A DNA stretch of 64,000 nucleotides from assembly GCA_015143295.1 (NCBI GenBank), contig CM026573.1, positions 8,337,934-8,401,933 on the forward strand, given 5' to 3'. This DNA comes from Tetracentron sinense (lineage: Eukaryota > Streptophyta > Magnoliopsida > Trochodendrales > Trochodendraceae). This document shows positions 1 to 64,000 of the stretch, in pieces. Made by a program: the position numbers and the translations under genes. The notes beneath the pieces were generated by a model. It was given only the letters and a program-made list of their open reading frames with translations, had not been told where the DNA came from and made no database searches. Numbering within the stretch: the first letter of the stretch is position 1; each line of letters begins with the position of its first letter.

Positions 1-68
1 CCCCCCCCCCCCCAAAAAAAAGTTAGTGGCTTTGAACAGGAAATTATATTTGGGTGCTGCTAGGAGCA

Positions 69-216
69 CCTCACTATTTTCTTCACATACACCAAGAGTA
101 AAATAAATATCATTTAAAATTTAATTGCACATTATAAATACCCCTCACTATTTTCTTCACATACACCAAAAGTAAAATAATTATCATTTAAAATTTAATT
201 GTACATTAAAAATAAA
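69..216. repeat. 74-bp tandem repeat, two copies
   Basis: Two adjacent copies (69-142 and 143-216) start with cctcactattttcttcacat and differ at only a few bases. The DNA is AT-rich and no coding potential is visible. It lies just before the 2-kb duplication. Confidence 0.8.
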
Positions 217-278
217 TGAAAGGACAGTAATACCCCCTGCCTTCAACCCTTTTCTTGTTCCAGTCGTCTCCCCACCAT

Positions 279-2321
279 CCACATCGGAATCGGGGATATC
301 CCACAGCACTGACAAATAACGCTAAGCATGCGAGGGAAATTGGATTCTTCACCGCCATCATTCTTGACACCATGCACTCTGCATCTCCTCTGGGGACCAT
401 CCATGATGTTTGCTTTCATTTATGCTGTTCCATTATCCGTCAAGGCCAATCCATGACCCAAATGAACATTGGAGCAATCTCTAGTTCTCTCACTTGAAAA
501 ACAGAAGGCCGTTTTACAACTTTAAAAAAGCTTGATGACTAGATGCCTCTAAAATGAACTTCCAGACAAGCCTTTATACACACAAGAGTAGGGTGAAATT
601 CGACCAAATAACAGTTTTTCTTTTTTTTTGGATTTGCTTAGTGCGAAAATATTGCTCTTACTGTGTATTGGAGGTGGCCTCTCTCACCTGAGATTCTTTG
701 CAGAGAAGACGACATGAAAAAGAAGGGTTTAAAGATGAGGGCATTATTGTCATTTTATTAATTTTGATGTATAATAAAAATAAAATAATATTTATTTTGT
801 TTTTGGTGTATACTGTATAGAAAGAAAGAAAAAAAATAAAAATATTTTTTTTCGTTTACCACATTCTGAAAAAGAGGTTTACACTATGGGCTTGGGCTTG
901 GGCTTGTCCCAGTGATACGTGTCTCCCTTTAGGGTTGGTTTTGGGATCGAGTCCAGAGAGGTGCAATGGCTGTAATCTCCATGAGCCACTCACCACGTTA
1001 AAATAAACCCCAATCCACTTGTGGATAAGTGGGTGATGAGGGTAAAGAGCCGAATCACCACACTAACGATATCCATCAAAAGCCGCCGAAAACAAAAAAA
1101 CAAAAATGGCAGACAGTAGTATAGCTGGAATCGCAATAAAAAAAGGGAAGTGGAAAATAGACTTGGGGTCAGCTTAGAAACTGAACCCGTGATCTTATTG
1201 GCCCATGCCCTTTTGTTACCACTCATCAACTGTGGTTAGAATTCGCTCACTCTCTAGGGTTAAGCAATCTAACCATGATTTTTAGAAAAATAAAGTGTTA
1301 AAAGGGAGATGGGATACTGCGGTCAGCTTAGAAGATGAAATGGGTTCTCTTCTCAAAACTCAATAATAATAATAAAAAAAAAGCAGGAACGTGGTCCCTG
1401 AGCACGACCTCACTGCAACTTTAGTCTGCAGCGAAAACCATGCAATCCAGTGCTCCCATCATCTACCACGTCACGATGTGGTAAAGAAAGACGTTCAGCT
1501 GACGTGTGATAATTTTGTGTTTCAGATAAAGAAATTTTTTTTTTTTTAACTCACAGGAGAGTTAGTTGGTGTGTGATCTCCAGACTCCTGATTATGTGGC
1601 CATCCAATTCAGATCATTAGTCAAGAAATGGGAAACATGTGATGATTGATGAAGCAATGCGTGAGAGAGCAATTACTGGTATTGTGATGTGATGAACACG
1701 ATCCTATTATACTTAGGGTGTATATAGCTACGAGATATGTGCTAGCTCTATTCGCCAAAAAATAACACCCCTTGCTCACTCTCTCATTTCTAATAAAAAT
1801 CTCTTTCTGGTTGCTAAATAAGGAAATAAGGATGTGTGTTGCTTTTTGGTTGAGAGCAATGAATGCCTGAAAATAGAGTTAGTATGCATTGCTTTTCTCT
1901 ACTGATGAAAATGACGAGCAACAATTTCACCATTGAGATTAATTTTATTCTTTTTTACAAAAATTAATGTCAAATTGTTGAATCTTATGAGTTAGTAAAT
2001 CTCAACTATAATATAGATGTTAAAAAAGGATACGTGTTGACCTGTGGGTACAATTAAAGTTGAGAGAGTTCAATCAAGATTGAATAGGATCCCAACTCAC
2101 AAAAGTATCCATGTTTTCCTCACCACGGGGACCAAAGAAAGTTCTATACCAACCACTCTTCAAACTAATTTACTTTGAGCAGTGATTAGGGGACTGCCCA
2201 TGCCCACATGTTCCTTTTAATTGTGGTTAATCATAACTAAATTAAGATTAATATATATTTTTATTTTTATTTTTAAAAATCAAAATTAAATGGATGAATC
2301 TTAAGGGTTAGTGAATCTTAA
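279..2321. repeat. Tandem duplication, copy 1 (~2.04 kb)
   Basis: This block is repeated almost base for base at 2347-4426. The copies share the start ccacatcggaatcgg and the end ggttagtgaatcttaa. It contains no convincing gene: the short ORFs (for example 255-497 plus, 990-1229 minus) have no recognisable domain. It includes a gggctt microsatellite near 888 and a tRNA-like stretch near 905-955 (gggatcgagtcc resembles a pol III B box). It is not a pair of LTRs, because no internal region, PBS or TG..CA ends lie between the copies. Confidence 0.85.
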
Positions 2322-2346
2322 GATTGGAGCAATCTTATTTCCAATT

Positions 2347-4426
2347 CCACATCGGAATCGGGGATATCCCACAGCACTGACAAATAACGCTAAGCATGCG
2401 AGGGAAATTGGATTCTTCACCGCCATCATTCTTGACACCATGCACTCTGCATCTCCTCTGGGGACCATCCATGATGTTTGCTTTCATTTATGCTGTTCCA
2501 TTATCCGTCAAGGTCAATCCATGACCGAAATGAACATTGGAGCAATCTCTAGTTCTCTCACTTGAAAAAAGAAGGCCGTTTTACAACTTTAAAAAAGCTT
2601 GATGACTAGATGCCCCTAAAATGAACTTCCAGACAAGCCTTTATACACACAAGAGTAGGGTGAAATTTGAGTGAGAGTTCGACCAAATAACAGTTTTTCT
2701 TTTTTTTTGGATTTGCTTAGTGCGAAAATATTGCTCTTACTGTGTATTGGAGGTGGCCTCTCTCACCTGAGATTCTTTGCAGAGAAGACGACATGAAAAA
2801 GAAGGGTTTAAAGATGAGGGCATTATTGTCATTTTATTAATTTTGATGTATAATAAAAATAAAATAATATTTATTTTGTTTTTGGTGTATACTGTATAGA
2901 AAGAAAGAAAAAAAATAAAAATATTTTTTTTCGTTTACCACATTCTGAAAAAGAGGTTTACACTATGGGCTTGGGCTTGGGCTTGGGCTTGGGCTTGTCC
3001 CAGTGATAGCGTGTCTCCCTTTAGGGTTGGTTTTGGGATCGAGTCCAGAGAGGTGCAATGGCTGTAATCTCCATGAGCCACTCACCACGTTAAAATAAAC
3101 CCCAATCCACTTGTGGATAAGTGGGTGATGAGGGTAAAGAGCCGAATCACCACACTAACGATATCCATCAAAAGCCGCCGAAAAGAAAAAAACAAAAATG
3201 GCAGACAGTAGTATAGCTGGAATCGCAATAAAAAAAGGGAAGTGGAAAATAGACTTGGGGTCAGCTTAGAAACTGAACCCGTGATCTTATTGGCCCACGC
3301 CCTTTTGTTACCACCCATCAACTGTGGTTAGAATTCGCTCACTCTCTAGGGTTAAGCAATCTAACCATGATTTTTAGAAAAATAAAGTGTTAAAAGGGAG
3401 ATGGGATACTGCGGTCAGCTTAGAAGATGAAATGGGTTCTCTTCTTAAAACTCTTTAAAAAAAAAAAAAAAAGCAGGAACGTGGTCCCTGAGCACGACCT
3501 CACTGCAACTTTAGTCTGCAGCGAAAACCATGCAATCCAGTGCTCCCATCATCTACCACGTCACGATGCGGTAAAGAAAGACACGTTCAGCTGACGTGTG
3601 ATAATTTTGTGTTTCAGATAAAGAATTTTTTTTTTCTTTTAACTCACAGGAGAGTTAGTTGGTGTGTGATCTCCAGACTCCTGATTATGTGGCCATCCAA
3701 TTCAGATCATTAGTCAAGAAATGGGAAACATGTGATGATTGATGAAGCAATGCGTGAGAGAGCAATTACTGGTATTGTGATGTGATGAACACGATCCTAT
3801 TATACTTAGGGTGTATATAGCTACGAGATATGTGCTAGCTCTATTCGCCAAAAAATAACACCCCTTGCTTACTCTCTCATTTCTAATAAAAATCTCTTTC
3901 TGGTTGCTAAATAAGGAAATAAGGATGTGTGTTGCTTTTTGGTTGAGAGCAATGAATGCCTGAAAATAGAGTTAGTATGCATTGCTTTTCTCTAGTGATG
4001 AAAATGACGAGCAACAATTTCACCATTGAGATTAATTTTATTCTTTTTTACAAAAATTAATGTCAGATTGTTGAATCCTATGAGTTAGTAAATCTCAACT
4101 ATAGTATAGATGTTAAAAAGGGATACGTGTTGACCTGTGGGTACAATTAAAGTTGAGAGAGTTCAATCAAGATTGAATAGGATCCCAACTCACAAAAGTA
4201 TCCATGTTTTCCTCACCACGGGGACCACCACGGGGACCAAAGAAAGTTCTATACCAACCACTCTTCAAACTAATTTACTTTGAGCAGTGATTAGGGGACT
4301 GCCCATGCCCACATGTTCCTTTTAATTGTGGTTAATCATAACTAAATTAAGATTAATATATATTTTTATTTTTAGTTTTAAAAATCAAAATTAAATGAAT
4401 GAATCTTAAGGGTTAGTGAATCTTAA
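2347..4426. repeat. Tandem duplication, copy 2 (~2.08 kb)
   Basis: Second copy of 279-2321, separated from it by a 25-bp filler at 2322-2346. Differences are scattered substitutions and short indels: five instead of three gggctt units near 2970, an extra gagtgagagttc-type 12 bp near 2670, and a doubled ggggaccaccac block near 4220. This level of divergence indicates a fairly recent duplication. Confidence 0.85.
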
Positions 4427-4621
4427 CCACAATTAGTAAGTATTAAAAAGAAGGCATGGACATGAAGCCAGACATTCCACTACATAGTGGATGTGGATGA
4501 ACATTTTCCAATTCCCATTTACTTTAGCCCCTACTATAATTGGAATTTGACCACGAGGTTGATGTGAACCTCCACTTCTTTCTGTTTTTTTTTTTTTTTT
4601 TGTGAAAATGTTATACATTAA

Positions 4622-4972
4622 CATACTCTAAACTCACACACCCATTCAGACCTGAGGTAGCCGTTAAGGTACGGGTAATTCCAAGCAACCACTCCAAAAA
4701 GGCCAGTCTTAAGAAGAGTTTATGCCTTCTTATACTGTTCAACACCCTTACTTCCCAACCGATGTGAGACTAAAGTCGGGATACACCCTTACCAACATGG
4801 TAAGAAAGAACCAAATTGAATTTTTTGTTGTTGTTATGAAATTGCTATCATGTAATACTAACACACACTCTAAACTCACACACCCAACCAAACCTAAGGT
4901 AGCCGCTAAGGTGCCATAAAGGTAAGGCTAAGCAACCACTCCAATAGGGCCTATCTTAAGGAGGGATGATCA
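4622..4972 (+). repeat. Two diverged copies of a ~105-bp repeat
   Basis: Stretches near 4622-4720 and 4862-4970 both read ctctaaactcacacaccca, then an aacc..ggtagccg..aaggt block, then aagcaaccactcc and a cttaagra end. The first copy follows a T-run (4587-4601). These are probably decayed retroposon tails. I saw no gene in 4427-5510. Confidence 0.6.
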
Positions 4973-5514
4973 AGCATCCCCAAAAACAAAAAAAAAGAAG
5001 ACACAGGATCCTCTCCAATTGTAGTTGGAGAGGACACCACCAGCTTTCCCCTAGAAGGTGCCACGTGCATGCTGAGCGGTCACCGAGTACTTGGGGCTTC
5101 GTGCATAGGGGTATGTGGACAGCTTTGTGCAGGGATCGGATTCGGTCCTACTCTCGCTATCTCGCAAGACTAAAACCGTCTTAATCTGAATAGGCTTTCC
5201 ACATGTGGCGATAAAAAGGGGAAAAGATATCAAATGAAGAGAAGTCAAAGAAAGGGGAGAAAATGAAATGACTTTTCTCCTTTTTTATCTCCACATGTTG
5301 GGTGTTGAACATAGGTAAGATGGTTTTGATCTTGCGTGAGCAAGACCAAATCCAATCCCGTACATGACCACTTGGAAGCTGGTAGTATGGAGACCGTTAG
5401 TACCAATCAGAAGACACTACATACCCAATCGGAGAAGATCCTCAGTCTTTCGGAATTGAAAGTCCAGATTCGAGAACATTCATCTCCAGTCTCCACAGTC
5501 CACACACATATATA

Positions 5515-5700
5515 AATTTTTTTTTTTTTGGAATGAGGGTATTCAGGCCTCTTAGGGCACCTAACTAAGTCCGTCAGGTCCTTATACCCTACAACCCGTT
5601 AAATCAGGATAAATCCGGGTGGCCAACAGGGGAAGGGACTCGAAGTCAAGACCTCCGCATCTTAATGCATCAATAGTTGTTGCGTACACGCTCTGTCGCC
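5515..5700 (-). mobile_element. SINE-like retroposon, minus strand
   Basis: Read on the minus strand, this stretch ends in a poly(A) (T-run at 5518-5530 on plus). Its head has a pol III B-box-like gacttcgagtccc (around 5638-5650) preceded by a degenerate A-box region. Both are typical of tRNA-derived plant SINEs. No clear target-site duplication was found, so the limits are approximate. Confidence 0.5.
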
Positions 5701-8700
5701 CCCTCTCTCTTCCGGGCTACTCCTTGGGATCGTTAGGTTTCAAGAGATATCTGAGTTCGAGGTCTGATTTAAATTAGGTTAATTACACAATTGCCTGTCA
5801 TTTTTTTTAAAATATTTTTTTTGTGATTTCTTCTGGCTAGATAAATCTGAAATTGAAACTAGAAATGTGTTTGTCATGAGGAATTTTTCCATTGAATTTG
5901 GTATAATATTGGTGAATTTATGAGCTATTTACTTATTTTTAACTGCTTGAAGTCTGGAAGTTCAGTTTTTTTTTTTCCTCGTATGTTTATCGATTTTGAT
6001 TTTCAGTTTCGGTATTGTAACCAGATATTGCTTTAAACAGACTGATTTATGAGAATTTGTTGGTTAAGTTTTGGAGATATGTCGTTTTTTCCCCTAATTT
6101 TAGTTGTTTTGAATTGAAAATTTTGATACTTGAGTAGATTTCATGCACTTATTTGGTTACAATTTCGCACAGATTTAAGCAAATCATTGAACAATTGGCA
6201 AGGGTTTCAGAAACCCTAGCACTGTTTATTTGCTTAGGCCTTTGTCTCTTTCTTAGCTTGTCAAAGGTCTAGAAAAATCACTTCTTTTGATTTAAGTTTA
6301 TTATTACAGATTAAATCAACTTAGATAATTCGGGTATTCTATGTTTTTCATCAACTTTACTTTATGTTAATATATTGTTAGAAGTGCTTATCTGATTTGG
6401 TTCCATCTACCTTTACTGATGTCATCTTTCTAATTCTACAATTAATTTTTTTAATATTTTTTAATATTTAAGGGACTGCATGAGAGTTTACTTTGTTTCT
6501 CCATTCCTTATAGGTCTGGTCGATGGTTCTCCTAATATTTATCTGTGATTTGTATGTATGCAATCGATACTTATTCCTCTAGATGTCAGATCCCTTGTTA
6601 ATTTTCTTTATTATTATAAAATTATGTGTCAATGATTATAAAAATATCTCTATTTGGATTCCCTGCTTGTTGAGTTATGGTAAGTTGGTAACATAGACTA
6701 TATATTATCATTATATTGTCCCAACATTTCTTATACTTTTTATTGTTCTGTTCATGGTAATTGACACTGTAATAATGGATCAGAAAACTGCTTGGTCGAA
6801 GTATTTCTCTAGTATAATTTGCTTACAGAATATTTTGTTGGCTTCCAACCTCACTATATATTTGGTTAGTTTGATAATTTTCATTATCTCGTGGTGTGAT
6901 TATTTAGAAATTTGTGCACTTGTTACAAGTGTAAGCAATCAACCCCCAATGTTCTTTGCGTGCTTTCTTTCTAGATTGTTTCTGATACTGACTCATTAAT
7001 GCTTTCTTGTGACAATTCCATTAAACTTTGTGGATTTGTTCTATATGAAATGAATCTGCAGTGTTTCTCTTGGACAAAGGAGATTTGATGATTGGAGTCT
7101 CTAAATAACCATGGAATAATTGTGATATTTCTTGTTTTTTGGGGTAGTGGCGTAAATTTTTGGTAATTGAAATCTTGAGATAACCTTAAACAGGATGTTA
7201 TAATTTTTGAATGTTTTTTGAATACCAATCTTCTCTGTGAATGGGTGACTTTTTTTCTGATATGATTTAGTGATCCCAGTTCTAATGAAAGTCCCATCAA
7301 CAAGAGTTTCCTATTACGGGGGACTTTTCCATTTCCCCTAATTTTTACACAATTCTGGTAATGTTCCTTATATATGTTGTATTGTTCCGAAAATTGGGTT
7401 TCTGTGAATCGGTGTTTCAAATAACCCCAGTGGAATTCCAATCAAGTGTGTGATTTTTCTGCTCATGATTGAAAGTCTTAGGTAACGATACTAAACCTTT
7501 GTAGGTCTATTAAATTTTCAGTATGTCGGAATTCTGAACTCCAACACCACCGTGTGGATGAATATCTCTCTAGCACATTGAGTTACTAAAAGATTGGTCT
7601 ACAATTTTGTTGTGGCAGTTCCACTTTTGAATTGACCACAAAGTATGTTTGTCAAGTAATTAAGATTTTGTTGCGAGATATATGACAGACAAGTATGTTT
7701 TTCTAATAAAATTTGAAATGATTTCTTTAAGATCCCAAATTAATTATCAATGTCCTAATTTTGAATGTGACACATCTGTCTTAAACTAGCGAAGCATGGA
7801 TCTTGATTGCTCGAAATATTAATAAGTTATTTGCTTGGAGAGCATCTAACTCTAAGGTCATCGGTCTTCAAATATAACATTTTTTTGAACTATTTGAAGA
7901 CCATACTAACAAAATTCTCCGTTTTTCAATAAGTTTCAAATAAGTGACTTTTTCATCAATCAATTATTTCATGAAGTATTTGTGACTTTTTGAAAAAAAT
8001 GTGACGTTTTAAAAAAAAAGTGAATTATTCATGATCGTTTGGAAATTTTCTGAATAAATAAATAATATATAATATACAAAAGATATTTGTTTAACCTTAT
8101 CCCTTATCACATACCTGTTAGCTTGCTACATTCAAAATAATCGTAAATTGAACGTGAATTATTTTTTACTTTTTGAAAAAGTATCGAATAAATATCTAAT
8201 ATACGAAATGTATGTATATATTGTTCATAATGTCTTATCTTTTATTCTTTCATATATTTCTTGGCGTTCTCCCTTTTTTTTTTTTCCCAATTTCCGAAAT
8301 TTACCAATTTCTCTCAAATTTTTCATAGCCAAATAAATAATGCCCTCAGCCCCTACCGTACTCCAGCTTGGTAGTTTCCTAGACTCCGACTTGGTGACTG
8401 ATGGGTTACATTTTTAAATGAAGAGTTTCCTTAAAGCACCCAAGACTAGGAACAGCAAGTGAAAACAAATTAATTTACATTCTGGAATCAAAGATTAAAA
8501 TTTGATATGATCACAATTCACAACAATATTTTCATATATTTTTTGTTGAGCTTTGAAGGAGCAGATTACTAAAATATATGTATATCTTGCTTCTTGGATG
8601 CATGTAAAGGGAAATGATAAAACACTCGGAGGGTTACACAGTTTATCAAGTTTTTTTTATTGGTAGTGCATTTGGATAATATGCTTTCATTTGATACTCA

Positions 8701-8730
8701 TAGAGTTTATCCTACTTGTAGAATCAAACA
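5701..8730 (+). other. Upstream region of HIR copy 1, with probable 5' UTR intron
   Basis: No ORF of note lies on plus. A good 3' splice site, tacttgtag, sits at 8721, nine bases before the HIR start codon, so the 5' UTR is very likely split by an intron. Candidate donors near 5735-5783 would make it about 3 kb. The T-rich, gene-free sequence fits intron or promoter. The 156-codon minus-strand ORF at 6971-7441 shows no family signature. Confidence 0.45.
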
Positions 8731-11465
8731 ATGGGACAAGCACTTGGCTGTATTCAAGTAGATCAATCAACTGTAGCTGTCAAGGAAAATTTTGGAAAGT
8801 TCAATGATGTGCTTCAGCCCGGTTGTCACTTCTTACCTTGGTGTTGTGGGAGCCAGTTAGCTGGACACCTTTCATTACGTGTGCAGCAACTTGATGTTCG
8901 ATGTGAAACGAAAACTAAGGTTTGTGGCTTCTTTGCCTCACTAATCCAATTTCTGCAAAATTAACCAGGATTATAACAGAAGTGTAGTGTTATCAATTGG
9001 TAGGCTATGATTATTTCTATGTCTTTCAGGATAATGTATTTGTCACAGTCGTTGCATCCATTCAATATCGTGCCTTGGCAGAAAAAGCTTCTGATGCTTT
9101 CTATAAGCTCAGCAACACCAGGGAGCAGATCCAAGCCTATGTTTTTGATGGTATCATTGTAGAACTTAAGTTTGTGGTGAAAGCTTAGAAACTTAAATCC
9201 TGTTTGCTATTCCATCCTTTTCTATATTGATAACTGAGTATCCGCTCTTAGCAAGTATTAGCGACGCCCTACGATATCCTACGGATTAGATGTCAGAGAG
9301 AGAAAGTTCACCTTGAATACTTGAGAGTAGATTCTTGCGTTACTTCCATCCTGTGGTTATATTCAGGATATTAGTTAGCTTGGTTCTTCTTAGAAAGAAC
9401 TTATTGAAAGAGTTCTTGGGATGACTTCCAAGATATAATTGCACAGTCTGCTACCTTGTTCTTGGGGAATTTGAAGATGTTGGCTATCTAAATATTGGCA
9501 TTTCACAGACATGTGCGGATCTTTAACAGCCAGAGTCATGATCCTTTTATCTTCATGCCACGTCCAAAGACTTATTTACACAATGATTCATCTTTTCTTA
9601 CAAGTTTATTGTGATATAATTTTAGTTATCCCCAAAGAAGATAAAATAAGAAGTGAGCGCAGCCCAATAGGTGATAAAATAAGGGAGTATCAATCAAGAT
9701 GATTTGGACATGTTCAATAATGATTTATGATGGCTCTAGTGTGGAGTGAGTTGGTGCAACCTGATGGTTCTAAAAGTGCAAGGAAAGGCCGTAAAGGAGA
9801 TACAGATCTGATATCACATGCTCTAATCGAAGATAGGTCTCTTTACAGTCTAGAATGATGGAACAAAATTTGTGTTGCTGACCCCAAATGTTGTAATGAG
9901 GCACTGACAAAGAAGAATTATCTTTATTATCTCAAAATAGTTACAATTATTTTATTATAAATTTCTCAATGATAATAGGTTGATGCATTCTTGTCAGGTT
10001 GATGTTTCTTATTTATTTATTAATTGTATGACACTTGTTCCTTAGTTGTATGATTTTGTTTCACATTATCTCAAGCTGTCAGGTGCCGTAATATATCCTA
10101 AAAATTAGAATATTGCTGTGAACTCCAATTTGTTGCTTTTACAAACTTTGTTGTGACAACTATACCTGTATAATTTTAGAGATTCATTGTTCCTGACCCT
10201 ACTTCACCTTAATTGTTATTTGAACAAAAAGATCACAACAAACTTTTGGTAGAAGTTATGTCTTGGTCCGAGTGGGGATAACATTTCTCTTTCATGCGCA
10301 TGAAGTTTTGAAAAATCCAAACATCTGAGAGATAGATATAGAGGTATGAATTTATTGAACGAACTGCACTCCCTATGCGTGAGGAGTCCATTGATGAGAA
10401 GGGGCTGGGGAACGCAGGAACACAATTTCTATAGTGATGAATGTAAGCGCAATAGTCTTGAAACAGTTAATATCCACTAAAGACTAATGGAGTTGTCCGA
10501 CTTCTCTTTAGTTATCAGGGCAAGTGTGCCGAAGTTGGAGTTGGATTCCACCTTTGAACAAAAGAATGACATAGCAAAATCTGTGGAAGAGGAGCTTGAA
10601 AAGGTAATCTTTCTTTATAGTTAATATGTTTATGGAGTCAACCAAGTCACTAAACCAAACTTTGGTTTGTTCCTTCTATTCTGAATATCATAGGCCATGT
10701 CAGCATACGGATACGAGATCGTCCAGACTCTTATTGTGGATATTGAGCCAGATGAGCATGTGAAGAGAGCAATGAATGAGATAAATGCAGGTACTATCTG
10801 TGTCTCAAGGTTAATCTAGCTTAATATTGTTTTCATGTAGAGGAATTATCCACATCTTAACAATTGATCATTTGATCTAGTTTTCTGTTGTGAACCTCCC
10901 TGATTTTGGAAGGGAGACATCTGACATGGTAAAAACCTTGGTCATCAGGTTTCCTGAATTATTTCGCTTCTCGATAAAAAATTCAAGCAGCTTTGTATGA
11001 TCACAAGCACAAAGTTCTAATTCCAAACATTTATTTCATTCTAATTTCTACATGTATTATGCGGACTGATTTTGACTCTGATCTCTTTAACTGTCGGAAA
11101 CAGCTGCTAGACTGAGGGTGGCAGCGAACGAAAAGGCAGAAGCAGAGAAGATTTTGCAGATCAAACGAGCTGAGGGAGATGCAGAGTCCAAGTACCTGTC
11201 AGGGCTTGGCATAGCTCGGCAGCGCCAGGCCATTGTAGAGGGGCTGAGGGACAGTGTACTGGCCTTCTCTAAGAATGTGCCTGGTACATCAGCCAAGGAC
11301 GTCATGGACATGGTGCTGGTAACCCAGTATTTTGACACCATGAAGGAGATAGGAGCATCCACAAAGTCGTCCTCTGTGTTCATCCCGCATGGGCCTGGTG
11401 CTGTGAAGGATATCGCTTCTCAGATAAGGGACGGCCTCCTTCAGGCCAACACCACTCACCAGTAG
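8731..11465 (+). CDS. Hypersensitive-induced response (HIR) protein, copy 1
   Basis: The product is a band-7/SPFH (prohibitin-stomatin-flotillin) family protein. Plant HIR proteins form plasma-membrane raft oligomers and associate with immune receptors in hypersensitive cell death. Exons are 8731-8919, 9030-9150, 10512-10603, 10694-10790 and 11104-11465, all with GT-AG borders. Phases join cleanly to 861 nt, 286 residues, the usual HIR length. The start MGQALGC carries Gly2 for N-myristoylation and Cys7 for palmitoylation. The SPFH domain covers about residues 5-190. A coiled-coil follows ([20 protein letters not shown]), then the conserved tail with [12 protein letters not shown] and FIPHGPG. 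A poly(A) signal aataaa lies at 11742. Intron 2 holds a LINE fragment. A close paralogue lies in tandem at 18259. The family assignment is firm; expression is inferred from intactness. Confidence 0.95.
9630..9910 (+). mobile_element. RTE-like LINE 3' end remnant in HIR intron 2
   Basis: With frameshifts and stops, the translation keeps the pattern IREYQSR..FGHVQ, then a basic [11 protein letters not shown] block and finally W.NKICVADP. This is the C-terminal tail typical of plant RTE/BovB-type reverse transcriptases. It is clearly dead. It explains part of the 1.36-kb intron 2; the rest shows nothing recognisable. Confidence 0.55.
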
Positions 11466-12177
11466 TGTCCTAAAATTTGTCGAACAATTTGGAGGTTTGG
11501 CTTCTAAAGTGAGTCTTTTCTTGTGAATAGGAGTACTGCTATGTTTAATCTTTGTTTAGCTTCTACTAAGTACCATGTAAGTAAACACAGGTATAGATTT
11601 CCTGTGCTAGTTCATTCATGTAGTCATGAATTTGGTTGTAGTACTGTCGCTAGATAATTAGACATGTAAAGATGTAGAATTGCAGAGACAAAAACTATTG
11701 TTGCTGAATGTCTTTGAGTCTTGTAAAATTTAGCTACAATCAATAAACAGTAAATGTTTTAGTGGTGCAATTGGACTTGCCCTATCTAGATCTTCATGGA
11801 AAAATATTTGTTAATTAGATGATTATGGGTTCAAGGAATGCACTGCAGACATAATGCTAGAACTGATTTTTAGTGGGTTAAAGCATCATACCTTGGTTTT
11901 TAGAAAGCAAAAAAATTAACTACAAGAGTTAAAACTTGTTGACCATAGTTCAAAAGGCTTTCGCGATGGCAAGGAGGGGACTATTGCTCTTGTTGCTTTA
12001 ACATGGTACAAAGTGGAACAAAGTGAGCCGTACACCACTTTTTTTTTCCTGGCATGGCGAAAAGAAAAGCTAACATGAGAACTATCTTAGGGCATCCCTA
12101 CTTTCTGTGTGAACCAACCATTTGTGCATTTTTAGTGTTGAAGTAGATACCTTTTAAGTGATAGTAAGGCTTTAACG

Positions 12178-12391
12178 GCAACAGATTACCTCTAGTGCAC
12201 ACCTGAGGCCCAACTTCGGGCGTCCATTCATCGTGTGCCACATAAGGATAAAAAGGTGAAAAAAAGGGGAGAGATATTAACTGGGGAGAAGGAGAAAGAA
12301 ATGACTTCTCCAATTTTTAGTGCCAAATGCCGCACGATGAATGGACGTCCAACCCAGCCTCGGGCAAGCACCAGAGGTAATCCGATGCCGG
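12178..12391. mobile_element. Foldback MITE (~210 bp)
   Basis: Long inverted arms: cgtccattcatcgtg on the left (12219-12233) pairs with its complement near 12336-12350, and attacctctagtgc pairs with gcaccagaggtaat at the other end. The purine-rich centre (aaggggagag...gagaaggagaaagaaatgac) resembles sequence near 5210-5280, so both are probably one family. It lies in the 3' flank of HIR copy 1. Confidence 0.65.
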
Positions 12392-12643
12392 CTTTAACAC
12401 TCAAAATGAAAAAATAGTTGGTTTGTAAGAATGCCTTGAGAGTAGGGCTAACACTCCTCATAGAAGGATTGGACTTGGGGAATACTTTAAAAAAGAAAAA
12501 AAAAAAAAAAAGTGTACTCAACCTTCTTATCCGAAAGAATTTCGCTTTTCTAGACTGTTGACTAGGTCGTTCAAAAGCGTTACAGGTGTTTTTGCCCAAG
12601 TTTTTTTTATCACTTTCCTTTTTTGTTTTTGTTTTGTTGGTAC

Positions 12644-13092
12644 CATGGTTTAAAATTTCATTGAAATTTCGGTTTAGGATAACACCATCGATATCGAAAC
12701 GGGGTTTATTTCAGAAATAAGATTTTGGCCGAAATTTCAAAAATTTCAGGTGAAATTTCAGATTTCGAAAATTTCGGAATTTTGGCCAAAATCTGATTTT
12801 TTATTTTAAAATAATTTATTGCTATTATTTTTTAATTAAAATTCTGAAATATTTCAAAATTTTTACTGAAATTTCGAAAAATTTATATATTAAATTTAAA
12901 AATAAAATTATATATATATATAATTAAAACTATATAAAAAATAAAAATTTTGGAATATTTTGAAATTTCGGAATAATATTTTATTATTAAATGCAATTTC
13001 GGTGAGACGTCGGCCGAAATTTCAAAATTTCGAAAAATTTCGTTTCGAATGAAACATCAGAAATCGACAAAATTTCGAAATTTTAAACCTTG
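12644..13092. mobile_element. hAT-type MITE of the catggtttaaaattt family, copy 1
   Basis: Terminal inverted repeats catggtttaaaat / attttaaaccttg bound a 449-bp element full of gaaatttcgg motifs. It is flanked by an 8-bp target duplication, gttggtac (12636-12643) and gtcggtac (13093-13100), with one mismatch. The 8-bp duplication points to hAT transposase. No coding capacity is visible. Confidence 0.75.
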
Positions 13093-13100
13093 GTCGGTAC

Positions 13101-13694
13101 TCTCATTCGTGGTGTTAATACATGTTATTTAGATGCCGTAGTATTTAAAGCTCGGCTTACAGGTAGGAATCTCAACCGTAGAGTAGAACCTTTAATTACT
13201 CAAGTGGGAGCTTTCTCCTTTTCTCGACTTTTGCAAGCTTTTTCAAAAACCTTAATTGGTTTAGCTGAGGGAACTCTGACTCTATAGATTAGTGTGTGTA
13301 AGACCTACATTTTTCATCCGTGCAATTTCCTCCTTGTCGATGTAATTTCCTCCTTGTCTCTCGACTGTGTGAGTCTTTTGTCCATATATTGAGATGATAA
13401 CAGATGATGCTAGCCTTAGTTTCTTCATTTGACGAGAAAGTGGGTGAAAGAAAATAAAAGAAAAAAAACTAAAATTTTCTCTCAAAACAACCATCAAAAG
13501 ATGAAGTTTTTATGAAGAGAGTTTTTGGGAGGAAGTTTGTCACTTTTGAGAAAGTGTAAGAAAATAAAAGTGTGTTTCTTACAAATCAAACATAAAAAAA
13601 TGAGTAGTGATAGGCGGACCCATGGATCTCATTTGCTAATCTAAGGCATTCACCTATTAGTGGATGGATGTCCTCCTCTTAAATACTCACTAAC
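13101..13694. other. Spacer between twin MITEs
   Basis: A 65-codon plus ORF (13090-13287) begins in the target-site duplication and matches no family I recognise. The remainder is AT-rich and without visible structure. Confidence 0.4.
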
Positions 13695-13972
13695 CATGGT
13701 TTAAAATTTCGTAGAAATTTCGCGAAATTTCAGTTTCGGACAGCCCTACCGATATCGAAACTGGGTTTATTTCGGAAATCAGATTTCGGCCAAAATTTCG
13801 GGTGAAATTTCGGATTTCGAAAATTTCGGAATTTCGGCTGAAATCAGATTTTTTATTTTAAAATAATTTATTATTATTATTATTTAATTAAAATTCTGAA
13901 ATATTTCGAAATATTCCGAAATATTTTGAAATTTTTACTGAAATTTCGAAAAATTTATATATTAATTTTTAA

Positions 13973-14034
<62 letters not shown>

Positions 14035-14221
14035 TATTATATAAAAAATAAAAATTTTGGAATATTTTGAAATTTTGGAATATTTCGGAGAAATTTTGGA
14101 ATAATATTTTATTATTAAATGCGATTTCGGTGAGATGTTGGCCAAAATTTTGAAATTTCGGAAAATTTCGTTTCAAATGGGATATCCGAAATCAACTGAA
14201 ATTTCAAAATTTTAAACCTTG
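13695..14221. mobile_element. hAT-type MITE of the catggtttaaaattt family, copy 2
   Basis: Same termini and interior as the element at 12644, expanded by a (TA)n run of about 25 units at 13979-14028. Flanks are tcactaac (13687-13694) and tcaccaac (14222-14229), an 8-bp target duplication with one mismatch. Two family members thus inserted independently about 1 kb apart. Confidence 0.75.
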
Positions 14222-14423
14222 TCACCAACTAATTTTTTACTTTCCTACACTTTCTCACCAAACGAACGCATCCTAGGGGAAGAATGACTGCTATTACAAC
14301 CAATCAAAATAAGGAAGAAAAATGGTTTAATACTACTGAAGCTATAACTGATTGCAAAAGTAGCTAGGAAAATTTTATATATTTGTTCCTCTCATAGAGA
14401 AAGTGGGGAAGAGATAAACAAAG

Positions 14424-14693
14424 GTACGTTTGGTGAAACTAGTCTAAAAAGAAGTGTTTATTTGAAAATTATGCTTAGTTAGACTTTAGATTGTTAAGTT
14501 GAAGGTTAATTGAATATCTACATTTTAGAGATTTTATGGGTAAAATGTAAAAACCTTTACTTTAAAAAGTTTTACCTCTAAAATCTCTAAAATGTAGATA
14601 TGCAATTAACTTTGAACTTAACAATTTAAAGTCCAACTAAGCATAATTTTCAAACATAAACTTCTTTTTAGATTAGTGTTATCAAATGCCATC
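14424..14693. mobile_element. Foldback MITE, ~270 bp
   Basis: The two halves are reverse complements over more than 100 bases. For example gaaaattatgcttagttaga (14464-14483) pairs with its complement near 14634-14653, and acattttagagattttatgg pairs across the centre near 14560. The ends ggtacgtttggtga / atcaaatgccatcta resemble common plant MITE termini. Confidence 0.7.
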
Positions 14694-14738
14694 TAAGGTT
14701 GACATTTTCCTATACAATTGATATTAGTTCTCAACTTC

Positions 14739-14885
14739 TGCTCCGTTTGTTTCGATGTAAAATAGGGAAAAACAAATGAAATTTATGGAAAATGTCAATT
14801 ATCTTGTAGAACAAAAACACAAAAAATGACATTTTCTGTAGAATTCTTTTGTTTTCCCCTATTTTACATCAAAACATATGGAGCA
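14739..14885. mobile_element. Small foldback MITE (~147 bp), family copy 1
   Basis: Inverted termini tgctccgtttgtttcgatgt / acatcaaaacatatggagca enclose gtaaaataggg and its complement. Related elements with the same plan lie at 48119-48267 and, more distantly, 48592-48737. Confidence 0.7.
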
Positions 14886-15005
14886 TTCGTCAAAACCATG
14901 GTACTACTAAATGAAATCAGAACCTAAAAAAAATCAAAACCACAACTTTAGTTTAGACGGTGAGGAGTGCCCTCTTTAGTGAGGGTGGTGGTCCTGAGCC
15001 ACAAT

Positions 15006-15494
15006 TTGTGGTTGTCAATGGATCGGATCATGATCCGGATCCGATTAACCGGACTTTGGACTCTATATGTGATCCGTCGGATCGGATATGGATCAGACTG
15101 GTGAAATCCGATTATAATCAAATCGGATCTGGATATAAGGTGATCCGATCCGATTGAAATCCGATCCGATTATATTAACTTTTTAAAATAATTTTAAATA
15201 TATTTAATAGATCTTTTTATACATAAAGTATTAATTTTAAAAAAATTAACATTAATTAAAGTTAATTAAGGTAATATTAGATTTTTATATTATTAAAATA
15301 GAGTTTTTTTTTAAAAAATTTACCTTAATCGGATTAGATCGGATCGGATTCGGATATTAAAAATATAAACGGACTTGGATTCGGATCGATTAATTTGTCA
15401 GATCTCCGATCGGATTCGGATCTGTCGGATTCTTAATCGGATCGGATTCGGATCTATGCAGATCTCGTCCGAATTCGACCCGTTGATAGCCCTA
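15006..15494. mobile_element. GATCCG-rich MITE, copy 1 (~489 bp)
   Basis: The interior is packed with ggatcggat / atccgatccg motifs on both arms. The ends are roughly complementary: ggttgtcaatggatc at the left, gacccgttgatagccct at the right. Flanks gccacaat (14998-15005) and gccacaaa (15495-15502) look like an 8-bp target duplication with one mismatch. A relative with atccgaat motifs is at 58307. Confidence 0.65.
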
Positions 15495-15502
15495 GCCACA
15501 AA

Positions 15503-16010
15503 TCCTCCATGTTGTACCATATGCCTATTTTGTCTGCCTCGACATATTCTAATCTTGTGTTTTCTTTTTAAGTATAAAGTCAATTTTTTTATATTTTAAG
15601 AAATTAAAAAAATGCCTGTCATAATTTGATTGGTATGTCTACGCTCCTATAGCAAAAATGGGGATTTGAACAAGTATACATTGCAACAAAAGAACAAAAA
15701 TAGGTTTTCACAAACAAGTATTCAACGCAATAAAAGAAAGACTTTGCTAATGAGACCCTCTTAGGGCGGAGACCACCGAGAGCATGATTTCAGGTGCCCA
15801 TTTCACATGGTAGGCTCCACCTGAAATCCTGCTCTAAGAGAGCATGGTCTCGGCCCTATGAGGGTCTCCAAAGCTTTATCCATAAAAGAATGCTCCAAAC
15901 CAAATGACCTAAACCGTAGCTTGCTTTTGAAGTACCAAGTCATCATTTTCTAAGATTTAAGGTAGCTTGTGTTTACCAAGTTATTATTTTCTAAAATTTA
16001 AGGAGGGAAC
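15503..16010. other. Intergenic, one small inverted repeat
   Basis: Around 15761-15875 an imperfect inverted repeat (gagaccctcttagggcggagacc / ggtctcggccctatgagggtctc) encloses a second one (ggtgcccatttcacatgg...), again a MITE-like foldback. Nothing else is recognisable. Confidence 0.5.
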
Positions 16011-16310
16011 ATCATAGGCTTGGCCCATGGTTGTGTGTCTCCCTTTGGGGTGGTCTAACTCGGGTTCAAGTCTTGGTGTGGCTGATGAGCGCCCACCATG
16101 AGTACTAACCCCCATAGGGGTGGTTAACGAATCATGTTGTTGGTGAAAAGCTCAAGCTTGACTTGTTAAAAGCCCGCTCAAGTTTGTTTATTTAATAAAC
16201 AAGTCAATCCCGAATTAGATTTTCAAGCTCGTTACACAAAGTTTGATCACGGCAAGTACTCAGCTCGTTAAAAGTTCAACTCGATTATATATATATATTT
16301 CGACACTTAA
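16011..16310 (+). repeat. SINE-like head followed by an agctcg-family fragment
   Basis: 16017-16085 has tRNA-like boxes (tggcccatggttgtgtgtctcc and cgggttcaagtc). From 16119 the sequence aggggtggttaacgaa...agctcaagcttgac...taataaacaagtc belongs to the same family as the element nested at 33831. Its right end is not clear. Confidence 0.4.
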
Positions 16311-16439
16311 AATACTATAAAATATTTAAAATGTACTTGCTTTATTTAAATACTAAATTTTAGTATATTAATTATAAACCAGTAAAGATAAGATTAATGG
16401 TATATAATCTATTTTACATGATAATAATACCCCTTTATA

Positions 16440-18258
16440 CGATTATAAAATGAGATGGACAAGATCTATCAATTGAACGGTTCAGATCGATTAACACACA
16501 TACACGCGCACATACCTAATTCTAGTTGCTGCTGCATAGTATGCTTTGTGGGCCCACAGTTTCCATTCTCTAATTCTGTGTACTGCAACCCCAGTACCAA
16601 AATCCTTACCCTTACCGGTGCCAAAAAGAGCCCGTACCAACAAATATTGACTTTTCAGTTTTCTTGACAGGTAAATTCGTATTCTCTTTCTTGATTTTTT
16701 TTTTCTTTTTTTCTGAATATTTTTTTTTGATATTTTTCCTTTATCTTTTATTTTCTAATTAGCTTAGAATAGAAAAGATAATTCCGTGAATTTCTTTATT
16801 CATTTTGGAATTCCTTAAATTTAGAGAAACACCCTTTTCGAATTTTTTTTCTTGAAATGAAGGGTGAATAACAATGGATTATCTAAACTTATTACGAACT
16901 TAATACATTTTATATTAATCTCTCTGTTCTCATTCAATCAATGATTTTCTTGGAATGGATCAATGAAACAGAAGAACCCATTTGTTTTTTAGTCACTATG
17001 ACGGTAAATATGCTCTTTCTTGGATACATTCTATACGCTAGGTAGGTTTCGATGGATTGTCTGCTCTGTTTAGTACTGTATTTTAATACCCATGACGGAT
17101 TTTCTAAGGTTTATCCAATTGTATTGACTTTTATGTAATTTTAATAATCATTTATGTTAATATAAAACGATTTAATGAATTTTTTTTGGTGGTTTTTTGC
17201 TATTGAACGCCTCTCAGGCTCTTCCTGGAAAGTGTGGATATAGGTCATATATTAGTTTTGATACCTATCAATAGGTTATAGCAATTGACTTCCCATTTTT
17301 GGAAAAAAATAAGCTGTACTCTGTTGGGGTTTCTATATTTATCCATCTTGTTTGAAGTTGCCTTGACATCTCTCTCTCTCTCTCTCATTTCCATCTTGCC
17401 CCTTGTAAGAAGAGATTAAGTAAGTTTCTCAAACTGTCTTGTTTTTGTGTATAATTGTTACTTGAGTTCTGAACTTTGGTGAGTTTCTTGTTCTGAATGC
17501 TGAGTTTCAATTTTAGTTTTTCTTTTTCCAATTTATGATCAGAAGTTTTGAACTCTTCAGAGATTTCAAGTTGTTTGATGTTACAAATTCTCTTCTGAAA
17601 TTATGGACTTGCAAAATAATCTGCTTAGGAAGATGGGATCCTTTTAATGTATCTGGTACTTGCAACAGGGATTTTGCTGTCTCGGTGTCGTTTATTCATT
17701 CATATTCTTGTTTTTAATCAATTTATCTGGATTTTCTCTATAAGTTTGTGTACATAGCAAAAGAAAATATTCATGTCTTCGCATCGGAATTTGAAAATTA
17801 GAAACTGCCCTAAAAACTGTTAAGCATTTCATGCTTCTCCTTTTTTCCCCTGTATATATATATATATTATGTTTTGATACTAGTCTAAGATTTTACTTAT
17901 TGTTCTTGGGTAGGGGAGTTTTGCGGTGGGGGTGGGGTATGTTACAACTCAAATACTCAAGTTTTTGTTATTTGAGTTGCCCCCCAGATCGCACAGAGTT
18001 ATTTACTTTTTCTCTTTGTATAACTTTATCTTACAATACCTAGAATCACTAAATTCATTCATGGTCTTCAGACATATGGAAAATTGGATACTGTGAAGGG
18101 AGAATGGTAACTGGTTTATTAGTCATGAGTTTTTATGATCATGCTATTTTGGACAGCTTTCGTATAGCAAACTATGCTAGCGCTAATATATTACAGTAGA
18201 AAGTATGAATATCTCCTTCTAATCGCTTTCTTCCGTTCTTTGGAGGATATTAGAGAGT
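16440..18258 (+). promoter_or_regulatory. Probable promoter, 5' UTR exon and 5' UTR intron of HIR copy 2
   Basis: A strong donor, gacag|gtaaatt, lies near 16671. An acceptor-like gatattag occurs at 18253, five bases before the HIR start codon. The T-rich stretch between them has no coding capacity beyond short ORFs. This parallels HIR copy 1. The transcription start cannot be placed; a pyrimidine-rich (TC)n run sits near 17368-17386. Confidence 0.4.
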
Positions 18259-20769
18259 ATGGGTAATCTATTTTGCTGTATACAAGTGGACCAATCCACA
18301 GTAGCTATCAAGGAGGTATTTGGCAAGTTTGATGAAGTACTTGAGCCCGGATGCCATTGCCTACCTTGGTTCCTTGGGAGACAGCTGGCCGGCCATCTCT
18401 CACTTAGGTTGCAGCAGTTGGATGTGCGTTGTGAGACCAAGACAAAGGTTTGTCCATTCTCTAACTGTCATAGTGACTTAACCTCAATTCCCATGCCTTG
18501 TTCTTTAATTGCTTTGTGGTTAACTTGGATTAATCCACTTTCACATGTTAATTTTTTTAAAAAGTTTGTATGGGAACAAAGTTTGTGCTACTATAATTTT
18601 CTGTCTGGCCTTATAGCTAATTTCCTTTCTCTATATTGCTTAGACTTGTTTATATTGAGGAATATTGGGATATTGTACTCATGGTGGACACATTAAAATT
18701 TGAGAGGCACCCACTCAATGGTGCTAACCTAGTGAAGCAATCTATTTTGATTCAGATTGCTTTTTCTATGATGTTAATTGGTTGAGTTGTTTATAAATTC
18801 ATACTATTGCTATGGAGTTTAAATCTGTGTAAGTAATTCCGTAATAAGTGTTGGATACCACTTGTCTATAGGATTATTAAGAGCAAAGTTCATAATTATG
18901 TTGCTCCTGAGCTACAAGTTTTTGGTTGCGTAAGAAGAATGACTTACCCGTTGAAGATTAGTGCAAAAATGAAAAATATGTCCACCTCTCCTGGTTCATC
19001 AGAGTTCATGGGTGAGGCTCCATTGAGATATCACTAAACACCTTCCAGCTTGTTAAAATCTGAGATGATTCTATGCTATGGTCTTCATTAGCTTGGGAGA
19101 ACAATTGTATTGTTAGTTTCATAAGATAAATATGACAAGACCTGCTAAAAGTGTCGATCACTCATGTTCCAAAAAGATCTAGCCTATGCATCAAGACAAA
19201 CATTAAATGTGAAAACTAGAACTAAAGGACCTGATGGTCTTCTTAGGGCCCGTTTGGCATCACTCCCAAGGAACAATTCTTTATTCTCTGGGAATAAAAA
19301 CGCAAGAGTTTCTATTCCTGAATTTCTATTCCCAGGGAATAGCGAATCGTTCCTTGGGAGTGATGCCAAACGGGCACTTACTTTCCCATTTCCTGACAAT
19401 TTTACTAATGTTTCCTGGCTACAGACTGCATTAACTTATTGTATCAATATGATAATTCATATGAAGGACATAGTGATGTGGTAGTAAAATGTGACTTGCG
19501 CCTTTGTGGCTCCAATTAGATGATCAATCTGTTGTCATTTGGTCTACAGGACAATGTTTTTGTCAATGTTGTTGCATCTATACAATACCGTCCCCTCGCC
19601 GATAAGGCAAGTGATGCTTTCTACAAACTCAGCAACACAAGGGCCCAAATCCAGGCTTATGTTTTTGATGGTATGAGCTACAAACTGCTAACTGGGTACT
19701 ATAATGAGAAATACATATTTAATGTATTCACACACGTGTGTGTGAATGGGTGCATTACATTTCAAACTTGATTTTTGTCATTGGAAAGAGTGACAAGTTG
19801 AACCAGGCTTGCTTGCTCCATTTTGCAGTAATCAGAGCAAGTGTTCCAAAGCTCAATCTGGATGATGCTTTTGAGCAAAAGAACGAAATTGCAAAAGCTG
19901 TGGAGAATGAACTGGAAAAGGTAATCCTTTTGGTTAGATAAATATTTATATAATATTCTGGATCCCACTTTTCAGCTCGCCTGATTCTGTTGATTCGCTC
20001 TATATGGGTTCACAGGCTATGTCTGCTTATGGGTATGAGATTGTACAGACCCTCATTGTTGACATAGAGCCGGATGAGCACGTAAAGCGGGCAATGAATG
20101 AGATCAATGCTGGTAAGATATCTATTCTCTCATTAAATTGATCAAGTTATTGGAATACATTTTGGGCGATAATTTGATTAGGACGGGTAGACGGTATGGT
20201 ACGGCCCATTTCTACCTGTATTCTGTATGTGTTGAATGTACAGACTGGACCATTCAATATAGATTTTTTTTTTGTTGGCCTATTCAAATGGTTAGTCCTG
20301 ACCCCATGTGTACCAATGAGAAGCAACTCAAGTCTGTGTACCAGTAACACATAATAACTTAGCCATGCAGATTTTTCATACTAAATTTTCTAGTAATTTC
20401 ACTTTTTCTCAGCTGCAAGAATGAGGATGGCAGCTAATGAAAAGGCAGAGGCAGAGAAAATTCTACAGATAAAACGAGCCGAGGGTGAGGCTGAGTCTAA
20501 GTATCTATCAGGGTTGGGTATTGCCCGCCAGCGCCAGGCGATAGTGGATGGTCTGAGAGAGTGTTTTAGGCTTCTCAGTCAATGTGCCAGGGACCACTGC
20601 TAAGGATGTTATGGACATGGTTCTTGTCACTCAGTATTTTGACACCATGAAGGAAATTGGTGCTTCCTCAAAATCCTCAGCAGTGTTCATCCCACATGGA
20701 CCTGGTTCCGTTCGTGACGTTGCCACCCAGATCCGAGATGGACTGCTTCAGGCATCCTCTACCCAGTAA
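18259..20769 (+). CDS. HIR protein, copy 2, with frameshift in the last exon
   Basis: Tandem paralogue of the HIR gene at 8731, with the same five exons: 18259-18447, 19550-19670, 19829-19920, 20016-20112 and 20413-20769. The first four match copy 1 exactly in length and all borders are GT-AG. It starts MGNLFCC, keeping Gly2 and Cys residues for acylation. In exon 5, near 20555-20562 (a gagaga run), two bases are missing relative to copy 1. The frame is lost after VDGLRE and stops at 20601. The proper frame resumes at once and runs to the stop at 20769 with FIPHGPG conserved. As read, the product would be about 230 residues, lacking the C-terminal ~70. Either a young pseudogene allele or a sequencing/assembly slip; all else looks under constraint. 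Confidence 0.85.
19246..19377. mobile_element. Tourist-like MITE in HIR copy 2 intron 1
   Basis: 132 bp with near-perfect terminal inverted repeats (gcccgtttggcatcactccc and its complement ending at 19375). It is flanked by tta at 19243-19245 and 19378-19380. A TTA duplication is the mark of PIF/Harbinger-mobilised Tourist elements. Truncated relatives of the left end occur near 35808 and 41449. Confidence 0.85.
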
Positions 20770-21730
20770 TATACTTGCTCAAGGTTTTTCCATATGGTGT
20801 TGAAACAAGGCGTTATTCGTTATCTGTATGTAGCGTCTTTTTTTGTTTAACTGTTGGCTATGGTATAGTACATTATCTACATAAGTTTGGATGTGATGAA
20901 CTATAGTTATGTTTGAGCTATGAGATTTGCAGCAAAAATTAAATATTGGCTTTATGCATTTCCTCAATTTAAGGTTGTGGGATTTTAAAGGAACCTAAAC
21001 TTTTCAAGGAATTACGTTCCAAGAGAGAATTGCTTTCATTATAAAGGTTTTGTTTCCAACTCCTTTGGAAACTCAGGACTGTGATAGAGAAGGTTCTATC
21101 TATCTCTGAAATCTTTTGCATCCCTATTTCCATGGCAAGATCCTCACTTCCATGAAAAGCTTTCATCTCTGCAAAACTTGGCCCATGGAGGCCATTTATA
21201 GCTTTGTTCTCCATTGCTGAAAATTATCTGGGCCGGGCTATTGGCGGCAAAGGAAACATACAAAGCAAAACCCAGGTGGCAAATGATGACCAAACAACCA
21301 GACCTAACCCAGATCAAGGAGAGGCAACATCTCCAGTTACTCAAAGTCATTCCTAATTTGATACCAAGAGAGAATGCCATTGAAGATTTGCTTTACATTA
21401 AATTTCCAGGCCTTACATTGACACAGTGAGAATGGCATTGAAGATTTTTTTTTCCTTTTTCATTTTTTACTGAAAAAATCCTGGGAAGCAGTCCTTGCCC
21501 CATCCTATTCCACTAACCCAGAACAGATACTAATCTTACTAACTGGGGTAGCGGTCTAACTGTGCAACATGCATGCAACAATGGTGATATAATGACTTAG
21601 CTTGCTAAACAACAAAAACATGTACAAAAGAGTCGAACAAAGTTACAAGGTATTGATACCAAAAAAAGAATCTCTTTAATATTTTAGCTGTGCATACAAA
21701 AAAAAATCTATCATCATCAAAATACCACTA
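20770..21730. other. 3' flank of HIR copy 2, no gene; shared repeat at 21245-21415
   Basis: No recognisable gene. The stretch 21245-21415 (aaacatacaaagcaaaaccc ... gaggcaacatctcc ... gatttgctttaca) is similar to 44635-44800 inside a VDAC intron, in the same orientation. It is therefore a dispersed repeat or a copied fragment. Confidence 0.5.
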
Positions 21731-21739
21731 CTTCATCGA

Positions 21740-21895
21740 AATGGTCAGATTCGGGTTGGGTGTCTCATTGCCCAAATGTCAGAACCCAAGCCCAATTATT
21801 GGGTTGGGCCAGGCGCCCCTTTCCAGTGCTTATCCAGTCTTGAACGCCATGTTGTCCATTCCTCTTGTTTCTGCTGTAAGTGAGTTAATTGAAGT
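21740..21895 (-). pseudogene. SIN3-like gene fragment (HDAC-interaction domain)
   Basis: On minus the frame reads THLQQKQEEWTTWRSRLDKHW. This matches the conserved LTRLKQKQEEW..C block of plant SIN3-like proteins and the last exon of the gene at 27137. Similarity continues downstream of the coding part (around 21640-21780 against 27000-27130), so a gene 3' end was copied rather than a processed mRNA. It is cut at about 21895, next to a Helitron-like 5' end (tctcattctactaaataaaa, 21906). Confidence 0.65.
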
Positions 21896-21905
21896 ATATA
21901 TATAT

Positions 21906-21945
21906 ATCTCATTCTACTAAATAAAAGTATAAGGAGTAACCTCAA
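21906..21945 (+). mobile_element. Possible Helitron 5' terminus
   Basis: An A precedes tctcattctactaaataaaa, followed by gtataaggag. This closely resembles the 5' end of the Helitron at 23777 (tcttctactaataaaagtat). A matching 3' end was not found, so the extent is unknown. Confidence 0.4.
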
Positions 21946-22339
21946 CTTTATATAAACTTTATATAGACATAATTATCCTTCACATTATTTTATTGCTGAT
22001 AAAGTAAACATTATATTAATAAATAGAGAGAATATATTAATAAATAGAGAGAAGTTTAAGACTAATTTTTATAGTGGTTCTTAGGGATAGTATGACCATT
22101 TAGAAATTTCATTAATGGCAATCTGTGTAAATAATAAGCAAATAAATTTAAGAAGAAATTACTATGAGAGTCCATACCACGTATGTACACATCCATGTTT
22201 AATCTTGTCCCCTTTGATTTCATGCTTTCAATTCCGTTTACGAAGAGATACCTTCTTCAAGATCGACCCAAGAACCCAAAACTGAAGCTTTTAGTGTTCT
22301 TCTGTTTTGAGAAAACGATTGCCATAGAGCAGCTTCAAG

Positions 22340-22640
22340 GAGATTAGCAGCTGTCCTCATAGAGATATGCATCTTAGAACAAACCAAATAAAGAAAAGGG
22401 TGGTTCGGATAAGCTGCAAGAGAGGAAGACTATCTTCTTCTCGGTGGAGTCTCTGACGATGAAAACCAGAAAGAGGACGACAACTCGAGCATGATGGCTG
22501 TTACGTACCTTTAATAAGTAAATTGATCTTCTGCACCTCATCAGGCCGATCTTTTGAGGAGTATTGGTCAAGGCACTTATCAATGGTATCAGAGCCAGAC
22601 ACCACGTCATGAGTTTGAGTACAGAAAGAGCTACCTGGAG
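22340..22640 (+). mobile_element. Orphan LTR end with tRNA-Met primer binding site
   Basis: tggtatcagagcc at 22584-22596 is the standard plant primer binding site complementary to initiator tRNA-Met. It is preceded by one base and a CA end (ttatca, ending 22582) as expected of a 5' LTR. The LTR start and the rest of the element were not found. The following ~250 bases have no retroviral-type ORF, so it is a remnant or a miniature element. Confidence 0.6.
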
Positions 22641-22919
22641 AGGGTTATGGAAAACAGGTCGGAGAAGTGCCCCACCCCAGATTGAAAGCCACCGCGAAAA
22701 GGGCTACCCACCAACATGTCATGCTCTTTAATCAACTACAGTTTCTCTTAAACACGGCAACCCATGACCACATTGATCAAACCTCATTCAAAATCAAAAA
22801 CCTACAGTTCATACGAAGAGAACTTCCCGTGGACAAGGGAGTGCTTAAATTAGGGTAAATCTTTAAAGCCAATTTTTAGCTATTTGTAAAAAAAAAAAAA
22901 CCCTATATTTTCAGCTATT

Positions 22920-23720
22920 TATTAATGGGAAATGGAAAACGGACCCGGGTCAACTTAGAGCTGATCCCAATGACCTCAATGGTCCAAGTCCCCTTTTTAC
23001 CATCCATCAACTGTAGTTAACCCCTTAGGGTTAAGCAATCTCATCATGGTTTTTAGACAAAAAAACACAAAAACAAAAATACTTATTTTAATTTAATTAA
23101 GTTTAACCATGGTTAAACAGAGGTTAAAAGGGACATGGAACACTTGGGGTCCGCTTCTGATCAGGACTCTTTGTAAATACCCCTTGTGTTTTGTGATTAT
23201 GGCCTACTAACTTTTAAAACTTTTGCAAATCCATCCTTCCATTCAAAAATTAGTTAACCGGTGTTAATTTTTATATGAAATGGCCGTTTTCACTTTGTTT
23301 TAATGGTTTGGAAGGAACTCACACCTCTATAGGGCACCACGTGTCCCATTTATCCTCCTTTAATTGGGGTTAAGCTTAATTGAACTAAGGTTAATATTTT
23401 TAGAAAAATCTAAAAAGGTTAGATGGATAACCTCAAGAGTGAGTGAATCTTAACCACGGTTAGTGAGTGTTAAAGAGACACATGACGGCTTGTAGAGTCT
23501 TTTAATTATGGTTAAGCATAATCAACCTAAGGTTAAATTTTTTATATATTTTTTCTAAAATCCAAGGTTAGAAGCATAAACCCTAGGGGTGAGTGAATAT
23601 TAACCACTATTAGTGGTGTTAAAAGGGACATGTGGTGGCTTGTAGAGCCTCCTTTTAACGGTGGTTAGCCATAATTATTCTAAGGTCAATGTTTTTTTTC
23701 TAAAATCCTCATCGTTTATT
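22920..23720. repeat. Cluster of gttaagattcactaaccc-family repeats
   Basis: Repeated pieces such as cttagggttaagcaatct, gtgagtgaatcttaaccacg and gttaaaagggacatg alternate here. They are the same words found at 1250, 4400, 30400-33000, 38500-39000 and 57660-58290. They look like several overlapping decayed foldback elements. Confidence 0.6.
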
Positions 23721-23776
23721 TACATACATAAAATATCATATATATTGTATACCATTTTATTATTTCTATCTATCTA

Positions 23777-25259
23777 TCTTCTACTAATAAAAGTATAAGG
23801 AGTATTAACTATTTTCCTATATAGTATTATGTGGGACCCATGAGACCCACTATTACATATTAAATATTTATTTTACTATTTTTATGGATAAATACTCTCT
23901 ATTAGTTGAGAGTTAGTAGGATTTATTATTATACTAATCTAATGTGGGACCCATGAGACCCACTATTACGTATTAAATATCTATTTTTACTATTTTTATG
24001 GATAAATACTCTTTATTAGTTGAGATTTAGCAAGACTTATTAAAATTATACTAATCTAATATATGGGATCCATGAGACCCACTATTATGTATTAAATCTC
24101 TAATTTGCTATTTTTTTTTATGAATCCTCATGGGTATTGCATGAAAAGTATTGGTATACATCTCACAAGAACATGCATTATGTAAAGTATAAGAATCTCA
24201 CACGTACACAAATTTATAGGAGTCAAGGTGATGATATGATATATCCACACGTTCTTTTGCACTTTGATTATGTGATTACGCATTGAATTATGATACGAAT
24301 TAAGTATAGGTGATATTATGTTATTAGTTAGACTGTCTAACTGTTAAGTATTTTCAATATTCAGTCGACCTCTTATTGCCAACAGGTATAGAGTAAGAGC
24401 CGGTTGTCGAGCCTTGGGTAGAGAAGAGTTACAGAAAAGAGGAATCAAGTGATCGATTCACCAAGGGAGTTCGGGACTTCTACTATTTCCCCTATTACTA
24501 GCCTTGTTTCCTTTAAGGGCTGTAATCAAATTATAAATTTTGGTTTTTTTAAGTTGCAAATATAATTGACGGAAAGCAGTTAAAGTGATTATTGCTTTTT
24601 GGAGATCATTTTGTGTGTGCAACCCGGCACACAAATCTTGTGTGCCCCTTACCAAACAACGCCACGTGTCCCTAAAGATCCACCTAAAGCTTAAGTGAGA
24701 TTGATGCGGTCAAACCTCTATTTACTCCGTTTCTTATCTAATAATGAAAAAAGAAACTCTTTTAAAGGAGTCAAGACTAAAGTGAGAAGGATTCTAATCT
24801 TCTCATTTTTCTTGCCTAATTAATCCGCGTTATCGGTTGTTAGGAGGTATTTCTTGACAGCACAAGGAGATTAGTCATAGTCTTAAGCTCCGGACACCCC
24901 ATGTTTACCAAACAAAAAAAATGTAATCTAAGATTTTTTTTTTATATGGTTCATTAATGTCAGCATGTGCATTTTGTTATTAGTTATTAGAATGGAATAT
25001 CTCTTTACTTTGATGATTCATCGTGCCAGTGTTAGAAACTCAAAAGGATGCAGTTTGCTAAATTGGTAAAGTCCTGGTCTCCCAAAAAAAAGTATTTACG
25101 AAGAAAATAAATATACTTTTTTTAAATAATATGTTATTTTTAATCTCATAAAATAAATATCATAAAGTTATAAATTATTATAATATTAATTTTGTTTTTA
25201 TTATATAATATTTTCATTAATAAAAATTAATACGTGCAAAGCACGTGCACCTTTACTAG
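23777..25259 (+). mobile_element. Non-autonomous Helitron (~1.48 kb)
   Basis: The 5' end is A|tcttctactaat, the 3' end ctag|T at 25256-25259. Upstream of the 3' end is a hairpin, acgtgc-aaa-gcacgt (25231-25245). TC at the 5' end, hairpin plus CTRR at the 3' end and insertion between A and T define Helitrons. There is no Rep/helicase ORF. The interior contains a ~115-bp tandem repeat and, around 24370-24650, sequence of unknown origin that may be captured host DNA. Confidence 0.75.
23829..24115. repeat. ~115-bp tandem repeat inside the Helitron
   Basis: Three units begin gtgggacccatgagacccac (23830, 23943, and a variant near 24062) and continue tattacatattaaat. Spacing is 113 and 119 bases. 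Confidence 0.8.
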
Positions 25260-25273
25260 TATATCTATATATA

Positions 25274-25870
25274 CTCGCAGATACTCGTGCGATGCACCGG
25301 GTGCACAAAAAAAAATTAAGAGAAAAAATAATAATTAAAAGGAACCTAAATAAAATAACTTTTAATTATTAGTAAAACCATTAATAGAGGTTTTGGTACT
25401 CCCCCACGATTTTTTATGGCTTATTGCAATTCATCTTCTTTTATATTAAAATATCCTTACTAGGGCAATAAAAAGCCCAATAAGATCAGTTGGGAGAGGA
25501 AAAGGTGGGAAAAGACATCGTTGGGGAGAGAGGGGGGGTCTTGTTGGGACTTGGAGTGGGGGAGAGGAGGTCATCGTAGGGAGAGAGTTAATAATGGAGA
25601 GAGAATATGGGGAGTTAATAGTAGAGGTTGTTTATGAATCGGTTGGAACTTGGATATAAGAATTGAGAGAGAAAAGGGGGAGTTAATAAAGAGAGTTTAT
25701 GAATCGGTTGAGACTTGGTGGAGAGATAAGAATGGAGAGAGAAGCAGGGGGAGTTAAGAGATGGTATTTATATCTCCCATCAAGTGATGATGTGGCATCA
25801 CAAATCTTAGAATGGAAATCAAAGAGGGATGCCATATAGGCATCCTAATTTCTTTAGTAGATAGTATAGA
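25274..25870 (-). mobile_element. Non-autonomous Helitron, minus strand (~0.6 kb)
   Basis: On minus it starts tctatactatctactaaa at 25870, next to a T on plus. It ends with gtgc-atc-gcac (hairpin) and cgag, a one-base variant of the usual CTAG. It lies only 14 bases from the Helitron at 23777-25259, in opposite orientation. The interior is GA-rich and has no ORF. Confidence 0.65.
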
Positions 25871-25878
25871 TATGGGAA

Positions 25879-25917
<39 letters not shown>

Positions 25918-25985
25918 AGTCTGTTATTACGTGCGTTAGGGTGTTATCCCGGGTTTAGTCCCACATCGGTTGGTAAATGTGGGAC
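25871..25985. repeat. (GA)n microsatellite and flank
   Basis: An uninterrupted ag run of about 16 units at 25881-25912, followed by unique-looking sequence. Confidence 0.8.
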
Positions 25986-26140
25986 TGAATTCGGAGAAAC
26001 TGAAGCACTATACATCATTCAATTGAAACAAAATTTGAAAACAAAAACCTAACAAAGTATTTTATCGACCAGAAAACAAAGAGTGAATGGAAGACAATGA
26101 GCATGCCCAAGTCGCAAGATAGAATTACATTTTAACATTA
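25986..26140. repeat. Copy of the VDAC 3' flanking sequence
   Basis: Similar over about 150 bases, same orientation, to 42236-42400, which lies 200-350 bases downstream of the VDAC stop codon. Shared words are aacaaagtattttatc, agtgaatgg and aatgagcatgcccaag. No VDAC exon is present nearby. From here to 27136 no gene is visible. Confidence 0.6.
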
Positions 26141-27136
26141 AAGAACATATATACTTTATAAAAAGTTGGGACACTTGATTGGCCTAATGCCTTTAACCTA
26201 TCAACCACGATTGTAACTTTAAGGGGCTCTCTCTAGGATGGGCTGTATTAATCATAGCAATTTAATTTTATCCATTGTGAAAATTCAAATGACATATATG
26301 AAATGTGGTCAGTGTAATTCTTACACTTTAATTATAGTTAAAAGAAATGAAAAAAAAAATAGAGAGGTTGTCTCTAGCTAAATCCAAATCCAAACAGGAG
26401 AGTCCGGATCATTTGTGGTGTCTATACAAGGATATTTTGAGAAACAAACATCAATCCGTGATAGAAATAGAAATCCTCAACTTTCTTGTGGGCTGTTAAA
26501 AGACATTCTCATGTAATTCTTACACTTCATTAATTTATATAGATATAATATTCATCAAATATTAATAAGAGTTTAAATGTAAACAGGATTTCTGGTTCAA
26601 GAGATAATGGAGATCTCTCAAAATATGCAGTGAGAGGAGCATTTCAGGAATCACATAAAAATATATGCTTAATGAAAATATATACCTTTCTTTTAATTTT
26701 ACCTCTATCATAAGGCATATTTTTGCAGTTCCAGTTCTCTCTTGAACTAGAGCTCTTATTTAATTATATTAAACCTCTATTAATAACAATCCAATAGAAT
26801 GTATTTATAATATAATTATATCTAATAGTAATACGAGAAAGCTTCTTCACACATGAGCTTTCAAAGAACCAAACTCAGTAAACTTTGTGGTAATATGTTT
26901 GTATGTGGTAGGGCTTTGGTAAACAGTAACTAATTAGTTTGCTCAACAAATTCAGTAAACTTTGTGGTAATGTGTAATTTACAATAAGAACAAAAAATGT
27001 TCAACAAAGTGACAAGGTATTGATACAAAAAAATAAAAAAATAAACAAATACTTACTTAGCGGTGCAGAAACAAAGTTTCGTTGGATGTCGCATTGCCCA
27101 ATTTTCACAACCCAAACTCAACAAATTCAGTAAACT

Positions 27137-27355
27137 TTATCCAGCAACCTCATTCAAACCTGAGCACCATTTTTTCCATTCCACTTGTTTCTGCTGTAAG
27201 CGAGTTAAAACAATGGGTAATACAAGAGTTGGATTCTTCTGCAATGCATCCACCACATCCAGCCCGTAATCACCATATATTTGCTCGATGCACTGTAGAT
27301 AAATGTCTACAAAAGGAAAGAAAAATAAAATGTGGTCATCATTCATCAAAGATGG

Positions 27356-27409
<54 letters not shown>

Positions 27410-29309
27410 AACCTGCAAAATGTTTCTCTTCGATACGCATTGGACTGTCCGGTGTGAATGGGTTATCTTTGATCTTGTCCAACAATTCTTCTACATGCTT
27501 AATAGTTCCTTTCACACGTTCTAACACCATGTCCACTTCATACCTGGAATCATGAAATAGTGAATAACATCACCAATTGCCAAGAGGCCAAGACAAAGAA
27601 CTCATGCAGAATCACAGTTATCAAGTTCTGTTACAGATCAAAATACTGGAAAGTATTTCAAGCAATCAATTTGCCTTTAGAAGAATAAGATAGAAAGAAA
27701 TCACTGAGTAGTATTATCAGATGAAAGACTCTTTTACATGGTTAAAATTGCACAACCATCAAACTCATTTTCCCCAATTTTCTTATTGCTAGCTATACAT
27801 GGATATGAAAGAACCATGGAACTAAATAGTACTGAAAAAAAGGGCCATGTAGTACTCATATCACACAAATTAGCAAGGAGATAGAAAAAAATATAAATGC
27901 TGAAAATCTCGAAAAAGTATTCTACCTTGCATCTTCCAATTCATCCATGTATTCTTCATACTGGTCTTTGCACATGTGTTTCCTTTCTGACGTCACAAAT
28001 CCCTGATTATCATCCAATACTAAAGCACCAAGCTCTATTCTCTGCTTATCCTTTTTGGGGCGCTTCCTATGCTCATGGTCCACTTTCATAAATGCTTTTC
28101 CATGGTCAGGATCAAGTACATCGACATGTGAAGTAATAGTTCTCCCCCTCTGCAGGCAACATTACATATAAGATTCGGTCTATGGGTACTCCCAAACAGG
28201 GGCGGAGCTAGGAATTTTTCATTGGGGGGGGGGCAAAATACATGTGTAAAAAACTAATTGAACTGAGGGTATGGGGCATTGCTCCCAAGAAAAAAAATTT
28301 GGGGGGCCACAAGTATACTAAAAAAATTTCAGGGACCCACTATTTCAAACCACAACAAGGAGGATTTACAAAAAACTTGGGGGGCCATGGCCCCCCTCGC
28401 CCCAGCTCCCAAATATACTCCCTAATCCTAACCGTTTAAAACTAACCACTAACCGTTTATATAAACAGGTGGTCAGCTTGCTGATCAATAAAAGTTCACA
28501 AGAAACTCTCGAAAGAAATAAAACAGGGAAAATAAAAACCTTGGCAGAAGAATTCCTTCCACATGGGACATGCTGCCATGGGTCTGTTGAAGATGGATCG
28601 GGTAGAAAATGCAGGAACTCCTCAAACAAGTCCGGATGGTCACAGAAAAGAGCAGAAACCTTCAAAGAGAAGAACGAAATTAAGCTCAGAGAAACAATAA
28701 ACAAAGTGGCTTGACAAAAAAACATTAATGGATGCAAATATACCTGTTGGCCGACTTCAGCGATGGGGGTGTTCTCCTTTCCACACTTACACAAGATTAA
28801 TAAGAAAGATTTATAAACATGATCATCACCTTGAAACGTCTGGATGCAAAAACCCATTAATTAGAAACACTAGAAAGCAAAATTGGTTCCTCAAAAATCA
28901 ACAATGTGTTAGAATTATCACCTCCTTAACCTTTTTGAAAAACTCCACAGATTCAACATCAAAGGATTTCATCGATGGGGGTTGAGGAATGGTGATCTCA
29001 TATCCATAGGGCAAGAAGACATTGAAGCCTGAAATAAGCTCCCCATGTCCTCCCAATAAAACCTCCACCTTAGCTATGAAATCTGCATACTTGATTCTGC
29101 AGGCAACATAACATGTATCAGTAAAGCAACAAAACCCTACAAACGTTAACAAAAAAAAAAAAAAACAAAGTGAAGTGAAGATCAAACATTTTTGCATTGA
29201 AATATGTGACGAGTTGAAGAAACTGCTTGTAATTCTCCGTTTTATCCCGAAATCTGCACTTCATGTTCTTTAGATAGGCACACGAATCACGAAGAGTTTG
29301 TTTCTCCAT
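27137..29309 (-). CDS. Compact SIN3-like protein (PAH1-PAH2-partial HID)
   Basis: SIN3 proteins are scaffolds of histone-deacetylase co-repressors: PAH domains bind transcription factors and the HID binds the deacetylase. Exons on minus are 29309-29188, 29096-28922, 28839-28744, 28659-28540, 28149-27926, 27543-27413 and 27306-27137, all GT-AG. Phases join to 1038 nt, 345 residues, without an internal stop. PAH1 spans about residues 5-80 (YLKNMKCRFRDKTENYKQFL ... ISGFNVFLPYGYEI). PAH2 is about 90-152 (FQGDDHVYKSFL ... FEEFLHFLPD). Then comes a piece of the HID (KDQYEEYMDELEDARYEVDM ... CIEQIYGDYGLDV ... LTRLQQKQVEW), ending in a stop shortly after. Full plant SIN3-like proteins are about 1300 residues with a third PAH and a longer HID; both are absent. 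Either a functional short paralogue or a decayed one with intact frame. Confidence 0.75.
27355..27406. repeat. (TA)n(GA)n microsatellite in SIN3-like intron 6
   Basis: About 8 ta units then about 17 ga units inside an intron of only 106 bases (27307-27412), adjacent to the donor side on minus. Likely length-polymorphic. Confidence 0.85.
28197..28405. mobile_element. hAT-type non-autonomous element in SIN3-like intron 4
   Basis: The ends caggggcggag / ctcgccccag are inverted repeats with one mismatch. The flanks are an exact 8-bp duplication, ctcccaaa (28189-28196 and 28406-28413), the hAT signature. The same caggggcggagctag-type end occurs at 33634 and 39217. Confidence 0.8.
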
Positions 29310-29469
29310 ATCTACTCTTCAGATGATCAAAACAAAAGTTTTAATTTCCGACTGTTTTCTCCAAATATGTAACAAAACAATATAAATTTATATCTCCAAA
29401 CGTAGCTCCCAAATTAGAAAGAAAGAGAGCCAGGAGATAGTAATCTACTTCAAATGGGACTAGGACTCC

Positions 29470-29650
29470 GAAGAATCATGATTCTCTCCAGTTGTAACCG
29501 GACTCGGGGAAGTCCGGTTACGCCACTGATGCTGCCATGTGTCTCTTTTTGAACCTTACCCACGGTTAAGGGGTGTCAAAGGAGACACGTGGCCACCTCT
29601 ATGGGTGACAACTGGATTTGCCAAATCCAGTTATCACTGTAAATGATTTG
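29470..29650. mobile_element. Short foldback MITE of the gttaagattcac family
   Basis: Arms ccatgtgtctctttttgaac and ggtgtcaaaggagacacgtgg pair, and outer arms ccagttgtaaccgga / tggatttgccaaatccag are partly complementary. It is a deletion derivative of the longer elements at 57605 and 57985. It lies upstream of the SIN3-like gene. Confidence 0.55.
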
Positions 29651-29835
29651 GCTCCCGGCGACGGGGGTGTTCTCCTTTCCACGCTTATACGAGATAGGCA
29701 AGGGAATCGGTAAGGGTTTTCTGATTCTCAGTCTCTACTCTTCCTATCTGTGTATCTAATAATCAAAACGCTAAAAGAATTTATAACCGTCATTCATTCT
29801 CTCTCTCTCTCTTTTTCTCTCTCTCTCTCTCTCTA

Positions 29836-29870
29836 CTAGCAAAGACCTCATGCGATGCACGGGATAATAA
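29836..29870 (-). mobile_element. Helitron 3' terminus, minus strand
   Basis: On minus the sequence runs cgtgcatcgcatg (hairpin with one wobble pair), then about a dozen bases to ctag, with the target A at 29835. The 5' end was not located, so only the terminus is annotated. From 29870 to 30400 the DNA is AT-rich with no gene. Confidence 0.5.
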
Positions 29871-30399
29871 GTCAGTAACAAATAATATTTAAAAGGTTAG
29901 AATATAAAATAGTTATATGCGAGTAAAAGTTGAAGACATTACTTTGATGAATTTCAAGTTGATGATAGATGCAAATTCAATCATAATAAAAAACAATTGA
30001 GAAAAAAATAATTCCAATTTTTTTTCCTGCAAGTATATATACACATAAAGAGCGAAATCCGCAAGAAGCAAGCTTCCCTTTGTATTTGCTCAACAAATTT
30101 CCTATTGATTAAATTTTGAGCTAAACGTAGCTTATTCTTTCTAAATAGGCGAACTTGCTTACATTTAGTAAACCTTTCAAACATCAAACAAAGCTCCAAA
30201 TTTACATTGATGTTACCTAGCGCTACTTTTTCATGAACCTTCATTCTGCAATATATTATTTCAAATTACGTTAGAGGACTTTAAAGTTCTTAAATAATTT
30301 AAACTAAGTCAATAATTATTTATTTATTATATCCAGGTTAAAAATGTTTCTTATTTTATTTATAGTTTATTTATTTCCTGTGGTTAATAAGTGGTCTAG

Positions 30400-31620
30400 T
30401 AAGAGCATCAATTAAATTGATTAACAATGTTTAACGGTGGTTAACAATGCTTAATTATGGTTAAGATTCACTAACCCTAAGGGTTAAAGCAATTAACAAT
30501 ATTTTAAAAGGAAAAACTTATAATTAACAATGGTTAAAATTCACAAACCCTTTGGGTTTACTATTTTATCTATGGTTAAGATTAACTAATCCCTAGGATT
30601 AAAGAGTTTAACCCTTAGAGTTTTAGAAGAAGGTTAGACTCACCATTGAAGGGAACCTGTTAAATCTATTAACTATGGTTAAGTTTTATTAACCCTTAGG
30701 TCTTAAAAAATTAACAATATTTTAAAAGGACATCAATTAATAGTGGGGTTAAGGAGTTTAACCTTAGAGTTTTAGAAGAATGCGAGACTCACCATTGATT
30801 AACAAAACCGGTTAACTATGTTAACTGTGGTTAAGATTCACTAACCCTGTTTTTTAAAGAAATAAAGAATATTTTAAAAGGAAAAATTTAATTAACAGTG
30901 GTTAAAATTCACAAACCATTTGGGTTAACTATGAGTTTAACCCTTAGAGTTTTAGAAGAAGGCTAGACTCACCATTGAAGGGAACCTGTTAAATCTATTA
31001 ACTATGGTTAAGTTTCATTAACCCTTAGGTCTTAAAAAATTTACAATATTGTAAAAGGACATCAATTAATTAGATTAATAGTGGAGTTAAGGAGTTAAAC
31101 CTTAAGGTTTTAGAAGAAGGCTACACTCACCATTGATTAACAAAATCAGTTAACTCTGTTAACTTTGGTTAAGATTCACTAACCCTTGTTGCTAAGCAAT
31201 AAACAATATTTTAAAAGGAAAAATTTAATTAATAGTGGTTAAAATTCACAAACCTTTCAGGTTAACTATTTTAGCTATGGTTAAGATTATCTAATCCATT
31301 GGGTTAAAGATATTAACCCTTTAGAAGAAGGCTAGACTCACAATTGAAAGGAACTAGTTAACTCTATTAACTATGGTTAAGATTCACTAACCCTTAGGGT
31401 TAAAGAAATTAACAAAATTTTAAAAGGACATCAATTAATTTGATTAACAATTAAAATTCAAAAACCCTTTGGGTTAACTATAGTTAAGATTAACTAATCT
31501 TTAGGGTTAAAGAGTTTAACCCTTTAGAGTTTTAGAAGAAGGCTAGACTCACCACCGAAGGAAACCGGTTAACAATCTTAACTACAGTTAAAATTTAATA
31601 ACCCTTAGGACTAAAGAAAA
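30400..31620. repeat. Tandem array, ~325-bp period, of gttaagattcactaaccc words
   Basis: A long unit is seen at about 30626 and again at about 30951, with a third diverged unit from about 31321. Each has agaaggctagactcaccatt, ggttaactatggttaagatt and ttttaaaaggacatcaatta in the same order. Each also contains shorter internal repeats of ctatggttaagattcactaa. The subrepeat words equal the arms of the foldback MITEs elsewhere in the window. The array seems to have grown by amplification of MITE termini. Confidence 0.75.
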
Positions 31621-32745
31621 TAACATACGTATAGGAAACATTTTTTTTTTGTTCAATCGTCTTCTCCATGAGGGTTTTGCGGGAAGGAGATGATAGCAAT
31701 GTGTTCCAGAAATTAAAATGCACCAAGCTAAAATTTAGAAAGAGAAAGATTAGAGTAGTACATCCTGGAAATTGCAACTTAACTGGGTTTTTCAAATTAA
31801 AAACTAACAATAGATGAGTTCAATCCCGGAAAAAAGAAAAACAAAACGAACAACAGAGACAGTCGAGGAATCGTAGATAGGTTTGAGAGATGATTTTGAG
31901 ATCGAGATTTCTGATTGAGAAACTCAGCTTTTGGAGAAGATCGATTGTCAGGATTTTGAATTAGGGATTTCTCTTTATTTTGTTTGTGTTCTTTGTTGAA
32001 TTGAATTGCAGGTATCGAATTTGGAATTAAGAACCTTTAATGAAGATTGGTAAAATTTCAGATATTAAAAATAATTGAAACTACTAACATGAATGAAATT
32101 TCAGATTAATAGAAAAAATTTCAGATGTTAAAAATAAAGGAAACTAACCTGATTTGATCAACCTAGAACCTTGATTCAGATAAATTTACAAATATGTCCT
32201 GCAAAAGATGAAGAATGAATGAGAATGATGAAAAATCAATCTCAAATATCCCAAAGAATGTAGATTGGAAGAGATAGAGCGAGAGGTGATAAAACAGAGA
32301 CAATACTCTGGGAAGAGTTTTTGAGTTTGGATGAGAGTCATATTTCTTTCTTTATATACTTTGACAAATTTAGTGAGTACGGAAAACAGAGTTGTAATGT
32401 GAGAAGAAGAGTTCGGGAACTGTTCACAAAGCCCGGGATTTCAACAATTTGATAATTTTATAAGGGAAAATAATACCTACTCGGTTGGTGACGCGAGGAG
32501 GGGCGTCTTGGCTCCCATTTTCTTGCCATGTGTCTCTGTTCTAACCCCATTTAACTGTGGTTAAGATTCATCCACCCTTAGGGTTCACCCATCTACCCTT
32601 GGTTTTTAGAAAAATAAAATAAAATATTTTTAATTAAAGGGTTAAAAAACCTAACCTGAGTTAATAAGAGTTGAAGGGTCGACAATGTGAGAGTGAGTAC
32701 GGGGAACTATTTCTCTTTCCGATCCAATCACAGCCAAACGTGAAT

Positions 32746-33012
32746 GAACTCGGGGAGAGTTCAATCACACCCACTAATCAACACGTCTCTTTTAACCTCT
32801 ATTAATTGTGGTTATAATCGACTAACCCTTGTGTTCAATAATATAACCTAGAAATTAGAAAAAATATTTAAAAAATATGAACTCAAAGGGTTAAAAATTC
32901 TTAAATCATATAAATTTTCAAAAAACAAAGATAAGCTTATTGAATCTTAACCACATTTACAAGGGGTTAAACGGAACACGTGTTATTATGCGGATGTGAT
33001 TGAACTTTCCCT
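32746..33012. mobile_element. Foldback MITE, gttaagattcac family, in block A
   Basis: Left arm gagagttcaatcacaccc ... tctcttttaacctctattaa ... gtggttataatcgacta; right arm ttgaatcttaaccacattta ... ggggttaaacggaacacgtg ... atgtgattgaactttccc. The arms are complementary over more than 80 bases. Its counterpart in block B lies at about 38722-39014. Confidence 0.65.
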
Positions 33013-33054
33013 AAGTGAACTCACATTGACTATAATAAGATCTTTTAAAAGAGA

Positions 33055-33310
33055 TTAGCAGGTGACACGTGCGATGCACGTGAGAGCGAGGGGGAGAAGT
33101 TAACCACAGTTAATAAGAGTTAAAAGGGGCACGTGTTAACCCGTAGGTGCGATTGAACTCAATGTAATTCTATTATTTACGAAGAAGAAGATAGATGAGC
33201 AAGGATAGTTTGGGTATTAAAGTAAAGTATAAAATCAAGGTTTTGTTTTACATAAGGGTAGGTTGGGAAAAATCAGGCTACGCCTGCCTCTACCATTATA
33301 ATAGTAAAGA
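33055..33310 (-). mobile_element. 256-bp non-autonomous Helitron with proven insertion site
   Basis: On minus it starts tctttactattataatgg and ends with the perfect hairpin cacgtgc-atc-gcacgtg followed by gtcacctg and the terminal ctaa. On plus it sits between gaga and tatatgaaaa. Block B has the uninterrupted equivalent gagatatgtgaaaa at 39045-39058. The ends, A/T target and empty site therefore all agree. It carries no ORF, so it was moved by proteins from elsewhere. Confidence 0.9.
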
Positions 33311-33633
33311 TATATGAAAATTACTGTTTTAATTAGTATTATTTATTAATGTAAGACGTTTTGAGGAGCTCTAGGGTGAAGCTTACATGGGCTCCATGTG
33401 TATAAGTTCGCATGTTGTGTGTGTGTGTTTGCGTGGGTGGTCTGAGTATTCCCTTGTATTTGCCTTCATTGCGTTATGATTGAGTTTACCAAAAAAAAAT
33501 AAAAATTGTAAGACTCGGGATCTTATCCGGTTAGTATTGGCGAGGAGATCACCAACACTACTTTGAAGGTGTCACTACCTACCTTCTATACACGCCTACC
33601 AAGCATGTGTGCGTGTCTTGGTTAGTGTGCAAG

Positions 33634-34456
33634 CAAGGGCGGAACTAGAATGTTTTTTTGCAACAGTGAGGACTCAGGGGCATAGCCCCTGAATAAATTT
33701 TTTTTTTAGCGCCAAGTTCATAGGTCATAACCTCTATTTGTATCCGTTTATAAAGAATTTTTTATTTATTTTAAGTGTTTAGGGGGAGCTAGAGCCCCCG
33801 TCCTCCCCGGCTCCCCCCTCTCCCAGGCTTAGGGGTGGTTATTGAACAAAATGTTCATAAAATATTCGGTACTCGGCTCGTTAAAAGCTTGAGCTCATTC
33901 GTTTATTTAGTAAACGAGTCGAGCTCGAACACCATTTTCAAGCTCGTTTAATAAATGAGCCGAGCTTGAACACACCCCTACTCGGCTCGTTAAAAGCTCG
34001 GTTCGATTATGTGTATATATATAAACTTAATCATATATATATATATACTTAATCCATTTTGTTGGGTTGTGGGACATTTGTTTAGTTCCACATCAAGAAG
34101 AAACAAAGGTAAGATGCATTTGTCGGCCTTTAAAAAGATAAAGACCAGTGGAAGTAAAAAAAGACAATCTTAAGCTAAGCTAACACGCTATGTGTTCGAG
34201 CCAAACTTGATATGAGCTCGAGCCTCGAATGAATTCTATTCCAACTCAAGCTCGTTTTTGTTCGAACAGTAATACTTATGTTTGAACCGAACTCAAACAA
34301 TAGTAAAATTTAGCGAACCGAGCTTGAACACCTCACTACTTGACTTGATATCACCCCTACCTAGGCTACACCCCAATGAACACTATACAATTTTTATTTT
34401 TCAAAATTTCAGGGGGGCTTCAGCCTCCCCCCAGGCCTCATGTGGCTCTGCCCTTG
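33634..34456. mobile_element. hAT-type non-autonomous element, block A copy (823 bp)
   Basis: The ends caagggcggaactag / ctctgcccttg are inverted repeats. Flanks tgtgcaag (33626-33633) and tgtgcaaa (34457-34464) form an 8-bp target duplication. It carries a nested element. The same insertion is present in block B, so it predates the block duplication. Confidence 0.8.
33831..34358. mobile_element. agctcg-rich MITE nested in the hAT element, block A
   Basis: Ends aggggtggttattgaac / gatatcacccct are roughly inverted. The interior is rich in gctcgttaaaagctcg and gagccgagcttgaac. Flanks ccaggctt / cctaggct suggest a short target duplication. Relatives occur at 16119, 46440 and 60205. Confidence 0.6.
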
Positions 34457-34559
34457 TGTGCAAAGGGTTGTGTGGAGCCTTCAGAGTGGGTGCTGACGGT
34501 CTCCTCACCAGCACAACCTGAAGAAACCCAAGTCTTAATGTAATAATAGATTAGAAAAT

Positions 34560-36165
34560 GAAAAACAAACCGTGTGGTCAGCTTCCTAGTTGACTACGCG
34601 ATCTCATTAGTCCACCCTTTCTTTTTTAACACCTACTAAATGTGGTTATAATTCACTCACCCTAGGGTTCATTCATCTAACCTTTGATTTAAATTTTTTT
34701 TATTATAATTAAGCTTAACCATAATTTTTTTTTTTCAAAAAAAAAAGGTTAAAAGAGACACGAGGAGGAAGGACATTTTGCGGACCCTTCTCAGGGTTCT
34801 AATAGAAGTCCATATAAAATTATAAATGTAAGGGAGTTGAGAAACATTCTCATAGAGTCCGATCCTGTCCAATTGTGATTGAACTCACAAAGCCAGAAAG
34901 TCCCTTTTATTTTCCTTTTAGGGTCCTTGGCACTTGACACTTCCAGATGGTAGTTAGAAGGAAATTTGAGTCACTTTGTAACAAGTTACCATGGTGAGAT
35001 TTAAGTCTTTATCGTTTTTGGTGAGAGTTGAAATCATTCTTTTGCATTTAAAGTTTTTGCTGCATTTAAAGTCTTAGGAATTCTTGCAACGAAAAGTCGT
35101 ATTATATTTTGACAAAAAAGTAACATACATCTGGTTTTAAAAAGAAAAGTCATATTATCTATTGACAAAACTTGATAAGTACTTGGGATTTTATAACTCT
35201 CCACAAAAGAACGAGACCTTAACTCTAATTAAGAAGTTTTAATTCCTTATAATTAATATTTTTTTCCCCAAAAATTAAGGTTAAAATATATAACCCTAAG
35301 AGTTAGTAAATCTTAATCATTGTTAATAGGGTTAAAAGAAACTTGTATTAATTTTTAACTCTCCACAAAAGAACGAGACCTTGACTCTAATTAAGAAGTT
35401 TTAATTCCTTAGAATTAACATTTTTTCCCTAAAAATTAAGGTTAAAATATATAACCCTAAGAGTTAGTGGATCTTAATCATTGTTAATAGGGTTAAAAGA
35501 AACTTGTATTAATCTTATAGATGCAAGAGTTCAATCACGAATCAAATATTGACATGTGGGTAAATGATTTAGTTCACATGCAAGTTAGTTGACATGCAAT
35601 TTTAGATACACAGCTTTTCAGGCAATAAAATTTCGGGAAATAAAATTTCGATCATTCTTGAATGACACGAGATCCTCTCCACTTGATGCTGGCAAGAAGA
35701 TGTTAGGATTCACTCTGAAGGAGCCCAAGTTGGTGCTGGCAAGGAGATGCCAGCATCCACTCTGAAGGAGCCACATCTGCACTTCGTCATCCCATTATTA
35801 GTTTAGAGCCCGTTTTGACATCACTCCCAAAGAACATTTCTCTATTTCTTGGAAATAAAAACCTCCGCATTTCATCATCCACAATATTAGTTTACGTGCA
35901 CAATTACTTGGTAACCGTGTGATATTGATCGTTGGCACATTTAGACAACCGGAGTCTTCTAGAATTAGGTCATCCCTCTTTAAGGATTATCATATAATCT
36001 AGCTAACTTGGAACCTACCACATGTAGCTCAGATGGCATGGTTTGCCTCTATCACGAGGTTGACCTGAGGTGGTCGAGCCCTTAGGAAAATATCCCTAGG
36101 AAGCAGATTCTTTCATTGAAATGGACAACAATATCACTCTCCATAACTAACCTAACAACTATGCC
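34560..36165. other. Block A right part: internal repeats, SINE-like head
   Basis: No gene. A ~175-bp unit is repeated in tandem: ctccacaaaagaacgagacc at 35200 and again at 35367, each followed by ttaattccttataattaa and taaccctaagagttag. At 36023-36081 tagctcagatggcatgg and ggtcgagccc resemble pol III A and B boxes of a tRNA-derived SINE. The equivalent in block B is near 41665. Confidence 0.55.
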
Positions 36166-36419
36166 TTGTCCAAGAGTGGAGCCACATAAGTCCCAAGGGA
36201 CTTCAACTTCCCTGAGTGGAGCCACATAGGTCCCAAGGGACTTCAACTCCCCTGAACATAAATATAAAAAAATTAAAAACTATAGTATTAATAGGGGCCA
36301 TGGGGCACAGATGCCCCCATGAACTTGGCCATAAAAAAATAATGGGGCTACGCCACCAAATCCCCTAGGCTCCATTTTTAGCCCTTATAAGAAAAGGCTC
36401 CGCCCTCGCCCCGGCCTTG

Positions 36420-36889
36420 TGTCACAACCCACTAACTCAAACATTTCATCAAGCACCAAGAAGGTATATCTAGTATGAAAGATTTGTATTAATACAGTAG
36501 AAGTATAAGAATACATGTATAGATACTATAAAAGACTAGTATATATATTGTATAGGAAAACCCTAGAAGAAGGAGAGTGTGTAGAAACTATCTAGAAAAG
36601 TCCTCAAGAGGAGGAGGATGAGGAGAATTCTAGAACTAGGGGGATTCTAGATGTCTAGAACCCTCCCATAAAGCCTATAAAAGGGAAGGACCCTTTCAAT
36701 TGTGGGGCATCCAAGAGTTGTAAGCATTCTTGAGTAATAAGAAGAGTGAGTAAAAGCTTCTTGAGTTCTCTTGTTCCTTAGTGATCTTGTTTCTTGAGAG
36801 TGTTAAGAGGAAGACTTATGCGGTCTTGAAGGGTCAAGTTATCGAGTGCCTCACGGTCGTTATCGAGAGGAAGGATTAAGGCCGTGACA
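36420..36889 (+). mobile_element. 5' LTR of a Ty3/gypsy-type retrotransposon (470 bp)
   Basis: It begins tgtcac and ends gtgaca, the standard inverted LTR termini. A TATA box tataaaag at 36676-36683 lies about 210 bases before the end, suitable for LTR transcription. The primer binding site follows after one base. No 3' LTR exists in the window. Confidence 0.85.
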
Positions 36890-36891
36890 GT

Positions 36892-36904
36892 TGGTATCAA
36901 AGCC
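36892..36904 (+). other. Primer binding site for initiator tRNA-Met
   Basis: tggtatcaaagcc differs from the plant consensus tggtatcagagcc by one base and sits right after the LTR, fixing the LTR boundary and the transcription direction. Confidence 0.85.
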
Positions 36905-36931
36905 AGGTTACAAGGGGACGTGACTAGCGCA

Positions 36932-37534
36932 ATGGACAAGAATACGAGCTTGGAGATTGCGGAGGAACAAGTCATGATCGAGGGTGGCCATCAAGATGTT
37001 CCCATCGCCTCAAACCCTAGGAGAGGGAAGTCCAAAGATTCTCGTGCCAGGATGGAAGCAAGGCTTCAAAGGTTGGAGCGTGGCCTTGTTGAGGATCAAG
37101 ATCAGTGGGTGGAGATTGAAGGAAAGCTTGATGGACTCAAAGGAGAAATGCTGGGGACCCTTAATGAGGTCCTTTACTCCCAACAACAAGAGAAGGATGC
37201 CTTGAAAGCCAAGTTGATGGGGTTGATAACTTCGTTGCAAAATCAAATGGAGGAGATACGAGGGGAATTCGCTGTTTGGAAAAAGGCCATGACGAGTGGA
37301 GGAATGGTCACGAGAGAAGTGTACAAGGTGAAGACTCCCGAGCCTAAGACCTTCAATGGTATAAGGAATGCTAGAGAGCTTGATAACTTCCTATGGCAAA
37401 TGGAGCGGTACTTCGAGGCTATCTCCTTAAAGGATGAGAAAACCAAGGTACGCACCGCTACTCTTTACCTTACTGATACTGCTACCTTGTGGTGGAGAAG
37501 AAGGCTAGACTCACCACTAAAGGAAACCGGTTAA
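36932..37534 (+). pseudogene. Truncated retrotransposon gag
   Basis: The likely start is ATG 36932; an in-frame upstream ATG at 36884 lies within the LTR end and PBS. About 188 native codons follow. The first part is charged, with a coiled coil (residues about 40-110). Then comes the retrotransposon gag domain start: PKTFNGIRNARELDNFLWQM, then YLTDTATLWWRRR. At 37496, exactly inside the tryptophan-arginine motif, gag is cut and block B begins. The remaining codons to the stop at 37532 are read from block B DNA. Nucleocapsid, protease, reverse transcriptase, integrase and the 3' LTR are all missing. The WWRR motif with a tRNA-Met primer fits plant Ty3/gypsy elements. Dead. Confidence 0.85.
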
Positions 37535-40500
37535 CAATCTTAACTACGGTTAAAATTTAATAACCCTTGGGACTAAAGAAAATAACATACGTATTGGAAA
37601 CATTTTTTTTTTGTTCATCGTCTTCTCCATGAGGGTTTTGCTGGAAGGAGATGATAGCAATGTGTTCCAGAAATTAAAATGCACCAAGCTAAAATTTAGA
37701 AAGAGAAAGATTAGAGTAGTACATCCTGGAAATTGCAACTTAACTGGGTTTTTCAAATTAAAAACTAACAATAGATGAGTTCAATCCCGGAAAAAAGAAA
37801 AAAAAAACGAACAACAGAGACAGTCGAGGAATCGTAGATAGGTTTGAGAGATGATTTTGAGATCGAGATTTCCGATTGAGAAACTCGGCTCTTGGAGGAG
37901 ATCGATTGTCAGGATTTTGAATTAGGGGTTTCTCTTTATTTTGTTTGTGTTCTTTGTTGAATTGAATTGCAGGTATAGAATTTGGACTTAAGAACCTTTA
38001 ATGAAGATTGGTGAAATTTCAGATCTCAAAAATAATTGAAACTACTAACATGAATGAAATTTCAGATTAATAGAAAAAATTTCAGATGTTAAAAATAAAG
38101 GAAACTAACCTGATTTGATCAACCTAGAACCTTGATTCAGATAAATTTACAAATATGTCCTGCAAAAGATGAAGAATGAATGAGAATGATGAAAAATCAA
38201 TCTCAAATATCCCAAAGAATGTAGATTGGAAGAGATAGAGCGAGAGGTGATAAAACAGAGACAAACTCTGGAAAGAGTTTTTGAGTTTGGATGAGAGTCA
38301 TATTTCTTTCTTTATATACTTTGACAAATTTAGCGAGTACGGAAAACAGAGTTGTAATGTGAGAAGAAGAGTTCGGGATCTGTTCACAAAGCCCGGGATT
38401 TCAACAATTTGATAATTTTATAAGGGAAAATAATCACCTACTCGGTCGGTGACGCGAGGAGGGGAGTCTTCAGTCTCGGCTCTGGTTTTCTCGCCATGTG
38501 TCTCCGTTCTAACCCCATTTAATTGTTATTAAGATTCATCTACCCTTAGGCTTCACCCATCTACCCTTGGGTTTTAGAAAAATAAAATAAAATATTTTTA
38601 ACTAAAGGGTTAAAAAACCTAACCTGAGTTAATAAGAGTTGAAGGGTCGACAATGTGAGAGCGAGTACGGGGAACTATTTCTCTTTCCGATCCAATCACA
38701 GCCAAACGTGAATGAACTCGGGGAGAGTTCAATCACACCCACAGGTCATCACCTGTCTCTTTTAACCTCTATTAACTGTGGACCTCTATTAACTATGGTT
38801 ATAATCGATTAACCCTTGTTTTCAACAATATAACCTAGAAATTAGAAAAAGTATTTAAAAAATATGAAATCAAAGGGTTAAAAATTCTTAAATCATATAA
38901 ATTTTCAAAAAACTAAGATAAGATTACTGAATCTTAACCACATTTAATAGAGGTTTAATAGAGGTTAAAGGGACACGTGTTATCATGCGGATGTGATTGA
39001 ACTTTCCCTAAGTGAACTTTGACTATAATAAGATCTCTTTTAAAAGAGATATGTGAAAATTATTGTTTTAATTAGTATTATTCCTTCATGTAAGACTCGG
39101 GATCTTCTCCGGTTAGTTTTGGCGAGGAGATCGCCCACACTACTCTGAAGGTGTCACCAACCTACCTTCTATTCACTCCTACCAAGCATGTGTACGTGTC
39201 GTGGTTAGTGCGCAAGCAAGGGCGGAACTAGAATTTTTTTGCAGGGGCTAAGGCTAACAGTGGGGGTTCAGGGGCATAGCCCCCCAATTTTTTTTTAGTG
39301 CCAAGGTCATAGGTCATAACCTTTGTTTGTATTCGTTTATAAAGAAAAAAATTGATTTCAAGGGTTTAGGGGGAGCTAGATCCCCCGGCTCCCCACTCTC
39401 CCAGGCTTAGGGGTGGTTATTGAACAAAATGTTAGTGAACTACTCGGTACTCGACTCGTTAAAAGCTCGAGCTCATTCGCTTATTTAGTAAACAAGTCGA
39501 GCTGGAACACCATTTTCGAGCTCGTTTAGTAAACGAGCCGAGCTTGAACACACCCCTATTCGGCTCGTTAAAAGCTCAGTTCGATTATATGTATATATAT
39601 AAACTTTATCATATATATATATACTTAATCCGTTTTGTTGGGTTGTGGCAAATTTGCACATGAGCTGATCCCAATTGCTAACGAGTTAGCAAGTGAAATA
39701 GATAAGTGCATGAACTGATCCTAATTGCTAACAAGTGAAACAGATAAGTTGGGACACTTGTTTAGTTCCACATCGGGAAGAAACAAAGATAAGATGCATT
39801 TGTTGGCCTATAAAAAAGTAAAGACCAGTGGAAGTAAAAAAGGCAATGCTAAGCTAACACGCTATGTGTTCGAGCCGAACTTGATATGAGCTCGAGCCTC
39901 GAAGGAAATCTATTCCAACCCGAGCTCGTTTTTTTTCGAATAGTAGTACTTATGTTTGAACCGAACTCGAACAATAGTAAAATTTCGCAAATCGAGCTTG
40001 AACACCCTACTACTTGACTCGATATCACCCCTACCTAGGCTACACCCCAATGGACACTATACGATTTTATTTTTCAAAATTTCAGGGGGGCTTCAGCCTC
40101 CCCCCGGGCCCATGTGGCTCTGCCCTATGTGCAAGGGGTTGTGTGGAGCCTTCAGAGTGGGTGTTGATGGTCTCCTCACCAGCACAACCTGAGAAACCCA
40201 AGTCTTAATGTAATAATAGATGGGAAAATGAAAAGCAAACCGTGTGGTCAGCTTCCTAGTTGACTACCGATCTCATTGGTCCACCCCTTCTTTTTTAACA
40301 CCTACTAAATCTAGTTATAAGTCACTCACCCTAGGGTTCATTCATCCAACCTTTGATTTTAAATTTTTTTATTATAATTAATAGTATAATTAAGCTTAAC
40401 CATAATTTAAAAAAAAAGGTTAAAAGGGACACGAGGAGGAAGGACACTTTGCGGACCCTTCTCAGGGGTTCTAATTGAAGTCCATATAAAATTATAAATG

Positions 40501-42038
40501 TAAGGGAGTTGAGACACATTCTCATAAAAGTCCGATCCTGTCCAATTGTGATTGAACTCACAAAGCCAGAAAGTCCATTTAATTGTCCTTTTAGGGTCCT
40601 TGGCACTTGACAATTCGTGATGTAGTTAGAAGGAAATTTGAGTCGCTTTGTAACAAGTTACCATGGTGAGATTTAAGTCTTTATCGTTTTGTTTTTGTGA
40701 GAGTTGAAATCATTCTTTTGCTGTATTTAAAGTCTTAGGAGAAATGCAACGAAAAGTGGTATTATATTTTGACAAAAAAGTAACATACATCTAATTTTCA
40801 AAAGAAAAGTCATATTATCTTTTGACAAAACTTATAAAGTACTGGATTTTATAACTCTCCACAAAAGAACGAGACCTTAACTCTAATTAAAAAGTTTTAA
40901 TTCCTTAGAAATAATATTTTTTTCCCTAAAAATTAAGGTTAAAATAAATAACTATAAGAGTTAGTAAATCTTAATCATTGTTAATAGGGTTAAAAGAAAC
41001 TTGTATTAATTTTTAACTCTCCACAAAAGAAGGAGACCTTAACTCTAATTAAGAAGTTTTAATTCCTTAGAATTAATATTTTTTCCCTAAAAATTAAGGT
41101 TAAAATATATAACCCTAAGAGTTAGTAAATCTTAATCATTGTTACTAGGGTTAAAAGAAACTTGTATAAATCTTATAGGTGTGAGAGTTCAATCACGAAT
41201 CGAATATTGTCATGTGGGTAAATGATTTAGTCCACATGCAAGTTAGTGGACATGCGATTTTAGATACACAGCTTTTCAGGCAATAAAATTTCGATCGTTC
41301 TTGAATGACACGAGATCCTCTCCGGTTGGTGCTGGCAAGAAGATGTCAGCATCGACTCTGAAGGAGCTCAAGTTGGTGCTGGCAAGGAGATGACAGCATC
41401 CACTCTGAATGAGCCACATCTGCACTTCTGTCATCTCAATATTAGTTTAGGGCCCGTTTGATATCACTCCTAAAAAAACATTTCTCTATTCCTTCATCCA
41501 CAATATTTTGAAAATAAAAACCTCCGCATTTCATCATCCACAATATTAGTTTTACGTGCACAATTACTTGGTAACCGTCTGATATGGATCGGAGAAGATC
41601 CCAAGTCTTCTAGAATTAGGTCATCCCTCTTTAAGGATTATCATATAATCTAGCTAACTTGGAACCTACAACATGTAGCTCAGATGGAATGGTTTGCCTC
41701 TATCACGAGGTTGACCTGGGGTGATCGAGCCCTTAGGAAAATATCCCTAAGAAGCAGATTCTTTCATTGAAATGGACAACAAGATCACTCTCCATAACTA
41801 ACCTAACTACCATGCCTTGTCCAGGAGTGGAGCCACATAGGTTTCAAGGAACTTCAGCTCATAAAAAAATTAAAAACTATAGTATTAATAGGGGCCGTGG
41901 GGCACAGATGCCCCCCCCCCCCCATGAACTTGGCCATAAAAAAATAATGGGGGTTACGCCACCAAATCCCCCAGGCTCCATTTTTAGCCCTTATAATAAT
42001 AGGCTCCGCCCTCGCCCTGGCCCTGGCCCTGGCCCTGT
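37496..42038. repeat. Large direct duplication, block B (~4.54 kb)
   Basis: Second copy of 31534-36419. It starts at the same agaagaaggctagactcacc word as A, fused directly to truncated gag. It lacks the Helitron but has a ~100-bp extra segment at about 39655-39760 with an internal repeat (gagctgatcccaattgctaac / gaactgatcctaattgctaac). It ends in a ccctgg microsatellite (42013-42036). No gene inside. Confidence 0.85.
39217..40127. mobile_element. hAT-type non-autonomous element, block B copy (911 bp)
   Basis: Counterpart of 33634-34456, with the left end caagggcggaactag and right flank tgtgcaag at 40128-40135 matching cgcaag on the left. It carries the same nested agctcg element (about 39409-40032) plus the ~100-bp extra segment. 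Its presence in both blocks orders the events. Confidence 0.8.
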
Positions 42039-42590
42039 ACTGATCACTCTCCATAACTAACCAAACTACCAAGCCTTGTATCAAAAACAAATAAATAGAT
42101 AAAGGTAAAGACACAGTAAGGATAATCAAAACCTCAACCATAAATGAGAGAAGCCCACGATACTTTTTCCTCAGATGGGGAGTCCCCTGTTAATTCATAT
42201 TGGAGCTCAATAAACGTGGAACTAAATTTCCTGCACGAGTGAAACTCAAGCATTATACTTCATTCAAAAAGAAGCCCAACTTATCAAATTGAAACAAAAT
42301 TTCAAAACTAAAAATTAACAAAGTATTTTATCCACCAGAAAATAAGGAGTGAATGGCAGATAATGAGCATGCCCAAGCAGCAAGCTAGAATTATTTTTAC
42401 TGCCAAGAACAACCAAAATAAATAGACAGCAGTAACACTAATACAATAACAGACAAAATAGTCGGTTAAAAAAACAGAGCAATTGCACTATGGTCCTTTC
42501 CCCCCCTGCTCTCATTGATTCCCACCATATTGAGATGGAAACCTTTCTTCCTCTACACCATCCACCCTCTTTTTACCCCTCTTGTTTCAT
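42039..42590 (-). other. 3' flank of VDAC
   Basis: No gene. It includes the segment 42236-42400 that is repeated at 25986-26140. It also has a second copy (42044-42081) of the 38-bp sequence atcactctccataactaacc...gccttgt that occurs at 41785-41821, so these two flank the gc-rich segment between them. Confidence 0.5.
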
Positions 42591-45500
42591 CTAGGGTTTG
42601 AGAGCTAAGGCCAGCCCAACCTTTGCGCTCTTCTCGATGGCCCTTGTGTCCACCTCTCCAGAGATGGTGAAGAGGGACTTTGGCCGCCACTCGTGCTGAA
42701 TGAGGGCACTTGCCTTCCCGTAGTTGTTCACCCGAGCCTTCACCGTGGTCAAGGGATCCAACGATTGCTGCGTGCCAATTGTGAGGGTATTCTCATTGCT
42801 TGAAAAGCTATGGCTCAGCTCTGCCCCAACAGCTGTGTTGGTCAGGAGGCCCACTGTGTGGTAGTAGGATGCATTCAGGGTGTCACCCTTATCATTCCTG
42901 CATTCATCAATAAGCATCACCTCATCAACCAGGGAAACACCACAACACAATCCAAGAGTAATCAAGCAGAATTTCATACTTCGGCTTGATTAGCAGTTGA
43001 AAAGACCAGATTAATTTCCTGGATTTTCTAAATATCTATCCAAAATTTAATCCAGGTTAGGTTTTTATATTTTACCAAGACTGGAGCAAGGGATACTATA
43101 AATAAATAAAAAAAAAAAAAACAAGGGATGAAGGACAGCAAGAAGCTTCTCTCCTTGTCCTTTCCATATACCTACTAGAATCCATTAAAAACTAGTCTTC
43201 AAACTAGTAAATTTAATCAAATTAATATGCTAACCCATTGATTTCCCAGGCGGGTCACAATATCTTTGAACTATAGATAAATAAGTTCATAAATAAAGTT
43301 TTTTTTGTGGAGGGTGAAGGTAATAGGATGGTTGCAATCACATAATCAAATCTGCCTTCAAGCCTAGAAAAAAAGAGTATCTTGCACATGAACCTTTGTG
43401 TGTGCAGGAAGAAAGGGCAGTTCCTTATCCCCTTTCCTATCTACCTTAAACAAGTTCTGCTCTGAAAATTTCCAAAAAAATAAGCAGAACTGAAGTAGAG
43501 TGAAAAATTCCATTTTGTAAAGGGAAATACTCACAAGGTCAAGGAAGCAATGAGGTCGGCATTGGAGAAGCTCAACCCTGCATTGCATTTGGTGAAGTTC
43601 CCAGTTGCAGTGTCAAAGCAGACGTCAGTGCCAAGGGAAACAACATTGCTTCCTACCACACCAGAGAAGTTAACAATGGGGTTTGCTGTCAACCCAATGC
43701 TTGTGCTTATCCCAGCATAGTCATGTAAGTACTGGAGTTCCACCTGTTACAACAATCATCAATAAATCAAGATGAACAACCACAAATGTCAGTTTCTGAT
43801 GCAAATGTGATGTGTCAAGCAATGGAGCAACTATATCCACATGGGAGTAATGGATCACATGCTGCCCCTACTCATCTGGGGAGCCAAAGCATGGAATTGA
43901 ATTCAAACATAGAAATGAAAAATTTAAATGAGAGGAAAAAGAGAGAAATTGTATACCTTGCCAGACCTTTGATCAGGAACTATAAAGCTAAAGATTGTCT
44001 TAAGTCCAGGCGCAGGTTCGTCAACAGTAATAGTCGTAAAAAGCTGACAAAATCATATAAGATTATAAGCCAAATGATCAAAGCATAACAAAAATTGCAC
44101 ATCGATTTCCACATATGTTACCGATGGTCTTGCATATCACATCATTATGAAGAAATGAAAATCAATGATAGAATCGAATTCATATTCTCTTCTACCATTT
44201 AAGGAAATAAATATCACTCATTTACGACCATAATGAAACTTCCCTATAAATACATATCAAGAGTTCAAGACAGATACAGGTGCAAAAACAATGAGGAACG
44301 AATAAGTACTTCTACCAAAGGATACTGCAACAATCCCGTTTTCAATGCTAGTTTTACTGCAACTCTTGTGGTCTAATTATCTACACAATTGCATGCATTA
44401 GCATTAACAGAAACTCTGCTTTAAGGTTATCTGACTGGTGAAACTAACCCAAATATTTAGTGTTACTCAATCAGTTGAGTTTTTGGTGTGGGTTGGTCCT
44501 AATAATACAGGCATATTGGGTAATTTTGTTCCTCCAATCCATCCTATCACATTTTTTTTATCAGTAAATATGGAATTTAATAAGAAGGAAGGAAAGAACT
44601 TAAAAAGAGGTTCACCAATTAGTGAACACAAACCACACATACAAAGTAAAACCGGGTGGCATATGATGTTGATACCCAAACAACCATACCTACTCCAAAT
44701 CAAGAAGAGGCAACATCTCCAGCTCCTCAAAAAAAAAAAGTTGTTCCTAATTTGACACCAAGATAGAATGAAAATGAAGATTTGCTTTACAATAAATTCC
44801 CAGAGATGTACGCCTCTAGCAGGATCCACCCTGAGATGAATCCATACTGACACTAACTTCAACGCATCAACAATGACCAAATCTTTTGAGATAAATATAC
44901 TCAGTTGAGTGATAATTACAAACTGAAATTTGGAGGATCATAATAATTCAGGTTGCAGTTGCCAAAACATCTTTAAATCCATTATTCTAACCAACCCATT
45001 GTTCTTTATCCAAGCTACATATGGTCCATATGTGAGGTGAAGCTAAAGACTCGGTACCAGACAACTTACTTTCATTCTGAGATATCTACCTATATCCAAA
45101 AGTCCATATGACATAATTCACAAAGAGAGATGATATGAATATGAAAGAACGAAAAGACAACAAATAAGAAATATAGAAAAGAGGTCTGTTTAGAAAAAGC
45201 ATACATTAGAGTTCGTGTTCACTTTTACATCAGTTGTGATGTTCTTGTTCTTCAGCTGGGTATTCACATCAGCCAAAAACAGATCACCTTTCTTCGTTGC
45301 TGACGACGTAATAGCCTGCAGTGGAACAAAGTAACACATCAAGATGGAGATAGTAGGCAATACAGAATTGAGTTGAATAAAAATATATGGTAAAAAGAAA
45401 GTAAATGTCCCATTCAGTATCATGAAAAATAAATTCCATGATGTGCTTCATCTTGTGCTCTGCGGAACCACTCCAAATACATGCGAGAAGGAAGTAAATA

Positions 45501-47411
45501 AGTTTATCATGTTCAAGAAAAAGAAGCAAAGAAGTAAATGATCACTACAGAAAAATCAGCAAATCAGTCAAGTGGGTGGCTCATGAGAATAAAAGCTATT
45601 AGTTGTACAAAGTCCAATCCCAAGAATAGCCATTCAAAACAAGAGTAATCATAAAGACAACTTAGAAAATTCCATAACAAACACACCATGCAGAAAGGCA
45701 AACAAAGGAATGACAGATGTCCCATACCTAAAACTGCTCATACAATTCTGAATTTACTCAAATATTTTCATGAACACTTTAAAACAGAGAAGTAGCCTGT
45801 CCAACACTAAGAAGATAGATAAATATATAAAAGTAATGCAATTCTTCTCCTTCCCATGCACTCCAATGCATGAGCCAAGCTGTCAACATACCTAGTTAAC
45901 ATAGCAAGGCAAACAAAATCTAACAAAACAGAGTAAACACCACTAATATTAGTCGAAAAGTGCTGATTTTGAGGTACTTCAATAATTCAACACAGTAAAT
46001 GAAAATATATGTGGAATTCTCTTCACTATTTCACCCGCAGTAAGAAAATGCCTGGAAAATGACAGTGAATAAAAGTGAATCAAGAGAAGCTAAAAAGCTA
46101 TTCTAATCACCCGACCTCAAAAACCTCAACCCTAAACGCCTAGTGGTTGACCCAGTCACCCATGTGCTAAATAAAAACACATTTGCTTAATACCACCTTA
46201 ACCACAACAAGGATATAGCGAAATAGTAACATGCCATGAAGAGTATACAATAGTACACAGCAATTAAGCTTCATCGAAACTCATGGTATCATATGGCCCA
46301 TGTGGGCCACCCTTGCCTAAGCAATTCTGATTTCTGAGTCTGTGACCCAAAAACAGCTTCCAGACAGAAATACATCGAAATTTGATTTTGAAGTTTGATA
46401 ATTAACCCAAAGGAAAGGGTTTACTCATCTACGTGTATTCAAACCAGGCCAGCTCAAAGGCTCCGCTCGATCAAGCCAAGTTTTTTGGATTTATCAAGTC
46501 GAGCCATGCTTTGTTTTTAGCTTGAACACAATCAAGCTGAGCTCATGCTAGGCCCAGCTTGATTTGGCTCGGCTTGACATATTTATAATATAATAATATT
46601 ATTAATTAATAATATTTAAATTATATTAATGTTTATAATATTATAAATAATGTATTCATAAGATTAATATATTTTTATACTATATATTATTTATAATAAA
46701 ATTTTTAAAAATCTTCAAGCCAAGCCAATACTTTAAAGCCGAGCTTCCAGCCTGAAATTTCAAGCCTGAATCGAGCTCGAGCTTGGCCCAGCTCAGCTCG
46801 AATACACTCCTACATTTCCCTAATGGTCTTACAATCTCTAAAGCTCGAACATCAATCATCAATATCCAGAACAGTAAAAGACATAATCAAACAAGAAACA
46901 CAATATCAAAGTATAATCACAATATACAGAGCAAATTGAAGTTATTAGTATAGAAATTTTAGAAAAAATTGCAGAAATAAATAAAATTATATAAATTCAT
47001 CAAATCTCCAAAACCAATTTCCATTTCTTGCTTCCTCAAACATATTGGTTGACGAACATAACATGCATGAATCAAGATTCACTCATTCATTCATCCTAAA
47101 ATCACAGAGAAAGAAAAGAAAACGGAAACCCTAGCTTCATCAACGGATATAAAACGAGATTAGAAATGGAAGGAGAAACTCACGACTCCAGTCGAACTGT
47201 AAGTAGTGATAGTGAATTTATGGTCGCTCTGGTAATCCTTGTAGAGAAGATCTAACAGTAAATTAAACCAAAAAAAAAACGACAAAATAAGAAAAAAAAA
47301 AATAGCGATTATAAAAAAAAAAAAAAAAATTAAAATGAGAAATGCGAATAACAGATTATCACCTCGGGCTTTCTTGCCAATATCGGAGTAGAGACCAGGA
47401 CCTTTTCCCAT
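42591..47411 (-). CDS. Mitochondrial outer-membrane porin (VDAC)
   Basis: VDAC is the voltage-dependent anion channel that passes metabolites and nucleotides across the mitochondrial outer membrane. Exons on minus are 47411-47363, 47251-47184, 45315-45205, 44043-43957, 43743-43535 and 42897-42591. All borders are GT-AG and phases join to 831 nt, 276 residues, the standard plant VDAC length. It starts [20 protein letters not shown], the conserved N-terminal helix. The eukaryotic porin fold follows, with [26 protein letters not shown] and the C-terminal [19 protein letters not shown] ... [10 protein letters not shown]. No targeting peptide, as expected of a beta-barrel import substrate. Intron 2 (about 1.9 kb) carries an agctcg-type MITE and intron 3 a dispersed repeat. 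Nothing looks broken. Which VDAC isoform it is cannot be told. Confidence 0.96.
44635..44800. repeat. Dispersed repeat in VDAC intron 3
   Basis: Similar to 21245-21415 in the same orientation (acatacaaagtaaaaccggg ... gaggcaacatctccag ... gatttgctttacaataaa). Confidence 0.55.
46440..46825. mobile_element. agctcg-rich foldback MITE in VDAC intron 2
   Basis: Left end gtgtattcaaaccaggccag, right end gctcagctcgaatacactcc; the arms are complementary over short blocks. An AT-rich centre (attattaattaataatattt) separates arms rich in caagccaagc / gagctcgagcttggccc. Same family as 60205-60640. Confidence 0.6.
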
Positions 47412-48118
47412 TTTTTTGCGGCAAAAATGGAGATCGAAGAAAGAAGCAAAGAAGAAGAGAGAGTTGCAGAGACCCACGAGAGACACGAGATTTGTTTTAC
47501 AAGAGATGAGGAAATGAAGAATAACCCTAATTTCTGCTTTTTTTACAGGAAAAGCACGTGTTCGTTCTCTAGGAGAATCTGAACCGTTGATCTCAGAATA
47601 GTGGAAGAGATTCGTTGTTACTGACCATTGATTTAGAATTTCTGGTATACGTGGACATGAGAGGACATTTGGCTTGCAGAGGTTTCTTGGCTAACAAGTG
47701 TATGACTCAGGTTTTGCAGGCCCAGCCCGTTCACTACTGGGCTATATGTTTCAGCCCAGTTATCCCATTAAGCCTCTATGGTTTTAGGCCTTGGCCAAAG
47801 GCTAGAAATCTTGTCCAAGGGCTGGCAGGGCCATTCATGGGCCCTACCTCTCTTTTTTCGCTTACCTTTTTTTTTTTTTTTTTTTAAATGTTATTATCAT
47901 TAATTTATAGATAGTGATCGTGTTTGAATTATTGTCACATCTCTATCGTACTATTTCCAATTCTATTTGGAATGAATCAAACTTAGGATAGTCTAATTTC
48001 TGCTTTAGAGGACATTGGCATCCGCCGCCACTAATCTAAGGAACAAGTTTTAATTGGAACAAATTCTTGATAAATATGTGGGTCCATATTTTGTCCTCCC
48101 TTATATGATTTTCACTTA
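47412..48118. promoter_or_regulatory. VDAC upstream region
   Basis: The likely 5' UTR and promoter of VDAC lie just above 47411 on minus. The plus-strand ORF at 47615-47887 has no family signature and ends in a homopolymer, so it is not called. No TATA box could be placed with confidence. Confidence 0.35.
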
Positions 48119-48267
48119 ATGCTATGTTTGTTTTGATGAAAAATAGGGGAAAACAAAAGAATTTCATGAAAAATGTCATTTATCGCATGTATTTTCTGTA
48201 GGACAATTGATATTTTTCATGAATTTCATTTGTTTTCCCCTATTTTACATCAAAACAAATAGAGCAT
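48119..48267. mobile_element. Small foldback MITE (~149 bp), family copy 2
   Basis: Arms gctatgtttgttttgatgaa / catcaaaacaaatagagc and aggggaaaacaaaa / ttgttttcccct, as in 14739-14885. Confidence 0.75.
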
Positions 48268-48591
48268 AAATGGAGCCCCTTCACTAAAATTCATATCCGA
48301 CCCAAATGCTTGTATTTCAATAATCTCATTTCCAATAAAAGTGACAAAAGTAGTTTAGCTATTAACTTGCGATTGAAGTGTTGAGACTTCGCAAGGGGTG
48401 TATAAGGGTTCATAACTTCACTATAGTCAGGCCCTTTTTTGGAGTGAGTTTGTGGGTTTACTTAGCTATAACCATAGGTTGATTGCTTGTGGGTTTATAC
48501 TGTGTTACATGATACCTTAAAATTAAAAAAGAAAAAATTAACCTGCGATTGGTCAACAACATGCATTTCATTCTCTAGATAATTCTCCCTT

Positions 48592-48737
48592 ATGCTATGT
48601 TTGGTTGTCGAGAAAATATGTGAAAATATGGAAAAGAAAAGAAAATTTTATATTTCCAATACAATTCTTAGCTGTGTTTTATCTAATTTTTTTTTCTTTT
48701 CCATGTTTTCACTAATTTTCTCAACAACCAAACATAG
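48592..48737. mobile_element. Small foldback MITE (~146 bp), related
   Basis: Termini atgctatgtttggttgtcga / caacaaccaaacat and gagaaaatatgtgaaaatat / atgttttcactaattttctc form the arms. Confidence 0.7.
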
Positions 48738-49388
48738 GGTTAGTTAAAGCGTCGAGGGAACCATTGTGCATAGAATAAAGTTTGTTCTAAGATCGTCGAA
48801 CTATGCTTTCAACTAACATCTTCCAAAAAAAAATATGCTTTCAACTTTCACTTAAATACCACCCAAAAAACAAAGTTATATAATCAAATTGCTAACCTGG
48901 AGGTACTTATGAATTTGCCTTCCTTTTTTTATGCATTGTTTGTTCATAATTTATTCAATAATTAATCTTACTACATGACTGACTATTTGCCTGCTCGTTG
49001 AAGTTTCGGATACCCTATGTCTTTTTATAAGCTCTGTTTTAGTTTATAATCACTCATATATTGTCGCTTATGTTACTGGACACATAATTTTCCTTTCTTT
49101 TTATCATTTCTCACTTTTGATACAAGGCTAAACATTAGAAACAGATCGTGATTTTTTTTTTTTTTTTGAAATTTGTAATATGCCATAATGACATTGACAG
49201 ACAAAAAAAAAAGTCAGAACTTTAGATATGTCCCACCTAGAAGACATCTACTGCAGAATTTTAACATTATATGTTTGTGATCTGCAAAACAATTATCATA
49301 TACTTCCTCATTACAAAGCATCATATTACTTTTTTTATTTTGTTTATTTTACTTTCTGGCAATTCACTCTTTGTGGGGCTTCTACACT

Positions 49389-49619
49389 TCATTTTACAAG
49401 AGAATCCTCAGGAACCGTCGCGCCGTTTGGATTCTTAGCACTTTTTTCAGCTTCTTCGAGCTGTTTCAGAATTTCTTCTCTCTTTATCCCCAATGCCTGC
49501 ATCTTGGCGTCGATCTTTTCGAGCTTAAGCTTTAGCTTTCCTGCATCATTCTTATCTTCAGGATTCTTCTTCTTTTTCTCCTTTCCACCATTTTCTTTAT
49601 CCTCTTGACCTTCACCATC

Positions 49620-49650
<31 letters not shown>

Positions 49651-49763
49651 GATTTCTCATCTCCCTTCTCTTGCTTTTCCTCCACATCCTTATGTTTGTC
49701 ATTCTCCTTCTTTTCAGTTTCGCTTGAAGCTTCATTCTTCTCTAAATCCGTTTTGTCTCCCAT
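49389..49763 (-). CDS. Small lysine-rich coiled-coil protein, unknown function
   Basis: A single 124-residue frame with a strong compositional bias. Residues about 1-75 are almost only K, E, D, N and G (a DKKKKKKDKDGEG block), so probably disordered and basic/acidic mixed. Residues about 76-112 form a predicted helix, LKLKLEKIDAKMQALGIKRE, heptad-like and ending in ILKQLEEAEKSAK. I recall similar short lysine-rich plant proteins ending in a LKLEKIDAKMQAL-type helix, but none with a defined role. No intron is needed. No neighbouring gene is close enough to inform function. An expressed gene is plausible; a low-complexity chance ORF is not excluded. Confidence 0.55.
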
Positions 49764-50165
49764 TTGAGTATTATTTCAAGTATTACAGAGATACGTATTT
49801 TCGCCACTCGAATCTCTCCTGAAAGATGGGTAATGAAAAATAGGCACAGAAAAAGGACTATAAATTGCATGAAAAAATATTTGTAAAATGGTAGGAAGTA
49901 CAAAATAAACTAACAGAGAGGTTCTTCATATGAAAGTCTGTTTAAACTAAAAATCAAAGCAATATGATAAATGAATCAAAGAACTCTTTATTATATAGTC
50001 CGGGCAGTTGAATCTTATCTTAAACATGTCAATTGCTTATATATCCAATTAGATTTAAATATCTAGTAAATATTGTCAATCAAACCATACTTACCAATTT
50101 CCATGATTATGCCTTTCCTCTAACAAGTATATTTTTCGAATAATAAAACAATTCATCTGTAAAAG

Positions 50166-50366
50166 AAAAATGGGTGGACCAATGGTTCCTGGGTCTTCTC
50201 GCCATGCGAGAGGTCTTGGGTTCCATTCCTCACTCCCCCTATGGTGGCAGCTCCTGCACGGTTTTCCGGACTTATCCAGTGTGGCAGGTTGTGGGCGCTT
50301 GTTCACACCCCTTGGGATTAGTCCTGACCCCAAGGGTTGGAGAACCCCGGGTCTCAAAAAAAAAAA
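50166..50366 (+). mobile_element. SINE-like retroposon with poly(A) tail
   Basis: tRNA-like head with A-box region gaccaatggttcctgg and B-box-like gggttccattcc (about 50219-50230). A unique body follows, then a 15-A tail at 50356-50370. There is no convincing target-site duplication. Surrounding sequence to 51300 shows no gene. Confidence 0.6.
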
Positions 50367-51305
50367 AAAAATCATCACAAAGAAGGCGGATGCGTTCATT
50401 TGCACAACATGCATTTCACAATCTTGCAAGCGCACAAGTAGTATTCCATATGGATGACATAGTTTGGTGTCATGTTAATGCCTTTGGACACACAAAATGT
50501 ACAATTAGCCGAACCCTTCGATTAACCCTAGGCGTCCCAGTGAACCGAACTCGAGACTGCCGGGTTTACGGTTTGTCCCCAGTGGGCTACCCCCTTGGGG
50601 GTTCTAGGCGTCTTTCTAGTCGAGCTTACAATGCCATGCATAGAAAAAAACTGAGTATAGGCCATGGATGTGAAAACACTCGATCACACGGAATTCACTA
50701 ATTGGTGGCGCAATCACTAGGGGAGATTGTGCCCAAAAACATGCAACAAAACACCAAACTGTATTAGAACAAGAGGAAGCAAAAATAGAAGAAAAACAGA
50801 CCTGAAATTTCAAATCCTTTTGGGTATTGGATAGAAGTTCGAGTTTCAATACCAATTTGTTTCAATTTATAGGGAACATAACACGGCCTTTTCTCTCTAA
50901 CCGTACCAAAATTAGACAAGACCCCTAAGTAACGGCAAGGATAGTAATTGTTACCGGGAAATGCGATACACCCACAATACCATACTCACACAGCCCTCGC
51001 TAAGGACCCGGATGTTAGACATTTCCTTGATCTGTATATGTAGTTACATTGAGTGCAAAATAAACCCTAGGCAGGGAAGATCATTGGATTGGATTTCGAT
51101 TCTTCCAAAGCCAACTATTGTTAGTGATAAATTGATATTTTATAACTACCAACGACTCTTAATCCGGGCCAGAAACGCAGCTTTATCTCAATGAGTTGGG
51201 ATTATATTCAATTGTGATTGAACTTGGGAGAGTTCAATTGCACCCACTAGTCAACACGTCCTTTTTAACTCCCTTTAATTGTGATTAAGATTCTCTAATC
51301 TTAGG

Positions 51306-51460
51306 CACTACATGAAAAAGCATATTAAATAATTGCCACAAACCATAATTTTTCGCTAACTATGGCATCTTTCATTTAAACTATGGCTAAAAACCATTGC
51401 TTTTCACAAGAATTAATCGATAGTTTGTGGCCCATAAACAATGTTTTATAACCTCGGTTT
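51306..51460 (+). mobile_element. CACTA-type transposon terminus (fragment)
   Basis: cactacatgaaaaagcat closely resembles the cactacaagaaaaa terminus of plant CACTA (En/Spm) elements and is followed by repeated aaccatdg words. No inverted partner was found in the window. Confidence 0.45.
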
Positions 51461-54247
51461 AAAAAAAAAATTTAACCCTAAAGATTAAAACTTCTTAACC
51501 AAAGTAAAATGGGTAATTAAAAGGACTTTGTGAGCAATCAAGAATGGACAAGATCCGGACTATATCCCAATACATGAGACTCTTACTAGTGGAATCCCAT
51601 TTCCAATTTGAAGAAGGCAAATCATAGTCTCACAATCCATACTCACCTTTTTAGCAAATAAAACAAATGACTTCATGCGAACTGATACTTGTGAGAGTAT
51701 GCTTACTATTCTTTAGTATGCTTATGTAAAAAGGGGTGAGAATAGGGATTGTGAGAGTATGCTTACCATTCCTCTTACAATTTTACTCATTGGGTCATTT
51801 TTGGTCAAGGAGCAAGTAGTATGACACTTTATAATTTAATTTGATAGATTAACTATTGACTAGAGCTCCACCGAAAATCTCAAAATTTTATATATAAAAA
51901 TATCCTTATTTCATTTTTCTATCTACCAAAATGCCTTGACAATAGACTTGTTTTGCATAACTCCAAAAATCACTTTTAACCAGAGCTCTAGTTAACTCAC
52001 TAATCTCTTTTCCATGGAAAACACCTCAAACCGGTTAAAATGTCCCTATTTCTTAATTGAAGTGTCAGGAGAGCCTTGGTAAATTTTCATTTTGTGTGTT
52101 TTTTTGAGTTTAAATAAGAGGCAGAGGATTTTCTCTATAGTTACAAGGTTGCCACCATGTTTGTGCTTAAATGGGGAGATCCACCTAAACATTTTCAAGT
52201 GGAGCTCTACCTCATATTTAAACTCTTTTTTTACATTAGTTTTGAAAATTCATATTTGTTCTTTCCTGAGAAGTGAAATTATCAATGAAGTAATAGAAGT
52301 ATGTCAAAATGCAAGAATAAGAATAAGTTTACTGAGGAATGGGCTTATATTTAACCCCCCCAAAAAAAAGGAATGGGCTTATATAAATCTTAAATTTTTC
52401 TCAAAGTATTAGATCTCTCCTCTCACTTTAAAATAGGCTCTTTTGGTAAGATGTGTTGGGTTCAACATGTGGTTCCAGTGTGTGTTGTTGGCTTAAATAT
52501 GTGCAAGTTGTGTATTACCTTTCAACCAAAAAATAATGAGGCTTAGATGGAGCTGCATTGGTCTACCCACACAAAAGGAGCTCTTAATTACCCATGTAGA
52601 AGGATCGCTTTTTATTTAGCATATCATTAAAAAAAAAAAAAAGAGTCAAGAATTATTCCACAAATGATCTTTCAATTGAATTCTTGAAAATCATTAAAGC
52701 GAGCACATCATTTACAAAAATAAAGAAATTACTTTAAATCACGTTTAATACAATATAATAAGAGTCTAAATATGAGCTGGAGCTGTGCTTCAAAGCTTAA
52801 ACAGATTTCCCTGCAAAAGCATGTTGACATTTATATCATAGTGACAAAGTTGGGGTTCGAGAATAATTCGGCATCGATCAAGTTTGGAAAATTCGGAAAC
52901 AAAATAAAAAGTAAATTAATAATTATAAAAATATACGGAACAATTTGATTAAAATATATTTAAAAATAATAATTTTTTTGAACAATTTAGGAATAATTTG
53001 TAAAAAATGCAAATAATGCAGAAAAACGCCGTTTTTTTTTTTTAAAGTCGAGATTTAAACGCAAAATTATTCGGCAACTCCAAAATTTGTAAATAAAACA
53101 CGTTTTTTTTATTTTAAAAAAAGACAGTGTTTTTTCTTATAATGATTTATATAATTATTAGTGGCAGTTTTGTAACAAGATTTTCAATTGCCACCATTCT
53201 AGAATGAAAAAAGTGGAGCTCCGTCAAATGTTTTCAAGGGAAGCTCCCACTGATATATTAACTGAATTCCATATAAACGTGAGAGAGAAGAATTTTTTAT
53301 AAAATTACTTTTGGTACCGAAAAGAAGAAACTTGACTTATAAAGTTTTTTTCGTGTTTGTGTTTTTTTAAAATTCTTTTTCACGCTTTTTATCTTTTAAA
53401 ATGATAGGGCATGCATAGTCTATTCAACTATCTTAGGTTTGAGGGATGCTAGCCATATTCTGACAATTAAAAAAGAAGAGATTAACTATGAAGATGAGCA
53501 ACCAAAAAAATAGCCTTTGAGCGGTGGGAGTTTAGTAATTACAAATATAAATGAGTATTTATATCACCAAACCTTTTCTCTTATAATTTCTAAAATACCC
53601 TTGTTAAAGCCTTATTTTGGGTTGCTAGTAAGGGGATACAACACCACTGGGATATTCCCACACTTGTGAGCCCCACACACAAGATCATTTAATTTGTTTT
53701 ATTATCAGGAAGGTTGAAGTATGAAGATGCAAATATGCTTAGCAAATTAAAATCTTGACGTTTTGGTCCATTCATATCTACTTGTAAACCATAGAAATAT
53801 TCATAAACCCAACTTCTGGAGTGAGATCTCACTCAGATTTCTATTCACCAACCTGTCTAAGCCCTCCTTTTCTTAGTTAAGTAGTCAACCAATTCAAAGA
53901 GTAAGAAAAAACTCACACCTACCTTTCTCTCTTTTCTCTCCTCCTTAATGTTATTGGGCTAGGGAAATACTTAGCTTAAAATTCATTTGCTCCTAGGGTT
54001 AGCATTCTAACCTTGATTTTTAAAAAACAAAAAAAAAATATTAACTTTAATTTTCTTAAGTTTAACCATAATTAAAAAGGAATATAAAAAAAAACACGTG
54101 ACCATGACATTAGACTACATAATCTAATGCATGGTGTGCTAATCACTGCCTATGTTATTTTCAACTTATCAACACACCACATGTTCATTCATTCCCCACA
54201 ACTCCCCACCATTTAAAAAAACAAAGAAAGTACTATTCTAGTCTTCA
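51461..54247. other. Gene-poor intergenic region
   Basis: No gene recognised. A 15-bp direct repeat, ggaatgggcttatat, flanks ttaacccccccaaaaaaa at 52336-52384. 52840-53110 is AT-rich with aattcgg/gaataattcgg words. Pieces of the gttaagattcac family occur near 51240-51300 and 53990-54080. Confidence 0.5.
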
Positions 54248-57200
54248 CTACAGTAATCGATCAGATAGGCTTGGAAGACGCCGGAAAAAGTTCAAGCTCG
54301 CCGGAGGCATTGGGTCTCTAAACATAGGGTGGCGTAGGAAATAGAATCCGAGCGCCACTGCCACCATCTTAGGAGGGGTCACGTATAATATTACTGCCAC
54401 CGCTAGGCACACCCCAATGAACATCCTAGTTGCCCGTGGGTCCCTCCAGCTCACCAGCGCCTGGACCCTCTCACCCTGGGCTGCAATATCCCCCAACACT
54501 GTTTGTATCCTTGCTCCCAATGTTCTTAACCTATCGTAACGGATTCGGACAATATCGGGTGTCCTTTGACTTGGCATGCCATCAAACTCCTCGTCCATCT
54601 CATCCGGGTTCACTGTTTGGGCTTGCGAGAGCCGGATATCCATACCCGCCGGGTTTTTTGGCCGGAACCGGTAGTACCACACTCCGATCAAGAACACGTA
54701 GAAACACATGGTTGGGACTACCAAATCCGGAAACCACACCAGCACCAAGTATAGCACGTGCACAAGTATAGTTGTGACCCGGTTTCTCCACCGTCGGATA
54801 TCATCCACCCATTTTAACAATCCAACGGCCCATCCAAGCACCGCGATGATCCTATACCAATTTGCCTTACTCTTGCGCATACTCCATGCATGTGAATCCG
54901 CATCAAGCATGTATTCAACCACGTCAGATCCGAGCGGTGGCTCAGATCGTTCGAGCCACTCCGCTACCATCTTAGTGGCTGCTCTACGCAATACCTCCTG
55001 TTTGGCAACACCCAACGGACAGAGGTAGTGCATTCGGGGCAGCAATGGCTGCCCGTACATGTCGCAAGTCTCGAGCACCAAAGATGGGCTGGCGAACCGG
55101 ACCGCTAGCTCGATCTCGCCCATCTTCTTCACCCCGGTTCGCTCCAGCACTAACAATGGATACGAATTCTTATACACCTTGTTACTCTCTAGCGTAGATA
55201 CACGTATACGTACCTTCCCGATTCCGTAGTCAATCTTCTCCCCTGCCATGTCAGCAAAAATACGCCAGTTGTCAAACACTCCTACTGTTAGTACAGTGCA
55301 TGGGTCATAGACTTGCCACGTGTACTGCTCGTTCCACCGTGGATCAAAGCTATCTGTGATGGTTTTTGTCCGGACCCACTTTTTTCCATACTTTGCAACA
55401 CAGTAGGCATCCGTAGAGCCCTTCCCTCCAACTCTGGTTTTCATGGGAAGCAAACCTCGACACCCGAGTATACCGAGTTCCAGAACTCCGACAGCCGGTT
55501 TCCATAGCTGCTTCGCGGTTGGACGGAAGTCGCTACACACGTGTGCCGCCTCGTCAAGCACGTGGTAACCACCTTCCAAGCAAAGGCGGAGATGAATCCG
55601 GCCGAGGTAGGACCCACATCCGCAAACACTCTCGCCCTCCAGTACAAACCATTTATCAGCTACGTGGCGCTCATCCAACCGTTGTTCGATAGAGGTCAAC
55701 GGAACATTGACGTGCCCGATTTTGATCGCACGGTCCTCGACGCGTAAGATTAGATGGTCTTCGAGAGGTTCACTTGCAACACAGAAGAGGTCTTCGTGCC
55801 AGGAAAACGCCGAGCTATGATTGTTCATGGTCCCGCGTCTGGTTCGTACGGACTGAAACCCTAGCTTTGCTTCAACTCGTATTTCCGGCGTCGTCGCCGG
55901 AAGTCCGTGTGAAGAAATGTGGAGGTCTTGAGCTTCGATAACAGTAACTCGAAGATACCAGAGCTTCGGCGACTGGTAGACCTTCGAGCGAGTGTGGCTC
56001 ACGTACGGTGCGTCGGAGCTCCATGACTCCGGAAACGCGTCGTCGGCTTGAGTTCCGATCCAAACGGAAAGCTGGATGTTGCCGGTAATGTTGCGGCAAT
56101 GCTGATCGGCGTCGCCTTCGAGACGAAACCATTGTGGAGCTAACGGACTGTCCGGTGGATCACGAACGGGAACATCTGATAATCCGAAGCAAACGCCGCC
56201 GATAAACTGGTCGGACGGACCGTCCCAGACGGAGATCTCTAATCTTTCGGTGTTGGAATCGAGTTGGTTTTGGCTGAGAGCAAAGACCTGGTTCCACTCA
56301 GGATTTCCAAAAGGTTCTCCTGGTCTGTAACTCGCTGGTTTTGATCTAAGAATGTGGTTACCCATTCGGATCTTTACGTACGGGATTCCGATCGCTGAGA
56401 GGCCACGGCCATTTCCTATTCGAATGAAGAGGTAGTGCATCGACTCGACGAGATCGTAAGCCTTTTCGCCGGTAAATCGGTTCGCGATAGCTCCCGACGC
56501 GTAATCTCCGTTCGTTCTCCTCAAAAGTTTAACGCGATCGGAATTCTCTGTTCCTCCAATCTGCATCTTCCGTACTTCGGCCCGAAACTGTAACTCCGGC
56601 TGCACAGGCATAAACGTGTCACCCGGTAGCTGTTGCTCTTGTTGTACGGTCAGAGGTTTCAATTCTTTTACGATGACGATCGGCGGAGGATGCATCGTCA
56701 TTTGAACTGGTTCTGTTGGTGCCGGAATATCCGGTGGCATCCTATCCTCCGGCGACTTCTTCGTCTCCACCTCCTTTTCCGGCGCTGCTCCGTCGGGTTT
56801 CTTGATCTCAATTTGTTCAACCTGGTTGTAAATTCTCAGCCCAATTTTGCCTCTTATATAACTGAAAACATTTTTCTTTTCCAAAGGGAAGTGGTTCAAG
56901 CCTTCGTTCCCTTTCTTCGATAATTGACTACCGTACAGCTTTACTCGACCGAGAAAATGATTTTTCCGAGCACTTCCACTGCTGTTACTCATTTTCTTGT
57001 CGTTGAAGACCTCGATTTCGAGCTCTTCAGCATCCAGTATCTTCAGATCGGTGATGATGAACTCCAGCTTCTCGTTCCATACTGGATTAAGATCTTTGAA
57101 CTTCGTGGAAGTACGTTTTCTCTGTCCGTCGAATTCTGCAATCACGTAAGGACTAGAGCTACCTTGTCCGTCTTTGGGGAGAAGATCGAGAGCATCAACT

Positions 57201-57265
57201 ACTTCAACGATCAGCTTCCGTATCGTTGTTGTTTGTGGCGGCGGCGACGATGGTGTTTTCGTCAT
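54248..57265 (-). CDS. Multiple C2 domain and transmembrane region protein (MCTP), QUIRKY-like
   Basis: A single-exon gene of 1005 residues; plant MCTPs are usually intronless and about this long. They are ER-anchored tethers concentrated at plasmodesmata and act in cell-cell signalling and trafficking. C2A lies at residues about 16-132 (VEVVDALDLLPKDGQGSSSP, FKDLNPVWNE). A proline-rich linker (about 158-225) follows, as in QUIRKY/MCTP15-type proteins. C2B is about 276-402 (YLFIRIGNGRGLS), C2C about 436-563 and C2D about 594-725 (KGSTDAYCVAKYGKKWVRTK, FDPRWNEQYTW). The PRT_C domain with hydrophobic segments (about 832-864 and 945-976) closes the protein. The start is the first ATG of a long open frame; the GC content is higher than in the flanks. 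Subtype assignment rests on the linker and is less sure than the family. Confidence 0.93.
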   Translation of the reverse strand: MTKTPSSPPPQTTTIRKLIVEVVDALDLLPKDGQGSSSPYVIAEFDGQRKRTSTKFKDLNPVWNEKLEFIITDLKILDAEELEIEVFNDKKMSNSSGSARKNHFLGRVKLYGSQLSKKGNEGLNHFPLEKKNVFSYIRGKIGLRIYNQVEQIEIKKPDGAAPEKEVETKKSPEDRMPPDIPAPTEPVQMTMHPPPIVIVKELKPLTVQQEQQLPGDTFMPVQPELQFRAEVRKMQIGGTENSDRVKLLRRTNGDYASGAIANRFTGEKAYDLVESMHYLFIRIGNGRGLSAIGIPYVKIRMGNHILRSKPASYRPGEPFGNPEWNQVFALSQNQLDSNTERLEISVWDGPSDQFIGGVCFGLSDVPVRDPPDSPLAPQWFRLEGDADQHCRNITGNIQLSVWIGTQADDAFPESWSSDAPYVSHTRSKVYQSPKLWYLRVTVIEAQDLHISSHGLPATTPEIRVEAKLGFQSVRTRRGTMNNHSSAFSWHEDLFCVASEPLEDHLILRVEDRAIKIGHVNVPLTSIEQRLDERHVADKWFVLEGESVCGCGSYLGRIHLRLCLEGGYHVLDEAAHVCSDFRPTAKQLWKPAVGVLELGILGCRGLLPMKTRVGGKGSTDAYCVAKYGKKWVRTKTITDSFDPRWNEQYTWQVYDPCTVLTVGVFDNWRIFADMAGEKIDYGIGKVRIRVSTLESNKVYKNSYPLLVLERTGVKKMGEIELAVRFASPSLVLETCDMYGQPLLPRMHYLCPLGVAKQEVLRRAATKMVAEWLERSEPPLGSDVVEYMLDADSHAWSMRKSKANWYRIIAVLGWAVGLLKWVDDIRRWRNRVTTILVHVLYLVLVWFPDLVVPTMCFYVFLIGVWYYRFRPKNPAGMDIRLSQAQTVNPDEMDEEFDGMPSQRTPDIVRIRYDRLRTLGARIQTVLGDIAAQGERVQALVSWRDPRATRMFIGVCLAVAVILYVTPPKMVAVALGFYFLRHPMFRDPMPPASLNFFRRLPSLSDRLL

Positions 57266-57604
57266 CGTCGTTTCATCTTCGTCGGAAAATGGATTTGCCG
57301 GCGAATGTCGTCAATTGCTCGGTAGAGACAAGCGGAAGTTACGCTTCTCTTGTTGGATTAGCTTTTTAGTTTTTACTCTGCTTTTCTTATTTTTAAATTA
57401 ATTTTTGGTTTGGGGAATGTTTGGAGAAAGGGTTCTGTCTGTTCCTATTCTCTAAGGTGGTGGGACTTGGGAGAATAGATTCCACTCCTTAACGGAGCCT
57501 TTCCTTTACTTTCTTGTGTGCGTGTGTATGCGATATCTTCCTTCTTTTTGGGTTCCGTATTTTCTTTTTGGCCTTGCTAGTCCTAGTCTCATCTATTATC
57601 TACA

Positions 57605-57945
57605 AAACAAAGACTCGTAATCTTCTCCGGTTGTTACTGGTTTTGCCAAAACCGATTTCGCCCCAAGGTGGCCATGTGTCCATTTTACACTCTTTAACTG
57701 TGGTTAAGATTCACTAATCCTAAGGTTCACGGACCTATCTTTGGTTTTTAGAAAAAATATTTAAAAAAATTTTACCTTAGGAGTAAGTGAATTTTAACCA
57801 CGGTTATAATTTTATTTAAATTATTTTTTCTAAAAATCAAGATCAGGTGGGTGAACCCTAGGATTGAGTGAACTTTAACCACAGTTAAGAGGTGTCAAAA
57901 GGGACATGTGGCCACCTCAAATGGAGAAGATTAGGAGTCAAACAT
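57605..57945. mobile_element. Foldback MITE of the gttaagattcac family (~330 bp)
   Basis: Left arm gactcgtaatcttctcc ... aaggtggccatgtgtcc ... tttaactgtggttaagattc; the right arm is its complement, gaactttaaccacagttaag ... gggacatgtggccacct ... ggagaagattaggagtc. This is the best-preserved member and defines the family for the rest of the window. The ends abut A-rich flanks, so a target duplication could not be read with certainty. Confidence 0.75.
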
Positions 57946-57984
57946 AAATTAACATCAGTCATTGTTTTGAACCAAAACCAATTA

Positions 57985-58298
57985 GTAATGAAATCCTCTA
58001 CGGTTATAATTGGACTGAGGGAGTCTAGATACGCCCTTGAGGTCGCCACCTGTCCCTTTTGACATTTCTCTTAACTATAGTTAAGATTCACCCACCTTTA
58101 GAGTATATTCCCATATCCTTGGTTTTTAGAAAAAAATATTTTTTATAAAATTAATCCTAAGAGTTAATGAATTTTAATTAGGATTAACTTCTTTAAAATA
58201 TTTTCTCTAAAAACTAAAGATATTTGAGTAAATAGTAGGGGTGGGTACATCTTAAACATAATTAAGAGATGTCAAAAGAGACACAAGCAAGTTGCGCC
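57985..58298. mobile_element. Foldback MITE, same family, adjacent copy
   Basis: Arms ctgtcccttttgacatttct ... aactatagttaagattcacc and gggtgggtacatcttaaaca ... taagagatgtcaaaagagac are complementary. More diverged than the copy at 57605. Confidence 0.65.
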
Positions 58299-58306
58299 GC
58301 AGACAC

Positions 58307-58777
58307 TAGGGTTGTAAAAGGAGCGGGATATTGGTATATCCGAATTCGTATCCGATTATATATCCGGATATCCAAATCCGAATAAATATCTGGTGGATAG
58401 TGAAATATGATATCCGTATCCGACTCTGATTAAAATATCTGGATTCGGATAATATCCAAATTATCCGATTAATCCTTAAAAAAATAAAAAAAATATAAAT
58501 TAATATTAAAAAAATATAAAAATTTTATTATAAAAATATATTTTAAAGGTTACATTAATTTTATAAATTTAAATTATATTATTTATATATATTATATAAT
58601 CGGACGGATATTTATCGAGTTGGATATAACAGTATCCGAATCCATATACGATTATAAACGGATAGTATTTTACTATCCGAATCCGCTCCACCGGATACTT
58701 ATCCGGATAATAATCTAACTAAACGGATTCGGATATGAATCAGATACGGATAATATCCGAATCCGTTTACAGTCCTA
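58307..58777. mobile_element. atccgaat-rich MITE, copy 2 (471 bp)
   Basis: Ends tagggttgtaaaaggagcgg / cgtttacagtccta are inverted repeats. The flanks gcagacac (58299-58306 and 58778-58785) are an exact 8-bp duplication, the hAT pattern. The interior is made of tatccgaatccg words on both arms. Similar in plan to 15006-15494. Confidence 0.85.
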
Positions 58778-58785
58778 GCAGACAC

Positions 58786-60200
58786 TCAATCAATGGGGCA
58801 AGCATTGTTTTCTACTTGTCCATACGATAAAAATAGAGATTAACTATGAACAAAACTTCAAAATTTTTAATTGATAGAAATAACTTTCGTAAGGCATATT
58901 TTAGATTGTTGGGTTGGTGTGTGTGGAGAAATCAACCACTTTCTAGGTTATCTTTTTAACCAGTACTCTTATTCATTTTTAATCTTCAAAAATTAACGCA
59001 TGTAGCTTAATATGCATTATTTTTGGCGTGAGTGCAATTGAACAGCTGATTGGCTTGCTAAGCAGGGGGTGGGACCTGGGGCTGAAGCCCCCTTGAAATT
59101 TTGAAAACAAATAATTCCTATAGACCTATTAAGGGCGTAGCCCGGGAGTGGGTCGAAGCTGAGGGGGGAACAGGTGTTCTAGCCCCTCTAAATTGTTGAG
59201 TAACAAACATATATCTTACCACAAACAAATGTGGCCTATGAACTTTACCCTAAAAAAAAAAAAAATTCTGGCTCCGCCCCTTGTTAAGTGCTGTGTTGCT
59301 CCACTAGCGATCAATTGTTTCATTCTTCTATATATCTGGTCAGAATCTGCTAACCCCAGCTTACCTTTCCAAAAAAATAAAAACATTACTTTTTTTATTG
59401 TGCACAACAAAATGTCCGAGAGTCGGATAGCCCACTTTATTTTTAACTTTTTGGTTCCGAACACAGAATAGGTCGCAATCCCGATTATAGTATTATCATT
59501 GTATGTACATTTCAAAGGCCTCACCAAAAGAACTGGATCCTGATCACCGCCAATATGGGGATACAAACTGCCACTGTAAATCATTGATGATCTCAAATTA
59601 ACAGAACAACTTCTACACTTTCAACTGGAAATCATTGAAGACTATGAATATACGAACTGCACCCTATATTTCCTCACTAACTCTTTAAGCTTAGTAGAAG
59701 TTGATTTCACTTTATTTTAATAAAGTTTTCTAATCCATAACTTCTTATTCAATGAAGATAAATTGATTGATAAAAGCATAAACTGCAGGTGAAAAGTTAA
59801 TTAAAAACAAAAGGAAAGGCATAACCTTTTGGAGAGCTTTGCAATTATACAGTACTATTCGTTTGGTCCTTCTTTTTAACCCTTCCTTCCCTTTTTCACA
59901 AATATACCAAACCATGTGGAGTTTGCCGTTGGATCATGAATGTTAGTCTATCAAGAGCCATGTTTTTGGTTATTCCTTCGTAGGGAGAATAGATTCAACC
60001 ACCGCTAAGAATTTTGTGTCAGGCAGTTTTTGTCCCACCACTAAGGATGGTTAAGGCATCTCCTCAAAGAGAATAGATCTTGGGTTCGATCTTGATCAGG
60101 CCCCACAATTACAACTTCTCTTTTCCAATATGCTCAAGACCTGAACGGTATGCTCTTCCACTTTAGCGCAGCTAAGCTAATAGGCACCAGAGAAAGCCGG
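58786..60200. other. Intergenic, remnants only
   Basis: 59060-59285 holds gc-rich ctggctccgcccct / ggggctgaagcccc words like the hAT ends at 33634. 60045-60125 has tRNA-like boxes (ggatggttaaggcatctcc, gggttcgatcttg) that suggest a SINE head. No gene. Confidence 0.45.
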
Positions 60201-60204
60201 GGAA

Positions 60205-60640
60205 GGGTGTACACAAGCCGAGCTAGCTCGATTGTTCGGCCTGGCTCGGCCAATCCAGTCGAGCTCAAGCTTTATTTTTAGGCCCGATCAAGCCGAGCTT
60301 GGAACAAAGTTTGAAAGTTAAATCAAGTTGAGCTCAAGCCAATCCCTATTTGATTCGGTCGGCTCGACTTGAATATTATATAAAAAATAATATATTATTT
60401 AAATATATTATATATATAATATAATAAATAAATATATTATTATTTTTATTTAAAAATATTATTTTAATAAATCAAGTCAAGCTCGAGCCAAGCCGAGCTT
60501 GAATCAATTCGAACTCGAGCCGAACTTTGTGTTGATTTTTTCAAGCAGCATTTCAAGCTGAGTCGAACCGAGCTCGAGCCTAGATTTATACACTTCAAGC
60601 TGAGCCGAGCTCGACAGAGCTCGGATCGAATACACCCCTA
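60205..60640. mobile_element. agctcg-rich foldback MITE (~435 bp)
   Basis: Left end agggtgtacacaagccgagc; right end agctcggatcgaatacaccc; they are approximate inverted repeats. An AT-only centre (60376-60470) is flanked by arms of gagctcaagcc / cgagctcgagcc words. Same family as 46440 and the nested element at 33831. Confidence 0.7.
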
Positions 60641-61569
60641 AAATCAGGTGCGGGAGGTAAAAATGCCTTAAGGAGAATGGTCAAATATTTGGTGATTCTA
60701 TTTTATGATGCGATTAATGGTTCATACGATTGGTGTCAGCATTCATTCTCCCACTTTTTTTAATCTTGTGCAAACTTACTCAGCATTCATTCTCTACTAT
60801 TTTTAATCTGGTGCAAACTTACTCTCGGTCCTTACTAGTGTCATCATTCATATAAACTCAATGTTACATGTTTCTTAATTATGTGGCTTAAGAGAATGGA
60901 AATAGAAGAATTTTTTTATCCTTTTAATACAAAAGTTCCTAGGCGTGCAACTTGACCATTATTACCTAAGGGTTTTGAACCCAGGACGTGTCTTCATAGT
61001 GGGGGAAGCCCTTAATCACTTTTAGATGAGGATGTTGGCCAAATGAAACTTACCTAACCATCTCCTTCATAGACCTTTTTCCCAAGACAATCACCATTTC
61101 TAAGAGCCCGTTTGGTTCGGATTATGAAAGTCACAATTGATTATACAGAAAGCGCTGTCATGAATAATCACTGTCTGCTGAAAGTGCTGTTAAAAATAAT
61201 CCTGTTTGGAAGTATCCTGTCTATAATCGATTATTTACAGAAATCGATTCTGTACAAAATAATTGTGTTTGGATCATCCTAACATAAAACTGATTACTAA
61301 TTTGAAATTCTGAAAATGTTAATCATCCCTTGAAACTGAATAAAATACCCTATTTGTAAAAAATTGTTACCATAAAAATGACATAAGTCCATACTTTGAA
61401 GATAATAATTACAAACCATAAAAAGTGACATAAGTCCCTACTTGAACTCGCACGTAACCCATACTACATGGACTCATCATATCCTGAAAACCTCTTTTTG
61501 CCATAATACTGTAATTTCAACCACACATTAATGCACTTATAAAAATACAAAAATGTAAAAGCATTGTAA
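60641..61569. other. Intergenic, remnants only
   Basis: 60960-61050 on minus has gattaagggcttccccc and ctgggttcaaaacc, which resemble pol III A and B boxes. 61104 begins agcccgtttggttcggatta and 61262-61275 has an approximate inverse, which may be a MITE. No gene. Confidence 0.4.
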
Positions 61570-64000
61570 CTTTTTTTTTTTTTTGATAAGTAGATAACTG
61601 AATTAAACAACGGAAGAAGATACACCCGAAGATACACCCGAACTGTCCCGCAAAACATCCTGAGACACCGAGTTCCCTTCTAAGGGACGGCGCAAACTAA
61701 CAGTTAAGGCCCGCTGGGCCAAATCATGGGCCATGGAATTAGCCTCCCTATACACAAAGGAGAAAGATAGATCTGCACATTGCCGCCTCAGAATTTGGAT
61801 ATCCTCCAAGATAGGATGAACTTCACCATGAGCTATTGGAGTTATACCATTTAAGGCGTCAACCAACTCCTTGGAATCCGACTCCACTACTGTTTGAGCC
61901 CATCCATTTCGAATGACCATGAGAACACCCTCACGCAAAGCTTCTGCCTCAGCTGTACAAGACGACCCGCCCAACAGCGCCTTGCACTGACGACGAAGAA
62001 TCAGACCATGGTGGTTCCTTGCCACAGCCCCTACGCTCGTTGCAATACCACTAGGGAGTGCTGCGCCATCTACATTAATTTTTGTCCACCCTTCCCGAGG
62101 AGAGACCCAAGGTTGATGAACAGGCTTGCGCACAAAGGGAGTGAAAATTCGGTTTCCTAAAATTTCTTCAAACAAAATCTTGGCTTGCTGAATTGCACCA
62201 CTAGGATTAGGAGGAGCTTGTTCAAAAACAGCAGAGTTCCGAATCTTCCAAATACCCCATAACATGGTCGCAATTTGAGCCCTCAGTGAGAGTTCTGGGG
62301 ATAGAAAGTCTGGATGATGTCCCCACCGATTCCACCACCCTTGGATAGAGTCAACCGAGCGAGGAGGTAGTCGAAGAGATGAAGATGACCCAAACCACAC
62401 GCTGCGAGCACAGGGACACTCTAGAAACAAATGAGTGGCCGTCTCAATTTCCACTCGACATAAGGGGCACCACTCCTCCACCACTACCTTACGTTTTAGA
62501 AGATTGGACGCCACTGGTAATGCATTGTGGCAGAGCCGCCACAGAAAGACCTGGAGTTTAGGAGGAATCCTGAGACGCCATAAATTCTTCCAACTTACTG
62601 AATCGATCTCCGACATGATAGCACTCGACGAAGGGTGCCTACTATTTTTCAGCGACTCAGCCAAGTGTGCCGCCGAAGCAACGGAAAATTTCCCGGATTT
62701 TGAGAGGTTCCATATAATACGGTCGTCCACCTGACACCTACTGGTTGGAATTTTCCGAATTTCCATAATAGTCTGTGCCGAAAACAAACTCTGCAGCAAC
62801 TCAAGGTTCCAACCTCCATTGTGGCTATTGAATAGACCACTAACCAGTGTATTATCTAGGCTGGGAGGGCTGCTAAATTGGGGCAAACAATTAGGCATAT
62901 TGGGCACCCAAGGGTCCATTGCAATTCGGATAGAAGTCCCCGACCCCACCTGCCATCTAATACCCTTCAACAGCTCCCTTCTAGCTAGAACACTCCTCCA
63001 TCCCCATGAAGGACGACTCCCCACCACTGCCTCCATAAAGGAACACCTTGGAAAATAGATCGCTTTCACCACAGTTGCCCAAAGAGTGTTCGGTTCTTGA
63101 ATAAGGCACCATCCCTGCTTTGCCAATAGGGCCAAATTAAAAGATTGAAGATCCCTGAACCCCAGACCCCCTTTGTCTTTTGGAAGACACAGATTCTCCC
63201 TCTTAACCCAATGAATTTTTCTGTGATCTTCTTGACTCCACCAAAATTTCGCAATGTAAGAATTTAGCTCGTTTATCAATCGTTGCAGAAGCTTGAAACA
63301 ACTCATGGAAAAAGCTGGGATTGCTTGAACAACTGATCGGATGAGAACCCCCCTCCTTGCCTGAGATAAAAGAGACCCTCGCCACCCTTGCATCCGAGAA
63401 AGAATACGATGCTTTAAATGTTCAAAAAGATGGGTTTTTGATTTCCCAAAATTAGTTGACAGCCCAAGATACTTCGCCGGAGGTAAAATGGACTTGATTC
63501 GAAGAATTTTACCAATCATCCTCCGAAACCGAGGTGGGGTATTGTTGCTAAAAATCACACCAGATTTTCCAAAATTGACCCACTGCCCCGTCGCAATCCT
63601 GAAATTTTCCAAGAGTTCCATTAGATAGTGAGGCTCTTCCAGATTGGCCCGAGTGAACACAAGGCAATCATCTACAAACAGTAAGTGGGATAAGGAGGGG
63701 GCACCTCCAGCAAGGTGAATACCGCTAAGATGAAGATCATGATGAGCCTTTGATAGAAGACAAGAAAAGGCTTCCGCACATAAGAGGAATAGGTAAGGGG
63801 AGATCGGATCCCCCTGCCGAAGTCCTCGTTGAGGCTGAATATACCCCTTAGGCTCGCCATTTAAAATAACAGCAAATGAGGCCGTTGTGACACATTGTTT
63901 GACTAAAGATATCCATTTCTCACAAAAGCCCAGCTTAGCCAACATCGCAAACAAGAACGGCCATTCCACATTGTCATATGCTTTATTCAAATCAAGCTTA
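61570..64000 (-). mobile_element. L1-type LINE, 3' part (runs off the window)
   Basis: On minus the element ends with a short 3' UTR and poly(A) (T-run 61571-61584 on plus), right after cttatc, a common end of plant L1 elements. The 5' portion (ORF1, endonuclease) lies beyond 64000. The other target duplication cannot be seen. Confidence 0.9.
61603..64000 (-). CDS. LINE ORF2: reverse transcriptase, zinc-binding and RNase H domains (partial)
   Basis: The frame is open from the window edge: upstream codons give KLDLNKAYD, the start of an RT motif, so the true start is outside. About 798 residues are visible without a stop. Reverse transcriptase has GLRQGDPISPYLF (residues about 56-68 from 63990) and FVDD (105-108), the catalytic aspartates. 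A zf-RVT domain spans about 490-560 (WRLRIPPKLQVFLWRL, CPLC..E...HLFLEC). A plant-type RNase H fills about 635-765 (INVDGA, TAEAEAL, VESDS, AHDLA), all acidic catalytic residues present. Its role is target-primed reverse transcription of its own RNA. Intactness suggests recent insertion. Confidence 0.93.
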   Translation of the reverse strand, partial: KLDLNKAYDNVEWPFLFAMLAKLGFCEKWISLVKQCVTTASFAVILNGEPKGYIQPQRGLRQGDPISPYLFLLCAEAFSCLLSKAHHDLHLSGIHLAGGAPSLSHLLFVDDCLVFTRANLEEPHYLMELLENFRIATGQWVNFGKSGVIFSNNTPPRFRRMIGKILRIKSILPPAKYLGLSTNFGKSKTHLFEHLKHRILSRMQGWRGSLLSQARRGVLIRSVVQAIPAFSMSCFKLLQRLINELNSYIAKFWWSQEDHRKIHWVKRENLCLPKDKGGLGFRDLQSFNLALLAKQGWCLIQEPNTLWATVVKAIYFPRCSFMEAVVGSRPSWGWRSVLARRELLKGIRWQVGSGTSIRIAMDPWVPNMPNCLPQFSSPPSLDNTLVSGLFNSHNGGWNLELLQSLFSAQTIMEIRKIPTSRCQVDDRIIWNLSKSGKFSVASAAHLAESLKNSRHPSSSAIMSEIDSVSWKNLWRLRIPPKLQVFLWRLCHNALPVASNLLKRKVVVEEWCPLCRVEIETATHLFLECPCARSVWFGSSSSLRLPPRSVDSIQGWWNRWGHHPDFLSPELSLRAQIATMLWGIWKIRNSAVFEQAPPNPSGAIQQAKILFEEILGNRIFTPFVRKPVHQPWVSPREGWTKINVDGAALPSGIATSVGAVARNHHGLILRRQCKALLGGSSCTAEAEALREGVLMVIRNGWAQTVVESDSKELVDALNGITPIAHGEVHPILEDIQILRRQCADLSFSFVYREANSMAHDLAQRALTVSLRRPLEGNSVSQDVLRDSSGVSSGVSSSVV

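Follow-up and report, generated by a model that had tools for sequence, protein, structure and literature searches.

Blocks A (31534..36419) and B (37496..42025) of a tandem duplication, both read on the plus strand, differ by a 256-base insert that lies in A, and the question raised by this locus is what the insert is and whether it arrived before or after the two blocks had separated. The window, the whole stretch of 64,000 nucleotides analyzed here (G000:C23:8337934-8401933), belongs to a genome of 1.161 Gb, in which those of contigs C1-C24 with a stated length measure 33-65 Mb. The extra bases occupy 33055-33310, exactly where the first-pass annotation had placed a Helitron with its empty site kept in the sister block; block B is uninterrupted there, with A at 39049 followed directly by T at 39050 (empty target site GAGA/TATG, 39046..39053, plus strand). 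Across the insert, block A reads AAAAGAGA/TTAGCAGG...TAGTAAAGA/TATATGAAAA, and in silico deletion of 33055-33310 leaves AAAAGAGA/TATATGAAAA, which differs from AAAAGAGATATGTGAAAA of block B by one mismatch in 18 bases, so that the claim of a restored site bar one base is borne out. Farther from this junction there are a 2-base indel to the left and additional substitutions to the right. The excision cut can be moved from -3 to +1 base with an identical outcome, AGA and T being common to both sides, and its position is fixed by the TC and CTAA termini together with the ends shared by the family.

Read on the minus strand, the element starts with TCTTTACTATTATAATGG, finishes with ...CACGTGCATCGCACGTGTCACCTGCTAA and is placed between an A and a T, with no target duplication. 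The features that had been claimed for it, a 5' TC, a perfect 7-bp hairpin, CTAA and an A/T target, are all seen on that strand. The 5' terminus is TCTTTACTATTATAATG (33294..33310), and the last four bases, CTAA (33055..33058), conform to the CTRR pattern of Helitron 3' ends. The subterminal hairpin, CACGTGC-ATC-GCACGTG (33066..33082, minus strand), has its 7-bp stem 11 nt from the 3' end, where a Helitron carries a short hairpin about 10 to 12 nt from the end. Folded as single-stranded DNA it reaches -7.7 kcal/mol (z -3.3), a value equaled by 2 of 200 shuffles, and pairing holds up across 33 copies, with all seven Watson-Crick pairs in 12 copies, six in 15, five in 4 and four in 2. This hairpin is presumed to be the transposition terminator. 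A search of 30000-43000 against Rfam at the gathering threshold gave no match.

The ends recur throughout the genome. With at most two mismatches allowed, a 35-base pattern opening with the 5' terminus has 2,223 matches (1,051+1,172) and the 3' end pattern 5,553 (2,791+2,762), two counts that are not directly comparable, as the patterns are of unequal length; reversed-pattern controls gave 0 in both cases, which puts both patterns beyond chance. A genome search with the element itself in which 40 out of 4,421 candidates were scored gave 41 matches including the query; of these matches, 29 cover bases 1 or 2 to 256. The 39 other places retrieved yielded 32 full-length copies that reach both ends within 2 bases, and these finish with CTAG in 28 cases, CTAA in 3 and TTAG in 1; CTAA is thus a variant of the family's usual CTAG. 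Five groups of copies with matching flanks account for 12 of the 32 and lie in larger duplications or, for L011 and L027, within other copies. When copies with similar flanks are pooled, about 25 independent sites are left, with a TC start in 24, an end of CTAG in 23, CTAA in 1 and TTAG in 1, and flanks (20 bases on either side) that are 79% A+T. An A precedes and a T follows the element at 21 of these 25 sites (exceptions L013, L018, L031 and L047). Copies at unrelated sites stop at the same two ends rather than running past them, so that the first refuting condition set in the first-pass annotation, copies extending beyond these ends, did not refute it. The family is new, and its kind, the Helitron, is well known.

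A second internal empty site is given by L014, where one copy lies in opposite orientation at an A/T within the 5' end of another. When the flanks of the inner copy are joined, the outer one is restored and aligns with consensus bases 1-263 (87% identity) without a gap where they meet. Of the three apparently nested loci treated in this way, L014 is the only clean one: at L011 the match ends before the join, and at L027 it reaches only about 15 bases past it. The block B site and the nested L014 site both show insertion at an A/T with no duplication of the target, and an A/T surrounds the element at the 21 sites mentioned above. Recent mobility is indicated by L017 and L018, two further copies that occupy different sites and agree in all of 273 bp. 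We also observed head-to-tail arrays of a unit of about 80 to 100 bp from the Helitron 5' part at G000:C16:8207730-8208411 and C983:35888-36567; they resemble a satellite born from a Helitron, and, as the two arrays look alike, they may be one locus assembled twice.

These results support the identification of 33055-33310 as a miniature, non-autonomous Helitron with a matching empty site in block B. That the segment is instead a chance indel or another kind of repeat, such as a terminal-inverted-repeat element with a short target duplication, could draw on the 3-base junction ambiguity (AGA), which is readable as a short duplication, and on an interior that is partly related to foldback elements. 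Such a reading would leave the TC and CTRR ends, the hairpin, the A/T target and the fixed ends of a large family unaccounted for, and we regard it as extremely improbable.

When the Helitron arrived is less straightforward. Over 4,342 aligned sites, A and B show 282 differences (6.5%), with 1-3% divergence in 31534-32479 (against about 37496-38440) and 6-13% from 32480 on; the low-divergence part suggests either a segment under constraint (a gene) or a tract of conversion. Directly beside the insertion, divergence is 9.6% on the left and 11.8-12.8% on the right. Conversion as an account of unequal divergence on the two sides (55/1516 left versus 54/604 right, Fisher P=1.9e-6) was rejected, since that comparison is misleading when low divergence is confined to 31534-32479. 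For the same reason, an apparent strong conflict with the clock (4.6 changes expected, P=8e-6) was dropped: low divergence does not extend to the insertion, and the local expectation rises to 11.1. Measured against a consensus built from eight close relatives, the window copy shows 17 differences over 253 sites, of which 3 lie in CpG. A single lineage would be expected to have gained 11.1 changes after A and B split if divergence is taken from the flanks within 600 bases on either side (103/1,170 sites; P(>=17)=0.06), or 8.2 if it is taken from the whole block (P=0.005). The clock thus gives no confirmation of insertion after the split, with which it stands in mild tension.

Several observations bear on how this tension is to be read. 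The terminal branch of the window copy is 0.0775, its nearest fetched relative, L009, is 7.9% different, and a second search gave no closer full-length relative (40 candidates scored in each search); with only that many candidates scored, the parent copy may be unsampled. Ages judged by the distance to relatives may be too high in general, because another insertion, present in A only, is likewise remote from the closest relatives found for it (85-87% identity, gaps counted). This other insertion, 47 bp away at 33358-33506 and absent from B, is SINE-like: its tail is A-rich, and it is flanked by an 8-bp target duplication, TGTAAGAC (33350-33357 and 33507-33514). The retroposon was found at 39 other places among 40 candidates scored, some as head-to-tail multimers about 260 bp apart.

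A Helitron that predates the duplication and was lost cleanly from B, either by excision restoring the A/T or because an empty allele converted it, would fit a divergence somewhat above the A/B clock. Such a loss is conceivable in principle, because maize Helitrons are reported to excise in somatic tissue and leave the wild-type sequence behind (PMC10095026). That excision is a somatic one, and the same account, citing earlier work, describes TA-repeat footprints as well, whereas B carries no footprint. Clean loss demands one more event, and an exact one, and the unrelated A-only insertion 47 bp away fits a block A that has just been gaining insertions. We therefore consider this order of events unlikely. 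The element could also have been polymorphic at the time of the duplication, in which case unequal crossing-over would have brought together a haplotype with the insert (A) and one without it (B), and the insertion would be slightly earlier than the duplication. While this would account for an element of slightly greater age than the A/B split, two blocks that differ by 6.5% overall would require the polymorphism to be old, and we hold it to be very unlikely. A search for a third copy of the site gave none: among the matches listed, A and B alone align across the insertion point or right beside it.

The simplest inference, supported by the empty site, is insertion into A after A and B had separated, and we consider it quite probable that a non-autonomous Helitron was copied into the A/T of block A at that stage. 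The first-pass annotation held that the locus shows such a move; as the simplest inference this stands, but with no third site copy and the mild clock tension it is not demonstrated. Judging from known Helitrons, a RepHel protein acting in trans would nick a donor copy at its TC start, one donor strand would be displaced, the 3' hairpin with the CTRR end would bring copying to a stop, and the product would be joined between A and T with no target duplication. This explanation is supported by the exact empty site in B, the constant family ends, the many matches to both end patterns, the terminal hairpin, L014, the L017/L018 pair, the Helitron_like_N matches of this genome and the likeness of target, junctions and palindrome to those of Helraiser; against it stand the four of 25 sites that are not A/T, the 17 changes versus 11.1 expected, the 7.9% distance to the nearest fetched relative, the unclean joins of L011 and L027 and the failure to find a partner with like ends in the Rep loci read.

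With respect to an autonomous partner, the proposed search for elements with like ends succeeded in uncovering a large family, but gave no autonomous relative in the Rep loci read. The Helitron_like_N domain (PF14214) has 151 reported matches in this genome (150 of 298 candidates scored) and was found in 0 of 14 control genomes. Three of the Rep loci, L053, L054 and L055, are 99.4-99.8% identical over 3.5 kb and have open frames of 1,114 codons; the group is autonomous-looking, and by eye its 5' end appears different from that of the window family. Neither family end was found, with up to 8 mismatches, in 30 of the 151 Rep loci extended by 1.5 kb in both directions, nor, with up to 9 mismatches, in a further 3 kb upstream of L053 and L054 or of L050 and L062. 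A generic-motif match in L111 was rejected as loose and unlike the family end. By eye, the L053/L054 group may start with TCTTATTAATAAAAATTAATACGTGC near base 190 of L109, a locus in which many relatives begin matching at 213. On C1, a pair of family ends lies 14.4 kb apart, from 728103 to 742518.

Within the window, a 216-codon open frame at 36884-37534 resembles, by eye, a retrotransposon gag fragment, and a Pfam search of 36884-37531 gave no match; the minus-strand frames at 42591-42977 and 28366-28857 match the eukaryotic porin (PF01459) and paired amphipathic helix repeat (PF02671) families, respectively.

The interior of the Helitron has a history of its own. Element bases 151-211 (33100..33160, minus strand) are homologous to the arm of a foldback, MITE-like transposon, shortened by a deletion at its hairpin, and match several places in the window, including both arms of the repeat at 32757-33006 and its B counterpart. 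This older foldback repeat (32737..33027, inverted arms 32737-32786 and 32978-33027) is also present in B, and its arms carry the module found in the Helitron interior, at 32757-32814 (+) and 33006-32947 (-) in A and at 38725-38781 (+) and 39003-38955 (-) in B. More foldback repeats related to the Helitron-borne arm lie at 57660-58140. When the family consensus was compared with 28 loci found with block B's repeat (L080-L107, a set that excludes B and A themselves, L078 and L079, and 12 further matches of that search), the module was present in 28 of 28, with 73 matches, of which 39 begin at consensus 157 and 57 finish at 218. In matches starting at 157 the foldback arms extend outward by at least 40 bases, and other Helitron copies (L035, L044, L046, L047 and the outer one in L014) carry the arm further out, including a hairpin, GATTGAACTC/GAGTTCAATC. 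Since the arm extends further in these copies, position 157 marks the edge of a deletion in many others and not the border of capture. The foldback-derived part amounts to 61 of 256 nt in the window copy and 93 of 276 in L046, and a 69-nt mixed arm forms 12 stem pairs when folded (-14.6 kcal/mol, z -4.1). Most likely, a Helitron ancestor captured the arm of a foldback transposon; transfer in the reverse direction is less parsimonious.

The internal hairpin has been lost repeatedly. With L046 as reference, a deletion of at least 5 nt touches it in 30 of 40 Helitron copies, the window copy included, most of these copies having been selected for likeness to the window copy. Among deletion classes of at least 5 nt, 12 of 21 touch the hairpin, or 11 of 19 after two near-duplicate classes were merged by hand (rough binomial P=1.4e-5). 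A deletion specific to the Helitron was rejected, as the foldback arms have the same pattern: 7 of 11 deletion classes, in 7 of 56 arms, fall at the hairpin when arms shorter than 40 nt or near a locus edge are left out before counting. The palindrome is thus a deletion hotspot in both kinds of element, the foldback arms of L080-L107 losing it too. It is conceivable, if quite unlikely in our estimate, that the captured 12-bp hairpin would act as a false stop in rolling-circle copying, such that deleted derivatives like the window copy would transpose better; if true, this would account for a single place having been hit by at least 11 different deletions among the copies examined. A strong advantage of hairpin loss is disfavored, since 6 of 8 copies picked by the 5' end alone (of 100 listed) lack a hairpin deletion. 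Among the papers listed in a literature search, no title or abstract opening states the capture of a foldback or MITE arm by Helitrons or internal palindromes in them, which leaves unpublished status unproven.

Nearest among known systems are the non-autonomous Helitrons of plants (PMC2575219, PMC4683698) and Helraiser/Helibat1 (PMC4778049). The plant elements have TC...CTRR ends, a 3' hairpin and an A/T target, have no room for a transposase, reach high copy number and contain captured DNA. The window family is alike in these respects; it differs in that the window copy is only 256 bp long and its interior is partly a foldback arm, not a gene fragment. With Helraiser/Helibat1, the TC start, the CTAG end (here the family norm), insertion between A and T and a palindrome 11 nt from the 3' end are likewise shared, whereas Helraiser is autonomous, rebuilt from bat copies, and has a palindrome of 19 bp; the window copy is without a protein, has a palindrome of 17 nt and ends in CTAA.

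The current understanding of Helitrons is not overturned by these data. Taken together, a filled and an empty site paired in one genome and a copy nested within its own family provide clean in-genome evidence that members of a large Helitron family enter A/T sites and leave the target unduplicated. The foldback arm, with its hairpin lost in many ways, constitutes a small natural record of the capture of one transposon by another and of the decay of a palindrome.
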